The notes beneath the pieces are model-generated. The model ran no database searches. It had not been told where the DNA came from and was given only the letters and a program-made list of their open reading frames with translations. A stretch of DNA of 64,000 bases from Nitrospirota bacterium (GTDB lineage Bacteria; Nitrospirota; JACRHL01), in contig JACRHL010000014.1 in assembly GCA_016212085.1 (NCBI GenBank), positions 1 through 64,000 of the forward strand, read 5' to 3'. Of the stretch, positions 1 to 64,000 are shown one piece after another (position 1 is the first letter of the stretch; every line of letters starts with the position of its first letter). The position numbers were made by a program, and so were the translations under genes.

Positions 1-140
<140 letters not shown>

Positions 141-143
141 GCC

Positions 144-293
144 GTGCGAGAGATCATCACGTTGGCCTGTGGGGATTGCAAGCGCCGCAACTACTCCACG
201 ATGAAGAACAAGCGGAACAACCCGGACCGCCTGGAGCTCGCCAAGTACTGCCGGTTCTGCCGCAAGCACACCGAGCACCGCGAGACGAAGTAG
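144..293 (+). CDS. rpmG: 50S ribosomal protein L33
   Basis: A 49-residue protein with a GTG start at 144, placed after a GGAG that sits in the last codons of tuf. It contains two CxxC pairs (C9/C12 in CGDC, C36/C39 in CRFC), so it is the zinc-ribbon (C+) form of L33, a small protein of the 50S subunit near the E site. The basic body ([14 protein letters not shown]) is typical of the family. Only 3 bp separate it from tuf, so they are probably cotranscribed. An rpmG in this position, rather than next to rpmB, is common outside the gamma- and betaproteobacteria. Confidence 0.95.
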
Positions 294-322
294 GCGTATC
301 AACGGTGGCACGCAGGGGGTAT

Positions 323-399
323 AGGGCAGTAGCTCCAATTGGTAGAGCGGCGGTCTCCAAAACCGCATGTTGGGGGTTCGAGTCCCTCCTGCCCTGCCA
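323..399 (+). tRNA. trnW: tRNA-Trp (anticodon CCA)
   Basis: A 77-nt cloverleaf. The 7-bp acceptor stem AGGGCAG/CTGCCCT (323-329 with 389-395) is perfect and is followed by discriminator G and an encoded CCA (397-399). The anticodon stem GCGGT/ACCGC encloses CTCCAAA with anticodon CCA at 357-359, which reads UGG (Trp). The T arm has the expected GGGGGTTCGAGTCCCTC. It lies between rpmG and secE and is probably processed from the same transcript. Confidence 0.97.
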
Positions 400-432
400 C
401 CCCGTCGCGTTCCCGGGCTAGGAAGGTTGGAT

Positions 433-627
433 GTGGGAAAGTTCTTCCGCCGCATTGGCGAGTTTTTCGGTGAGGTCAGGGCCGAGCTGAAAAAGGTCGT
501 GTTCCCCGGTCGCAGCGAGACGCTCGGCTCCACCGCAGTGGTGATCGTGTTCGTGCTGATCCTGGGTGTCTACCTTTCCATCGTCGACGGTCTTTGGCTG
601 AACGTTGTCGGGATGATCATTCGATGA
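433..627 (+). CDS. secE: Preprotein translocase subunit SecE
   Basis: A 64-residue single-span SecE, the short form that lacks the two extra N-terminal helices of the E. coli protein. An amphipathic cytoplasmic stretch ([22 protein letters not shown]) precedes one transmembrane helix (about residues 32-52). SecE clamps SecY in the inner-membrane translocon. I chose GTG 433 because GGAAGG lies 7-12 bases upstream; the reading frame extends further up but only into the tRNA flank. The stop overlaps the nusG start (ATGA), so the pair is translationally coupled. Confidence 0.93.
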
Positions 628-1160
628 GCGAGCCGCAGCGCAACTGGTATGTGGTCCAGACCTACTCCGGGTTTGAGTCGCGCGTGCAGCAGAGCCTGGA
701 GGAGCGGGTCAAGGCCCTGGGCGCCCAGGAGCTGATCTCCGATGTGCGGGTGCCGTCCGAGGAGGTTGTCGAGATCAAGGGCGGCAAGAAGCGCCACACC
801 AACCGCAAGTTCTTTCCGGGCTACGTCCTGGTGGAGGCGGTGATGACCGACGAGGTCTGGCACCTCATCAAGGACATCCCCAAGGTGACCGGGTTCGTCG
901 GCGGCCGCAAGCCGTCGCCGCTGGAGCCGGAGGAGGTGAACGACCTGCTCTACCAGATCGAGACCGGCGTGCGCCCGCCGCGCGCCACGGTCGATTTCTC
1001 GACGGGCGACAAGGTGCGCATCATCGAGGGGCCGTTCTCGGGTTTCGTGGCCACCGTGGACGAGGTCCAGGAGTCGCAGGCGAAGCTCAAGGTGATGGTC
1101 ACCATCTTCGGTCGCTCCACCCCGGTGGAGTTGGGCTTCCTGCAGGTGGAAGCCGCCTAG
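624..1160 (+). CDS. nusG: Transcription termination/antitermination protein NusG
   Basis: A 178-residue NusG. The N-terminal NGN domain begins NWYVVQTYSGFE and contains FFPGYVLVE, which contacts the RNA polymerase clamp. The C-terminal KOW domain (about residues 125-175) contains GDKVRIIEGPFSGF and binds Rho or ribosomal protein S10. It increases processivity and couples transcription to translation. The start ATG overlaps the secE stop. The secE-nusG-rplK order is almost universal in bacteria. Confidence 0.97.
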   Translation: MSEPQRNWYVVQTYSGFESRVQQSLEERVKALGAQELISDVRVPSEEVVEIKGGKKRHTNRKFFPGYVLVEAVMTDEVWHLIKDIPKVTGFVGGRKPSPLEPEEVNDLLYQIETGVRPPRATVDFSTGDKVRIIEGPFSGFVATVDEVQESQAKLKVMVTIFGRSTPVELGFLQVEAA

Positions 1161-1223
1161 TTTTTGTTGCGGGCCACGGGCGCGTGATCGCCCGCCTTTA
1201 CAAGGGTTTTTAGGAACACAGGC

Positions 1224-1646
1224 ATGGCAAAGCAGATTACCGGTTACATCAAGTTGCAGGTTCCCGCTGGCAAGGCCAACCCGGCGCCGCCCATCGGCCC
1301 GGCCCTGGGCCAGCAGGGCGTGAACATCATGGAGTTCTGCAAGGCCTTCAACGCCCGCACCCAGGACCAGGCCGGCAGTGTCATCCCCGTGGTGATCACG
1401 GTGTTCAAGGACAAGTCGTTCACCTTCATCACGAAGGTGCCGCCGGTGTCCGACCTGCTCAAGAAGGTGGCGGGCATCCCGCGCGGGGCCGCCAACTCCG
1501 TGAAGGAGACCGTGGCCACCATCAGCGAGGCGCAGATCGAGGAGATCGCCAAGCAGAAGCTGCCCGACCTGAACGCGGTGGACCTGGCGGGTGCCATGAG
1601 TATCGTGCGCGGCACCGCGCGCAGCATGGGGATCAAGATCGGCTGA
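1224..1646 (+). CDS. rplK: 50S ribosomal protein L11
   Basis: A 140-residue L11, normal length. It starts [20 protein letters not shown] and has the conserved [20 protein letters not shown] segment of the N-terminal domain, which forms the GTPase-associated centre with 23S rRNA and is the thiostrepton/RelA control site. The C-terminal RNA-binding domain follows from about residue 75. A weak AGGAAC precedes the ATG. It is the first gene of the rplKA pair, 63 bp after nusG. Confidence 0.98.
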
Positions 1647-1708
1647 CGCCGGATCAAGTGCCCCGGCTTGTCGAGATAAAGCCTAACTTTAGCGAGAGAC
1701 CATAGGAC

Positions 1709-2401
1709 ATGGCTAAGCGGACGGATTCCAACAACGCCAAGGTGGAACAGCGCGCCTACGAGCTGGACGAGGCCATCGAGAAGGTGCGCGAATGCGCCAC
1801 CGCCAAGTTCGATGAGACGGTCGAGGTGGCCGTGCGTCTGGGTGTGAACCCGCGCCACTCCGATCAGATGGTGCGCGGCAGCGTGGTGATGCCCGGCGGC
1901 ACCGGCAAGGTGGTACGCATCATCGTGTTCGCCCAGGGTGAAAAGGTGACCGAGGCCACCGCCGCCGGCGCCGACCTGGTTGGCGGTGCCGACCTGGTCG
2001 AGAGGATCGCCGGCGGCTGGCTGGACTTCGACACCGTGGTGGCCACCCCCGACATGATGGGGCAGGTGGGCCGCCTGGGTAAGGTGCTGGGCCCGCGCGG
2101 CCTGATGCCGACGCCGAAAACCGGGACCGTCACCTTCGACGTTGCCAGGGCCATCGCCGACATCCGTGCCGGCAAGGTGGACTACAAGGTCGAGAAGGCG
2201 GGCATCGTGCACGCCCCGGTGGGCAAGGCCTCCTTTACGGCGGACAGCCTCAAGCAGAATTTCCTGGCGTTGCTCGACGCGCTGGTGAAGGCCAAGCCGT
2301 CTTCCGCCAAGGGGCGCTACATCCAGAGCGTGACCATCAGCAGCACCATGGGTCCCGGCATCAAGCTCGACCCGGTCGTCGTAGCCAAGCTGGTGGCCTG
2401 A
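1709..2401 (+). CDS. rplA: 50S ribosomal protein L1
   Basis: A 230-residue L1, the usual length. It contains [31 protein letters not shown] and a C-terminal [14 protein letters not shown]1 forms the mobile stalk that helps the deacylated tRNA leave the E site. In E. coli L1 also represses translation of its own operon by binding the rplK leader; whether that holds here is not visible. It is separated from rplJ by a 206-bp structured leader. Confidence 0.98.
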
Positions 2402-2461
2402 CATTAAGCGATTCGGGGCCCTTTGGGTCCCGTGCCGGCCACCGGAATAAGCCGGGGCCAT

Positions 2462-2560
2462 CAAAGACAGTGGGCGCGCCACGCGGCGCTTAATGAGCTT
2501 GCTCGCCCACCGAGATGGAGGTGCCGGGGCAGCGTTCCCCCTCGTCGAAGGGGTTGCCCC
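2462..2560 (+). promoter_or_regulatory. L10 leader autoregulatory RNA plus downstream hairpin
   Basis: The 206-bp gap between rplA and rplJ holds an element that matches the ribosomal protein L10 leader: AAAGACAGTGGGCG (2463-2476), CTTAAT (2489-2494) and CGCCCACCGAGATGG (2504-2518). GTGGGCG (2470-2476) and CGCCCAC (2504-2510) pair perfectly. In bacteria with this element the L10-L7/L12 complex binds it and represses rplJL. A second hairpin follows: GGGGCA (2526-2531) with TGCCCC (2555-2560) around an inner CCCC/GGGG stem. This may be an attenuator or may sequester upstream sequence. Confidence 0.8.
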
Positions 2561-2607
2561 CCGTTTCCACCATCGGGGAGTCAACCAACCATGAATCGGG
2601 AGGAGTG

Positions 2608-3126
2608 GTGAAGCGTACAGACAAACAAGACCAGATCGACTCCATCCGGAACCAGTTCGACCGTGCCAGTTTTTGCGCCGTGGCCGAGTACAAGGGCCTG
2701 TCGGTCGCACAGCTGAGCAGCCTGCGCAGTGAGCTGCGCAAGGTCGACGGCCAGTTCCGGGTGGTGCGCAACACGCTCGCGCGGCGCGCGCTGGACGGGC
2801 ACACCTCGGTCGACCTTTCGGGCCATCTGCTGGGCCCGGTCGGCGTGGTGTTCGCGTACGGCGATCCGGCGGCGGCGGCCAAGGTGCTGAGGGAGTTCGC
2901 CAAGGGCGCGGAGGCCTTCGTGGTCACCGCCGGCGTGATCGAGGGTTCCGTCATCGACGCGGCCGGGGTGCGGGGCATTGCCGACCTGCCCAGCCGCGAG
3001 GTGCTGGTGGCCCGCATGCTGGGGGCCATGAACAGCCCCATCGCCGGCCTTGCCAACGTGCTCGCGGGTACGTTGCGCCAGCTGGTGTACGCCCTGTCCG
3101 CCGTGGCGGAAAAGAAGGCCGCGTAA
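2608..3126 (+). CDS. rplJ: 50S ribosomal protein L10
   Basis: A 172-residue L10 (start VKRTDKQDQIDSIRN), which anchors the L7/L12 stalk to 23S rRNA. The N-terminal half carries AEYKGLSVAQLSSLRSELR and FRVVRNTLARRAL; the C-terminal helix binds L12 dimers. The start is uncertain. GTG 2608 gives the expected N-terminus but its GGGAGG (2598-2603) lies only 4 bases upstream; GTG 2605 is the alternative. The tight spacing may make initiation weak and sensitive to the leader RNA. Confidence 0.94.
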   Translation: MKRTDKQDQIDSIRNQFDRASFCAVAEYKGLSVAQLSSLRSELRKVDGQFRVVRNTLARRALDGHTSVDLSGHLLGPVGVVFAYGDPAAAAKVLREFAKGAEAFVVTAGVIEGSVIDAAGVRGIADLPSREVLVARMLGAMNSPIAGLANVLAGTLRQLVYALSAVAEKKAA

Positions 3127-3206
3127 GTCTATCTGGAAAAGATCCGCGCCCCTGTGGCGCATCCGTTTTTGCACTCGTATTTTTGATCTAGAAGGAGCTG
3201 TTGATA

Positions 3207-3590
3207 ATGGCCAAGCTGTCTGCAACTGAGTTGATCTCCGCCATCGAGGAGATGACCGTTCTGGAACTGAACAACCTGGTGAAGGCCCTGGAGGAGAAGT
3301 TCGGCGTGTCCGCTTCCGCCCCGATGGCCATGGCCGCCGCCCCGGCTGCCGGTGGCGAGGCCGCCGCCGTCGAGGAGAAGACCGAGTTCGACGTGATCCT
3401 GCTCTCCGCCGGCGACAAGAAGATCGGCGTGATCAAGGTGGTGCGCGAGCTGACCGGCCTGGGCCTGAAGGAGGCGAAGGACCTGGTGGAGGGCGCCCCG
3501 AAGGCCGTGAAGGAAGGCGTGTCCAAGGATGAGGCCGCGCAGGTCAAGGCCAAGCTCGAAGAGGCCGGCGCCCAGGTCGACGTCAAGTAA
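3207..3590 (+). CDS. rplL: 50S ribosomal protein L7/L12
   Basis: A 127-residue stalk protein. The N-terminal dimerisation domain ([21 protein letters not shown]) is followed by an Ala/Pro-rich hinge (about residues 38-54) and the C-terminal factor-binding domain with [28 protein letters not shown] and DLVEGAPK. It recruits and activates EF-Tu, EF-G, IF2 and RF3. AAGGAG at 3192-3197 selects ATG 3207 over the in-frame TTG at 3201. Confidence 0.98.
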
Positions 3591-3621
3591 GAGCGGCCCC
3601 GTCTCGCGGGGTCCGATCGCG

Positions 3622-3653
3622 GTGTGCGGAGGGTCGCCGGGCCCTCCGCACAC
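3622..3653 (+). terminator. rplL-rpoB intercistronic hairpin (attenuator or RNase site)
   Basis: A perfect 12-bp stem, GTGTGCGGAGGG (3622-3633) with CCCTCCGCACAC (3642-3653), around an 8-nt loop. There is no T-run after it, so it is not a full intrinsic terminator. In E. coli the same gap holds a partial attenuator and an RNase III site that lower rpoBC expression relative to the ribosomal genes; a similar role here is inference from position. Confidence 0.6.
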
Positions 3654-3690
3654 GACGTTGTAAACACTGGGTAAGTTTTAGGGAGTAAGC

Positions 3691-7650
<3,960 letters not shown>

Positions 7651-7712
7651 CGCCGTTGTCCGCCCCGCCGCGAGGCGGCCTGCACCCGGAAATTACGCGA
7701 AGCGGAGAACCC

Positions 7713-11906
<4,194 letters not shown>

Positions 11907-11953
11907 GGCCTCTTGGGTTAGGGCATGGGGCGGAACCGCCCCCTTGAACCGGT

Positions 11954-11998
11954 GCCACGCCGGGTCCGGACACGCGCCGGACCCGGCGTGGCCGTTTT
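11954..11998 (+). terminator. Intrinsic terminator of the rpoBC operon
   Basis: A perfect 16-bp GC-rich stem, GCCACGCCGGGTCCGG (11954-11969) with its complement at 11977-11992, has a 7-nt loop and is followed by CGTTTT. This is a strong intrinsic terminator 47 bp after the rpoC stop. A second hairpin at 12024-12053 (GGCGGCGCGC/GCGCGCCGCC) has no T-run and lies before the convergent gene end. Confidence 0.88.
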
Positions 11999-12079
11999 CG
12001 GGCCCGGTCGTGTCCGTGCCGGAGGCGGCGCGCGCCGTTCGGGGCGCGCCGCCGCGCGTGCCATGTGTGTTAACAGGCC

Positions 12080-14278
12080 CTAAGGGGTGAGTGGCTCCGG
12101 CGGCAGGGTGACCACCCGGTTCTTGCCGCTCTGTTTGGCCCGGTGCAGCGCCTGGTTGGCGCGCTTGAACAGTGTCTCGTCGGTGTGGCCGTCGTCCGGC
12201 AGGGTGGCCAGGCCGATGCTGATGGTCATGGCGATGGGCGTGGGGGTGTTCTTCGTGACCACCTTCATGGCCGCCATGGCCCGGCACAGGCGCTCGGCCA
12301 GGGTCAGCGCCGCCTCGCGGCTGGTGTGCGGCAGCAGCACCGTGAACTCCTCGCCGCCGCGCCGGTACACCGAGTCGATGTTGCGGGTGCCCTCCTTCAG
12401 GGTTTGTGCGCAGGCACGGATGCAATCGTCGCCGGTGAGCAACCCATAGGTGTCGTTGACGCGCTTGAAGTCGTCGATGTCGACGACCAATAGCGACAGC
12501 GGGTTGGCGTAGGGGTAGCGCTGGGCGCGTTCCACCTCCTCGTGCAGCCGCTGATCGAAGGCGCCACGGTTCAGCAGGCCGGTGAGGTAGTCGGTCATGG
12601 AGGCGCGGCGCAGCACCTCGGTGGCCCGGCGCGCCTCCACCCGGTCGATGGCGAGGGCCGCCTTTTGGGCGATGGGGGCGAGGCGGCGCAGGTCGCGGGC
12701 GTCGAACGCGGCGCCGTCGCGGCGGTCGGCCAGGTTGATGACACCCAGCACCCGGTCGCCCAGCACGATGGGCATGCAGATGAACGAGTGGGTGCGGTAG
12801 CGGGAGCGCCGGAACGGCGTCAGCTCCGGTTCCTGGGTGATGTCCCGCACCAGCAGCGGCTTGCCCCGGGCCCAGACCGAGCCGGCGATCCCCTCGCCGT
12901 GGGCGATGCGCACGTATTCAACGTATTTGAGGTGCAGGCCGTCGATGGCGCGCACGCGCAGCTGCTGTTCCGCCGCCTCCACCAGCATGACCGAGGCCTG
13001 GGCGGCGCCGCTGGCGGCCACCGCCTGCTCCAGGATGACCGCCGCCAGCTGATCCAGGTCCGCCGTGTCCCACCGCTGCGGGGCGGGACCCGTGTCCGGA
13101 AACTCGCGCTCCAGCTCGCCATGAATGGCCTCCCTTTCCATGAGCAGCCCGGCGTGCCGGCAGAACATGCCGATGGCGCGCCGGTCGATGGGGGTCAGCC
13201 GGGTATTGAGCAGGGCGATCACCAGGGGGCGCGGCGTCGAGGCGATGGTGAACAGCTCGACGGAGGTGGTTTCCGGCGGAAAGCCCGCCTTGAGCAGGTC
13301 GTAGATGGCATCGTGGGGCTGCTCGGGGCGCCCCAGCAGGGCCTCCTGCACCCACGGCAGCGTTGTGTTGATGGTCACCCGGCGGAGTTCGTCCTCCGCG
13401 AACAGGGGGCTGTTGCCGCTGAAGGTCTCGCGTACCGTCAGCCCGTCGATGTCGGTGTTGGCCAGCAGCAGGCCGGCGGGGCAGTTGAACAGGATGCCAA
13501 GGCCGTGCAGCACCGCCAGGGGCAGCTCGTCGACGGGCTCGGTCTCCAGTGCGCCGAAGATCTCGAACAGGTATCCGATCCGTTCGTTCTGGGCCTGTGC
13601 CGTATGCCGCCGGCGGTGGTCGGCGAGAAAGGTCTCGGTCACCTGGCGGGCCTGGTCCATGAACTGCCGCACGCCGTCGAGCGGCACCATGCGCAGGTCG
13701 GGGATCAGCGGGTCCAGATCCTTCCGGCCGAAGCCGAGATCCGCCGCATAGGCCCGGAACCCCTGCAATGCCTGGTAGTCGGTAAACACCTTGCCGCCCA
13801 GCAGGGCCTCGGCGGGGGTATCCGCGTTGCCGCCACCATAGGGGCTGATGAAGACCGCCAACTTGGCGTGGCACTGGAACAGCTGGGCACGGCCCGAGGC
13901 GATGCTGCGTGCCACCCCCTGGTCGCACTGCTCGCGGCAGCGGGCACCGGCCTCCGGGTGGGAACGCATCAGGGCGCACACGGCCGGGTCCTGCGAGAGG
14001 GGGGCGGCCGCCTGGCCGCGTGGGCCGCAAAACCGCCCCAGGGTTTGCCCGCCCATGCCGCTCAGGGCATCCTGAACCAGGCGCCAGGGAGAGGACGGGG
14101 GCGCGGCGATGGCGGTTGCCTCGGCGGGGTGGATGTCGGGCCGGGGTGGCACTAACGATGATCCGGGACCGGCCACGGCCTGACTGGGAAAAGCGACATC
14201 ATGGAAACCCCGGCCGATACGGCTCAACACACCACGGGACCACCCGGGGCGGGCATGGATGAGGGCAGCCCGCGCCAT
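12080..14278 (-). CDS. PocR-GAF-GGDEF diguanylate cyclase
   Basis: A 732-residue cytoplasmic signalling protein if it starts at ATG 14278; that start has no clear ribosome site and the true N-terminus may be shorter. Residues about 95-190 resemble a PocR sensory domain, with several cysteines (CALMRSHP, CREQCDQG, FQCHAKLAVFISPYGGG). A GAF domain lies at about 415-560. The C-terminal GGDEF domain has the active GGEEF motif (641-645) and an RNID inhibitory-site motif (632-635) exactly five residues upstream, so it should make cyclic di-GMP and be product-inhibited. I see no transmembrane segment. Its ligand is unknown. It lies downstream of the por genes, on the same strand, and converges with rpoC. 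Confidence 0.88.
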   Translation of the reverse strand: MARAALIHARPGWSRGVLSRIGRGFHDVAFPSQAVAGPGSSLVPPRPDIHPAEATAIAAPPSSPWRLVQDALSGMGGQTLGRFCGPRGQAAAPLSQDPAVCALMRSHPEAGARCREQCDQGVARSIASGRAQLFQCHAKLAVFISPYGGGNADTPAEALLGGKVFTDYQALQGFRAYAADLGFGRKDLDPLIPDLRMVPLDGVRQFMDQARQVTETFLADHRRRHTAQAQNERIGYLFEIFGALETEPVDELPLAVLHGLGILFNCPAGLLLANTDIDGLTVRETFSGNSPLFAEDELRRVTINTTLPWVQEALLGRPEQPHDAIYDLLKAGFPPETTSVELFTIASTPRPLVIALLNTRLTPIDRRAIGMFCRHAGLLMEREAIHGELEREFPDTGPAPQRWDTADLDQLAAVILEQAVAASGAAQASVMLVEAAEQQLRVRAIDGLHLKYVEYVRIAHGEGIAGSVWARGKPLLVRDITQEPELTPFRRSRYRTHSFICMPIVLGDRVLGVINLADRRDGAAFDARDLRRLAPIAQKAALAIDRVEARRATEVLRRASMTDYLTGLLNRGAFDQRLHEEVERAQRYPYANPLSLLVVDIDDFKRVNDTYGLLTGDDCIRACAQTLKEGTRNIDSVYRRGGEEFTVLLPHTSREAALTLAERLCRAMAAMKVVTKNTPTPIAMTISIGLATLPDDGHTDETLFKRANQALHRAKQSGKNRVVTLPPEPLTP

Positions 14279-14347
14279 GCGGGAACTATTTGTTTACAGT
14301 TTAACCACCCACACCCGTTTCCGGCAAGGGCGCGCCAGCCCGGAGGG

Positions 14348-15166
14348 TCAGGCGGCGGCGGTCACCCCCATCCCCGCCAGGTCGTCGCGGATCTGTACCG
14401 CCAGCGATGCCTGGCGGCGTTTTTCGTCCGCGTGCGGGTCGTGAACCGGGGCGTTGACGCCCATCGGGCCGTACGCCTCCTTCAGGTGCGCGTCGAAGAA
14501 ATGCTCGCCATGGTCATCGTGGTACGACTGCACCAGCGCCGCCACCTGATTGCCAAAATGGGCGAGGTCGCGCGGGCGGAAGGTGTGCACCAGCCCGGTG
14601 ACATACTCGAACTTGGTGGCGGAGAAATGACCGTTCCCGGCATAGCCGGTGAGCAGGGCGATCAGGATCGCGTCGCGCCCCGGGGCGCGCCACGCCGCCT
14701 CGCCGGCCAACGCCTTCACCAACGCCTGGAATTCGGTGGGGATGGTGGCCTCGATGGCCTTGAGGATGCGGTCGTCCACCCGCACGTCCAGGTGCAGGTG
14801 CGTCACCCAGCGGTCGATGATGACCTCCGGCAGCGGCATGACGATGGTGTCGCGCTCGTAGTCGTAGGTGGCGCTCAGCCCGGACCCCGCCAGGTCGCGC
14901 ACGATCACCGCCAGCACCGCGGGGGTGAGGGTGATGCGTTCCCGGTCCGCCACATAACGCGCCCGGTCCTCCCAGGTGGGGGTGTACATGGGCGAGAACA
15001 CGGTGTCCACCAGCGCCTCGTCCAGGCCCGCCGCGCGCTCCTGGAGGAACGCCTTGACCGCGTTGCTCTGCAACTCGCAGCGGTCCATCAGGGTTCGGCT
15101 GACCTGGTCGGTGAGCACGCGCGGCCCGGTGAGGTCGGCGATCAGTTTGTTACGCAGCTGTTTCAT
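14348..15166 (-). CDS. Unknown protein downstream of the por operon
   Basis: A 272-residue soluble protein that I do not recognise. It starts MKQLRNKLIADLTGPRVLTD after GAGGTG about 9 bases upstream of the ATG. It has no signal peptide or membrane span. Notable parts are a mixed alpha/beta middle (TYDYERDTIVMPLPEVIIDR) and a His/Asp/Glu-rich stretch near residues 213-224 (SYHDDHGEHFFD) that could bind metal. It is 90 bp downstream of the fused por delta-beta gene on the same strand, but a strong terminator lies between them, so expression is either by readthrough or from an unseen promoter. A role in the oxidoreductase system is only a guess from position. Confidence 0.75.
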   Translation of the reverse strand: MKQLRNKLIADLTGPRVLTDQVSRTLMDRCELQSNAVKAFLQERAAGLDEALVDTVFSPMYTPTWEDRARYVADRERITLTPAVLAVIVRDLAGSGLSATYDYERDTIVMPLPEVIIDRWVTHLHLDVRVDDRILKAIEATIPTEFQALVKALAGEAAWRAPGRDAILIALLTGYAGNGHFSATKFEYVTGLVHTFRPRDLAHFGNQVAALVQSYHDDHGEHFFDAHLKEAYGPMGVNAPVHDPHADEKRRQASLAVQIRDDLAGMGVTAAA

Positions 15167-15190
15167 GGCCAGTCACCTCTATCGGATGGA

Positions 15191-15237
15191 AAAAGAAAGG
15201 GGCGGGCGGGTGGTGACCCGCCCGCCCCCCTTTTCTT
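15191..15237 (-). terminator. Intrinsic terminator of the por operon
   Basis: On the minus strand AAGAAAAGGGG leads into a long GC stem, GGGGCGGGCGGGT paired with ACCCGCCCGCCCC around GGTG/CACC, followed by CTTTCTTTTTCC. The stem, with its flanking A/T arms, is about 19 bp long. It lies directly after the fused por gene and before the unknown 272-residue gene. Confidence 0.85.
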
Positions 15238-15256
15238 GGTCCGGGCGGGACCTAAC

Positions 15257-16876
15257 CTAACCCTCGTGGTCCTTGTTGACGATGCCCGCCAGGTCCTGCA
15301 ACTGCCACCAGTTGTCGAGGCGCTCCTGCTGGCTCTTAAGGAGCAGCGCCGACGGGTTGCCGTCGCGGTCGAAGTGCTTGCGGAAGCGCCCCTCCGTCCG
15401 CGCCCAGTCGATGAACGTGATGGTCTCGGTGGTGCCGTCCTTGCGCTTCTTGGCGGCCCAGTCCCGGTCCACGCTGGGGTTGCCCATGAGCGACAGCTTC
15501 TGGCGCATGGTGCGGCCGCCGTCCGGGTTGTAGATATAGATCGGGAAGGCGCGGCTCTCCATCGCCAGCTTGGCCTGGGCGGCGGCACGGTCGTCCGCCA
15601 CGCCATGCTCCGGCTGGCAGGTGGTGAACACGTTGATCACCGCCGGGCCCTTGTAGTCCAGCGCCATGCTGATGGCCTTGTAGAAGTGGCCGGTCATGGG
15701 GCCCACCGTCTGGGCGACGAAGGTGTTGGGGTGCATCATGCAGATCTGCCCCAGCTCCTTGCGGCGCTCCTGCTTGCCCTGATCCTGCTTGCCGTGCACG
15801 CTCATCTTCGCCTCCTGGCCGATATAGGTGGCCGTGGAGGTCTGGCCACCGGTGTTCGAGTACACCTGCGTGTCGAGCACCAGCACCTTGATGTTCATGC
15901 CGCTGGCGAGCATGCGCGACAGGGCCTGGAAGCCGATGTCGTTCATGGCGCCATCGCCGCCGAACACCCACATCACGCGGTCCTCGTGGCCGGTCTCGTT
16001 CCAGAAGGCGCGCACGCCCATGGCGTCGGTCGGGGCGTTCTCGAACAGCGAGTTGGTCCAGGGCACCGAGAACGGGTTGAACGGGTAGGTGGAGCCATAC
16101 ACGGTCTGGCAACCGGTGGCGGCCACGATGCCGTAGTTCTCGCCCACCCTCTCGGAGGTGGCGGCCAGTGCCTGGCGGATCACCGAGGCCTCGCCGCAAC
16201 CCATGCAGGAGCCGGCGCCGCCCACGTACTGGCGCACCGCCAGCGGGTGCAGCATGTTGTCCACCACCACCTTCGGGTTGACGTAGGCGGCGTCGGTGGC
16301 CGGCAGGCGGTTGTGCAGCTTCCACATGGCGAAGTAGTCCGGCAGGTTGTCCGGCGTCTTCTTGATCATCTTCAGCGCGTTGCGGTCACCGCAGACCTCG
16401 ACGCACTCGCCGCAGCCCTTGCACTTGGTCGGGTCGATGAAGATGCCGAACAGGCCGCCGCCGATGGCGTTGGGGTCGGTCTCGCGCTTCTTCTCGAATG
16501 CCTTGAAATATTTGGTTGTTTCGCCCAATTGGGCGCTCAGCAGCCCCTGCTGCTCCGCCGGGAACTGGGCCACGCAGGAGGCGATGGCGCCGCGCGCGGC
16601 CACCTTGCCGAAGATGGCGGTGTCCGGGCAGTTCTGCACGCACTCCATGCAGCCCACGCAGTTTTCCACGGTGAACTCCGGCAGGTCCGGGGCGATGTAG
16701 GAAAAGTCGCGGAGGCTGCCGGTGGCGGCGGGCACCACCGAGTTGGCCACGAACTCGTCGGCGCCCTGGGAGGAGCCGGCGCCGGTGTTATAGGCGGTGA
16801 CCACCTCATAGGCGCGCTTGGCGTCGTACCAGGCCGGGGTGGGTCGGGTGATCTTGACGTAGTTGACTTCGCTCAT
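15257..16876 (-). CDS. porDB: Pyruvate:ferredoxin oxidoreductase, fused delta-beta subunit
   Basis: A 539-residue fusion. The N-terminal third is a delta-type double-cluster ferredoxin: C73/C76/C79/C83 and C152/C155/C158/C162, each in the CxxCxxCxxxC pattern. The rest is the thiamine-diphosphate beta subunit: CMGCGE (C224, C227), TGCQTVYG (C256), and FGGDGAMNDIGFQ (about 306-316), followed by TQVYSNTGGQTS, typical of pyruvate rather than 2-oxoglutarate enzymes. With PorAG it interconverts pyruvate + CoA and acetyl-CoA + CO2 using ferredoxin. GAGGATT precedes ATG 16876. A short GC hairpin (about 16901-16923) lies in the 60-bp gap after porAG. Confidence 0.93.
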   Translation of the reverse strand: MSEVNYVKITRPTPAWYDAKRAYEVVTAYNTGAGSSQGADEFVANSVVPAATGSLRDFSYIAPDLPEFTVENCVGCMECVQNCPDTAIFGKVAARGAIASCVAQFPAEQQGLLSAQLGETTKYFKAFEKKRETDPNAIGGGLFGIFIDPTKCKGCGECVEVCGDRNALKMIKKTPDNLPDYFAMWKLHNRLPATDAAYVNPKVVVDNMLHPLAVRQYVGGAGSCMGCGEASVIRQALAATSERVGENYGIVAATGCQTVYGSTYPFNPFSVPWTNSLFENAPTDAMGVRAFWNETGHEDRVMWVFGGDGAMNDIGFQALSRMLASGMNIKVLVLDTQVYSNTGGQTSTATYIGQEAKMSVHGKQDQGKQERRKELGQICMMHPNTFVAQTVGPMTGHFYKAISMALDYKGPAVINVFTTCQPEHGVADDRAAAQAKLAMESRAFPIYIYNPDGGRTMRQKLSLMGNPSVDRDWAAKKRKDGTTETITFIDWARTEGRFRKHFDRDGNPSALLLKSQQERLDNWWQLQDLAGIVNKDHEG

Positions 16877-16936
16877 GGGGTCGAATCCTCAAATATATGT
16901 CGCCGCGCCGCCAGGCGGCGCGCCGGGTGCTCCGGT

Positions 16937-18961
16937 CTAGATGAAGAACGCGTTGACGTCCTTGCCCTTGGCGTCCCACTCGGCCTTGCCCTCGGCGAGC
17001 ACATGGGGCGGCGTGGCCTCCATGACCGCGCGCGGCACCTCGAACACGCGCTCGTAGGCGCGTTTCACGGCCATCAGGTTGTCCTGCACCACGGCCTCGC
17101 CCTTCTTGCCGAAGAAGCGGCGCAGGGGCTCCTCCACGTGCTTGAACAGCTCCTCGTCGCTCATGCCGGCCTGCTGCTTGAAGGGGGTGACCTTGAGGAA
17201 CACGCCCAGCAGCACCACGCCCTGGAAGCGCTGGATCAGCGAGTCGTCGCTCTTGCACGACTCGCGGGCGATGGCGATGGTGTCCACGCCGAAGAAGCGG
17301 ATGCCGTTCTCCTTCATGTAGTACTTGGCGTAGCCCGGCAGCGACTTCCACAGGTCCGCCGGCGTCTGTGCGTCGGTGTGCTGGAACACGATGCCGCCTT
17401 CCTGCATGCCCACCAGGGGGTTGCCCATGTACCAGGTGGTCGGGTCCATCAGCGGCACGAAATCCACCTGCTGCAACTCGCAGTGGGTGAGGATCTTGCC
17501 CTTCGGCACCACCGACAGGTAGGTGTTGGTGGGCAGGCCCTTCTTCTCGGAGCCGTACTTGGGGGCGGCCTGCACGCGGAAGCCGAAGATCTCGCCCATC
17601 ATGGTGGCGATGACCTTGTTGGTGGTCACGGAGCCGTAGCCGCCCACCGAGTGGCCGCGGATGGAGAACGACCCGGCCGGCCGCACATCGGGCTCGCTCT
17701 CCACCGGCAGCGCGCTCTGGTGGTCGATGCCGATCGAGAAGTAGCGCTTGTTCAGCCCGTCCGGCAGCATGTTCTTGGCCACCGCCACGATGTGGCCGGG
17801 GGTCACGTCGCGGCTGCCCAGGCCGGCGGAGCCGGAGTAGCACACCGGGAGCCGGTCGATCCGCGGGTAGCCCGGGGTGCCCATGTTGGCCTTGGCGAGG
17901 GCGGCGGCGATGTCGGTGGTGAGGGGGTTCTCCTCCATCACCGGCACGTCGCAGCGCTCCAGCACCGCGAAGGCCTTCACGTTCCTCAGGGCCTGGGCGA
18001 TGTCGGCCCCCGGGAACGGGCGGTAGGTGGTGACGTTGACGGCGCCCACCTTGATGCCCTGCGCGCGCAGCACGCCCAGCGCCGAGATCACCGTCTCCGA
18101 GGTGGTGCCCATGGAGACGATGGCGTACTCGGCATCCTCCATCTGGGTGCACTCGACGTTCCGGTAGCGGCGTCCGGTGAGGCGGTGGAACTCGTCGAAG
18201 GCCTCGTTCAGGATGCCCGGCAGCTTGTCGTAGTAAAAGCGCTGCGCGATCTTGCCCTGCATGTAGGCGTCCTGGTTTTGCACCACGCCGGTCATGAGCG
18301 GGAACTCCGGGTCGAACAGCTTGCGCACGTGGACCTCGCGCTCGCCCAGGTATTCGCGCACCAGGCCGTCCTCGGGGTAGAGCAGATTCTCGATGGTGTG
18401 CGAGATGAGGAAGCCGTCCTGCACGGCCATGAACGGGGTGCGGCCGCGCTCGGCGGCGCGGCGGGCGATGAGCGCGAAGTCTCCCGACTCCTGCACGTTC
18501 TTGCCGAACAGGATGCCCCAGCCCACGTCGGCCACGCCCATCACGTCGTCGTGACCGGCGTGCACGTTGAGCGCCTGGGAGGTGAGCGCGCGCGAGGCGA
18601 TGTGCAGCACCACCGGGAGGCGCTTGCCGGAGGTGGTGTAGAGCACCTCCTTCATTAGGATGAGGCCCTGCCCGGAGGTGAAGTTGACCACCCGGCCGCC
18701 GGCCAGCGCGTAGCCCTCGCAGGCCGAGGCGGAGGAGTGCTCGCTCTCCAGCTCCATCCAGCCGATGCGCTTGCCCCAGACGTTCTTGAAGCCGTTGGCG
18801 GCGAACACCTGGTAGTTCTGACCCATGATGGTGGAGGAGGTGATCGGGTAGGCCGCCGCGGCGTCGGAAGCGCGCGCCTCCACGTATGCCACGGCGGCGG
18901 AGCCGTCACCGGTTCCCTCAATGCCGGGATACGGGAACTGGCCCTGGGTCTGGTCGGTCAT
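16937..18961 (-). CDS. porAG: Pyruvate:ferredoxin oxidoreductase, fused alpha-gamma subunit
   Basis: A 674-residue fusion. The N-terminal alpha part (about 1-390) has AAAYPITSSTIMGQ, the pyrimidine-binding start, and VNFTSGQGLILMKEVLY. The gamma part follows (SIRGHSVGGYGSVTTNK, about residue 455, to QGVVLLGVFLKVTP). The order alpha then gamma is the reverse of the neighbouring KorA. I chose ATG 18961 because GGAGG lies 8 bases upstream; the frame continues to 19063 but that part would cover the likely leader. It is the first gene of the two-gene por operon. Confidence 0.93.
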   Translation of the reverse strand: MTDQTQGQFPYPGIEGTGDGSAAVAYVEARASDAAAAYPITSSTIMGQNYQVFAANGFKNVWGKRIGWMELESEHSSASACEGYALAGGRVVNFTSGQGLILMKEVLYTTSGKRLPVVLHIASRALTSQALNVHAGHDDVMGVADVGWGILFGKNVQESGDFALIARRAAERGRTPFMAVQDGFLISHTIENLLYPEDGLVREYLGEREVHVRKLFDPEFPLMTGVVQNQDAYMQGKIAQRFYYDKLPGILNEAFDEFHRLTGRRYRNVECTQMEDAEYAIVSMGTTSETVISALGVLRAQGIKVGAVNVTTYRPFPGADIAQALRNVKAFAVLERCDVPVMEENPLTTDIAAALAKANMGTPGYPRIDRLPVCYSGSAGLGSRDVTPGHIVAVAKNMLPDGLNKRYFSIGIDHQSALPVESEPDVRPAGSFSIRGHSVGGYGSVTTNKVIATMMGEIFGFRVQAAPKYGSEKKGLPTNTYLSVVPKGKILTHCELQQVDFVPLMDPTTWYMGNPLVGMQEGGIVFQHTDAQTPADLWKSLPGYAKYYMKENGIRFFGVDTIAIARESCKSDDSLIQRFQGVVLLGVFLKVTPFKQQAGMSDEELFKHVEEPLRRFFGKKGEAVVQDNLMAVKRAYERVFEVPRAVMEATPPHVLAEGKAEWDAKGKDVNAFFI

Positions 18962-19449
18962 CAGTGGATCCTCCGCGGGAAAAATGCAATAGGCATCCCG
19001 ACCGGGCCGCAACGTCGGTTGCGACGGGCGCTGACCCTGGTGTCGGGCCGGTATTGACGCCATCCAAAACGTTCCAATTTACCAAAAGAATAGGCGAGCC
19101 GTGGTTTGGTGGTCAACGGGAATTTGGCTTATGATAGCCCTCCGGGGAATGCGGCGGACCCCCCGCGGAAACGCCCCCGCGCTCCGCCGCTGGCGGCGCG
19201 CGGGGGCGCGCGGGGGGCCGGGTATATAATTCGGCGTTTGGGTATGGCGCACGGCGGGAAAGCCCTACTATACTACCGCCAAGACAGTGAAAGTTCGCGG
19301 CGGGAGGGGCCTTCCGCGCAGGCCGCGCCCCCATCCGGGCGCCCGAACAACGGCGCCCCCCGCCGGGGCAACGCTTACTTGCGGCCCCCGGCTCAAAACA
19401 GGTTGCGGCCGCATGATCGGGCCGATGTCAGTTGATTAGGAGGTTATTC
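18962..19449. other. Divergent por/kor control region
   Basis: These 488 bp between the two start codons hold no credible gene. Near the por side is the minus-strand promoter listed separately. In the middle is a very stable GC hairpin, CGCCCCCGCGC (19172-19182) with GCGCGGGGGCG (19198-19208) around an inner CCGCC/GGCGG stem. On the kor side are two plus-strand -10-like hexamers, TATAAT at 19225-19230 and TATACT at 19269-19274, neither with a convincing -35. The long gap in an otherwise compact genome suggests regulation, but I recognise no known operator. Confidence 0.6.
19087..19116 (-). promoter_or_regulatory. Predicted sigma-70 promoter for porAG-porDB
   Basis: Read on the minus strand, TTGACC (19116-19111) is followed after 18 bp by TATTCT (19092-19087). 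The predicted start is near 19080, giving a leader of about 120 nt before ATG 18961. Confidence 0.5.
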
Positions 19450-21216
19450 GTGGCGATTGATCTGACCATCAAGGTGGCCGGCGAGGGCGGCGAGGGTGTC
19501 ATCAGCTCCGGCGACTTCATCATGCAGGCCGCCACCCGCGCCGGCATGGAGGTGATGACCTTCAAGAGCTTTCCCGCCGAGATCAAGGGCGGTTATGCCC
19601 TGTCGCAGGTGCGCATCTCCGACCGGAAGATCCTCTCCCAGGGTGACGGGTTCAACATCCTGGTCGCATTCAACGGCGAGGCCTACGAGGTCAACAAGGG
19701 CCTGCTCAAGCCCGGCACCATCATGGTGTGGGACGGCCCGCACGGCGGCGATTTCGAGCCCGAGGAGCACGAGGGCGTGCAGATGTTCGCCGTGCCCATG
19801 AGCGACATCGCCAAGAACACCCTCAGGAACTACCTGTTCAAGAACATGGTGGCCATGGGCGCGGTGATCGAGCTGTTCGGCCTGCCCGAGGACTCGCTCA
19901 AGTCGTCCATCCACGACAAGTTCATCAAGAAGGGCCAGGACATCGTCGATTCCAACTACCAGGCCATCGAGCTGGGCCGCCAGTGGATCCGCGACAACTA
20001 CCCCGGCCGCAAGGTGGCGCACACCTTCCCGGCCTCCGCCAAGCAGAAGGACGTGATCATCCTGGAGGGCAACGAGGCCATCGCCCTGGGGGCCGCCATG
20101 GCCGGCGCCCGGTTCTACGGCGCCTACCCCATCACCCCGGCCACCAGCGTGGGCAACCACCTGGTGAAGCTGCTGCACCACACGGGCGGGGTGGTGTACC
20201 AGACCGAGGACGAGATCTCGGCGCTGGCCACCGTGATCGGCGCGTCCTTCACCGGCGTGAAGGCCCTGACCGCCACCTCCGGTCCCGGCATCTCGCTGAT
20301 GCAGGAGCTGATCGGCCTCGCCATCATGTCCGAGGTGCCCATCGTGATCGCCGACATCCAGCGCGGCGGCCCGTCCACCGGCATGCCCACCAAGCACGAC
20401 CAGTCCGACCTGTTCGCCTGCACCCTGGGCAGCCACGGCGACGCCCCGCGCATCGTGATGGCCGTCGCCGACGTGCACGACTGCGTCTACCTCACCATCG
20501 ACGCCTTCAACCTGGCCGAGACGTACCAGTCGCCGGTCATGCTGCTGTCCGACGCGTCGCTGTCCATCCAGACCGAGTGCATCCCGCGCCCGGACATGTC
20601 GAAGGTCACCCTGGTGGAGCGCCTGTTCGCCACGCCGCCGGCGGAGGGTGAGAAGTTCAACCGCTACCAGATCACCGCAACCGGCGTGTCGCCCATGGGT
20701 GCTCCCGGCATCCCGGGCACCAACTACGCCGCCACCGGCCTGGAGCACTCCGAGGATTCGGGCCCGCGCACCAACACGGAAACCCGCAACGCCATGACCG
20801 AGAAGCGCTGGCGCAAGTTCGACAACATCGAGGACGCCTACACGCCCATCGAGCGCGAGGGCGAGGCCGGCGACGACCTGGGCATCATTGCCTGGGGCAT
20901 GACCCAGGCGGTGACCCGCGAGGCGGTGGCCCGCCTGCGCGCCCAGGGCCACAAGGTGAGCGCCCTGTACCCGAAGATGCTGTGGCCGCTGCCGAAGAAG
21001 CAGATCGAGGCGTTCGCCGCCTCGGTGAGGAGGGTGGTGGTGCCGGAGGCCAACTTCCAGGGCCAGTTCGCCGACCTGATCAAGATGCGTTCCAACGTGA
21101 CGCCGATCAAGTTCAACGCCTACCGGGGCGAGCCGCTCATCCCGCGCGAGATCGAGAACATGGCGCTGGAGCTGCTCAAGACCGACAAGGCGCCCGCGCG
21201 CGTGGCGATCCGCTGA
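19450..21216 (+). CDS. korA: 2-oxoacid (2-oxoglutarate):ferredoxin oxidoreductase, fused gamma-alpha subunit
   Basis: A 588-residue fusion with gamma first (GEGGEGVISSGDFI at the N-terminus, about 1-185) and alpha after (ALGAAMAGARFYGAYPITPATS from about residue 215, then TATSGPGISLMQE and GGPSTGMPTKHDQSD). This layout is typical of two-subunit 2-oxoglutarate enzymes that make or consume succinyl-CoA. GTG 19450 is preceded by AGGAGG (19438-19443) at 6 bases; the frame's earlier start at 19432 has no such site. The partner korB follows after 47 bp. In an autotroph it would fix CO2 in the reductive TCA cycle; in a heterotroph it could replace 2-oxoglutarate dehydrogenase. Confidence 0.92.
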   Translation: MAIDLTIKVAGEGGEGVISSGDFIMQAATRAGMEVMTFKSFPAEIKGGYALSQVRISDRKILSQGDGFNILVAFNGEAYEVNKGLLKPGTIMVWDGPHGGDFEPEEHEGVQMFAVPMSDIAKNTLRNYLFKNMVAMGAVIELFGLPEDSLKSSIHDKFIKKGQDIVDSNYQAIELGRQWIRDNYPGRKVAHTFPASAKQKDVIILEGNEAIALGAAMAGARFYGAYPITPATSVGNHLVKLLHHTGGVVYQTEDEISALATVIGASFTGVKALTATSGPGISLMQELIGLAIMSEVPIVIADIQRGGPSTGMPTKHDQSDLFACTLGSHGDAPRIVMAVADVHDCVYLTIDAFNLAETYQSPVMLLSDASLSIQTECIPRPDMSKVTLVERLFATPPAEGEKFNRYQITATGVSPMGAPGIPGTNYAATGLEHSEDSGPRTNTETRNAMTEKRWRKFDNIEDAYTPIEREGEAGDDLGIIAWGMTQAVTREAVARLRAQGHKVSALYPKMLWPLPKKQIEAFAASVRRVVVPEANFQGQFADLIKMRSNVTPIKFNAYRGEPLIPREIENMALELLKTDKAPARVAIR

Positions 21217-21263
21217 CCCACCCGCGATCCCGTAACCACACGGTGTAGTTAAGGAGATAGAGC

Positions 21264-22184
21264 ATGGCACTGCCTGCGACCATAAACATTCACGTCGACG
21301 AGCCACTCAAGGCGAAGGACTACCGGTCCGACATCACCCCCACCTGGTGCCCGGGCTGCGGCGATTTTGGCGTGGTGGGCGCCCTGGCCAAGGCCTATGC
21401 CGACCAGAAGTACAACCCGAACGCGGTGACCACCGTGTCGGGCATCGGTTGCAGCTCGCGGCTGCCGCTGTGGATGAACTCGTTCGGCATCCACTCCTGC
21501 CACGGCCGCGCCGTACCGGTGGCGGTGGGTGCGCACCTGGCCCGCCCGGAGATGCCGGTGGTGGTCACCATCGGTGACGGCGACTGCTTCTCCATCGGCG
21601 CCGGCCACATCGGCCCGCCCGCGCGCCGCAACATGAACATCACCGTGATCGTCATGGACAACGGCACCTTCGCGCTCACCAAGAACCAGAACTCCCCGCT
21701 GTCCCGCACGGGACTGCCGGGCACGCTGGCCTCGGGCCTGGGCAACCTGGACAGCCCGCTCAACCCCATCGAGCTGATGATCACCTACGGCGCCACCTTC
21801 GTGGCGCAGACCTACTCCGCGAACGCCAAGCACATGGGCGCCACGCTCAACGCGGCGCTGTCGCACCAGGGCTTCTCGTACGTGAACGTCCTGTCGCCGT
21901 GCCCCACCTACAACAAGGTGGATACCTTCGCCTACTTCCGTCCGCGCATCCACGACATCAACGAGTCGGGCGAGCACACGGACACGGGTAACCGCGCCGC
22001 GGCCCTGGCCAAGGCGGCGGAGCTGTACAACCACCACCACTCGGACACCGCGCCGGTTCCGGTGGGCGTGTACTACCAGGTGCAGAAGCCGGTGTACATG
22101 GAGAATGTGAGGAAGGTGCAGCAGTACTACAAGGCCACCAGCAACCCCGACTGGAACGCCATTCTCGACTGGTTCAAGCCGTAA
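21264..22184 (+). CDS. korB: 2-oxoacid (2-oxoglutarate):ferredoxin oxidoreductase, beta subunit
   Basis: A 306-residue thiamine-diphosphate subunit. CPGCG (C29, C32), C63 in GIGCSSR and C213 are the expected ligands of its single [4Fe-4S] cluster. The diphosphate motif is GDGDCFSIG (about 104-112), with DNGTFALTKNQ closing it. There is no ferredoxin extension, unlike PorDB, so an external ferredoxin must accept the electrons. AAGGAG lies 8-13 bases before the ATG. Confidence 0.93.
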   Translation: MALPATINIHVDEPLKAKDYRSDITPTWCPGCGDFGVVGALAKAYADQKYNPNAVTTVSGIGCSSRLPLWMNSFGIHSCHGRAVPVAVGAHLARPEMPVVVTIGDGDCFSIGAGHIGPPARRNMNITVIVMDNGTFALTKNQNSPLSRTGLPGTLASGLGNLDSPLNPIELMITYGATFVAQTYSANAKHMGATLNAALSHQGFSYVNVLSPCPTYNKVDTFAYFRPRIHDINESGEHTDTGNRAAALAKAAELYNHHHSDTAPVPVGVYYQVQKPVYMENVRKVQQYYKATSNPDWNAILDWFKP

Positions 22185-22208
22185 TCCGCGAACGGGATCG
22201 GCCGAAGC

Positions 22209-22242
22209 GACGGCCCATGACCCGCCGTGGTCATGGGCCGTC
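22209..22242 (+). terminator. Hairpin after korB
   Basis: A perfect 14-bp stem, GACGGCCCATGACC (22209-22222) with its complement at 22229-22242, and a 6-nt loop. It lacks a T-run, so it is either a weak terminator or a 3'-end stabiliser. It lies 18 bp before the ATG of the next gene. Confidence 0.55.
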
Positions 22243-22260
22243 CGCGTCTGGGAGGATGTG

Positions 22261-22890
22261 ATGGCGGCATTGACACGGGACCAGGTGATCGGGCGGCTCG
22301 CCGCCGGCGGCGGGTTCGTGGAGGAGGACCTCTCCTTCGCCGACCTGTCGGGCCTCGACCTGTCGGGGCAGGACTTCACCCACGCAACCATGACCCGCGC
22401 CAACATGGCCGGCGCCAACCTGAAGGGCGCCAACCTGTCCGAGGCCTACATGGTCGAGGTGGAGGCCAACGGCGCCGACTTTTCCGGCGCCAGCCTGCAC
22501 CACACCTTCCTGCAGCGCGCGTTCATCGAGGGCGCGTTGTTTCGCGACGCGGACCTGAGCCAGGCGCAGGTGCTCATCTGCCGCGCCAAGGGGGCCGATT
22601 TTTCCGGCGCGCGCATGGGCGGGGCCACCCTGATCGACTCGATCCTGGACCATGCAACCCTGGACCGGGCCGACTGCACCGGCGCCAACTTCCGCGGTGC
22701 CACCATGCAGGGCGCCCACCTGGAGGGGACGGTGCTGAGCCGTGCCGATCTGCGCAAGGTGAAGTTCCTGGCGGCGACCTTCAAGGACGTGATCGACGAG
22801 GGGGCGCTGTTCTACGGCAAGAAGCCCTGGAGCGGCCATACGTCCGGGCACGATTACAAGCACATCCTGCCCTATTTCCAGGACGACTGA
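22261..22890 (+). CDS. Pentapeptide-repeat protein
   Basis: A 209-residue protein made mostly of A(D/N)LxG-type pentapeptides, for example FADLSGLDLSG, ANLKGANLSEA, ADFSGASL and ANFRGATMQG, which fold as a right-handed quadrilateral beta helix. There is no signal peptide or membrane span. Some family members bind DNA gyrase, but nothing here indicates the target. A GGGAGG lies 5 bases before ATG 22261. Its last 19 bp overlap the convergent acyltransferase gene. Confidence 0.85.
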   Translation: MAALTRDQVIGRLAAGGGFVEEDLSFADLSGLDLSGQDFTHATMTRANMAGANLKGANLSEAYMVEVEANGADFSGASLHHTFLQRAFIEGALFRDADLSQAQVLICRAKGADFSGARMGGATLIDSILDHATLDRADCTGANFRGATMQGAHLEGTVLSRADLRKVKFLAATFKDVIDEGALFYGKKPWSGHTSGHDYKHILPYFQDD

Positions 22891-23822
22891 GCGCGCGGCC
22901 GGCCGGCCAGGATGGGCGCGGCCAACCGGTCCGCGGCGTGCTTGAGGGGAATCGCCGCCAGGGCGGTCGCCGTCAGCAGCAGGGGGACCGCCACCGCCAC
23001 CGGCAGCCTCAGCACGTGGGCCAGCGTCACCAGGACCAGGCCGTGCAACAAGAAGATTTCATAGGCATGGCGGGCGATCCATGCCACCGGCCGCCACCCC
23101 CTGGCGAGGGGGACGGCGTGCGCGGCAACGAGACCCAGCGCGGCGAGCGCCGCATATCCGAAGTGGGCATCAGCCAGCCATGCGCCGGTTGCCAAGACCG
23201 GCACGGCCCAGCCGAGCAATCCCATCCGGCCGGCCACGGTGGTGCGCCGCATGGCCATGCCGGCGGCGAAACCGACCAGGTGCGTGGTGATCGTGTCGGG
23301 CACGGCGACCAGCAGGAGCGCGCTGGCTCCCAGGGCGCCCCATGCCGGACCGGCTCCGGCGCCGAGCATCCGCGCCGCCAGCGCCAGCATATAGCACGCC
23401 AGTATCAGGGTGATGAACCACACCACCACGTTCAGGCGGAACGCGGGCGGGACGAAGTAGCCCAGGCCGAACGCCTGCAACGCCAGATACTTGGGGACGA
23501 CCGGCTTGTAGGCGGTGACGAGGGCACCGGCCACGGACAGGGCCGTGACCAGCCACAAGGGGGGGAATATCCGCGCCAACCGTGCAACCAGCCACGGCCA
23601 CGGGGCGCGGCGGCCGTCCAGGGCCAGAAAGCCCGAGAGCACGCAGAACAGCGCCACCCCCACCTGTCCCGCATCCAGGCCCGCCACGTGTACGGGAAGG
23701 TCCAGCGGTGCGTAGTTGGAAGCCACGTGCCGGTAGAGTACCAGCGCCAGCGCCAGGCAGCGCAGGGCGTCCAGGCCGGGCAGCCGGGGTGGTGAGGGGT
23801 TGGGGAGGGAGGCGCGGGTCAT
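22872..23822 (-). CDS. Acyltransferase family 3 membrane protein
   Basis: A 316-residue polytopic membrane protein. It begins with LPGLDALRCLALALVLYRHV, where R and H are the conserved start of the acyltransferase-3 (OafA/YrhL-like) family, and ends in hydrophobic helices with HAYEIFLLHGLVLV. Such proteins acetylate sugars of O-antigen, exopolysaccharide or peptidoglycan. The substrate is unknown. It may form an operon with the upstream tas and zinc-ribbon genes (58-bp gap). Confidence 0.85.
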   Translation of the reverse strand: MTRASLPNPSPPRLPGLDALRCLALALVLYRHVASNYAPLDLPVHVAGLDAGQVGVALFCVLSGFLALDGRRAPWPWLVARLARIFPPLWLVTALSVAGALVTAYKPVVPKYLALQAFGLGYFVPPAFRLNVVVWFITLILACYMLALAARMLGAGAGPAWGALGASALLLVAVPDTITTHLVGFAAGMAMRRTTVAGRMGLLGWAVPVLATGAWLADAHFGYAALAALGLVAAHAVPLARGWRPVAWIARHAYEIFLLHGLVLVTLAHVLRLPVAVAVPLLLTATALAAIPLKHAADRLAAPILAGRPRAQSSWK

Positions 23823-23880
23823 GGCCGTGGAACGTCAATGCCGTCTTGTCGGCGGCGTGACGCGCCGGCGTGAGGGGGCT

Positions 23881-24084
23881 CTATTCCTCGCCGATGTCGT
23901 TGTCGTAACCGAACTCGTGGATGGCGGTGGTGCGGGTGCGCTCCTCCCAGCACGGGGCGCAGAACCACACCGCGTCGATCTCCGGGTCGGGTTGCAGCGG
24001 CAGGTCGTCGCGTCCGCACTTGGCGCAACGGATGGGGTCGTCCACGGTGGAGGCGCCCTGGGTGTTGGCGGGCGCGCCGCTCAT
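23881..24084 (-). CDS. Small zinc-ribbon protein
   Basis: A 67-residue acidic protein with two CxxC pairs (CAKC at about residues 20-23, CAPC at 42-45), most likely a single zinc ribbon. The tail ends HEFGYDNDIGEE. Its ATG overlaps the tas stop codon (ATGA), so it should be translated by coupling to tas. Function unknown; such ribbons may bind nucleic acid or a partner protein. Confidence 0.75.
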   Translation of the reverse strand: MSGAPANTQGASTVDDPIRCAKCGRDDLPLQPDPEIDAVWFCAPCWEERTRTTAIHEFGYDNDIGEE

Positions 24085-25121
24085 GGGCAGGGGTTGGCGT
24101 GGGCGTGGTGGATGGCCTCGATCTCCTCGCGCAGCGCCTCGCTGAGCTGAAGATCGGCGCTGGCGATGTTGGCGGCAAGCTGCTCCATGGTGGTGGCGCC
24201 CACGATGGTGCTGGTCAGGAACTGCCGGCTGTTCACGTAGGCCAGCGCCATGCGCGCCGGCTCCAGCCCGTGGCGGCGGGCCAGCTCCACGTAGGCTTGG
24301 GCCGCCCGCTCCGCCGCGGCGCCCCGGTAGCGCGAAAAGCGCTCGAACCGGGACAGGCGCGCCCCTTCCGGCATGGCGCCACCCAGATACTTGCCCGTCA
24401 GGACGCCGAATGCCAGCGGTGAATAGGCCAGCAGCCCCACCCCCTCGCGGTGGGCGATCTCGGCGCAGCCGATCTCGAACACCCGGTTCAGCAGATTGTA
24501 GGGGTTCTGCACCGACTGGATGCGCGGCAGGTTCAGGTGTTCCGCCGCTTGCAGGTAGCGCATCAGTCCCCACGGGGTCTCATTGGACACCCCGATGTGG
24601 CGCACCTTGCCGGCCTTCACGAAATCCGCCAGCACGGACAGGGTTTCCTCGATGGGCACCGGCCGGTCCCGATGGTCCGGGCGGTAGCCCAGCTCGCCGA
24701 AGAAGTTGGTGGCACGGTCGGGCCAGTGCAACTGGTACAGGTCCACGCGGTCCGTGCCCAGGCGCTTCAGGCTGCCCTCCAGCGCCGCCTCCATGTGGGT
24801 GCGGTTGAGGCGCGGGTGCCCGTCGCGCACGTAGGGGAGCCAGTCGGCGTTGCCGGCCACCTTGGTGGCCAGGATCACATCGTCGCGCCGCCCGCGCCGC
24901 TTGAGCCAGGTGCCGATGATGCGCTCTGTCTCGCCGCAGGTCTCACGCTTGGGAGGCACCGGGTAGATCTCGGCGCTGTCGATGAAGTTGACGCCGTGGG
25001 CGACGGCGTAATCGAGTTGCGCGTGGGCCTCCGCCTCCGTGTTCTGCTCGCCCCAGGTCATGGTGCCCAGGGCGATGACGCTGACGTGGATGCCCGAGCT
25101 GCCCAGTGGTCGGTAGTGCAT
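24081..25121 (-). CDS. tas: Aldo/keto reductase Tas
   Basis: A 346-residue NAD(P)H-dependent aldo/keto reductase, the same length as E. coli Tas and sharing the distinctive GTMTWGEQNTEAEAHAQLDY and YPVPPKRET blocks. The catalytic tetrad is visible: D48, Y53 (SAEIY), K87 (ATKVAG) and H132 (LYQLHWPD). The cofactor-binding C-terminus has STIVGATTMEQL. The true substrate is unknown; in E. coli it can rescue tyrosine auxotrophy when overexpressed. It faces away from the LysM gene across 223 bp. Confidence 0.9.
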   Translation of the reverse strand: MHYRPLGSSGIHVSVIALGTMTWGEQNTEAEAHAQLDYAVAHGVNFIDSAEIYPVPPKRETCGETERIIGTWLKRRGRRDDVILATKVAGNADWLPYVRDGHPRLNRTHMEAALEGSLKRLGTDRVDLYQLHWPDRATNFFGELGYRPDHRDRPVPIEETLSVLADFVKAGKVRHIGVSNETPWGLMRYLQAAEHLNLPRIQSVQNPYNLLNRVFEIGCAEIAHREGVGLLAYSPLAFGVLTGKYLGGAMPEGARLSRFERFSRYRGAAAERAAQAYVELARRHGLEPARMALAYVNSRQFLTSTIVGATTMEQLAANIASADLQLSEALREEIEAIHHAHANPCP

Positions 25122-25344
25122 GACGGTCGTGCTCCCTCGGGCACCCCGGAGGATGCCCCTGTCGCGCTTGAAACAGAAGGATGTTTTTAAATCTTACCAG
25201 GCATTTCCATGCCGGGCATCCCCTGTGGGTCCGCTCAAGTTCGCGCCCCGGGGCGCCGATAAGGAGGCGATTGGTTTCCGTCCCGTTCGGCTGTTTCCGG
25301 GCGGGGCCGGACGCGACACTCACCGCCGACGGAGCCCGCTCGCC

Positions 25345-26370
25345 ATGTTTCTCAACCGTTCCCTGATCGCCGCCATCGCCGCCGCCGCGCTGTCCTGCCC
25401 GGTCGCCTTCGCCGACGAGATCGCCGTGCCGGGCGCGGATCGTCAGGTCCACGAGGTGGTCCGTGGCGATACCCTCTGGGACATCGCCAACGCCTACCTG
25501 GAAGACCCGTTCATGTGGCCCAAGATCTGGTGGCAGAACGAGCAGGTGACCAATCCGGACCTGATCTACCCCGGTGGCCGCATCCGCATCCCCGTGGCGC
25601 TGCTCAAGCCCGATCTCCGCCAGGAGATCGAGGCCAAGGTGGCCATGCCGGTGGAAATGATCGAGGTGCAGGTGGAGAGCGGCGTCATCAACCCGCTGGT
25701 GGTGGAGGCCGCCGGCTACCTCGCCAAGGACGTGCCGGCCGCCGGCAAGGTGATCGGCATGCACGAGGAGCACTTCCTGCTCGGCCAGGACGACGATATC
25801 TTCGTCAAGCTGGCGCACGCGGACGAGGTGATGCCCGGTGCCCGCTATCAGGTGGTGCGCCCGGTGGTGAACGTCTACCACCCGGTGAGCCACAAGCGCA
25901 TGGGCAAGATGGTGCGCGTGCTCGGCGTGGTGACCGTGACCGGCGACGAGGGCCGCCTCAAGCTGGCCCATGTGGAGCGTTCCTTCGACGTGATCAATTC
26001 CGGCGACCTGCTGGTGCCCTACGTGACGCCGGATGTCACCGTGTCCAGGGAGCGCCCCGCGTTGCAGGGCGTGATCGTGGCCACCCGCGACGGCCGTACC
26101 ATCGTGGGCACCGACGACGTGGTCTACCTGGACCGGGGCAGCGCCGACGGCCTGGAGCCGGGCGTGGAACTGCGCGTGGTGCGCAAGGGCAACCGCATCG
26201 ATCCCGAGGGCGTGTGGGGCAGCTACCGCCTGCCGGACCGTGGGGTGGCCACCCTTCAGGTGCTGTCGGTGCAGGAAGGCACCGCCGCCGCCCGCATCCA
26301 GGGGGCCCTGGAGCACATCGAGGTGGGCGACCGCTTCGAGGGGCTGCCCGAAGGCAAGGGCGCAGCCTGA
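25345..26370 (+). CDS. LysM-domain periplasmic protein
   Basis: A 341-residue exported protein. The signal peptide MFLNRSLIAAIAAAALSCPVAFA ends before DEIAVPG. A LysM domain follows at about 33-82 (VHEVVRGDTLWDIANAYLED, then PGGRIRIP), which binds peptidoglycan glycan strands. The remaining 250 residues are beta-rich without a catalytic motif I can identify. Related proteins are common upstream of dprA in proteobacteria, but no dprA is here. ATG 25345 was preferred because it begins a clean signal peptide; the frame is open to 25120. Confidence 0.85.
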   Translation: MFLNRSLIAAIAAAALSCPVAFADEIAVPGADRQVHEVVRGDTLWDIANAYLEDPFMWPKIWWQNEQVTNPDLIYPGGRIRIPVALLKPDLRQEIEAKVAMPVEMIEVQVESGVINPLVVEAAGYLAKDVPAAGKVIGMHEEHFLLGQDDDIFVKLAHADEVMPGARYQVVRPVVNVYHPVSHKRMGKMVRVLGVVTVTGDEGRLKLAHVERSFDVINSGDLLVPYVTPDVTVSRERPALQGVIVATRDGRTIVGTDDVVYLDRGSADGLEPGVELRVVRKGNRIDPEGVWGSYRLPDRGVATLQVLSVQEGTAAARIQGALEHIEVGDRFEGLPEGKGAA

Positions 26371-26379
26371 CAGGCTATC

Positions 26380-26519
26380 GAAAAACGTCGTTTTTCAGCA
26401 CGCCTACGTCCGGCACGGGGAGGTGCGGATTGCATGCGCGTAAGCGCCTGAAATCCGCAGGGAGCGGAAGACCGCACTGTCCCGTTTCCGGGTTGAAAAA
26501 GTCCATGGACTTTTTCAAC
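26380..26519. repeat. Two palindromes between convergent genes (bidirectional terminator, possible small element)
   Basis: A perfect 28-bp palindrome at 26492-26519 (half-site GTTGAAAAAGTCCA) lies 3 bp before the xseA stop and would terminate transcription from both sides. A second palindrome, GAAAAACG-T-CGTTTTTC, begins at about 26380, just after the LysM gene. The 95 bp between them have no coding potential. The paired A/T hairpins at each end may mark a short dispersed repeat. Confidence 0.65.
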
Positions 26520-26521
26520 AT

Positions 26522-27904
26522 CTAGGGCTCTCCCGGCTCCGCCTGGCGCGCGGACAGGACCCGGCAGTGCAGCACGCCGGCGTGCAGCCGCACGCCGATC
26601 TCCGTGCCCGGCGGCGCCTCGGCGGCGTGGCGCAGGATGGCGTCGCCCCGGCGGGCGATGGCGTAGCCCCGTCCCAGCACCCCCAGGGGTGACAGTTCCG
26701 ACAGCTTGCCCGCATCCTCCGCCAGGCGCGCGGCCGCGTGCCGCAGTTGCAGGCGCATGGCCTGGCGCAGCCGCCGCCGCAGGCCCTGGGCGCGCTCCGT
26801 CAGGCGCGGGATTTGCCCGCCCGGCGCCGCCGCTCCAAGGCGGATGGCGGCCGCCTGCCGGCGGTGGGCGGCGTGGGCGAGGGCGGCGCGCATCAGCCGC
26901 ATGAGCTGTCCGTGCAGGTCGTCCATCCGCTGCGCCGCGTGGCGCAGCCGTTCGCGCGGGTCGATCAGCCCCGCGCGGGCCGCGCGCACCTGCAAGCGGT
27001 GGCCCGTCAGCCGCCGCCCCATGGCCTGACCCAGGCGCCCGGAGCATTCGCGCGTGCGGCGCAGCAGGTCGCCCCAGGCGGCGCTGACCAGCTCCGCCGC
27101 CGCGCTGGGCGTGGGGGCGCGCAGGTCGGCGGCCAGGTCGGCGATGGTGGTGTCGGTCTCGTGGCCGACGCCGGCCACCACCGGCACCGGGCAGGCGGCG
27201 ATGGCGCGCGCCACCGCCTCGTCGTTGAAGGCCATCAGGTCTTCCAGCGAGCCGCCGCCGCGGGCCAGGATGACGGCGTCGATGTCCGGCACCGCCGCCA
27301 CCGCCCCCAGCGCCCGCACCAGCTCGCGCGGGGCCGCGTCGCCCTGCACCGGGGTGGGCACCACCAGCACCGACAGGCCCGGGGCGCGCCGTTCCAGCAC
27401 GTTGAGGATGTCGCGCAGGGCGGCGCCGCTGGGCGAGGTGACCACCGCCACCCGGCGCGGCAGCAGCGGCAGCGGACGCTTGCGCCCCTGGTCCAGCAGC
27501 CCCTCGGCGAGCAGCCGCTGGCGGGTGGCCTCGATGCGCCGGTACAGGGCGCCCACGCCCGCCGCCTCCAGGTAGTCGATCACCACCTGGTACTCGCCGC
27601 GCGGCTCGTACACGGTCAGCCGGCAACGGCACAGGATCTGATCGCCGTCACGGGGGCGCTCCCCCAGGTAACGGGCGGTGGAGGCCCAGACCACGGCGCG
27701 CACTTGGGCCTCGTTGTCCTTCAGTGTCAAATAGATGTGGCCGGAGCCGGGGGCGCGCAGGTTGCTCACCTCGCCCATCAGCCAGATGGCGCCGAACGTC
27801 CCCTCCAGGGTGCCGCGGATGCGCCGCGTCAGCTCGCCGATGCTGAGGATCTCGCGGGCCTTGACCAGGCCGCCGGGTGGGCCGCCCGGCCCCGCCTCAC
27901 TCAT
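26522..27904 (-). CDS. xseA: Exodeoxyribonuclease VII large subunit
   Basis: A 460-residue XseA. The N-terminal OB fold (about 18-115) includes WLMGEVSNLRAPGSGHIYLTLKD; the catalytic domain has VAVVTSPSGAALRDI, ILARGGGSLEDLMAFNDE and PVVAGVGHETDTTIADLAADLRAPTPS; a coiled-coil arm follows, ending in GRGYAI. With XseB it degrades single-stranded DNA into oligonucleotides. No xseB lies next to it. It overlaps ymdB by 8 bp, so it belongs to the rarA-rny-ymdB-xseA run. Confidence 0.96.
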   Translation of the reverse strand: MSEAGPGGPPGGLVKAREILSIGELTRRIRGTLEGTFGAIWLMGEVSNLRAPGSGHIYLTLKDNEAQVRAVVWASTARYLGERPRDGDQILCRCRLTVYEPRGEYQVVIDYLEAAGVGALYRRIEATRQRLLAEGLLDQGRKRPLPLLPRRVAVVTSPSGAALRDILNVLERRAPGLSVLVVPTPVQGDAAPRELVRALGAVAAVPDIDAVILARGGGSLEDLMAFNDEAVARAIAACPVPVVAGVGHETDTTIADLAADLRAPTPSAAAELVSAAWGDLLRRTRECSGRLGQAMGRRLTGHRLQVRAARAGLIDPRERLRHAAQRMDDLHGQLMRLMRAALAHAAHRRQAAAIRLGAAAPGGQIPRLTERAQGLRRRLRQAMRLQLRHAAARLAEDAGKLSELSPLGVLGRGYAIARRGDAILRHAAEAPPGTEIGVRLHAGVLHCRVLSARQAEPGEP

Positions 27905-28679
27905 CGCGGAGCTGGATCCGTTGGATGGACCGGCAGCGCCCGCTGTCCGCGTCCACGTCGGCGATGGCGCCGCTGAACACGGCGGGGCCGGAGGCCACCA
28001 CGAAGCGCTTGGGCAGGGCGGTCAGAAAGCGCGCCAGCACCAGCTCCTTTTTCATGCCGATCACCCCGTCCATGGGGCCGGTCATGCCCAGGTCGGTCAG
28101 GTAGCCGGTGCCGCCGGGCAGTACCCGCTCGTCGGCGGTCTGCACGTGGGTGTGGGTGCCCACCACGGCGGAGGCCGCGCCGTCCAGGTGCCAGCCCATG
28201 GCCATCTTCTCGCTGGTGGCCTCGGCGTGCACGTCGACGATCACCACCGGGGTCTCGCGCTTGAGGCGCGCCACCTCGCGGCTGGCGGCGCGGAACGGGC
28301 AGTCGATGGCGTGCATGAACACCCGGCCCATCACCTGCACCACGCCCACCCGCTCCCCGGAGCGGGTGGTGAACACGCCGCTGCCCACGCCGGGGGCGCC
28401 ATCCGGATAGTTGGCCGGGCGCAGGACGCGCTTGTCGGAGCGGATCAGGTCGATCCCTTCCGGCTTGTCCCAGGCGTGGTTGCCGGTGGTGAGCACGTCG
28501 ATGCCGTTGGCGAACAGGTCCTTGACGACGCTGTGGGTGAGGCCGAAGCCGCCGGCGGCGTTCTCGCCGTTGCCGATCACCAGGTCCAGGCCGTGCTCGT
28601 CGCGCAGCCGGTCCACGTGCCGGAACACGGCCTTGCGGCCCGGCTCGCCCACGATGTCGCCGATCAACAGGATGCGCAT
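27897..28679 (-). CDS. ymdB: YmdB-type metallophosphoesterase
   Basis: A 260-residue metallophosphoesterase of the TIGR00282/YmdB family, starting MRILLIGDIVGEPGRKAV with the first metal-binding Asp at residue 8. GNGENAAGG, TGNHAWD, DVHAEATSEK and GTHTHVQTADE supply the remaining metal ligands. In Bacillus the homologue is a 2',3'-cyclic nucleotide phosphodiesterase that works with RNase Y, and the two genes are adjacent there as here. The start at 28679 shares a base with the rny stop (TGATG). Confidence 0.93.
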   Translation of the reverse strand: MRILLIGDIVGEPGRKAVFRHVDRLRDEHGLDLVIGNGENAAGGFGLTHSVVKDLFANGIDVLTTGNHAWDKPEGIDLIRSDKRVLRPANYPDGAPGVGSGVFTTRSGERVGVVQVMGRVFMHAIDCPFRAASREVARLKRETPVVIVDVHAEATSEKMAMGWHLDGAASAVVGTHTHVQTADERVLPGGTGYLTDLGMTGPMDGVIGMKKELVLARFLTALPKRFVVASGPAVFSGAIADVDADSGRCRSIQRIQLRDE

Positions 28680-30223
28680 CAGCGGGCGTATTCGATGAAG
28701 CGCGACTCGCGCACCAGGCACACCTTCACCTGGCCCGGGTAGGTCACTTCCTGTTCGATGCGCTTGGCGATGTCACGCGAGATGACCGCGCACTCCTCGT
28801 CGCTCAGGGTGTCGGCATCCACCAGCACGCGCACCTCGCGGCCCGCCTGCATGGCGTACACGCGGTCCACCCCCGGGAACGCGCTGGCCACCCCCTCCAG
28901 GTCGGCCAGGCGCTTCACGTACAGCTCCATGCTCTCGCGCCGGGCGCCGGGGCGGCCGGCGGACAGGGCGTCGCCCGCCGCCACCAGGTAGGCCTCCTTG
29001 GTGAGCGGCGCCACGTCGCCGTGGTGGGCGGCGATGGCGTTCACCACGTGCGGATGCTCGCCGCAGCGCTCGGCGAATTCGGCGCCGATGAGGGCGTGGC
29101 CGCCCTGCACCTCGTGGGTGAGGCTCTTGCCGATGTCGTGCAGCAGGCCGCTGCGGGTGGCGAGCTTGCGGTTGAGGCCCAGCTCGCCCGCCATCATGCC
29201 GCAGATGAGCGCCACCTCGCGGGCGTGGGACAGGTTGTTCTGGCCGTAGCTGAGGCGGTACTTGAGGCGCCCGAGCAGGCCGATGATGTCCGGGTGCAGG
29301 TCGTGGATGTCGAGCTCGTAGACCACCTTGTTGGCGTCGTCGCGCATCTCCTTGTCGAGCCGCGCCTCGACCTTGGCGACGGTTTCCTCGATGCGGGTGG
29401 GGTGGAAGCGGCCGTCGGCCATGAGCCTTTCCAGGGTTTCGTGGGCCACCTTGCGGCGCAGCGGGTCGAAACTGGAGAGCAGGATCGTCTCCGGCGTGTC
29501 GTCGACGATCAGGTTGACGCCGGTGGCCGCCTCCAGGGCGCGGATGTTGCGCCCCTCGCGGCCGATGATGCGGCCCTTCATGTCGTCGGAGGGCAGGTTC
29601 ACGGCGCTGATGGTGGATTCCATCACGTAGTCGCCGGCGATGCGCTGGATGGCGCTGCTGATGACGTGGCGGGCGTGGTCCTCGGCGGTCGCCTCCGCCT
29701 CCTCGCGCACCCGCTGCAACATCCTGCCGGCCTCGAAGCGCGCATCCCGCTCCAGGCGTTCCATCAGTTCCTGCTTGGCGGCATCGGTGGACAGGCCGGC
29801 CACCCGCTCCAGCTCGCGGGTGAGGCGCCGCACCTCCGTCTCCACCTGGGATGCACGGGTGCCCAGCTCCACCTGCTGGGCGGTCAGGGTGGCGGTTTGC
29901 TGGGCGGCCTGCTCCCGGTCCCGCGCCAGCTGGCGCTCCTGGTCGCGCAGCTCCCGCTCGCGGGTTTCGGTGGTGTCGCGGCGTTCCCGCGCCTCGGCGT
30001 CGATGGCCGCCTTGGCCTCCAGGCGCTGGTCCTTGACCTCCAGTTCCACGGCGCGGCGCAGTACGTCGGCCTCGCGCTCCGCGTTGGCGATGATCTTGTC
30101 GGCCAGGGTGCGTGCCTCGGCGCCGGCCAACTGGGCGTTGCCGCCACGGCGGACCATCAGGACGGCGACCGCCGCGATGGTGCCCGCCAGGGCGACCGCC
30201 AATACGATATCGGTGATGTCCAT
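28679..30223 (-). CDS. rny: Ribonuclease Y
   Basis: A 514-residue RNase Y. One N-terminal membrane helix (about 5-25) is followed by a long charged coiled coil (about 35-190), a KH domain with GRIIGREGRNIRALE (217-231) and an HD domain with the catalytic pair H362/D363 in LLHDIGKSLTHE. It is a membrane-anchored endonuclease that starts mRNA decay. The start is ATG 30223 after GGAG; the open frame above it overlaps rarA. Having RNase Y and RNase G in the same genome is unusual for classical proteobacterial models. Confidence 0.96.
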   Translation of the reverse strand: MDITDIVLAVALAGTIAAVAVLMVRRGGNAQLAGAEARTLADKIIANAEREADVLRRAVELEVKDQRLEAKAAIDAEARERRDTTETRERELRDQERQLARDREQAAQQTATLTAQQVELGTRASQVETEVRRLTRELERVAGLSTDAAKQELMERLERDARFEAGRMLQRVREEAEATAEDHARHVISSAIQRIAGDYVMESTISAVNLPSDDMKGRIIGREGRNIRALEAATGVNLIVDDTPETILLSSFDPLRRKVAHETLERLMADGRFHPTRIEETVAKVEARLDKEMRDDANKVVYELDIHDLHPDIIGLLGRLKYRLSYGQNNLSHAREVALICGMMAGELGLNRKLATRSGLLHDIGKSLTHEVQGGHALIGAEFAERCGEHPHVVNAIAAHHGDVAPLTKEAYLVAAGDALSAGRPGARRESMELYVKRLADLEGVASAFPGVDRVYAMQAGREVRVLVDADTLSDEECAVISRDIAKRIEQEVTYPGQVKVCLVRESRFIEYAR

Positions 30224-30236
30224 GGTGTCTCCGGTC

Positions 30237-31574
30237 TTATGTGGCGGGGGGGGAGGCCCCCCGGTTTTGGGCCTTGATGGCGTTGAAGTGCGCCAGCCGC
30301 TCCGCCAGGCGGGCCTCGAAGCCCTGCCGGGTGGGGTGGTAGTAGCTGCGCGCGGCCCCCAGGTAGTCCTGAGCCACGTAGTGGTCGGGAAAGTCGTGGG
30401 GGTATTGATATCCCTTGCCGTGGCCAAGCTTTTTGGCGCCCGCGTAGCTGCTGTCGCGCAGGTGCGCGGGAACCGCCAGCACGGTGCCCGAGCGGATGTC
30501 CGCCAGGGCCGCGTCCACCGCCTTGTAGGCGGCGTTGCTCTTGGGGGCAAGGGCCAGGTAGGTGGTGGCCTGGGCGAGGGGGATGCGCCCCTCGGGCATG
30601 CCTATGGCGCTCACCGCGCCATAGGCCGACATGGCCAGGTCGAGGGCGCGCGGGTCGGCGTTGCCCACGTCCTCGCTGGCGGAGATGACCAGGCGGCGGG
30701 CGATGAACAGGGGGTCCTCGCCCCCCTCGATCATCTTGGCCAGCCAATACAGCGCCGCGTCCGGGTCGCTGCCGCGGATGCTCTTGATGAAGGCGGAGAT
30801 GGTGTCGTAGTGGGCATCGCCGTCCTCGTACACCACGGGCTTCCTGCCTAGCGACTCGGCCATGGCCGCGAGGCCCACGCGGATGGTGCCGTCCGGCTCC
30901 GGCCGGGTGGTGGTGACGGCCATGTCGAGGGTGTTCAGGGTGCGCCGGGCGTCGCCCTCGGTGCGGGTGACGAGGAAATCCATGGCCTCCGGCGCCACCT
31001 GGACGGTGAGCGCCCCCAGGCCCCGCTCCCGGTCGGCCAGGGCGCGCTCGACGATCAAGCGGATCTCCTCCGGCGCGTGCGGCTCCAGCGGCACGATGTG
31101 GGAGCGCGAGGCCAGCGGCGGTATGATGGCGAAGAACGGGTTCTGGGTGCTGGCGCCGATAAGGGTGATGAGGCCCTGCTCCACGTGCGGCAGCAGGGCG
31201 CTTTGCTGGGGCTTGTTGAAGCGGTGAATCTCGTCGATGAACAGCAGGGTGCCGGCGCCGGTGGCGGCGCGCCGGACCGTGGCGCGCTCCACGATCGCGC
31301 GGATGTCGGGGATGCCGGCGGTGACCGCGTTCAGCTCCTCGAAGGGCAGCCCAAGCTCGGCGGCGATCAGGTGCGCCATGGCGGTCTTGCCGCAGCCGGG
31401 CGGGCCGAACAGGATCAGGGAGCCGATGCGGCCCGCGGCCAGTTGGCGGTGGATCAGCTTGCCCGGCCCCAGCAGGTGGCCCTGGCCGACATATTCCGCC
31501 AGGGTGCGCGGCCGCATGCGCCAGGCCAGGGGGGTGGCGGCGGTGTCGCTTGTCGTCCGCGAAAACAGGTCCAT
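30237..31574 (-). CDS. rarA: Replication-associated recombination protein A
   Basis: A 445-residue AAA+ ATPase. Walker A is GPPGCGKT (57-64), Walker B is LLFIDEIHRFN (D114/E115), and GASTQNPFF is the sensor region. The C-terminal half has the MgsA/RarA tetramerisation block (YDTISAFIKSIRGSDPDAALYWLA). It acts at stalled replication forks. ATG 31574 was chosen because the protein then begins at the family N-terminus; 91 codons of open frame precede it. It is first in the rarA-rny-ymdB-xseA run. Confidence 0.95.
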   Translation of the reverse strand: MDLFSRTTSDTAATPLAWRMRPRTLAEYVGQGHLLGPGKLIHRQLAAGRIGSLILFGPPGCGKTAMAHLIAAELGLPFEELNAVTAGIPDIRAIVERATVRRAATGAGTLLFIDEIHRFNKPQQSALLPHVEQGLITLIGASTQNPFFAIIPPLASRSHIVPLEPHAPEEIRLIVERALADRERGLGALTVQVAPEAMDFLVTRTEGDARRTLNTLDMAVTTTRPEPDGTIRVGLAAMAESLGRKPVVYEDGDAHYDTISAFIKSIRGSDPDAALYWLAKMIEGGEDPLFIARRLVISASEDVGNADPRALDLAMSAYGAVSAIGMPEGRIPLAQATTYLALAPKSNAAYKAVDAALADIRSGTVLAVPAHLRDSSYAGAKKLGHGKGYQYPHDFPDHYVAQDYLGAARSYYHPTRQGFEARLAERLAHFNAIKAQNRGASPPAT

Positions 31575-31681
31575 CACGCCCCTATTGAAGACAGCCCGGC
31601 GGGCCGCGTGACGGAGCGCTGGGGCGACGACGGCCCCGGCCCAGGGCGGGGGGATGGGCGGGCCGGCCCACGCCGCCCCGC

Positions 31682-31711
31682 TTGCGTCCACCCGCGCGAA
31701 GGCGGTATTAC
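31682..31711 (+). promoter_or_regulatory. Predicted promoter of the 6S-like RNA
   Basis: TTGCGT (31682-31687) is followed after 18 bp by TATTAC (31706-31711). The predicted start, near 31718-31720, coincides with the first base of the closing stem of the structured RNA. Confidence 0.5.
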
Positions 31712-31717
31712 TGATCC

Positions 31718-31893
31718 CCGCCTTGCCGTGACGTGCGGCGCCTCTGGAACTCTTGGTAAACCAAGTGGGCGCCCTAGCCAAGGCTTCAGGATGCCCCGCC
31801 GGCATACGCCGTGGGGCATGCACACCGCCGTGGATTCGGGCTCCCATTGCAGAAGCATTGAGCCCCGAAATTTGCGCACGCCACGTGCAAGGC
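31718..31893 (+). ncRNA. ssrS: 6S-like structured RNA candidate
   Basis: The 378-bp gap between rarA and the M23 gene contains about 176 nt that fold as a long rod. GCCTTGC (31720-31726) pairs with GCAAGGC (31887-31893). ACGTGCGGCGC (31731-31741) pairs with 31874-31886, with two single-base bulges. ATGCCCC (31791-31797) pairs with GGGGCAT (31813-31819) as the apical stem. A side hairpin (TTCGGGCTC/GAGCCCCGAA, 31835-31869) sits on the 3' strand of a large central bubble. Length, closing stem, bubble and apical stem match the 6S RNA plan. B. subtilis 6S-1 RNA also lies near rarA. I could not match the conserved gammaproteobacterial 6S sequence, so the family call is tentative. Confidence 0.55.
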
Positions 31894-31952
31894 AGGGAAG
31901 GTCACAGCCTTTGAACCCGTCACGTCGAAAAAAACAACAGGTCCACTCCATC

Positions 31953-32978
31953 TTGTACCAGAAATACCCCCGAATCGGCAAGGAAATCCGGCCCGGAAGG
32001 CCCCGTATTCCGCGGCGTTGCGGCGCGCTTGCCGGCGTGCTGGCGGTGCTGCTTGGCGTGGCGCCCGCGTCGTGGGCGGAGGCGCTCACCATCCGCCAGG
32101 GCGCCGTGGGCCGCGTCGAGGTGACCATCCACCCCGGCGATTCGGCGCCGTGGGGCAGCTTCGTCGGCGAGCGGGTGGTGTTCCGGCGCGTGGGGCCCGA
32201 GCGTTTCGCGGCATTGCTGGGGGTGGACATGGAAACCGCCGTCGGCGACCACCCCCTGGAGGTCCGCGTGCTGCGCGGCGGGGTGTCCACCGTGGTGACG
32301 CGGCCGACGGTGACCGTGAGCGACGGCGGCTTTGGCGTGCAGCGCCTCACCCTGCCCGACAAGATGGTGGACCTGGACGACGCGGCCCTGGAGCGCGTCG
32401 CCCGCGAAAAGGTCGAGGTGGGCGAGCTGTGGGAGCAGGGGGCCCGGAGCACCCCCGTCTGGTCCGACGAATGGCGCCAGCCGGTGGCGGGCGAGGCCGC
32501 CGGAAGCTTCGGGAAACGCCGCATTATCAACGGCAACCCGCGCAACCCCCACAACGGCGAGGACATCGCCGCGCCGGAGGGGACGCCGGTGCTGGCTCCC
32601 AACGCCGGCACCGTGCGGCTGGCCGGGGAGCGCTTCTTTGGCGGCCAGACCGTGTTCCTGGAGCACGGCGGCGGGTTGTTCACGTTCTACATGCACCTGT
32701 CCGCCATCGACGTGGCGGACGGCCAGCGGGTGCGGGCGGGCGAGCGGATCGGCCGGGTGGGGGCGAGCGGCCGCGCCACCGGGCCGCACCTGCACTGGGG
32801 CGGGCGCCTCAACAATGCCCGTATCAATCCGTTCACGCTGCTCCAGCCGCCGGCGGTGCTCACGGTGGCCGCCGCGCCCGCGGCGGACGGGCCTGGAACG
32901 CCCGCAGCGGATCAGCTAGCAACGCCCCCGGCGGATCAGGCCGGCACGCCCCCGGCGGATCAGGCCGGCACGCCGTAA
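31953..32978 (+). CDS. M23 (LytM-type) murein peptidase
   Basis: A 341-residue exported peptidase if TTG 31953 is the start. No ATG fits, and GTG 32037 inside the signal peptide is too late. The signal sequence runs to APASWA. The C-terminal M23 domain has the zinc ligands H and D in NPHNGEDIAAPEG and the HLHW motif, with no missing ligand, so it should cleave peptidoglycan cross-bridges or activate other hydrolases. The tail carries three 8-residue repeats (TPxADQxx). The last 19 bp overlap trmL on the other strand. It may be transcribed by readthrough from the 6S-like RNA promoter. Confidence 0.85.
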   Translation: MYQKYPRIGKEIRPGRPRIPRRCGALAGVLAVLLGVAPASWAEALTIRQGAVGRVEVTIHPGDSAPWGSFVGERVVFRRVGPERFAALLGVDMETAVGDHPLEVRVLRGGVSTVVTRPTVTVSDGGFGVQRLTLPDKMVDLDDAALERVAREKVEVGELWEQGARSTPVWSDEWRQPVAGEAAGSFGKRRIINGNPRNPHNGEDIAAPEGTPVLAPNAGTVRLAGERFFGGQTVFLEHGGGLFTFYMHLSAIDVADGQRVRAGERIGRVGASGRATGPHLHWGGRLNNARINPFTLLQPPAVLTVAAAPAADGPGTPAADQLATPPADQAGTPPADQAGTP

Positions 32979-33430
32979 AAATCCGCCGCGCGCACCTGGC
33001 GCAGGGCCTCGAAGGCCACCACCGCCACCGCGTTGCTCAGGTTCAGGCAGCGCGACGGTCCCCACATGGGGATGCGGATGCCGTGCTCCGGGAAGCGGGC
33101 CACGAATCCCTCGGGCAGGCCCCCGGTCTCCGAGCCGAACACCAGCCAGTCGCGCGCCGTGTAGGCCACCTGGGTGTAGGGGCGGGTGGCGTGGGTGGTG
33201 GCCAGGCGCAGGGGGTCGGTGCCCACGGCGGCGAGCAGCGCGTCCAGGTCGGCGTGCACCGTCAGCTCCAGGTGTTCCCAATAGTCCAGGCCGGCGCGCC
33301 GCAGGTGGCGGTCGCTGATCTCGAAGCCGAGCGGCTTCACCAGGTGCAGGGCGGCGCCCACGCTCACGCACAGGCGCGCCACGTTGCCCGCGTTGGGCGG
33401 AATCTCCGGCGTCACCAGGACGATGTTCAC
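32960..33430 (-). CDS. trmL: tRNA (cytidine/uridine-34-2'-O)-methyltransferase
   Basis: A 156-residue SPOUT methyltransferase of the TrmL type, normal length. It begins with a GTG start, MNIVLVTPEIPPNAGNVARL; the knotted SAM site is built from LVFGSETGGLPE, IRIPMW and RCLNLSNAVAVVAFEAL. It methylates the wobble ribose of tRNA-Leu isoacceptors. It is 1 bp from the upstream reductase gene, with which it is probably cotranscribed. Confidence 0.93.
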   Translation of the reverse strand: MNIVLVTPEIPPNAGNVARLCVSVGAALHLVKPLGFEISDRHLRRAGLDYWEHLELTVHADLDALLAAVGTDPLRLATTHATRPYTQVAYTARDWLVFGSETGGLPEGFVARFPEHGIRIPMWGPSRCLNLSNAVAVVAFEALRQVRAADFYGVPA

Positions 33431-33431
33431 G

Positions 33432-34172
33432 CTAGCCCCACGGCTCCCAGTGGACGCGCGCCTTGTCCACCCCCAGCTCCTCCTTGAGGATCTTGCGCAC
33501 CGCGCGCACCATGTCGGTGGGGCCCGCCACGTAATAGATTTCGGTGGTCTCCGGCGGGCAGTGGGCGCGGATCTTGCCGGCGTCGATGCGCCCCACCGGC
33601 CCCGGCCAGTTGAAGCCCTCGGGGCGGGTGATGGTATGGGTCAGGTGAAGGTTGTCGTGCTTCTCGCACCAGGCCAGCAGGGTGGCCAGGTAGATCATGT
33701 CGTTGGGGGTGCGGCAACTGGCCAGGTAGCGGATGTCCACGTCGAGGCCGGCGTCCAGGATGTAGCGGGCGATGCCGCGCATGGGGGCCACGCCGGCGCC
33801 GCCGCCGATGAGCCCCACGCTGCGCGCCATGCCGGCCTCGAACACGAAGTTGCCGTACGGCCCGCTCACGGTCACGGGCTCGCCCACGTAGGTCACCTCG
33901 CGCAGGTGCTTGGACACGTGGCCGTCGTCGTAATACTTCACGGTCAGGTCGATGTATCCCGCCTCGGTGGGGGGCGAGGAGATGGAGTAGGCGCGGGTCA
34001 GGCGCTCGTTGCCGGCGCCGTATTCCGGGGTGTCCACGGTGAGCTGCACGAACTGGCCGGCGCGGAACGTGAACGGCACGCCGTCGGGCACCTCCAGGCG
34101 GTAGGTGAACACGTCGGCGGTTTCCAGTACCACCTGGGTCACCTCCGTTTCGAACGTAACGGCTTTCGGCAT
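33432..34172 (-). CDS. FAD/NAD(P)-binding oxidoreductase (ferredoxin reductase-like)
   Basis: A 246-residue flavoprotein of the ferredoxin-NADP reductase fold. The FAD motif RAYS is at 60-63, GPYGNF at about 104-109, the NAD(P) motif GGGAGVAP at 123-130, and the C-terminal YYVAGPTDMV binds nicotinamide. There is no fused 2Fe-2S domain, so it should exchange electrons with a separate ferredoxin or flavodoxin. It might re-reduce the ferredoxin used by Por/Kor, but it is 11 kb away and this is speculation. Confidence 0.85.
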   Translation of the reverse strand: MPKAVTFETEVTQVVLETADVFTYRLEVPDGVPFTFRAGQFVQLTVDTPEYGAGNERLTRAYSISSPPTEAGYIDLTVKYYDDGHVSKHLREVTYVGEPVTVSGPYGNFVFEAGMARSVGLIGGGAGVAPMRGIARYILDAGLDVDIRYLASCRTPNDMIYLATLLAWCEKHDNLHLTHTITRPEGFNWPGPVGRIDAGKIRAHCPPETTEIYYVAGPTDMVRAVRKILKEELGVDKARVHWEPWG

Positions 34173-34244
34173 GGGGCGTCCTTGGAGCTCCCGGCCGGGC
34201 GAAAGACGTCGCTGGCCCGGGCGGCGCGGTGGATAATGGGGGCG

Positions 34245-34691
34245 ATGGTCGGAAAAAAGTATAACACCGGCACCACTTCCCAATGGGAGCGCCATGGCCA
34301 GACGGTGGCCGTGGCCATCGCCGTCCTTGCCGTCGGCGGCCGGGTGCTGGTCACCCGCCGGGCGCCGGGCGCGCACCTGGGGGGGCTGTGGGAGTTCCCC
34401 GGCGGCAAGCTGGAGTCCGGCGAGGCGCCGCAAGCCGCCCTGGTCCGCGAGCTTCGCGAGGAACTGGGCATCGGCTGCCGGGTGCTGGCGCGCTGGCGGC
34501 CGCTGCGCCACCGTTACGGGGAGCGCCGGGTGGTGCTGTATCCGTTCCTGTGCGTTCCCGTGGGCGGCCGGCCGCGTCCCCTCGCAGCCACCCGGATGCG
34601 CTGGGTGGCCGCCGGCGCGCTGGGCGGCCTGCGGTTCCCCGCCGCGAGCCGCCCCCTGCTGCGGCGGCTCGCGGCACGGCGGCTCGAATAA
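34245..34691 (+). CDS. mutT: MutT-type Nudix hydrolase
   Basis: A 148-residue Nudix protein. The box G-x5-E-x7-REUxEExGU is perfect: G KLESG E APQAALV RELREELGI. WEFPGGKL just before it and the C-terminal RWVAAGAL match MutT, which removes 8-oxo-dGTP. The start is uncertain between ATG 34236 and ATG 34245. It precedes mreB by 170 bp, which include a short GC-rich hairpin near 34780-34800 but no clear promoter. Confidence 0.85.
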   Translation: MVGKKYNTGTTSQWERHGQTVAVAIAVLAVGGRVLVTRRAPGAHLGGLWEFPGGKLESGEAPQAALVRELREELGIGCRVLARWRPLRHRYGERRVVLYPFLCVPVGGRPRPLAATRMRWVAAGALGGLRFPAASRPLLRRLAARRLE

Positions 34692-34768
34692 ATTGCCCCC
34701 GGCTCACGGAAAGACGCTTGCCGACATCGTTAAGGCAGTACGGGGCATCCCCTTTTCTGGTAACATGA

Positions 34769-35908
<1,140 letters not shown>

Positions 35909-35916
35909 GTTTTCCC

Positions 35917-36798
35917 ATGGCGCCGCGACGTGGCAATGCCCGCTGGATCGTGGGCGTACTGGCATTGTCCGTCGCCCTGTTCTTCCTCTTCCCGAAGACC
36001 CAGAACCGCCCCCTGTCGCTCATCGAGACGCCGTTCGTGTGGCTGGCCACCACCATCACCGGCGCGGTGGAGCGCATGGGCACGGCGGCGGGCGATTTCT
36101 GGACAAACTACGTGGACCTGCACGACGCGCGGATCGAGGCGCGTGCCCTGGCCGCCGAACGCGACCAGCTTCTGGCCCGCCTGGCGGAGCGGGACGAGGC
36201 CATGCGCGAGACGGAGCGCCTGCGGACCCTGTTGGTGCTTCAGCGCGAGTCGTCCCTGCGCACCGTCAGCGCCCGCGTGGTGGGGGGGGACGTGTCGCGC
36301 TGGTTCCGGTCGTTCCAGATCGACAAGGGCAGCCGCGACGGCGTCAAGGCGGGCGACGGCGTCATCGCCCCGCTGGGCGTCGTGGGGCGGGTGGTCATGG
36401 TCACCCGCACCACCGCCCAGGTGCTGGGGGTGAACAACCGCGGTTGCATCATCCCCGCGCGCCTTCACGACAGCCGCCTCGCGGGCATTCTGCAGGGCGG
36501 GCCCCGCCCGGCCAGCCTGCCAGAGGCGACGGCCCGGATTCCCCTGATCCCGGCCAACCTGGCCGAACTCAAGTACATTCCGCGCAGCGCCAACGTGAAT
36601 GTGGGGGACCGGGTGGTGACCTCGGGCCTGGAGGGGCATTTTCCCCCCGGCATTCCCGTCGGCACCGTGGCCGGCGTCGTGCGCGAGCGGTCGGAGATGT
36701 TCGCCAAGGTCTACGTGACCCCGGAGGTCTCGTTCGCCACGCTGGAGGAGGTGCTGGTCGTGGTGGGGCCGGGCCCGGCGGCGGAGGGGGGCGGGTGA
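35917..36798 (+). CDS. mreC: Rod shape-determining protein MreC
   Basis: A 293-residue bitopic protein. A short cytoplasmic start and one membrane helix (about residues 8-27) are followed by a coiled coil (about 65-110) and the periplasmic beta domains (ARVVGGDVSRWFRSFQIDKG, GVVGRVVMVTRTTAQVL). It bridges MreB to PBP2. Eight bases separate it from mreB; its stop overlaps the mreD start (GTGA). Confidence 0.94.
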   Translation: MAPRRGNARWIVGVLALSVALFFLFPKTQNRPLSLIETPFVWLATTITGAVERMGTAAGDFWTNYVDLHDARIEARALAAERDQLLARLAERDEAMRETERLRTLLVLQRESSLRTVSARVVGGDVSRWFRSFQIDKGSRDGVKAGDGVIAPLGVVGRVVMVTRTTAQVLGVNNRGCIIPARLHDSRLAGILQGGPRPASLPEATARIPLIPANLAELKYIPRSANVNVGDRVVTSGLEGHFPPGIPVGTVAGVVRERSEMFAKVYVTPEVSFATLEEVLVVVGPGPAAEGGG

Positions 36799-37295
36799 AC
36801 GCCACCAGGCCCTGGGTGATCCTGGCCGGGCTGGCCGTCGTGCTCATTCCGCTTCAGGTGTACCTGCTGCCGATGCTGCTCCCGGAGCGCTGGGTGCCCG
36901 ACCTGGGCATCCTGGCGGTGCTCTGGTGCGGCCTGTTCTTTGGCGAGGGCGTGGGGGTGGTGGCCGGGCTGCTGCTGGGGTTGCTGTACGACCGCTTCAC
37001 GGCGGGGGTGGTGGGGCAACACATCTTTGTGTTGCCGTGCGTGGGCGTGGGCGCGGCCGTGGCCTGGCGCCTGGTATCGCGCAAGGGCCCGGCCGCCCGC
37101 ATGGTGGTGGTCGCGCTGTTCGTGGTGATCGGCGAACTGGGGGCGGCGGCGCTGTTCGCCCTGTCGGACGCGATCCTGCTGGACGGCTGGAGCGTCATCC
37201 ACCGCCTGTTGCCGGGAATCACCGCCGACGTGCTGTTCGGGGCCGCCCTGTTCGGCCTGGCGGACCTGGCCGCGGCGCGGCGCGGGGTGCCATGA
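36795..37295 (+). CDS. mreD: Rod shape-determining protein MreD
   Basis: A 166-residue membrane protein with about five hydrophobic spans, starting at GTG 36795 inside the mreC stop. PDLGILAVLWCGLFFGEG and GLLLGLLYDRFTAG match the MreD family. It is part of the elongasome and probably regulates MreC. Its stop overlaps the mrdA ATG, so all five cell-shape genes are translationally linked or nearly so. Confidence 0.92.
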   Translation: MNATRPWVILAGLAVVLIPLQVYLLPMLLPERWVPDLGILAVLWCGLFFGEGVGVVAGLLLGLLYDRFTAGVVGQHIFVLPCVGVGAAVAWRLVSRKGPAARMVVVALFVVIGELGAAALFALSDAILLDGWSVIHRLLPGITADVLFGAALFGLADLAAARRGVP

Positions 37296-39172
37296 ACCCC
37301 GTTGATCGCGAGGCCATGGCCTGGGCGCTGCGGCGACGGCTGGGCGTGGCCCTGGCGGTCATGCTGACGGTGCTGCTGCTGCTGCTCTTGCGCAGCTGGT
37401 ACCTGCAGGTGCTGAACCACGAGCACTACGAGGCCCTGGCCAGGAACAACCGCGCGCGCGTGGTGGTTCAGAAGCCCGAGCGCGGCGCCATCTATGACCG
37501 CTATGGCCGGCTGCTGGTAACCAACACGCCGTCGTTCGCCCTGGCCCTGGTGCTGGACGACGTGCCGGACCTGGACGCCACCGTCGCCACCGTGGCCGCG
37601 CTGCTCGACCTGGACCCGAAGCCGATGCTGGCACGTGCCAGGCGCGAGCGCCGGAACGTTCCCTATCTGCCGGTGACCATCCGCGAGAACCTCACCCTGC
37701 GCGAGGTGAGCCTGATCGAGTGGGCCCACGTGGCGGGCGTGGCGGTGATCGGCGAGGCCAAGCGCCACTACGTGTTCGGTCAGTCCGCCAGCCACCTGCT
37801 GGGATACGTGGGCGAGATCACCGAGGCGCAGCTGGCCGATCCGCGCTTCGCCGGGGTGCTGCCCGGCACCAACGTCGGCCAGTATGGCGCCGAGGCCCGT
37901 TACGACGAGTCCCTGCGCGGGGTTCCCGGCGGGCGCAACCTGGAGGTGGACGCCAAGGGCTTCGAGGTGCGCGAGCTGGCGCGCACGCCGCCCATCGCCG
38001 GCGAGGATCTGTACCTCACCATCGACCTGGACGTGCAGCAGGCGGCGGAGGCCGCCCTCGCCGGCCGCGCCGGATCGGTGGTGGCGCTGGACCCGCGCAA
38101 TGGCCGCGTCATCGCCCTGGTGAGTTCTCCGGCGCTGGACCCGGAGGAGGTGTCGCGCGGGGTGACGTCGGAACGCTGGAAGGCCATCAGCACCGATCCC
38201 GGTCGGCCGCTCATCAACCGCGCGGTACAGGGGGTGTATCCGCCCGGCAGCATCTTCAAGATTCCCGTGGCGGCGGCACTCCTCGAGACCCTCGGCTACC
38301 AGGAGGGTTTCTACTGTTCCGGCGAGCACCCCTTCAAGGGTCGCATCTACCGCGACTGGAAGGAGGAGGGGCACGGCCACATCAACCTGCACGACGCCAT
38401 CGTGCAGAGTTGCGACGTCTTTTTTTACACCTATGGCCGTCGCCTCGGCATCGACACCATCGCCGACTACGCCGGCCGCTTCGGGTTTGGCCGGCCCACG
38501 GGCATCGACCTGCCGGGCGAGCGGGCCGGCCTGCTGCCGTCCAGCGCCTGGAAAAAGAAGGCGCGCGGTGAGGTGTGGTACCCGGGCGAAACCCTGTCCG
38601 CCGCCATCGGCCAGGGCTACGTGAGCGCCACGCCGGTGCAGGTGGCGGCGTTCATGGCCGCCGTCGGCACCAAGGGGACGCGCTTCGCCCCCGGCATCCG
38701 CCTGGGGGATTGGAGCAAGCAGGACGGGCGGTTTCACCTGGACGCGCCGCGGCCGCTGCCCGGCGTGCCGCTGTCCGCCGCCACCTACGGCATCCTGAAC
38801 GACGCCCTCAAGGGGGTGGTGCACGAGGCGAAGGGCACGGGCCATGCCGCCCAATCGCCGATGGCGGTGGTGGCGGGCAAGACCGGTACCGCCCAGGTGG
38901 TTGCCATCGCGGCGGGCGTGGACCGCAAGAAGATGGACACCGCCCCCCCGCACCTGCGCGACCATGCCTGGTTCGCCGCCTATGCCCCGGCCGACGCCCC
39001 CACCATCGCGGTGGCGGTGCTGGTGGAGCACGGCGGCCACGGCGGTGGCGTGGCCGGCCCGGTGGCGCGCCAGGTCATCGAGGCGTATTTGAAGAACGCG
39101 GAGCGGAACGTGTCCGACGATGCCCTGGTCGCGACCCTGAACAAGCAGCATCAAGCCGGCGGGGAGATGTGA
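37292..39172 (+). CDS. mrdA: Penicillin-binding protein 2 (elongation transpeptidase)
   Basis: A 626-residue class B PBP. One membrane helix (about 17-37), then the pedestal domain, then the transpeptidase with S320 in PGSIFKIP, SCD at 373-375 and KTG at 530-532; all three catalytic motifs are intact. It cross-links new peptidoglycan during lateral wall growth, partnered by RodA, whose gene follows with a TGATG overlap. Confidence 0.96.
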   Translation: MNPVDREAMAWALRRRLGVALAVMLTVLLLLLLRSWYLQVLNHEHYEALARNNRARVVVQKPERGAIYDRYGRLLVTNTPSFALALVLDDVPDLDATVATVAALLDLDPKPMLARARRERRNVPYLPVTIRENLTLREVSLIEWAHVAGVAVIGEAKRHYVFGQSASHLLGYVGEITEAQLADPRFAGVLPGTNVGQYGAEARYDESLRGVPGGRNLEVDAKGFEVRELARTPPIAGEDLYLTIDLDVQQAAEAALAGRAGSVVALDPRNGRVIALVSSPALDPEEVSRGVTSERWKAISTDPGRPLINRAVQGVYPPGSIFKIPVAAALLETLGYQEGFYCSGEHPFKGRIYRDWKEEGHGHINLHDAIVQSCDVFFYTYGRRLGIDTIADYAGRFGFGRPTGIDLPGERAGLLPSSAWKKKARGEVWYPGETLSAAIGQGYVSATPVQVAAFMAAVGTKGTRFAPGIRLGDWSKQDGRFHLDAPRPLPGVPLSAATYGILNDALKGVVHEAKGTGHAAQSPMAVVAGKTGTAQVVAIAAGVDRKKMDTAPPHLRDHAWFAAYAPADAPTIAVAVLVEHGGHGGGVAGPVARQVIEAYLKNAERNVSDDALVATLNKQHQAGGEM

Positions 39173-40296
39173 TGTTTACCGTCGACCGGCGCGTGCTGGA
39201 ACACATGGACTGGCGCCTGGTGGCGTTGGTCCTGGCCATCCTGGCATTGGGGGTGACCACCATCTATTCGGTCACGCCCCAGTGGTCGCGCGGGGGCACG
39301 CCGTTGTTCCTGAAGCAGTGTTCCTGGGCGGTGGTGGGGGTGGTCGCGTTCGTCGTCTTCTCGGCGTTTGATTACCAGCGGCTGCTGGGCTATGCCCATT
39401 ACTTCTACTGGGCCACCCTGGCCCTGCTGGTGCTGGTGGAGTCGCTCGGCCGTGTCGGCATGGGTGCCCAGCGCTGGGTGGATGTGGGCGGCGTCTCGTT
39501 GCAGCCGTCGGAGCTGGCCAAGCTCAGCGTGACCCTGATGCTGGCCCGGTATTTCCCGGAGCGCATCACGGCCGCCGGCTTCCGTTTCCGCGACCTGCTG
39601 GTGCCGGGGATTTACGTGCTGCTGCCGTTCGGGCTCATCCTGCGCCAGCCGGACCTGGGTTCGGCGCTGCTGGTGGTGTTCGTGTTCGGCGTCATCCTGC
39701 TCATCGTCGGCCTGCGCCGCCGCTCGCTGGTCTGGGCGGCGCTGCTTACCGGGATGGGGCTGCCGTTCCTGTGGGAGTTCTTCTGGAATTCCCTGCGCGA
39801 GTACCAGCGCAACCGGTTGCTGACCTTCCTCAATCCGGGCGCCGACCCATTGGGCAGCGGCTACCACGTGATGCAGTCGAAAATCGCCATCGGCGCCGGC
39901 GGCCTGGCGGGCCAGGGGTTCCAGCAGGGCACCCAGAGCCAGCTCAAGTTCCTGCCCGAGGGGCATACGGATTTCATCTTCTCCGTGTTCGCCGAGCAGT
40001 GGGGCTTTTTGGGGGTGACCGTGCTGCTGCTGTTGTTCGCCGGGTTGATCGCGTGCGGCATGGATATCGCCATGAAGGCGAAGGACCTGCCGGGGATGCT
40101 CGTTGCCGCTGGTGTCACTTGCATGTTAACGTTCCCTATTTTCATCAATCTCGGGATGACGCTGGGGGTCGCCCCGGTGGTTGGGGTGCCGTTGCCGTTG
40201 ATGAGCTATGGCGGCACGGCGCTGGTTACCACCATGGCCGCCCTGGGCATTCTGGCGAACGTGCACGTCCAGCGTCACCTGAGTTTGTACCGTTAG
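39172..40296 (+). CDS. rodA: Peptidoglycan glycosyltransferase RodA
   Basis: A 374-residue SEDS-family polymerase with about ten membrane spans. Conserved blocks include GAQRWVDVGGVSLQPSELAKL, RQPDLGSALLV, FLPEGHTDFIFSVFAEQWGF and PLPLMSYGGTAL. It polymerises lipid II for the elongasome together with PBP2. It begins on the last base of the mrdA stop. Confidence 0.96.
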   Translation: MFTVDRRVLEHMDWRLVALVLAILALGVTTIYSVTPQWSRGGTPLFLKQCSWAVVGVVAFVVFSAFDYQRLLGYAHYFYWATLALLVLVESLGRVGMGAQRWVDVGGVSLQPSELAKLSVTLMLARYFPERITAAGFRFRDLLVPGIYVLLPFGLILRQPDLGSALLVVFVFGVILLIVGLRRRSLVWAALLTGMGLPFLWEFFWNSLREYQRNRLLTFLNPGADPLGSGYHVMQSKIAIGAGGLAGQGFQQGTQSQLKFLPEGHTDFIFSVFAEQWGFLGVTVLLLLFAGLIACGMDIAMKAKDLPGMLVAAGVTCMLTFPIFINLGMTLGVAPVVGVPLPLMSYGGTALVTTMAALGILANVHVQRHLSLYR

Positions 40297-40321
40297 GAAA
40301 CGCACCGCCAATCCGGGCCGC

Positions 40322-43084
40322 ATGGCAGCACACCGCTTCACAGGACCTCTCCTGCCGCCCCGCGACGGCCGCGCCCCCGTGCCCGATTTCGGTGCCGCCG
40401 ACCTGCTGGCCGGCGTGTCGCACCCGTCGCGCTACATCGGCGGCGAGAGCAACGCCACCCGCAAGGACTGGCGCGGGGTGGCGGTGCGCGCCTGCCTGGC
40501 GTTCCCGGACAGCTACGAGATCGGCATCTCCAACATGGGGTTGCAGGTCCTCTACCGCATCATCAACAACCGCGACGACGCCCTGGCGGAGCGCGCCTAC
40601 GCCCCCTGGCCCGACTACGAGAAGGCCCTGCGCCGCCACGGCCGGCCCCTGGCCAGCCTGGAAAGCCGCACCCCGCTGGGGATGTTCGACATGCTCGGCA
40701 TCGCCCTGCCCTACGAGCTGACCTATACCAACATCCTGGCCATCCTCGACCTGGCGGGCATTCCGCTGGAGGCGGACCGGCGCGCCGACCACCACCCCCT
40801 GGTGATCGGCGGCGGCGCGGGCGTCTACAACCCGGAGCCGGTGGCGGAATTCTTCGACGCCTTCGTGATCGGCGACGGCGAGGAGGTGATCCACGAGGTG
40901 CTGGACCAGGTCAAGGCCGCCAAGGCCCACGGCACCCCCCGTGCCCAGCGGCTGGCGGCCCTGGCGCGGATTCCGGGGGTGTACGTGCCGTCCCTGTACG
41001 CCGTGCATCATCACGCGGACGGGCGGGTGGCGGAGATCGTCAACCGCCACCCGGCGCCGCCCACGGTGCTGCGGCGCGTGGTGGCCGACCTGGACGGCGC
41101 CGACTACCCCACCGACCCCATCCTGCCCATCGGCCGCGCCGTGTTCGACCGGGTGAACGTGGAGGTCACCCGCGGCTGTACCCACGGCTGCCGCTTCTGC
41201 CAGGCGGGCTACACCTACCGTCCGGTGCGCGAGCGCTCGCCGGAGCGGGTCAAGGAACTGGTGCTCCACTCGCTGCGCAACACCGGGCTCGACGCGGTGA
41301 CCCTGTCGTCCCTGTCCACCGGCGACTACCTGTGCCTGTACCCGCTCATGAAGGAGTTGGTGGACGCCACCATCGACCGCAAGATCTCCTTCTCGCTGCC
41401 GTCCCTGCGCATCGGCACCCTGACCCCCGCCGTGGTGCGGCAGATCAAGCGGGTGACCAAGACCGGCTTCACCATGGCCCCGGAGGCGGGCAGCGAGCGC
41501 CTGCGCCGGGTGATCAACAAGCCCATCTCCGAGCCGGACCTGCTGAAGGCGGTGGAGAACGTGTTCCGCGAGGGCTGGCCGGAGATCAAGTTCTACTTCA
41601 TGTACGGCCTGCCCACGGAAACCCTGGAGGATCTGGACGGCATCGCCCGCCTGGCGGAGGCGGCGGTGAAGATCGGCCGCACCGTGGGCGGCCGGCCGCG
41701 CGGTGTGAAGGTGAGCACCTCCAATTACGTGCCCAAGCCCATGACGCCGTTCCAGTGGGTGGGGCAGATGCCCATGGCCGAGCTGGATCGCCGCCGCCGC
41801 TATCTGCTGGCCGCCCTGAAGCCCCTGCGCATGGCGCGCTTCACCTGGAAGGACGAGCGCGTGTCGCGCCTGGAGGCGGTGTTCTCGCGCGGGGACCGGC
41901 GCCTGGGGCGGGCGGTGCGGCTGGCCTTCGAGCGCGGCCTGCGCATGGACGCCTGGGAGGAGATGGTCGATACGGCGGCGTGGGACCGGGTGTTCGCCGA
42001 CTGCGGCCTGGACCCGGCCTTCTACGCGGAGCGCGACATCCCGCTGGACGAGGTGCTGCCGTGGGACATGCTCGACTGCGGCACCAGCAAGGCCTACTTT
42101 GCCGCCGACCATGCCCGCGCCCTGCGCGAGCGCATCATCAAGGATTGCCGCTACGGCCTGTGCGGCGACTGCGGGGTGTGCACCGACACCGCCTCCGGCC
42201 CCCTGGTGGTGCCCCGCGTCTACGTGCCCGAGGGCGGCCGCGCGGGGGAGTTCGACCTGCCGCTGGCGGACGACATCGCCGACCACCCGCTGGTCCCGGA
42301 GATCACCCTGCGGCCGGACGCGGCGCCCCCCCAGCCGGCGCCCGTGGGGCGCTTCCTGTACCGGGCGCAGTGGACCAAGCTGGGCGACTTCGCCTTCTTG
42401 TCGCACCTGGAGATGCTGGCCCTGTTCACCCGCGCCTTCCGCCAGGCGGACCTGCCGCTGGCGTTGAGCGAGGGCTTCCACCCGCGCCCGCGCCTGTCGT
42501 TCGGCCCGGCGCTGGCGCTGGGGGTGGAAAGCCTGTTCGAGGTGATGGACGTGATCCTCACCCGCCCGGTGGCACCCGAGACCATCCACGGCCGCCTCAA
42601 CGAGGGGCTGCCCGAGGGGGTGGTGGTGACCGGCGTGGTGCCGCTCGCCGCGGGGGACCGGGGGCTGGACCTGAACGGTTTGGGCTACGCCTATGAGCTG
42701 CGCTGGCGCGACGGCCTGCCGGCCGACCTGGCGGAGCGGGTGGACGGGGCCCTGGCCCGGGCCACCCTGCCCATCGACCGGGCCGACAAGAAGGGGCGCC
42801 CGAAACCCATGGACCTGCGCCCGCTGCTGCGCGAAATGACCATCCGCGGCGACCACCTGTACCTTTTCCTGGCCTCCGACGGGGCCCGCTCCGCGCGCAT
42901 CCCCGAGGTGCTGGAGGCGGCGCTGGGCCTTCCGTCCCGGAACCTGGGCGACATCCACATCCGCCGCGTCGGCATTCTGTTTGCCGACGGCGGCCACTAC
43001 CATTCGCTGATGGACCCGGCCCGCCGGGACCCCTATCGGCCCCTAGCTTGCGAGTCACACACCACGTGTCTACAGAAATCCTGA
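40322..43084 (+). CDS. B12-binding/radical SAM protein fused to a DUF2344 domain (TIGR03960-like)
   Basis: A 920-residue protein. An N-terminal cobalamin-binding-like region (about 45-200, with VIGGGAGVYNPEPVAEF) precedes a radical SAM domain whose cluster ligands are in RGCTHGCRFCQAGYTYR (CxxxCxxC, about residue 285). A smaller cysteine set (CRYGLCGDCGVC) lies near residue 610. The C-terminal 240 residues form the DUF2344 domain (GDFAFLSHLEMLALFTRAFR). Homologues commonly sit next to rng and rod genes, but their reaction is unknown. It is 25 bp after rodA and overlaps rng by 19 bp. Confidence 0.88.
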   Translation: MAAHRFTGPLLPPRDGRAPVPDFGAADLLAGVSHPSRYIGGESNATRKDWRGVAVRACLAFPDSYEIGISNMGLQVLYRIINNRDDALAERAYAPWPDYEKALRRHGRPLASLESRTPLGMFDMLGIALPYELTYTNILAILDLAGIPLEADRRADHHPLVIGGGAGVYNPEPVAEFFDAFVIGDGEEVIHEVLDQVKAAKAHGTPRAQRLAALARIPGVYVPSLYAVHHHADGRVAEIVNRHPAPPTVLRRVVADLDGADYPTDPILPIGRAVFDRVNVEVTRGCTHGCRFCQAGYTYRPVRERSPERVKELVLHSLRNTGLDAVTLSSLSTGDYLCLYPLMKELVDATIDRKISFSLPSLRIGTLTPAVVRQIKRVTKTGFTMAPEAGSERLRRVINKPISEPDLLKAVENVFREGWPEIKFYFMYGLPTETLEDLDGIARLAEAAVKIGRTVGGRPRGVKVSTSNYVPKPMTPFQWVGQMPMAELDRRRRYLLAALKPLRMARFTWKDERVSRLEAVFSRGDRRLGRAVRLAFERGLRMDAWEEMVDTAAWDRVFADCGLDPAFYAERDIPLDEVLPWDMLDCGTSKAYFAADHARALRERIIKDCRYGLCGDCGVCTDTASGPLVVPRVYVPEGGRAGEFDLPLADDIADHPLVPEITLRPDAAPPQPAPVGRFLYRAQWTKLGDFAFLSHLEMLALFTRAFRQADLPLALSEGFHPRPRLSFGPALALGVESLFEVMDVILTRPVAPETIHGRLNEGLPEGVVVTGVVPLAAGDRGLDLNGLGYAYELRWRDGLPADLAERVDGALARATLPIDRADKKGRPKPMDLRPLLREMTIRGDHLYLFLASDGARSARIPEVLEAALGLPSRNLGDIHIRRVGILFADGGHYHSLMDPARRDPYRPLACESHTTCLQKS

Positions 43085-44649
43085 TCAACGCCACCCTCGA
43101 GGAGACCCGGGTCGCCATCATGGAGGGCAACCAGGTCCAGCAGATCTTCACCGAGCGCGACAAGGAGCGCGGCCTGGTGGGCAACATTTACAAGGGCAGG
43201 GTGGTGCGCGTGCTGCCCGGCATGCAGGCCGCCTTCGTGGACATCGGCCTGGAAAAATCCGCGTTCCTCTACGTGGGTGACGTGCTCGACCCGGACAAGC
43301 GCTACGAAGACATCCTGGGCGACGACGGCGACGACGGCGGGGAGCGCGGTTCCGACCGGGGTGGCCGGCGCGGCGGCCGGCGCCAGCACCGCCCCATCGA
43401 CTCGCTGCTCAAGGTGGGCGACGACATCATCGTGCAGGTGTCCAAGGAGCCCATCTCCACCAAGGGTCCGCGGGTGACCATGTATGTGTCGCTGCCGGGC
43501 CGCTACCTGGTCTACATGCCCGCCGTCCGCCACGTGGGCATCTCGCGGCGCATCAGCTCGGACCGGGAGCGCAAGCGCCTGCGCGAGATCGTCGAGACCC
43601 TGGCCACCACCAACGGCGGCTACATCGTGCGCACCGTGAGCGCCGGGGTGCTGGAGGAGGAGTTCACCTCCGACATGGCGTTCCTGGAGCTGCTCTGGGC
43701 CAACATCCTCAAGAAGTGGTCGTGCCTCAAGGCGCCGGTGCTGCTGCACATGGACCTGGACCTGACGTTCCGCGCCGTGCGCGACCTGTTCACCCCGGAC
43801 ATCGACCGCATGATCATCGACTCCCGCTCCCACTACGAGCGGGTGATGGAGTTCGTGGAAACCTACCTGCCCAGCGTGGCGGAGCGGGTGTTCCTGTACG
43901 AGGGCGAGGCGCCCCTGTTCGAGTTCTTCAACGTCGAGAGCGAGCTGTCCCGCGCCCTGGGGCGCCGTGTGTGGCTCAAGAGCGGCGGCTACCTGGTGAT
44001 CGACACCGCCGAGGCGCTCACGGTGATCGACGTGAACACCGGCCGCTACGTGGGCAAGACCGGCAGCCTCGAGGACACCATCACCAAGACCAACCTGGAG
44101 GCGGTGAAGGAGATCGCCCACCAGCTGCGCTTCCGCAACATCGGCGGCATCATCATCATCGATTTCATCGACATGGACGAGGCGGGCAACCGCGAGAAGG
44201 TGTTCTCGGCCCTGCAACAGGCCGTGGCCCAGGACAAGGCGCGCATCAACCTGTACAAGATGAGCGAGCTGGGCCTGGTGGAGATGTCGCGCCAGCGCAA
44301 GCGCGAGAACCTCCAGCAGGTACACTGCGAGCCGTGCCGCCATTGTGACGGCCGGGGCTTCACCAAGAGCTCCACCACGGTGGCTTACGAGCTGTTCCGC
44401 GAGGTGCGCCGCAGCGCCGCCAAGTACCCGGAAAAAACCCTGATGCTGTCGGTCCACCCCACCGTGGCCGCCATGATCCAGGAGGAGGAGCGGGTGCACC
44501 TGGAGGCGCTGGAGAACGAGGTGCGCAAGCACCTGGTCCTGAAGAAGGACGCCAACCTGCACCTGGAGAACTTCGCGATCGCGCCGGAGCGCAAGCGGGG
44601 GCGCCGGGCCGAGCGGGGCTCGGCCGGCCAGGCCGGTGCGGCGGTCTAG
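43066..44649 (+). CDS. rng: Ribonuclease G
   Basis: A 527-residue RNase E/G family endonuclease. The start GTG 43066 gives STEILINATLEETRVAI. The S1 domain (about 37-130) contains VGNIYKGRVVRVLPGMQAAFVDIGLEKSAFL and a Gly/Arg/Asp-rich insert near residues 86-107 that makes the protein longer than E. coli RNase G (489). The DNase I-like site has TVIDVNTGRYVG and IIIIDFIDM, and the Zn-link region is CEPCRHCDGRG. It matures 16S rRNA and degrades mRNA. It has no long RNase E C-terminal scaffold. Confidence 0.94.
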   Translation: MSTEILINATLEETRVAIMEGNQVQQIFTERDKERGLVGNIYKGRVVRVLPGMQAAFVDIGLEKSAFLYVGDVLDPDKRYEDILGDDGDDGGERGSDRGGRRGGRRQHRPIDSLLKVGDDIIVQVSKEPISTKGPRVTMYVSLPGRYLVYMPAVRHVGISRRISSDRERKRLREIVETLATTNGGYIVRTVSAGVLEEEFTSDMAFLELLWANILKKWSCLKAPVLLHMDLDLTFRAVRDLFTPDIDRMIIDSRSHYERVMEFVETYLPSVAERVFLYEGEAPLFEFFNVESELSRALGRRVWLKSGGYLVIDTAEALTVIDVNTGRYVGKTGSLEDTITKTNLEAVKEIAHQLRFRNIGGIIIIDFIDMDEAGNREKVFSALQQAVAQDKARINLYKMSELGLVEMSRQRKRENLQQVHCEPCRHCDGRGFTKSSTTVAYELFREVRRSAAKYPEKTLMLSVHPTVAAMIQEEERVHLEALENEVRKHLVLKKDANLHLENFAIAPERKRGRRAERGSAGQAGAAV

Positions 44650-44669
44650 GGCCTGTTGACAGGCCCTAG
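44646..44669. repeat. Palindrome containing both convergent stop codons
   Basis: The 24-bp sequence has perfect 11-bp arms (CTAGGGCCTGT and its complement) around TG. The rng stop (44647-44649) lies in the left arm and the stop of the SurA-like gene (complement of 44666-44668) in the right arm. It probably acts as a compact bidirectional terminator and is one copy of the TAGGGCCTGTTGACA repeat. Confidence 0.75.
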
Positions 44670-45610
44670 GACGGCTCCGGGCCCAGGTCGCGGATCTCGA
44701 TATGGGCGTTGGCCTTGAGGGCCGCCAGCCAATCGGCCATGCGCCGTTCGGTTTCGGCGGCGGTGGCCAGCTCCCGGACCCGGTCGAGGGCCGCCTCGAA
44801 CGGCGGCGGCGCCCCGCCTTCCAGCCGGTCCACCAGGAATAGCGCCGTGCCGCCGGGCAGCGGCAGCGGTTCCGACACGCCCCCCTCGGGCAGGGCGAAC
44901 AGCACCTGCTCCAGTTCCGGCATCATCTCCCCACGGCCGAGGGCGCCCAGCGCGCCCACCTGAATGCCCGGCTGGCCGGCGAGGCCCTTCTCGGCCTCCA
45001 GGAACGTGTCGCGGCCGGTGATCCTGGCGCGCAATGTGGCCATGGTGCGGGCGGCGTCCGCGTCGTCGGGCGGGTGCTGCACGAAGATCTGCCGCACGTG
45101 CACCCGCGCCGGTTGGCTGAACTGGTCCGGGTGCGCGTCGTAATATTCGCGCAGGGCCTGCTCGGTCAGGCGGATGCGCGCGGCCACCTCGCGCTGCACC
45201 AGGCGGAACAGGGTGATCTGGGTGGTGACCTCGTCGCGGAACTCGGCCAGGGAGCGGCCGTCCTGGGCCAGGGCGGCCGACAGGGCGTCGAGCGAGGGGA
45301 TGCCGTTGTCGGCCATGATGCCGGACACCGTGTCGTCCACCTCGGTCGGGCCGGGGGCGATGCCCAGGTCGGCGGCGCGCTGCTTTTCGAGGGTGACCTC
45401 GATCAGGCGGGTCAGCAGCGCATCGCGGGTGGCCGGCGCGCCGGCCACCCCGTGGGTGGCCAGCCAGCGCCGGTTCAGCTCGGAAAGGGGGATGGCCTCG
45501 TGGTTCACCACCGCCGCCACCCGGTCCATCACCTCGGCGGCGGCGGCCGGGGGAAGAAGGGTGGCGGACACGGCCAACACGGCGGCGATCAGGTGCAACG
45601 GGCGGAGCAT
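44666..45610 (-). CDS. SurA-like periplasmic peptidyl-prolyl isomerase
   Basis: A 314-residue exported protein. A signal peptide (LIAAVLAVSATLLPPAAAA) is followed by a SurA-type N-terminal domain (VMDRVAAVVNHEAIPLSELNRR, about 27-165) and one parvulin rotamase domain (about 168-270, with VHVRQIFVQHP and LGALGRGEMMPELEQVLFAL). SurA itself has two parvulin domains, so this is a shorter relative, possibly an outer-membrane protein chaperone. ATG 45610 begins the signal peptide. Confidence 0.87.
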   Translation of the reverse strand: MLRPLHLIAAVLAVSATLLPPAAAAEVMDRVAAVVNHEAIPLSELNRRWLATHGVAGAPATRDALLTRLIEVTLEKQRAADLGIAPGPTEVDDTVSGIMADNGIPSLDALSAALAQDGRSLAEFRDEVTTQITLFRLVQREVAARIRLTEQALREYYDAHPDQFSQPARVHVRQIFVQHPPDDADAARTMATLRARITGRDTFLEAEKGLAGQPGIQVGALGALGRGEMMPELEQVLFALPEGGVSEPLPLPGGTALFLVDRLEGGAPPPFEAALDRVRELATAAETERRMADWLAALKANAHIEIRDLGPEPS

Positions 45611-45645
45611 GGCGGGTGGATCGGGAAAAGGGGGCCAGAACGGAC

Positions 45646-45673
45646 AAAGGGCGACCGAGCCCGGTCGCCCTTT
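45646..45673 (-). terminator. Terminator after the small membrane protein gene
   Basis: A perfect 12-bp stem, AAAGGGCGACCG (minus-strand arm at 45673-45662) with CGGTCGCCCTTT (45657-45646), around 4 nt, followed on the minus strand by GTCCGTTCT. It lies 27 bp beyond the stop of the 36-residue gene and before the SurA-like gene, so the small gene is its own transcription unit. Confidence 0.7.
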
Positions 45674-45699
45674 GCCAAGGACCAGGGGGTCGGGTCGGC

Positions 45700-45810
45700 T
45701 TACCGGAACGTGCCCTCGGTCATGCCGAACGAAAAGACCACCAGCACGATGCCAACCGCAATGATGATCCACATGATCTTGTCCTTCTCGGGACCGGACA
45801 GCTCAGCCAT
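45700..45810 (-). CDS. 36-residue single-span membrane protein
   Basis: A short gene, 36 codons plus TAA. The ATG at 45810 follows AAGGAG with 8 bases of spacing. It encodes a charged N-terminus (MAELSGPEKDKIM), one hydrophobic helix (WIIIAVGIVLVVFSFGM) and a short polar tail (TEGTFR). It has a consensus promoter about 110 bp upstream and its own terminator, so it is very likely a real gene. I do not recognise the protein; small one-span proteins of this kind often act as accessory subunits of larger membrane complexes. Confidence 0.75.
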   Translation of the reverse strand: MAELSGPEKDKIMWIIIAVGIVLVVFSFGMTEGTFR

Positions 45811-45907
45811 TCGTCGTCTCCTTCGCGTTTACAGAAAGATTGTGACACCGCAGCACTGCGCGCCAAGCTTCCGACCGAGCTCGCCAATGGGGCGCGATAA
45901 ATCCGGC

Positions 45908-45956
45908 TTGACACGAAAACGACGACCACTGTAGACAATTCGAAAAATGGTGTCAA
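45908..45956. promoter_or_regulatory. Overlapping divergent consensus promoters
   Basis: On the minus strand TTGACA (45956-45951), 17 bp, then TACAGT (45933-45928) points to the 36-residue gene. On the plus strand TTGACA (45908-45913), 18 bp, then TAGACA (45932-45937) points to the DUF2065 gene. The two -10 regions overlap, so only one promoter can be open at a time. Confidence 0.7.
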
Positions 45957-46037
45957 TCGGTTCGTCGCCGTGGTGGCGGCGCGTTGGTTTCCGCCACCGG
46001 GCCGCGTGTCGGGCCGGTCTTCGCGGTGGAGGGGTGC

Positions 46038-46226
46038 GTGCAGCTGTCCGATCTGGTGCTTGGGCTGGGTTTCGTGTTGCTGTTCGAGGGCGTGCCGCTG
46101 TTCCTGTCCCCCGTCCGTTACCGCCGGCTGCTGGCCCGGCTCGCCCAGGTGCCCGACGCCGTGCTGCGCGGGGCGGGGCTGGCCGCCATGGCCGCGGGCC
46201 TGGCCTTGCTGTACGGCGTGCGCTGA
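46038..46226 (+). CDS. DUF2065 family membrane protein
   Basis: A 62-residue protein with two hydrophobic helices: LSDLVLGLGFVLLFEGVPLF, and AGLAAMAAGLALLYGV at the end, with SPVRYRRLLARLAQVP between. This is the DUF2065 pattern (inner-membrane hairpin of unknown function, often near hflC, which is not here). GTG 46038 has GGAGG 5 bases upstream; the frame is open to 45984. Confidence 0.82.
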   Translation: MQLSDLVLGLGFVLLFEGVPLFLSPVRYRRLLARLAQVPDAVLRGAGLAAMAAGLALLYGVR

Positions 46227-46406
46227 GCGGGGAGCCGGTTTCACCCCCCGGTTTGACCGCCGGGGCGGGCCGACCGTAGAATTGACCGACTTCAGGAGGT
46301 ATCCGCCACCCGGTCCACGCAGGCGTCGGGAATAGGGGGGGCCGCCATCCCGGTTTTGGGTATCGGGGTTCCGATTCCCTTTCTGCCAAAGTTAAGGAGT
46401 GGTTTC

Positions 46407-46727
46407 ATGGGTGCTGTTGCGGTTGGATCAGCCGACTTCGAGAAAGAGGTGCTGCAGGCCAGCACCCTGGTGATGGTGGATTTCTGGGCCCCCTGGTGCG
46501 GCCCGTGCAAGATGATCGCCCCCACCGTGGACGCGCTGGCGAAGGAGTATGACGGCCGCTGCAAGGTGGTCAAGGTCAACACCGACGAGAACCAGGACGT
46601 GGCCACCCGCTACCAGGTGATGGGCATTCCCACCCTGCTGTTCATCAAGAACGGCCAGGCGGTGGACAAGGTGGTGGGGGCCGCCTCCAGCCAGACCCTC
46701 AAGGATAAGATCGAGTCCCATCTGTAG
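46407..46727 (+). CDS. trxA: Thioredoxin
   Basis: A 106-residue thioredoxin with the WCGPC active site (C31, C34), the buried Asp (VDFWAPW) and the cis-proline loop (MGIPTLLF). It reduces protein disulfides in the cytoplasm. AAGGAG lies 9 bases before ATG 46407. Note that a B12-dependent (class II) ribonucleotide reductase, present at the other end of the window, needs such a reductant. It has a 180-bp upstream gap without a clear promoter. Confidence 0.96.
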   Translation: MGAVAVGSADFEKEVLQASTLVMVDFWAPWCGPCKMIAPTVDALAKEYDGRCKVVKVNTDENQDVATRYQVMGIPTLLFIKNGQAVDKVVGAASSQTLKDKIESHL

Positions 46728-46830
46728 CCACCGGCGTGGCCATGCAGCCGATGGGTTGGACGGGGTGCCTCGCCTGGGTGCGTGGCGCCCCGTTTGCGTT
46801 TCGGGGCGGCCGCACTTCTGGGTGAACACG

Positions 46831-48528
46831 ATGACCTGTCTGGCGGAACTGTCCGTTGAAAACCTGGCCGTGGTGGAACGGGTGCGCCTGACCCTGGCCG
46901 GCGGCCTGGTGGCCCTCACCGGCGAGACCGGCGTGGGCAAGTCCATCATGGTCGACGCGGTCAAGCTGCTCACCGGCGCCAAGGCGGGCACGGAGCAGAT
47001 CCGCGCCGGCGCCGAGCGGGCGGTGGTGGAGGGGGTGTTCCGGGGGATACCGGCGGCCCTGCGCGCGCGGCTTCAGGACGCCGGGGTGCTGGACCCGGAC
47101 GATGACTCCGCCGACCTGATCGTGCGCCGGGTGGTGGCCCGCTCCGGGGGCGGGGGCGCCTACGTGAACGACCGGCGGGTGGGCCTGCCGCTGCTGGCGG
47201 AGCTGGGTGACGACCTGGTGGACGTACTGGGCCAGCACGCCCAGCGCTCGCTGCTCTCGGAGGCGGCCCACGGGGCCCTGCTCGACGCCTACGCCGGCCT
47301 GCACGGGCCGGTGGCCGCGTATCGCGAAACATACGCCGAGCTGAGGGCGGTGCTGGAAGAGCTGGCCGCCGCGCAGGCGGGGCGCGACCAGGCGGCGGCG
47401 CGCGCCGCCTTCCTGCGCTTCGCCCTGGACGAGATCGAGGGCGTGGCGCCGGACCCGGAGGGGGACGACGCCCTGCCGGACGATCTCAACCGCCTGGCCC
47501 ACGCCACCCGCCTGCGCGACGACAGCGCCGCCGCCTACCAGGCCCTGTACGGCGCCGATGGCGCCGTGCTGGAGCGGCTGGCGAAGGTGTTCGACCAGGT
47601 GGCGGACCTGGCCGCCACCGACCCCGCGCTGGCCGACACCCGGCGCCTTTTGGACGACGGCCGCACCCTGCTGGAGGAGGCCGCCGACGGGCTGCGCCAC
47701 TACCGCGACCACACCCGCCCCGACCCGGAACGGCAGGCGGAGGTGGAGCAGCGGCTGGCGGCCATCGAGGGGCTGAAGCGCAAGTACGGCCGCACCCTCG
47801 ACGAGATCCTGGCCACCGCCCAGGGCTACCGCGACGAGCTGGCCGGCCTGGCCGATCCCGAGGGGCGCAGCGCCGGGCTGGCCGCCCGGCGCGACCGGCT
47901 GCTGGCCGACCTGGCCGACCGGGCGGAGCGGCTGCACGCGGCCCGGCGCCACGCCGGGGAGCGCCTGGCGGGCGCCGTGCACGCCAGCCTGGCGAGGCTG
48001 GCCATGCCCCACGCGCGCCTCACCGTGGCCGCATCGCCCTGCCGCGACGGCATCCGCCACGGCGACCACGTGCTGGGGCCGGACGGCCACGCGCGCATGC
48101 ACTTCCTGCTCGCCGCCAATCCGGGCGAGGGGGCCAAGCCCCTGAACCGGGTGGCCTCCGGCGGCGAGCTGTCGCGCATCATGCTGGCGCTGAAGCTGGC
48201 GCTCATCGACGCCGACCCGGTGCCGTGCCTGATCTTCGACGAGGTGGACGCGGGCATCGGTGGCGCCGTGGCCGAGCAGGTGGGGCGCATGCTCAAGGCG
48301 CTGGCCGCCGGCCATCAGGTGTTCTGCGTCACCCACCTGCCGCAGATCGCCAGCCTCGCCCACCAGCACCTGCTGGTGGCCAAGGACACGGATGGCCAGC
48401 GCACCCGCACCCGGGTGACCGCCCTGGATGCCGAGGCGCGGGTGGGCGAGGTGGCGCGCATGCTGGGGGGCGTGGCGGTGACCGAGACCACCCTGGCCCA
48501 CGCCCGCGAGATGCTGGCGGCGGGCTGA
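46831..48528 (+). CDS. recN: DNA repair protein RecN
   Basis: A 565-residue SMC-like ATPase. Walker A is GETGVGKS (31-38). Two coiled-coil arms lie between it and the C-terminal signature RVASGGELSRIMLALKLAL followed by Walker B CLIFDEVDAGIGG. FCVTHLPQIASLAHQHLLVAK is the RecN-specific D/H-loop region. It holds broken DNA ends for recombination. ATG 46831 has no strong Shine-Dalgarno; GTG 46822 is in frame just upstream. Confidence 0.95.
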   Translation: MTCLAELSVENLAVVERVRLTLAGGLVALTGETGVGKSIMVDAVKLLTGAKAGTEQIRAGAERAVVEGVFRGIPAALRARLQDAGVLDPDDDSADLIVRRVVARSGGGGAYVNDRRVGLPLLAELGDDLVDVLGQHAQRSLLSEAAHGALLDAYAGLHGPVAAYRETYAELRAVLEELAAAQAGRDQAAARAAFLRFALDEIEGVAPDPEGDDALPDDLNRLAHATRLRDDSAAAYQALYGADGAVLERLAKVFDQVADLAATDPALADTRRLLDDGRTLLEEAADGLRHYRDHTRPDPERQAEVEQRLAAIEGLKRKYGRTLDEILATAQGYRDELAGLADPEGRSAGLAARRDRLLADLADRAERLHAARRHAGERLAGAVHASLARLAMPHARLTVAASPCRDGIRHGDHVLGPDGHARMHFLLAANPGEGAKPLNRVASGGELSRIMLALKLALIDADPVPCLIFDEVDAGIGGAVAEQVGRMLKALAAGHQVFCVTHLPQIASLAHQHLLVAKDTDGQRTRTRVTALDAEARVGEVARMLGGVAVTETTLAHAREMLAAG

Positions 48529-48531
48529 GCC

Positions 48532-49479
48532 GTGCGCGGCCTGGTGTTCGACGGCTCCCTGGCCCTGCGTGCCGACCTGCCGATGCCCCTGGCCGGTCCC
48601 GGCGAGGCCCTGGTGCGGGTGACCCGCGCCGGCGTGTGCGCCACGGACCTGGCGATCCTGAGGGGCTACATGGGCTTTTCCGGCATCCTGGGCCACGAGT
48701 TCGTGGGCGAGGTGGCGGCCGCGCCGGACCCCGCCTGGGTGGGGCGCCGGGTGGTGGGTGAGATCAACGCCGCCTGCGGCGCCTGCCCCGTCTGCCAAGC
48801 GGGCAATCCACGCCACTGCCCCCATCGCACCGTGCTCGGCATCGCCGGGCGGAACGGCGCCTTCGCGGAGCATCTGGTGCTGCCGGAGGCGAACCTGCAC
48901 CCGGTGCCGGACACGGTGTCCGACGCGGCGGCGGTGTTCGTGGAGCCCCTGGCGGCGGCGTTCCGCATCCTGGAACAGGTGCCGGTGGTGCCGGGGCGGC
49001 GCGCCTACGTGCTGGGCGACGGGCGCCTGGGCCTGTTGGTGGCCCAGGTGCTGCACGGCACCGGCTGCAACCTGATGCTGGTGGGCCGGCACCCGGAAAA
49101 GCGTGCCCTGGCGGCGGCGTGGGGCATCGCCACCGCCGACGCCGGTGCCGACCTGCCCCCGGCGGACCTGGTGGTGGATTGCACCGGCTCGCCCATTGGC
49201 CTGGAACGGGCCGTCTCCCTCACCCGGCCGTGCGGTACCCTGGTGCTCAAGACCACCTGCGCCGAGGCGCCCGCCTTCAACCCGGCCCCGCTGGTGATCC
49301 ACGAGATCAGCGTGGTGGGCTCCCGCTGCGGGCCGTTCGCGCCCGCCATCGCCGCGCTGGAATCCGGCGCCGTGGACGTGGAGCCGCTGATCGCCGCCAC
49401 CTACCCCCTGGCGGACGGGGTGGCCGCCTGCCGCCACGCGGCGCGTCCCGGCGCCCTCAAGGTGCAGATCGTTCCGTAG
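48532..49479 (+). CDS. Zinc-dependent alcohol dehydrogenase (MDR family)
   Basis: A 315-residue medium-chain dehydrogenase, short for the family. Catalytic zinc ligands appear as GVCATDL and GHEF, the structural zinc site as CGACPVCQAGNPRHC, and the NAD fold as VLGDGRLGLLVAQVL. The substrate is unknown. GTG 48532 lies 3 bp after recN, so it is probably read from the same transcript. The last 23 bp overlap the convergent propeller gene. Confidence 0.87.
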   Translation: MRGLVFDGSLALRADLPMPLAGPGEALVRVTRAGVCATDLAILRGYMGFSGILGHEFVGEVAAAPDPAWVGRRVVGEINAACGACPVCQAGNPRHCPHRTVLGIAGRNGAFAEHLVLPEANLHPVPDTVSDAAAVFVEPLAAAFRILEQVPVVPGRRAYVLGDGRLGLLVAQVLHGTGCNLMLVGRHPEKRALAAAWGIATADAGADLPPADLVVDCTGSPIGLERAVSLTRPCGTLVLKTTCAEAPAFNPAPLVIHEISVVGSRCGPFAPAIAALESGAVDVEPLIAATYPLADGVAACRHAARPGALKVQIVP

Positions 49480-50329
49480 GCGCCTCCGGCGCGGCGGGTG
49501 CCCGGGTGAACGCCAGGATGCGCCCGCGCCCCTGCTCCGCCACCAGCAACACCCCGTCCCGCACCAGCATCCCCTGGGGGAAATCCAGCCCGGTGGCGAC
49601 CACCGCCACCGCGCCGCCCGGTCCCACGCGCAGCAGGCGTCCCGGCGACTGGTCCTCGGTCACCCACAGGTTGCCGTCCGGGTCCAGGCGCACCTGGTCG
49701 GGCCAGGCGATGCCCTCGGCCAGCACGGTGAGCCCGCCATCCCGGTAAACGCGCACGCGGCCCGCCGCCGTCTCGGCGATGTAGATGGTGTCGTCCGCCG
49801 CCACCACCAGCCCCTCCGGCCGCTCGAGCCCGTCGGCGAGGACGGTGAACCCGCCGCCCGGCTCCAGGCGCAGCAGGCGGCCGGGAGAGCCGTCCTCGCT
49901 GATCACCAGGCGCCCGTCGGACAGCATGCCGATGCCCTCCGGCTTGTAAAAATTGCCGAGGGTGGTGGCGCGGCCGCTGGCCAACCCCATCACCATCACC
50001 CGCCCGGCGGCGATCTCCTCGGTCACGAACAGGTGGCCGCCCCGGATCAGCAGGCCGTCCGGCCGTTGCAGCGCGCCCAGCACCACCGTCGCGCCGTCCC
50101 GGTCCAGACGCACCACGCGCCCCGGGTCCAGCTCCTGGGTGGCGTACACGGCACCGTCCGGACCATACGCGAGGTTGTCCACCTGCGGCAGCCCCTCCGT
50201 CACCACCCGGAACTGCCAGCCCGGGGCCGGTTGCACGTCCGCCCGGGCGGGGGTGGTGGCGGCCGCCAGCAGGGCGAACAGCGCCAGCACCGCGCCCGCA
50301 TGTGGTGGGCGCGTGGCGGGGCGGCTCAC
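49457..50329 (-). CDS. Secreted beta-propeller (NHL/SMP-30-like) protein
   Basis: A 290-residue protein with a signal peptide (AVLALFALLAAATTPARA) and at least five blade-like repeats of the form PEGLVVAADDTIYIAETAAGRV, PDQVRLDPDGNLWVTEDQSPGRLLRV and PQGMLVRDGVLLVAEQGRGRI. These fold as a six-bladed propeller like gluconolactonases/NHL proteins; the function cannot be assigned. GTG 50329 overlaps the M42 peptidase stop (GTGA). Confidence 0.82.
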   Translation of the reverse strand: MSRPATRPPHAGAVLALFALLAAATTPARADVQPAPGWQFRVVTEGLPQVDNLAYGPDGAVYATQELDPGRVVRLDRDGATVVLGALQRPDGLLIRGGHLFVTEEIAAGRVMVMGLASGRATTLGNFYKPEGIGMLSDGRLVISEDGSPGRLLRLEPGGGFTVLADGLERPEGLVVAADDTIYIAETAAGRVRVYRDGGLTVLAEGIAWPDQVRLDPDGNLWVTEDQSPGRLLRVGPGGAVAVVATGLDFPQGMLVRDGVLLVAEQGRGRILAFTRAPAAPEAPTERSAP

Positions 50330-51414
50330 AACCGCTCCCGGTAGCGCCGGGTGGCCTGTTGCAGGCGCTGGTAGTAGGCGTCGCGGGAGCCGGTCACACG
50401 GCGGCCGTCGGCGATGGCGGCGAGCAGCAGGCGCACGCCGCCCAGGAAGTCGGCGCTGGCGATCTCCTCGGGGGCGATGCCCGCCGGCTCCGCCATGTTG
50501 TGGTAGTTGAGCAGCGGGTAGGCGAGGCCGATGGTCCGGTAGCCGCGGGCGGCGAACACGGTCCCCTCGCAGGTGCCCCCGGTCATCAACTGGCGCTGGA
50601 AAGTGAACGCCGGATCGGCCTTTTGCAGGCGCTGGGCGGACTGGTGCAGGTGGTGCTCCAGGGTGCCGTCGAAGGTGCTGGCACGGTCGCCCACGCGGAT
50701 CACCGGGCCTTGCCCCTGGCGCGCGCCGGGCAGTTCCATGCTGCACTCGATGGACACCACCAGGGTCTCCTCCGGCAGGGTGCCGTCCTCCGCCAGGAGC
50801 TGGGCGCCGGCGAAGCCCACCTCCTCGGCGCGGGTGAACACCCCCCACACGTGCCCCGGCAGGTTGCGGGCCTTCAGGTGGGCGAGCACCGCCAGGGTGG
50901 TGGCGCAACCCCCCAGGTCGTCCATCGCCGCCGCGACGATGCGCTCGGTCGTGACCGACGGCGCCGGCAGGTCGTAGCCGCCGAAGGCGCCCGGGCCGAT
51001 GCCGGGGGCGTCGTCGTCCAGGCGGATGGTCACGCGTTTCTCGCCACGCCAGCGGGTGGCGTGGACCACGGTGCCGGTGGCGGCCCGGGCACCCGCGTCG
51101 TGCAGGCGCACCCGCGCGCCGGGCAGACCCTCCGGGCGGGTGCCGCCCAGGAACGTCCCCTTCACCGTGTTGCCGGCGCGGGAGGTGATCTCGATGCCCG
51201 GATGGTCCGTGTGCGCCACAAGCGCCCAGCGCGGCCCGCGCCCCTTGGCGTAACGGGCGATCAGGTTGCCGTGGCGGTCGAAGCGGTGGGGGATGCCCCA
51301 CTCGCCGAGCAGGGCGGTGATCACCCCCATCACCCGCCCCTCGTGGAACGGCGCGGTGGGTTGTACCAGCAGCTTGCGGGCGATGTCGAGGGGGGAGGGT
51401 GGCGCGTGCATCAT
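50326..51414 (-). CDS. M42-type metallo-aminopeptidase
   Basis: A 362-residue zinc peptidase. Metal-binding motifs are HTDHPG (H68, D70), AAMDDLGGC, TRAEEVGFAGA (the general base and a ligand) and SIECS. These are the M42/M20-clan signatures of cytoplasmic deblocking aminopeptidases. No signal peptide. It overlaps the upstream methyltransferase (ATGA) and the downstream propeller gene (GTGA), so the three form one coupled operon of unknown purpose. Confidence 0.87.
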   Translation of the reverse strand: MMHAPPSPLDIARKLLVQPTAPFHEGRVMGVITALLGEWGIPHRFDRHGNLIARYAKGRGPRWALVAHTDHPGIEITSRAGNTVKGTFLGGTRPEGLPGARVRLHDAGARAATGTVVHATRWRGEKRVTIRLDDDAPGIGPGAFGGYDLPAPSVTTERIVAAAMDDLGGCATTLAVLAHLKARNLPGHVWGVFTRAEEVGFAGAQLLAEDGTLPEETLVVSIECSMELPGARQGQGPVIRVGDRASTFDGTLEHHLHQSAQRLQKADPAFTFQRQLMTGGTCEGTVFAARGYRTIGLAYPLLNYHNMAEPAGIAPEEIASADFLGGVRLLLAAIADGRRVTGSRDAYYQRLQQATRRYRERL

Positions 51415-52178
51415 GCCTGGTTCTCCGGTTGGGCGTGCGGCCGGCCGGGACGGCGCAGCACGTAGAACAGCCGCTGTGCCGCGTCGCTACCCGGCGTCCA
51501 GGGAATCATGTCACGAACGTCCAGGGCGATAAAGCCCGCCTGGCGGATGGCATCGTCCACCACCGCCTTCGTGAATCCCCACTCCCGCACCCGGCAGGTG
51601 ACCAGCGCCACGCCGCCGGCGTGGGGCACGGTGGCGGTGAGGTGGATGGTGGAACGCCCCGCCCGCGCGTTCCACGCCGTGTGCCAGACCGTGTCGATGT
51701 CGCCGGTGACGGCGTGGATCTCGCCGGTGCCCCAGTCCCTGGCCAGGTGGCGGCGGGTGGCCAGGTCGCAGATGACGTGGCCGCCCGGCCGGATGGCGGC
51801 GTGAAAGGCGCGCAGGGTGGTGACCAGGGCTTGCGGTGATTCCACCATGTTCAGCGAGTCGTAGCAGCACAACAGCAGGTCCACCGGTTCCGGCACGGCC
51901 AGGGTTTCCATCGCCTGCTCGGACAGGGTCACGGTGTGCCCGGCGCACTTGGCGCGGGCCACGCGCAGCATGTCCCCGGAGATGTCGGACGCGAACACCC
52001 GGATGCCCCGCATGGCCAGGCGCAGGGCGGTCTCGCCGGTGCCGCAGGCCACGTCGGCCACCGTGGAAAAGCGGATGTGGTGCGCGGCCACGGCCCGCTC
52101 GAAGGCGGGCCACCACAGTTCCCAGAAGTCGGGCCCGATCACCCGGTCGTAGATGTCGGCGAAGGTGGGGCGGGTCAC
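51411..52178 (-). CDS. SAM-dependent class I methyltransferase
   Basis: A 255-residue methyltransferase. Motif I is VADVACGTGETAL, and the acidic residue binding the SAM ribose is in VFASDISGDML; CCYDSLNMV and GGHVICDLAT are later motifs. Substrate unknown. The start is uncertain: GTG 52178 gives a normal N-terminus (VTRPTFADIYDRVIG); the frame is open to ATG 52268, but that would cover the promoter region of yciB. Confidence 0.83.
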   Translation of the reverse strand: MTRPTFADIYDRVIGPDFWELWWPAFERAVAAHHIRFSTVADVACGTGETALRLAMRGIRVFASDISGDMLRVARAKCAGHTVTLSEQAMETLAVPEPVDLLLCCYDSLNMVESPQALVTTLRAFHAAIRPGGHVICDLATRRHLARDWGTGEIHAVTGDIDTVWHTAWNARAGRSTIHLTATVPHAGGVALVTCRVREWGFTKAVVDDAIRQAGFIALDVRDMIPWTPGSDAAQRLFYVLRRPGRPHAQPENQA

Positions 52179-52311
52179 GGAGCTGGCGTGGCGTGGGGTG
52201 GCATGGCTTCCATTATGCCCGCTCGCGCCGGGGATGGAGGGGAACGGCCGGCGCCAAGTCGGGTACACTATGGGCTGGCGCCATGCCCGGCGGCCGGAAA
52301 CAAGATATTCG

Positions 52312-52863
52312 ATGAAGCTGCTGTTCGATTTTTTTCCGATCCTCCTGTTCTTCGGAGCCTACAAGTTCTACGGCATCATGGCGGCCACGGCGGTGGCCAT
52401 GGGGGCGTCCGTGGTGCAGGTGGGCTGGGGCTGGCTGCGCGCGCGCCGGGTGGAGCAGACGCACCTGTTCTCGGCGGCGCTGATCCTGGTGTTCGGCGGC
52501 GCCACCCTGGTGCTGGCGGACGAGCGCTTCATCAAGGTGAAGCCCACCGTGCTCTATGTGGTGCTGGCCCTGGTGTTCCTGGGCAGCACCTGGACCCGCC
52601 GCACCATGGCCGAGCGCATGTTCGCCTCGCTGGGGAGCGACGTGCCCGCCCACGCGCTGCGCCGGGTGAACCTGTGGTGGGTGGCGTTTTTCGCCATCCT
52701 GGCGGTGCTGAACCTGTACGTGGCCACCCGCTTCGACACGAACACCTGGGTCAACTTCAAGCTGTTCGGCCTGCTCGGCCTCACATTCGTGTTCGTGGTG
52801 GGGCAGTCGCTGTACCTGGCGCGTTTCGGGCAGCCGTCGGATCCCCCGTCCGGAGACCGCTAG
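52312..52863 (+). CDS. yciB: Inner-membrane septation protein A family (YciB)
   Basis: A 183-residue membrane protein with five hydrophobic spans. It begins MKLLFDFFPILLFFGAYKFY and contains FIKVKPTVLYVVLALVFLGS and TWVNFKLFGLLGLTFVFVVGQ, all YciB/IspZ signatures. It interacts with elongation and division proteins and affects envelope integrity. A TACACT at 52263-52268 could be its -10 element. Confidence 0.93.
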   Translation: MKLLFDFFPILLFFGAYKFYGIMAATAVAMGASVVQVGWGWLRARRVEQTHLFSAALILVFGGATLVLADERFIKVKPTVLYVVLALVFLGSTWTRRTMAERMFASLGSDVPAHALRRVNLWWVAFFAILAVLNLYVATRFDTNTWVNFKLFGLLGLTFVFVVGQSLYLARFGQPSDPPSGDR

Positions 52864-52888
52864 GGTCTCCGGCTTTGTCGAGGTTGGC

Positions 52889-54271
52889 ATGATCCCCCGC
52901 CGCGCATGGCAATGCATGCTGTTCACCCTGCCGCTGATCGCCGGGCTGCCGGCGCTGGCCGCCCCCGCCCTGGCCGGTCCGGTGCGGGTGGAGACGCTGG
53001 ACAACGGCCTGACGGTGGTGTTGAAGGAGGAGCACAAGGCCCCGGTGGTCAGCTTCCAGGTGTGGTACAAGGTCGGCTCCCGCGACGAGGTGGGCGGCAG
53101 AACCGGCCTGTCACACCTGCTGGAGCACATGATGTTCAAGGGCACCGCCGCCCACGGCAAGGGCGAGTACTCGCGCATCGTCGCCAAGTACGGCGGCACC
53201 GAGAACGCCTTCACCTCCCGCGATTACACCGCCTATTACATGAACTGGGCGCCGCAGCACCTGGACCTGTCGGTGGAGCTGGAGGCGGACCGCATGGTGA
53301 ACCTGCTGGTGGACCCGGAGGAGTTCAACCCGGAGCGCCAGGTGGTGGCCGAGGAGCGGCGCCTGCGCATCGACGACAACCCGGTCTACGCCGCCGTGGA
53401 GCAGCTGTACGCGGTGGCCTATCTGGCCCATCCCTACCGCCAGCCCACCATCGGCTGGATGGACGACTTGGTGCGCCTTTCCCGCGCTGACGCCCATGCC
53501 CACTACAAGCGCTTTTACGCGCCGGACAATGCCACCGTGGTGGTGGTGGGCGACTTTGCGGCCGACGCGCTCCTGGCCAGCATCCGCGCGACCATGGGCG
53601 CCCTGCCGCCCAGCGGCGTGACCCGCGACCCGGTCACCGCCGAACCGGAACAGATGGGCGAGCGGCGCATCACCCTGGAGCGGGAGGCGCAACTGCCGTT
53701 CCTCATCCTGGGCTACCACGTGCCCAACTGGAGGAGCCCGGATGCGGACGCGCTGGTGGTGCTGTCGCAACTTTTGTTCGAGGGCAAGCGCTCGCGCATC
53801 TACGAACGCCTGATCTACACGGACCAGAGCGCGGTGGACGCGAGCGGCGACTACGACCCGCTTGCCACCGACGATCCGTTCTTCTACTTCCACGCCATGG
53901 TGGCCCCCGGCCACGACCCGGCGGCGGTGGAGGCGGCCATCTACGAGGAGGTGGCGCGGTTGCAGACGGAGCCCCCCTCGGAGCGGGAGCTGCAACGGGC
54001 CAAGAACCAGGTGGAGGCGGACTTCCTGTTCGCCCAGGATTCCGCCTATTACCAGGCCATGCGCCTGGGCGAGGCGGTCAGCGTGGGGGCGGGGGTGGAC
54101 TATGTGGACACCTTCCCCGAACGCATCCGCCGGGTGACCGCGGACGACGTGACCCGTGTGGCGCGCGCCTATCTGCTGGCTGCCCACCGCACCGTGGCAT
54201 GGATGAATCCCACGCCGAGCCCCACGGCGCAACCGGCGGCGCAACCGGCGGACGGGGAGGCCGGCTCGTGA
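52889..54271 (+). CDS. M16 zinc protease, catalytic partner
   Basis: A 460-residue exported (signal peptide to about residue 29) M16B protease. The inverted zinc motif HxxEH is at H76-H80 (HLLEH), and the third ligand is probably E156 in VVAEERRLR. It is the active member of a pair whose second gene follows with a GTGA overlap. Family members degrade or process peptides in the periplasm; the substrate is unknown. Confidence 0.92.
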   Translation: MIPRRAWQCMLFTLPLIAGLPALAAPALAGPVRVETLDNGLTVVLKEEHKAPVVSFQVWYKVGSRDEVGGRTGLSHLLEHMMFKGTAAHGKGEYSRIVAKYGGTENAFTSRDYTAYYMNWAPQHLDLSVELEADRMVNLLVDPEEFNPERQVVAEERRLRIDDNPVYAAVEQLYAVAYLAHPYRQPTIGWMDDLVRLSRADAHAHYKRFYAPDNATVVVVGDFAADALLASIRATMGALPPSGVTRDPVTAEPEQMGERRITLEREAQLPFLILGYHVPNWRSPDADALVVLSQLLFEGKRSRIYERLIYTDQSAVDASGDYDPLATDDPFFYFHAMVAPGHDPAAVEAAIYEEVARLQTEPPSERELQRAKNQVEADFLFAQDSAYYQAMRLGEAVSVGAGVDYVDTFPERIRRVTADDVTRVARAYLLAAHRTVAWMNPTPSPTAQPAAQPADGEAGS

Positions 54272-55590
54272 TCCGCGCCCTGCTGGCGTTCCTGCTGCTG
54301 TGCCTGGCCGCGCCCGCCGGGGCGGCGGACATCCGGGTGCACCGGGAAACCCTGCCCAACGGCCTGGTGTTGCAGGTGGTCGCGCGTCCGGCGCTGCCCA
54401 TCGTGACCGTCGAGATGGGGGTGCGCGCCGGCGCCAGCCGCGACCCGGCGGGCAAGGCGGGCACCGCCAACCTGGCGGCGGCCCTGCTCACCGAGGGCAC
54501 CGCCACCCGCAGCGCCGCCGAGATCGCCGAGGCCATCGAGTTCGTGGGCGGCAGCATCGGCGCCGAGGCGGATCGGGACTATGCCACCCTGTCCCTGTCC
54601 GTGCTCTCGCGCGACCTGTCCATGGGGCTGCACGTGCTGGCGGACGTGGCGCGCCACCCGGCCTTCGCGCCGGACGAATTCGAGCGGGTGCGCAAGGAGG
54701 TGGCGGGCGCCATCCGGGCGGACGAGGACAACCCCGGCCGGGTGGCGGCCAAGGCCTTCGACCGCGCCCTGTTCGGCGACCATCCCTACGCCCGGCCGGT
54801 GGAGGGCGACACGGACGGCATCGCCGCCATCACCCGCGACGACGTGGCCGCCTTCCACGCCACCCACTACGTGCCCAACAACGCCGTGCTGAGCTTCGTG
54901 GGCGACGTCACCCCGGACATGGCCCGGGCGCTGGCCACCGAGGTGTTCGGCGACTGGGCGCGGCGGCCCCTCGCGCCGGAGCCGGCACAGGCGCCGCCGG
55001 AGCTGCCCGACAGCCGCCTGCTGACCATCGACCGGCCCGTGGCCCAGGCCAACGTGGTGCTGGGCCACGTGGGCATCACCCGTGACAACCCGGACTTCTA
55101 CCCGGTGGTGGTGATGAACTACATCCTGGGCGGTGGCGGCTTCACCTCGCGGGTGGTGAAGAGCGTGCGCGACGACCAGGGGCTCGCCTATTCCGTCTTC
55201 ACCGCCTTCGACGCGCGCCGCCAGCCGGGCACCTTCAGCGCCGTGTTCCAGACCCGCAACGACAATGCCAATCAGGCCATCCGCAGCGTGCTCGCCGAGT
55301 TGCGCCGCATCCAGGACGCGCCGGTGACCGATCAGGAGCTGGACGAGGCCAAGTCGTACCTGGAGGGCAGCTTCCCGCTGCGCCTCGACACCAACCGCAA
55401 GACCGCCTACCTGCTCACCTTCATCGAGATGTACGGGCTGGGGGTCGACTATTTCGACGACTACCTGGCGCGGATCCGGCGCGTGACCGCCGCCGACGTG
55501 CAGCGGGTGGCCCGGCAATACCTGCGGCCGGACGCCATGCAGTGGGTGGTGGTGGCCGATCAGGAGGCGGCGGCGGTTGCGGCGCCCTAG
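54268..55590 (+). CDS. M16 protease homologue, non-catalytic partner
   Basis: A 440-residue exported protein with the same two-domain fold but no HxxEH: the equivalent segment reads GTANLAAALLTEGTATR. It keeps the C-terminal R/Y-type motif (SRVVKSVRDDQGLAYSV), which in such heterodimers helps bind the substrate. Together with the previous gene it resembles the two-chain M16B enzymes. GTG 54268 starts within the upstream stop. Confidence 0.92.
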   Translation: MIRALLAFLLLCLAAPAGAADIRVHRETLPNGLVLQVVARPALPIVTVEMGVRAGASRDPAGKAGTANLAAALLTEGTATRSAAEIAEAIEFVGGSIGAEADRDYATLSLSVLSRDLSMGLHVLADVARHPAFAPDEFERVRKEVAGAIRADEDNPGRVAAKAFDRALFGDHPYARPVEGDTDGIAAITRDDVAAFHATHYVPNNAVLSFVGDVTPDMARALATEVFGDWARRPLAPEPAQAPPELPDSRLLTIDRPVAQANVVLGHVGITRDNPDFYPVVVMNYILGGGGFTSRVVKSVRDDQGLAYSVFTAFDARRQPGTFSAVFQTRNDNANQAIRSVLAELRRIQDAPVTDQELDEAKSYLEGSFPLRLDTNRKTAYLLTFIEMYGLGVDYFDDYLARIRRVTAADVQRVARQYLRPDAMQWVVVADQEAAAVAAP

Positions 55591-56266
55591 GGCCGCATGG
55601 GCGCTGCTGGTGGCGGCCGCCCTGCTGGGGCCGGCCGCCGCCCTGGCGCAGGAACCCGCCGCGCCGGTGGGTGCGGCGCCGGCCGCCGCGTCGTCGGCGG
55701 AGGCGCCGGCCCGGGAGCCCGTGTACCTGGCCGCCGACCTGGTCATCACCGAGCTGGACGGGGAGGGGGCCGAAACCGTCAAGCGCATGCGCCTGCACAA
55801 GCTTGGCAACAAGGTGCGCACGGTGGCCGAGCTGGCGGAGGGCGACCGCTTCGTGGGCGACACCCTGTACGACTACGACCGCGGCGAGTATTTCCGCAAG
55901 CTGGCGGATCAGGACATCACCTTCTCCTACCGGATGCTCACCCGCGACCGGGTGCGCGCCCAGATCTTCGGCTTCATGGACAAGCCGGCGGATGACCCGG
56001 AGTTCCGGGTGAAGGTGAACGACGATGTCCCCTTCGACGGCCATTCCTGCACCCTGTCATTGGTGGGATTTCCCGCCGCCGGGCGCATCCACGCCCTGCA
56101 CTGGGTATGGCAGGCGAACGACCTGGACGGGGCGGTGGTGCGGGTGGTGTTCCCGGAGGACTACGACCATATCACCATCGTGGAATACCTGGGCGCCAGC
56201 GCGGCACCGTTCGACCCGGCGGCGGTGCAACTGCCGCCGGACACGGTGGTGATGAGCGCGTTCTAG
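55577..56266 (+). CDS. Exported protein, LolA-like fold possible
   Basis: A 229-residue protein with a signal peptide (AAWALLVAAALLGPAAALAQ) and a beta-rich body (HKLGNKVRTVAELAEGDRFVGDTLYDYDRGEYF, split by short turns, then DGHSCTLSLVGF). No catalytic motif is visible; the pattern resembles outer-membrane lipoprotein carrier or DUF4412-type folds. The start is TTG 55577 after AGGAGG at 9 bases, inside the end of the M16 gene (14-bp overlap). The stop TAG begins one copy of the TAGGGCCTGTTGACA repeat. Confidence 0.72.
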   Translation: MRRPRAAWALLVAAALLGPAAALAQEPAAPVGAAPAAASSAEAPAREPVYLAADLVITELDGEGAETVKRMRLHKLGNKVRTVAELAEGDRFVGDTLYDYDRGEYFRKLADQDITFSYRMLTRDRVRAQIFGFMDKPADDPEFRVKVNDDVPFDGHSCTLSLVGFPAAGRIHALHWVWQANDLDGAVVRVVFPEDYDHITIVEYLGASAAPFDPAAVQLPPDTVVMSAF

Positions 56267-56302
56267 GGCCTGTTGACACAAATGCAACGCCGCCTTTGCA
56301 TT

Positions 56303-56334
56303 GGCGGGCACCGGCCCTGGGGCCGGTGCCCGCC
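56303..56334 (+). terminator. Hairpin after the M16 operon
   Basis: A perfect 14-bp stem, GGCGGGCACCGGCC (56303-56316) with its complement at 56321-56334, closed by CTGG. No T-run follows. It separates the M16 operon from the glyoxalase gene, whose GGGAGG begins 10 bp later. Confidence 0.6.
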
Positions 56335-56356
56335 GGGAACCAACGGGAGGATTGCC

Positions 56357-56743
56357 ATGGCGATCGAGGTGAAGGGGCTGCTGCACACCCGCATGCGGGT
56401 GACGGACATGGCCGCCACGGTGCGCTTCTACACCCACGTGCTGGGGCTGCGGGTGGTTTCCCGGCACCGCTCGCCGCGCGGCTCGGAGCTGGTGTTCCTG
56501 GACGTGCCCGGCTCCCGCGAGCAGATCGAATTGTGCAGCTTTCCCGCCAGCGGCGCGGTGCGCTGTCCGGAGGATCTCGTGCATCTGGCATTCCGGGTGG
56601 AAAACATGGATGATACGGTGGCGCGCCTGGCGGAACTGGGGGTGCCCGTCAGCGACGGCCCCACGGAGAGCCGTTCCGGGCGTTTTTGCTTCATCGACGC
56701 CCCGGAGGGGTACGAGATCGAGCTGATCGAGACGCGTGGCTGA
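56357..56743 (+). CDS. Glyoxalase I-like VOC protein
   Basis: A 128-residue VOC-fold protein. The four metal positions of glyoxalase I can be traced: H in LLHTRMRV, E in REQIEL, H in DLVHLAFRV, and E in GYEIELIE. TVRFYTHVLGLRVVSRH is like GloA. It probably isomerises the methylglyoxal-glutathione adduct, but other VOC activities remain possible. Confidence 0.83.
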   Translation: MAIEVKGLLHTRMRVTDMAATVRFYTHVLGLRVVSRHRSPRGSELVFLDVPGSREQIELCSFPASGAVRCPEDLVHLAFRVENMDDTVARLAELGVPVSDGPTESRSGRFCFIDAPEGYEIELIETRG

Positions 56744-56772
56744 CGGGGCCGCGCCCAACAGGGGAGGGCGAC

Positions 56773-57264
56773 ATGGGTGCTGCCGTCAACCGGGTGCGGA
56801 TCGCCGCCGCCGCGCTGTTGTGCGTGGTGCTTGGCGCCTGCGCCCCCAAGGAGGTGGTGCGGCCCGGCAGCGATGCGTACCGCCCCACCCCCTATCTGTC
56901 CGTGGTCACCGTCACCGGCAACGACGTTCCGGGTGAATTGGTGGTGCGCGAGGCAAACGCCTGGCTGGGCAACGGCGAGGACGTGTTGCAGGTGCCGCTG
57001 CATGGCCGGGTGGACGCCACCCTCAACGCCTGGATCAACGGTCACGGGCAGTTCGTCGGCCATTGGGAACGCGACGGCGAGGTGGTGGACCGGGTATCCG
57101 CCTTCATCACCTACGGCGAGACCCTGCGCGTCACCCTGAACGGCCCCACCGTGTTCCCCGCCGAGAACCCGGGGCGCTACCACGTGCGCTTCGTGATCGA
57201 ATCGCCGCAGGGCGGCCCGGCACTGCCGGAACTCACCTACGAGGTGATGGACCCCTTCCGCTAA
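56773..57264 (+). CDS. Small lipoprotein of unknown function
   Basis: A 163-residue lipoprotein. The signal peptide ends in the lipobox LGAC (cysteine near residue 23). The mature part is beta-rich (VRVTLNGPTVFPAENPGRYHV-like strands, ending LTYEVMDPFR) and includes WINGHGQFVGHWERDGEVV. No family recognised. GGGGAGG lies 5 bases before the ATG. Its stop overlaps the convergent TauE gene by 4 bp. Confidence 0.78.
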   Translation: MGAAVNRVRIAAAALLCVVLGACAPKEVVRPGSDAYRPTPYLSVVTVTGNDVPGELVVREANAWLGNGEDVLQVPLHGRVDATLNAWINGHGQFVGHWERDGEVVDRVSAFITYGETLRVTLNGPTVFPAENPGRYHVRFVIESPQGGPALPELTYEVMDPFR

Positions 57265-58052
57265 CCGGCCAGCATCAGCACGCCGGCCCCCGCCAGGAAC
57301 ACGGCGAACACCCGCTTCAGCACCAATCCGGACAGGCGGTGCGCCAGGCGCGCGCCCAGGGGCGCCATGACCATGCTGCCGGCGGCCACCGGCAGGAAGG
57401 CGGGCAGGAGCACGTAGCCCAGGCCCGCCGCCTGCGGGTCGTGCCAGCCGAACGCGACGAAACCCAGCGTGCCGGCCAGCGCGATGGGCAGGCCGCAGGC
57501 GGCGGACGTGGCGATGGCCTCGTGGATGCCCACGCGGCGGCGCAGCAGATAGGGCACGGTAAGGGTGCCGCCGCCAATGCCCACCAGGGCGCTCAGGGTG
57601 CCGATGGCGCCGCCCACCAGCGGTGATTCGGGGCCGCGCGGCGCCGTTTCCGCCGGCACGAGCCGCGGCTGCACGGCGATGCGCAGCGCCACCACCAGCT
57701 CGAACAGCCCCACCGCCAGCCTCAGTCCGCCGCCGGGCAGCAGCCTGGCGAGCGCCGCCCCCGCCACCGCCCCGGCGGCGAGCCCCGGAGCCAGGCGCCG
57801 CACCCGCCCCCAGTTGACCCGCCCCATCCGGTGGTGGGCATGGGTGGAGGCCACCGAGGTGACGGTGATCACCGCCAGCGAGGTGCCCACCGCCGTGTGC
57901 ACCAGGGCGTCCGCCGGCATGCCGCGGGCGGCCAGGACCACCGTCAGGCCGGGCACGATCACCAGCCCGCCGCCCACCCCCAGCAGGCCGGCGAGCAGGC
58001 CGGCCAGGGCGCCGATGGCAAGGTAGGCGGTCAGGTACAGGGGGGCGTCCAC
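57261..58052 (-). CDS. TauE/SafE-family anion permease
   Basis: A 263-residue membrane protein with about eight spans. The two internal halves carry the family motif GLLAGLLGVGGGLVIVPGL and TLSALVGIGGGTLTVPYLL. TauE/SafE proteins export or import sulfite, sulfoacetate or related anions; the substrate is unknown. Start is GTG 58052, 28 bp after argA on the same strand. Confidence 0.88.
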   Translation of the reverse strand: MDAPLYLTAYLAIGALAGLLAGLLGVGGGLVIVPGLTVVLAARGMPADALVHTAVGTSLAVITVTSVASTHAHHRMGRVNWGRVRRLAPGLAAGAVAGAALARLLPGGGLRLAVGLFELVVALRIAVQPRLVPAETAPRGPESPLVGGAIGTLSALVGIGGGTLTVPYLLRRRVGIHEAIATSAACGLPIALAGTLGFVAFGWHDPQAAGLGYVLLPAFLPVAAGSMVMAPLGARLAHRLSGLVLKRVFAVFLAGAGVLMLAG

Positions 58053-58080
58053 CGGGCCTGCTGGGGGTGGACGGCGGGCG

Positions 58081-59400
58081 TCACGCGATCTCCTTGATGT
58101 ACACCTTGGAATTGCGCTGGTAGTTGATCATCGCCCGCCGCGTCACCGGCAGCTCCCCCAGCGCCCCGGCCACGAAGCCGCGCTCCAGGAACCAGTGGGC
58201 GGTCTGGGTGGTGAGCACGAACAGGCGCCCCATGCCGTGCGCCGCCAGCTCCCGCTCGGCGCGCGCCAGCAGGGCGCCGGCGCGGCCGCCCTGGCGGTAG
58301 TCCGGGTGCACCGCCAGGCACGCCAGCTCCGCCACCCCGTCGTCCGGGTAGGGGTGGCAGGCGGCGCAGGCCACCACCATGCCGTCGCGCTCCATCACCC
58401 AGAAGTCGCCGATCTGGGTCTCCAGCACCTCCCGCGAGCGCCGCACCAGCACGCCCGCCTGTTCCAGGGGGGTGATCAGCTCGATGATGCCGCCCACGTC
58501 GTCGATGGCGGCGGGGCGGATCGCCTCGAAGCGTTCGGCGGTGATCAGCGTGCCCACGCCGTCGCGGGTGAACAGCTCCAGCAGCAGGCCTCCGGCGCAC
58601 TGGCGGTCGATCAGGTGGGCGCGGCGCACGCCCCCCTCCAGGGCGGCGATGGCGGCGGACACGGTGCGCGGCAGGTCGCCGTCCGCCGGCTGGCCGGCCC
58701 GCCAGGCGCGGGCGTCGGCGGGGCTCAGCTCGCGGGCCAGGGCGCCGGATTCGGTGGTCATGCCGCCCTCGGTGAGGCACAGCAGCTTGTCGGCCCCCAC
58801 CGCCACGGCGGCGGACCGGGCCACCTCGATGGCGCTGAGGTTGAAGGTTTCGCCGGTGGGTGAATACCCCACGGGGGACAGCAGCACCACGTTGCCATCC
58901 GCCAGTTGGCGGCGGATGGCCTCGCCGTCGATGCGGCGCACCTGGCCGGTGTGGCCGAAATCCACGCCGTCCCTCACGCCGATGGGGCGGGCGGTGACGA
59001 AGTTGCCCGACACCACGCGGATGCGCGCCCCGGCCATGGGCGAGTTGGCGAGGCCCATGGAGAGCCGGGCCTCCACCTCGGTGCGCACCAGGCCCGCCGC
59101 CTCCTTCACCGCCTCCATGGCGGCGGGGGTGGTGACCCGCAAGCCCTCCGCGTAGGCGCCGCCCTCCCCCTGCGCGGCGAGGCGCGCCGCCACCTGCGGG
59201 CGGGTGCCGGGAACCAGGATCAGGCGCACGCCCAGGGCGTCGAGCAGGGCGAGGTAGTGGATCAACTCGGCAAGGCCGCCCCCGGCCAGCGCCTCGCCGC
59301 CGAAGGTGATGACGAAGGTGCGGCCGCGGTGGGCGTTGATGTAGGGCGAGGCGCCGCGCAGCCAGTGGACGAAGGCTTCCGGCGTTTGCTGTGGGGGCAT
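58081..59400 (-). CDS. argA: N-acetylglutamate synthase
   Basis: A 439-residue ArgA (E. coli 443). The N-terminal amino-acid kinase-like domain (about 15-285; FVITFGGEALAGGGL, VNFGHTG-like substrate loop) binds arginine for feedback control, and the C-terminal GNAT domain (about 290-435) has LACLAVHPDYRQGGRAGALL, the acetyl-CoA loop. It makes N-acetylglutamate, first step of arginine synthesis. The gene order argE-argA is clear, 10 bp apart. Confidence 0.94.
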   Translation of the reverse strand: MPPQQTPEAFVHWLRGASPYINAHRGRTFVITFGGEALAGGGLAELIHYLALLDALGVRLILVPGTRPQVAARLAAQGEGGAYAEGLRVTTPAAMEAVKEAAGLVRTEVEARLSMGLANSPMAGARIRVVSGNFVTARPIGVRDGVDFGHTGQVRRIDGEAIRRQLADGNVVLLSPVGYSPTGETFNLSAIEVARSAAVAVGADKLLCLTEGGMTTESGALARELSPADARAWRAGQPADGDLPRTVSAAIAALEGGVRRAHLIDRQCAGGLLLELFTRDGVGTLITAERFEAIRPAAIDDVGGIIELITPLEQAGVLVRRSREVLETQIGDFWVMERDGMVVACAACHPYPDDGVAELACLAVHPDYRQGGRAGALLARAERELAAHGMGRLFVLTTQTAHWFLERGFVAGALGELPVTRRAMINYQRNSKVYIKEIA

Positions 59401-59410
59401 GAGGTCTCCG

Positions 59411-60574
59411 TCAGGCCATGCAGAAGCGGTGCGCCAGGTTGCGCAGCAGGTCGATGGTGGGGGCGATCCGGTCCAGCGCCAGGTATTCGTCCGGCTGATG
59501 GGCCTGGGCCAGGTCGCCGGGGCCCAGGATGACCGTGTCCATCCCCATCGCCGTGAGGAACGGCCCCTCGGTGCCGAAGGTGACGGCGCCGGCGGGGGTG
59601 CCGGTCAGCTCCTCCGCCGCGCGCACGATGGGGGCGGTGCGCGGGGTCTCCAGGGGCGGCACGCCGTCGAACAGGGCCTCGAAGCGGACCGTGGCGCCGC
59701 TGCCCCGCACGGCGTGGGTCACCCGCTCCTGCAATTCCGCCCGCAGCGCCTCGATGGCCATGCCCGGCAGCGGCCGGAGGTCGATGTGCAGGGTGCAGTC
59801 GGGACAGATGCGGTTGGGGTTGTCGCCACCGTGGATGTGGCCCAGGTTGAGGGTGGGCACCGGCACCTTGAAACGGGCGTCCGTGTACCGTTCCGCCAGC
59901 CTGGCGCGCCAGTCCATCAGCTCGCCCAGCACCCGGTACATGGCGTCCAGGGCGTTCACCCCCTGGGACGGGTCGCTGGAGTGGCCGGACCGCCCGGTGA
60001 TGTGGATGGCCTCCATCATGATGCCCTTGTGCAGGTGCACCGGCTTGAGCGACGTGGGCTCGCCGATCACCGCGTGGCGCGCCGCCGGGCGGCCGGCGGC
60101 CACCAGCGCCTTGGCGCCGGACATGCTGGTCTCCTCGTCGGCGGTGGCGAGCACGATGAGGGGGGTGGTGAGGCGCCCGGCGTCCAGCCCGCGCACCGCC
60201 TCGATCGCCAGCGGGAAGAAGCCCTTCATGTCCGCCGTGCCCAGGCCGTACAGGCGGCCGTTGGCCACGGTGAGGGTGAACGGGTCGTGGCGCCAGCGCC
60301 CGGCGTCGAACGGCACCGTGTCCGTGTGGCCGGCGAGCACCAGGCCGCCGGGGCCCCGGCCCAGGGTGGCGATGAGGTTGGCCTTGCCGGGCCGGTCGGG
60401 GATGGGCATCACCTCGCAGGAAAAGCCCAGGTCATCCAGCCAGCCGGCGAGCAGGTCGATCACCGGCCGGTTGCCCTGGTCCAGGCCGGGCCGGGCGGAA
60501 CTCACCGACGGGGCGGCGACCAGGGCCGTCAGCATCTCGACGATGCCGGGCGTGGGGTGGGTTGCGGGGCTCAC
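59411..60574 (-). CDS. argE: Acetylornithine deacetylase
   Basis: A 387-residue M20 deacetylase. Metal-site motifs are LAGHTDTVPFD, GLGTADMKGF, ADEETSMSGA (general base Glu-Glu) and VIGEPTSLKPV; the final histidine is in QAHQPDEYL. It releases ornithine from N-acetylornithine in the linear arginine pathway. Having argA and argE together suggests the linear rather than the cyclic route. Start is GTG 60574. Confidence 0.94.
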   Translation of the reverse strand: MSPATHPTPGIVEMLTALVAAPSVSSARPGLDQGNRPVIDLLAGWLDDLGFSCEVMPIPDRPGKANLIATLGRGPGGLVLAGHTDTVPFDAGRWRHDPFTLTVANGRLYGLGTADMKGFFPLAIEAVRGLDAGRLTTPLIVLATADEETSMSGAKALVAAGRPAARHAVIGEPTSLKPVHLHKGIMMEAIHITGRSGHSSDPSQGVNALDAMYRVLGELMDWRARLAERYTDARFKVPVPTLNLGHIHGGDNPNRICPDCTLHIDLRPLPGMAIEALRAELQERVTHAVRGSGATVRFEALFDGVPPLETPRTAPIVRAAEELTGTPAGAVTFGTEGPFLTAMGMDTVILGPGDLAQAHQPDEYLALDRIAPTIDLLRNLAHRFCMA

Positions 60575-60601
60575 ACCTGGGATTGTGCGGATTGGCGGGG
60601 C

Positions 60602-60639
60602 AAAAAAAAAGGGGGGAGGCGTCTGCCTCCCCCCTTTTC
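60602..60639 (-). terminator. Intrinsic terminator of nrdJ
   Basis: A GC-rich stem, GGGGGGAGGC paired with GCCTCCCCCC around GTCT, flanked by A/T pairs. On the minus strand it ends in nine consecutive T (complement of 60602-60610), 10 bp after the nrdJ stop. A textbook intrinsic terminator separating nrdJ from argE. Confidence 0.93.
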
Positions 60640-60648
60640 ATCGCCGGG

Positions 60649-63423
<2,775 letters not shown>

Positions 63424-63571
63424 TTTACCCCTCTTTTTATATTTGGTTCGGGCGCGGCGCCCCTCGCGCGGCGCGGTGGAAACGATGGAGGTGGCGATCC
63501 CCCGTTGCCGAGGGGCCGTCCCAGGGGGCCGAAGGTACCAGTGGAGGTGGGGGGGGAGTCAATAGGCGTTT

Positions 63572-63618
63572 CCACAAGATGTTGTGTCTATCAAGATGCG
63601 TGCCACATCATATGGTGT
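63572..63618. promoter_or_regulatory. Tandem NrdR boxes upstream of nrdJ
   Basis: Box 1 CCACAAGATGTTGTGT (63572-63587) matches 13 of 16 positions of the NrdR consensus and box 2 CCACATCATATGGTGT (63603-63618) matches 12. They start exactly 31 bp apart (15-bp gap), the usual helical phasing for tandem NrdR binding. Box 2 overlaps a minus-strand -10, TATGAT (63612-63607), 18 bp from TTATCC (63636-63631), so NrdR bound with dATP/ATP should block transcription of nrdJ. Confidence 0.85.
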
Positions 63619-63627
63619 TCATAATGC

Positions 63628-63636
63628 TGTGGATAA
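63628..63636 (-). promoter_or_regulatory. Perfect DnaA box near the nrdJ promoter
   Basis: TTATCCACA on the minus strand is the consensus DnaA box. It lies 9 bp from NrdR box 2 and covers the predicted -35. A single box can arise by chance, but the position next to a ribonucleotide reductase promoter parallels E. coli nrdAB, where DnaA sites control expression. Confidence 0.55.
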
Positions 63637-63848
63637 CCCTGTGCGACGAGGGGGTTTGGGCCCCGTTTTCGGGGCGTTGGCGGTACCCTGGGGATAAAGC
63701 GTGTGCCCGGCCCGGCGGCGTGGTATTCTCTGCTCGATTTTTTTCGTGCGTGCCGATGCGGACCGTCGGGGTGCCAGGGGGCGTCCCGGATGGGGCGTTT
63801 TCCGTTCCCGAAGGCCGCGCCGGCCGTGGTTTTTCTTTTGGAGGTAGC

Positions 63849-64000
63849 ATGTTTCGGGGAAGCATGGTGGCGCTGGTCACGCCCCTGGACGCGGCGGGGC
63901 GGGTGGATGAGCAGGGGCTCGCCCGGCTGGTGGAGTGGCAGGTGGCGCAGGGGACCCGCGGCATCGTGCCGTGCGGCACCACCGGCGAGTCGGCCACCCT
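63849..64000 (+). CDS. dapA: 4-hydroxy-tetrahydrodipicolinate synthase (partial, N-terminus)
   Basis: The first 50 codons, cut by the window end. GGAGG (63840-63844) precedes ATG 63849. [14 protein letters not shown] and [12 protein letters not shown] are the family N-terminus; the latter loop binds pyruvate's carboxylate (Thr-Thr). DapA condenses pyruvate with aspartate semialdehyde, the committed step of lysine and diaminopimelate synthesis. Confidence 0.95.

Follow-up and report, generated by a model that had tools for sequence, protein, structure and literature searches.

A single-copy 6S RNA gene that precedes rarA on the same strand in a Nitrospirota genome

6S RNA mimics an open promoter and occupies the housekeeping RNA polymerase, which is freed upon the copying of a pRNA from the central bubble. 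Members of the Rfam 6S/SsrS family have a closing stem, a central bubble, and an apical arm, with a length of about 190 nt. The neighborhood of the gene has been described in several bacteria. For example, the 6S gene of E. coli, ssrS, adjoins the gene for 5-formyl-THF cyclo-ligase (ygfA). In lactic acid bacteria, rarA is found upstream of the 6S gene, and in B. subtilis the two genes are adjacent and oppositely directed (PMC8414754). Finally, the 6S gene of Oleidesulfovibrio alaskensis G20 is a single-copy gene predicted with Rfam in a non-gammaproteobacterial Gram-negative genome (PMC11124144), as is the one described here.

The window (the whole 64,000-nt stretch of Nitrospirota DNA that was analyzed) almost certainly carries a 6S (SsrS) gene of ~190 nt on its minus strand, just before rarA and codirectional with it; the action of a 6S RNA is assumed for its product by membership in the family (Table 1). 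An earlier note on this DNA, made from the sequence, had recognized a 6S-like RNA and proposed a search with the Rfam 6S model, RF00013. When the whole window was searched with cmscan, RF00013 was matched at 78.6 bits against a gathering threshold of 46.4 (E 8.1e-14), although the match is to the complement of the strand that had been read. The minus-strand alignment covers model positions 1–187 of 187, demonstrating that the 6S is not truncated, and its span of 191 nt (the ends being predicted) falls within the range of about 180–200 nt for 6S RNAs and replaces the 176 nt first estimated. On both strands of the window, Rfam yielded two matches, a tRNA at 323–396 and the 6S RNA. The plus strand at the locus was without an Rfam match, and nothing besides 6S appeared at E values up to 10 in a 1.2-kb search with permissive filters.

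In its features, the RNA is an ordinary member of a known family. The conserved blocks CACGGCAA and GUGUGCAUGCC/GCCU/GGCGCCCACCUGG are present, together with the closing stem, central bubble, and apical arm, and nothing was seen that lies beyond the family's range. As a 6S gene, the locus is of minor weight, since any Rfam-based annotation would detect it. One 6S match was found in this genome when 2.70 Mb in 23 contigs were searched with the Rfam 6S model, with no second copy. Matches were also found in all four of the genomes compared from the same class and in 256 of the 296 sampled across the phylum. Many genomes of the phylum have two or three 6S matches (e.g., G169, G208, G216, and G253).

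Table 1. Features at the 6S locus, in window coordinates.
Feature	Position	Strand	Basis or remark
rarA/mgsA	30240..31574	-	Pfam MgsA_C 234 bits; phmmer to 3pvs RarA E 3e-110; synteny
Antisense promoter-like element TTGCGT-N18-TATTAC	31682..31711	+	All four family genera, 0/300 shuffles; AATACCG block shared
6S RNA (ssrS) gene	31711..31901	-	cmscan 78.6 bits; covariation over 29 relatives
Predicted pRNA initiation template U45, 5' side of central bubble	31857	-	Rfam alignment to E. coli U44
Weak candidate 6S promoter TTGCCG-N18-TACAAG	31952..31981	-	Starts 80 nt upstream of model 5' end
MepM-like M23 peptidase gene (divergent relative to 6S)	31953..32978, start codon uncertain	+	Pfam Peptidase_M23 106 bits

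The architecture reported in the earlier note, a long closing stem followed by a central bubble and an apical hairpin, is real: a strongly structured rod with a long, interrupted closing stem, a central bubble, and an apical stem-loop occurs at about 31711–31901. Both strands of it fold well. The minus strand has a minimum free energy of -108 kcal/mol (z -6.7) and the plus strand one of -99.4 kcal/mol (z -5.8), neither of which was matched in 200 shuffles. The plus-strand reading arose because the complement of a long rod or hairpin folds as well, and reading the reverse complement likewise produced the mismatch with the gammaproteobacterial consensus that had suggested a divergent member or a new RNA. 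More generally, this serves as a warning that raw sequence can mislead on the strand of hairpin-rich RNAs.

The direction of the RNA could be settled because a G-U pair becomes an A-C opposition on the complement, making the comparison asymmetric between strands. In the alignment of 29 relatives, the rarA-strand consensus fold contained 116 G-U cells against 37 A-C cells, while the fold on the other strand contained 38 against 60. Moreover, the rarA-strand fold was the better one in 29/29 relatives, by a mean of 10.3 kcal/mol. The idea that the plus strand encodes a novel or divergent 6S-like RNA, transcribed away from rarA, could draw on the good plus-strand fold and on a promoter-like element, kept in four genera, that stands before that RNA. 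This reading was nevertheless rejected, given the lack of an Rfam match on that strand, the weaker fold in all relatives, and the excess of A-C oppositions over G-U pairs; in addition, its fold is the mirror of 6S, and 6S, unlike the promoter-like element, also occurs outside the family. It is regarded as extremely improbable.

Conservation of the minus-strand 6S structure was demonstrated by covariation, on which the earlier note had made its proposal depend. The alignment of 29 relatives gave a consensus of 45 pairs, 29 of which showed two-sided changes, and covariation was present in both arms of the consensus fold. The covariation score was 0.429, compared with 0.183±0.010 in shuffled alignments and at most 0.159 in slid ones, and 87.4% of cells were paired, compared with 73.5% after shuffling and 47–51% after sliding by one column. 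None of 500 shuffles reached any of these measures. Kinship alone may exceed shuffles without any structure being present, yet the slid controls, which retain relatedness, drop to 0.16 or less. A separate RNAalifold run on the same alignment found compensatory changes in 22 of 31 pairs. A leader-trailer stem beyond the 6S ends, traced by eye in the flanks, was dropped because it is absent in L003 and L004.

By virtue of its family membership, the RNA would be expected to act as 6S RNAs do. Its rod, with a central bubble resembling an open promoter, would bind and sequester the housekeeping RNA polymerase holoenzyme, and an abundant 6S RNA would then lower transcription from many promoters, presumably with regulation by growth phase. 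Release would occur when the polymerase copies a short pRNA from the 6S template. The pRNA is predicted to be 5'-AUUGAGCCCCGAAAUUUGCG, starting at U45, which the Rfam alignment places opposite U44 of the E. coli RNA.

With both genes on the minus strand, 6S and rarA are codirectional and not divergent, contrary to what had first been supposed; 6S is upstream, with a gap of 136 nt between the two. The nearest solved structure to the rarA product is 3pvs, itself a RarA. The downstream neighbor here is rarA, unlike in E. coli, where ygfA adjoins ssrS. Across the phylum, rarA was found within the flanking DNA available around 6S in 34 of 72 distinct loci, representing 15 families, with the loci lacking it partly explained by short flanks. 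In 34/34 loci having rarA, it is on the same strand as 6S and downstream of it, at 89–632 nt. The 6S gene adjoins rarA in this phylum as it does in lactic acid bacteria and Bacillus (PMC8414754), although the order differs, with 6S upstream of rarA on one strand here. The arrangement in 15 families of the phylum extends the 6S-rarA neighborhood reported for lactic acid bacteria (PMC8414754). Also in the neighborhood are a TIGR00282 metallophosphoesterase gene at 27897–28721 (minus strand) and, at 34850–35908 (plus strand), an MreB gene that starts a probable mre gene cluster.

The promoter of the 6S gene is less clear in the window than in some of its relatives. When both strands of 31550–32100 were scanned with a strict consensus, a sigma-70 site of 9/12 was not found. 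Related loci were compared with a weighted promoter scan that used approximate E. coli weights. Clear sense promoters were found upstream of 6S in several other families (0/300 shuffles in each of f3, f4, f5, f8, and f25), an example being TTGAAT-N17-TATTAT at -32 before 6S in f8. In the window, a weak candidate, TTGCCG-N18-TACAAG, has analogues in two of three sister genera (three of four family genera in all), with a weak signal that was reached by 1/200 shuffles on three sequences and by 16/300 on four. Transcription from this candidate at -80 would imply that some 45 nt of leader are removed by processing. The lack of a strong sigma-70 promoter directly upstream in the window's family counts against the 6S explanation.

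A second promoter-like element is located at the other end of the gene, on the plus strand, and consists of TTGCGT (31682–31687), an 18-nt spacer, and TATTAC (31706–31711). This is evidently the promoter that the earlier note had firing at the 5' base of the closing stem. Its position did prove to be conserved: TTGC-N18-TATTA occurs in 4/4 genera of the family, 28–30 nt from the 6S 3' end and with the same 18-nt spacer (0/300 shuffles). The element itself, however, scores only about 7/12 against the sigma-70 consensus and is antisense to 6S. None of the other families tested had it at this place, with f8 and f4 giving antisense signals at other positions (4/300 and 10/300 shuffles, respectively) and the remaining families giving less or nothing. 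Because it recurs in four genera at the same position, the element is probably not noise, and if it is a promoter, transcripts from it would run antisense to 6S, toward the M23 gene. As a conserved antisense element, it is a modest, testable lead.

Two explanations of this element, both compatible with the minus-strand 6S gene and covering the promoter-like element only, were weighed. The one preferred, with modest confidence and short of probable, is that a plus-strand promoter serves the divergent M23 gene, giving rise to an mRNA leader of at least about 200 nt that complements 6S, with 6S remaining the locus's functional RNA. Such a promoter would account for the conservation of the two blocks in the family and their absence at this site elsewhere, and it would fit the observation that, among the loci compared, an M23 homologue adjoins 6S only in the window's own family; furthermore, a plus-strand terminator-like site was not found in the interval. 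Against it, the comparison involves four sequences from one family, to which residual homology may contribute, the match in the window itself is imperfect, and the -35 block overlaps sequence able to form sense-strand hairpins in some members. A fuller version, in which a family-conserved promoter at the 6S 3' end drives antisense transcription through the whole of 6S into an M23 mRNA leader that couples 6S with cell-wall remodelling, is judged unlikely. If true, either transcription interference or pairing of the 6S-complementary leader would tie a global polymerase regulator to the remodelling of the cell wall.

Alternatively, the conserved AATACCG block that follows the 3' end of 6S could be a maturation or termination signal for 6S on the minus strand, with no promoter involved, a reading that is somewhat doubtful. 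The block abuts the 6S 3' end in 4/4 genera, and in L130 a hairpin stands just past it. However, a promoter accounts better for the second block, whose distance is fixed and whose spacer varies, and no shared fold holds both blocks. The hairpin of L130 (family f1), immediately downstream of 6S, is a perfect, GC-rich one of 12 bp, CCCGCGGCGGGT...ACCCGCCGCGGG; it is a possible terminator, and the sister genera are without that form.
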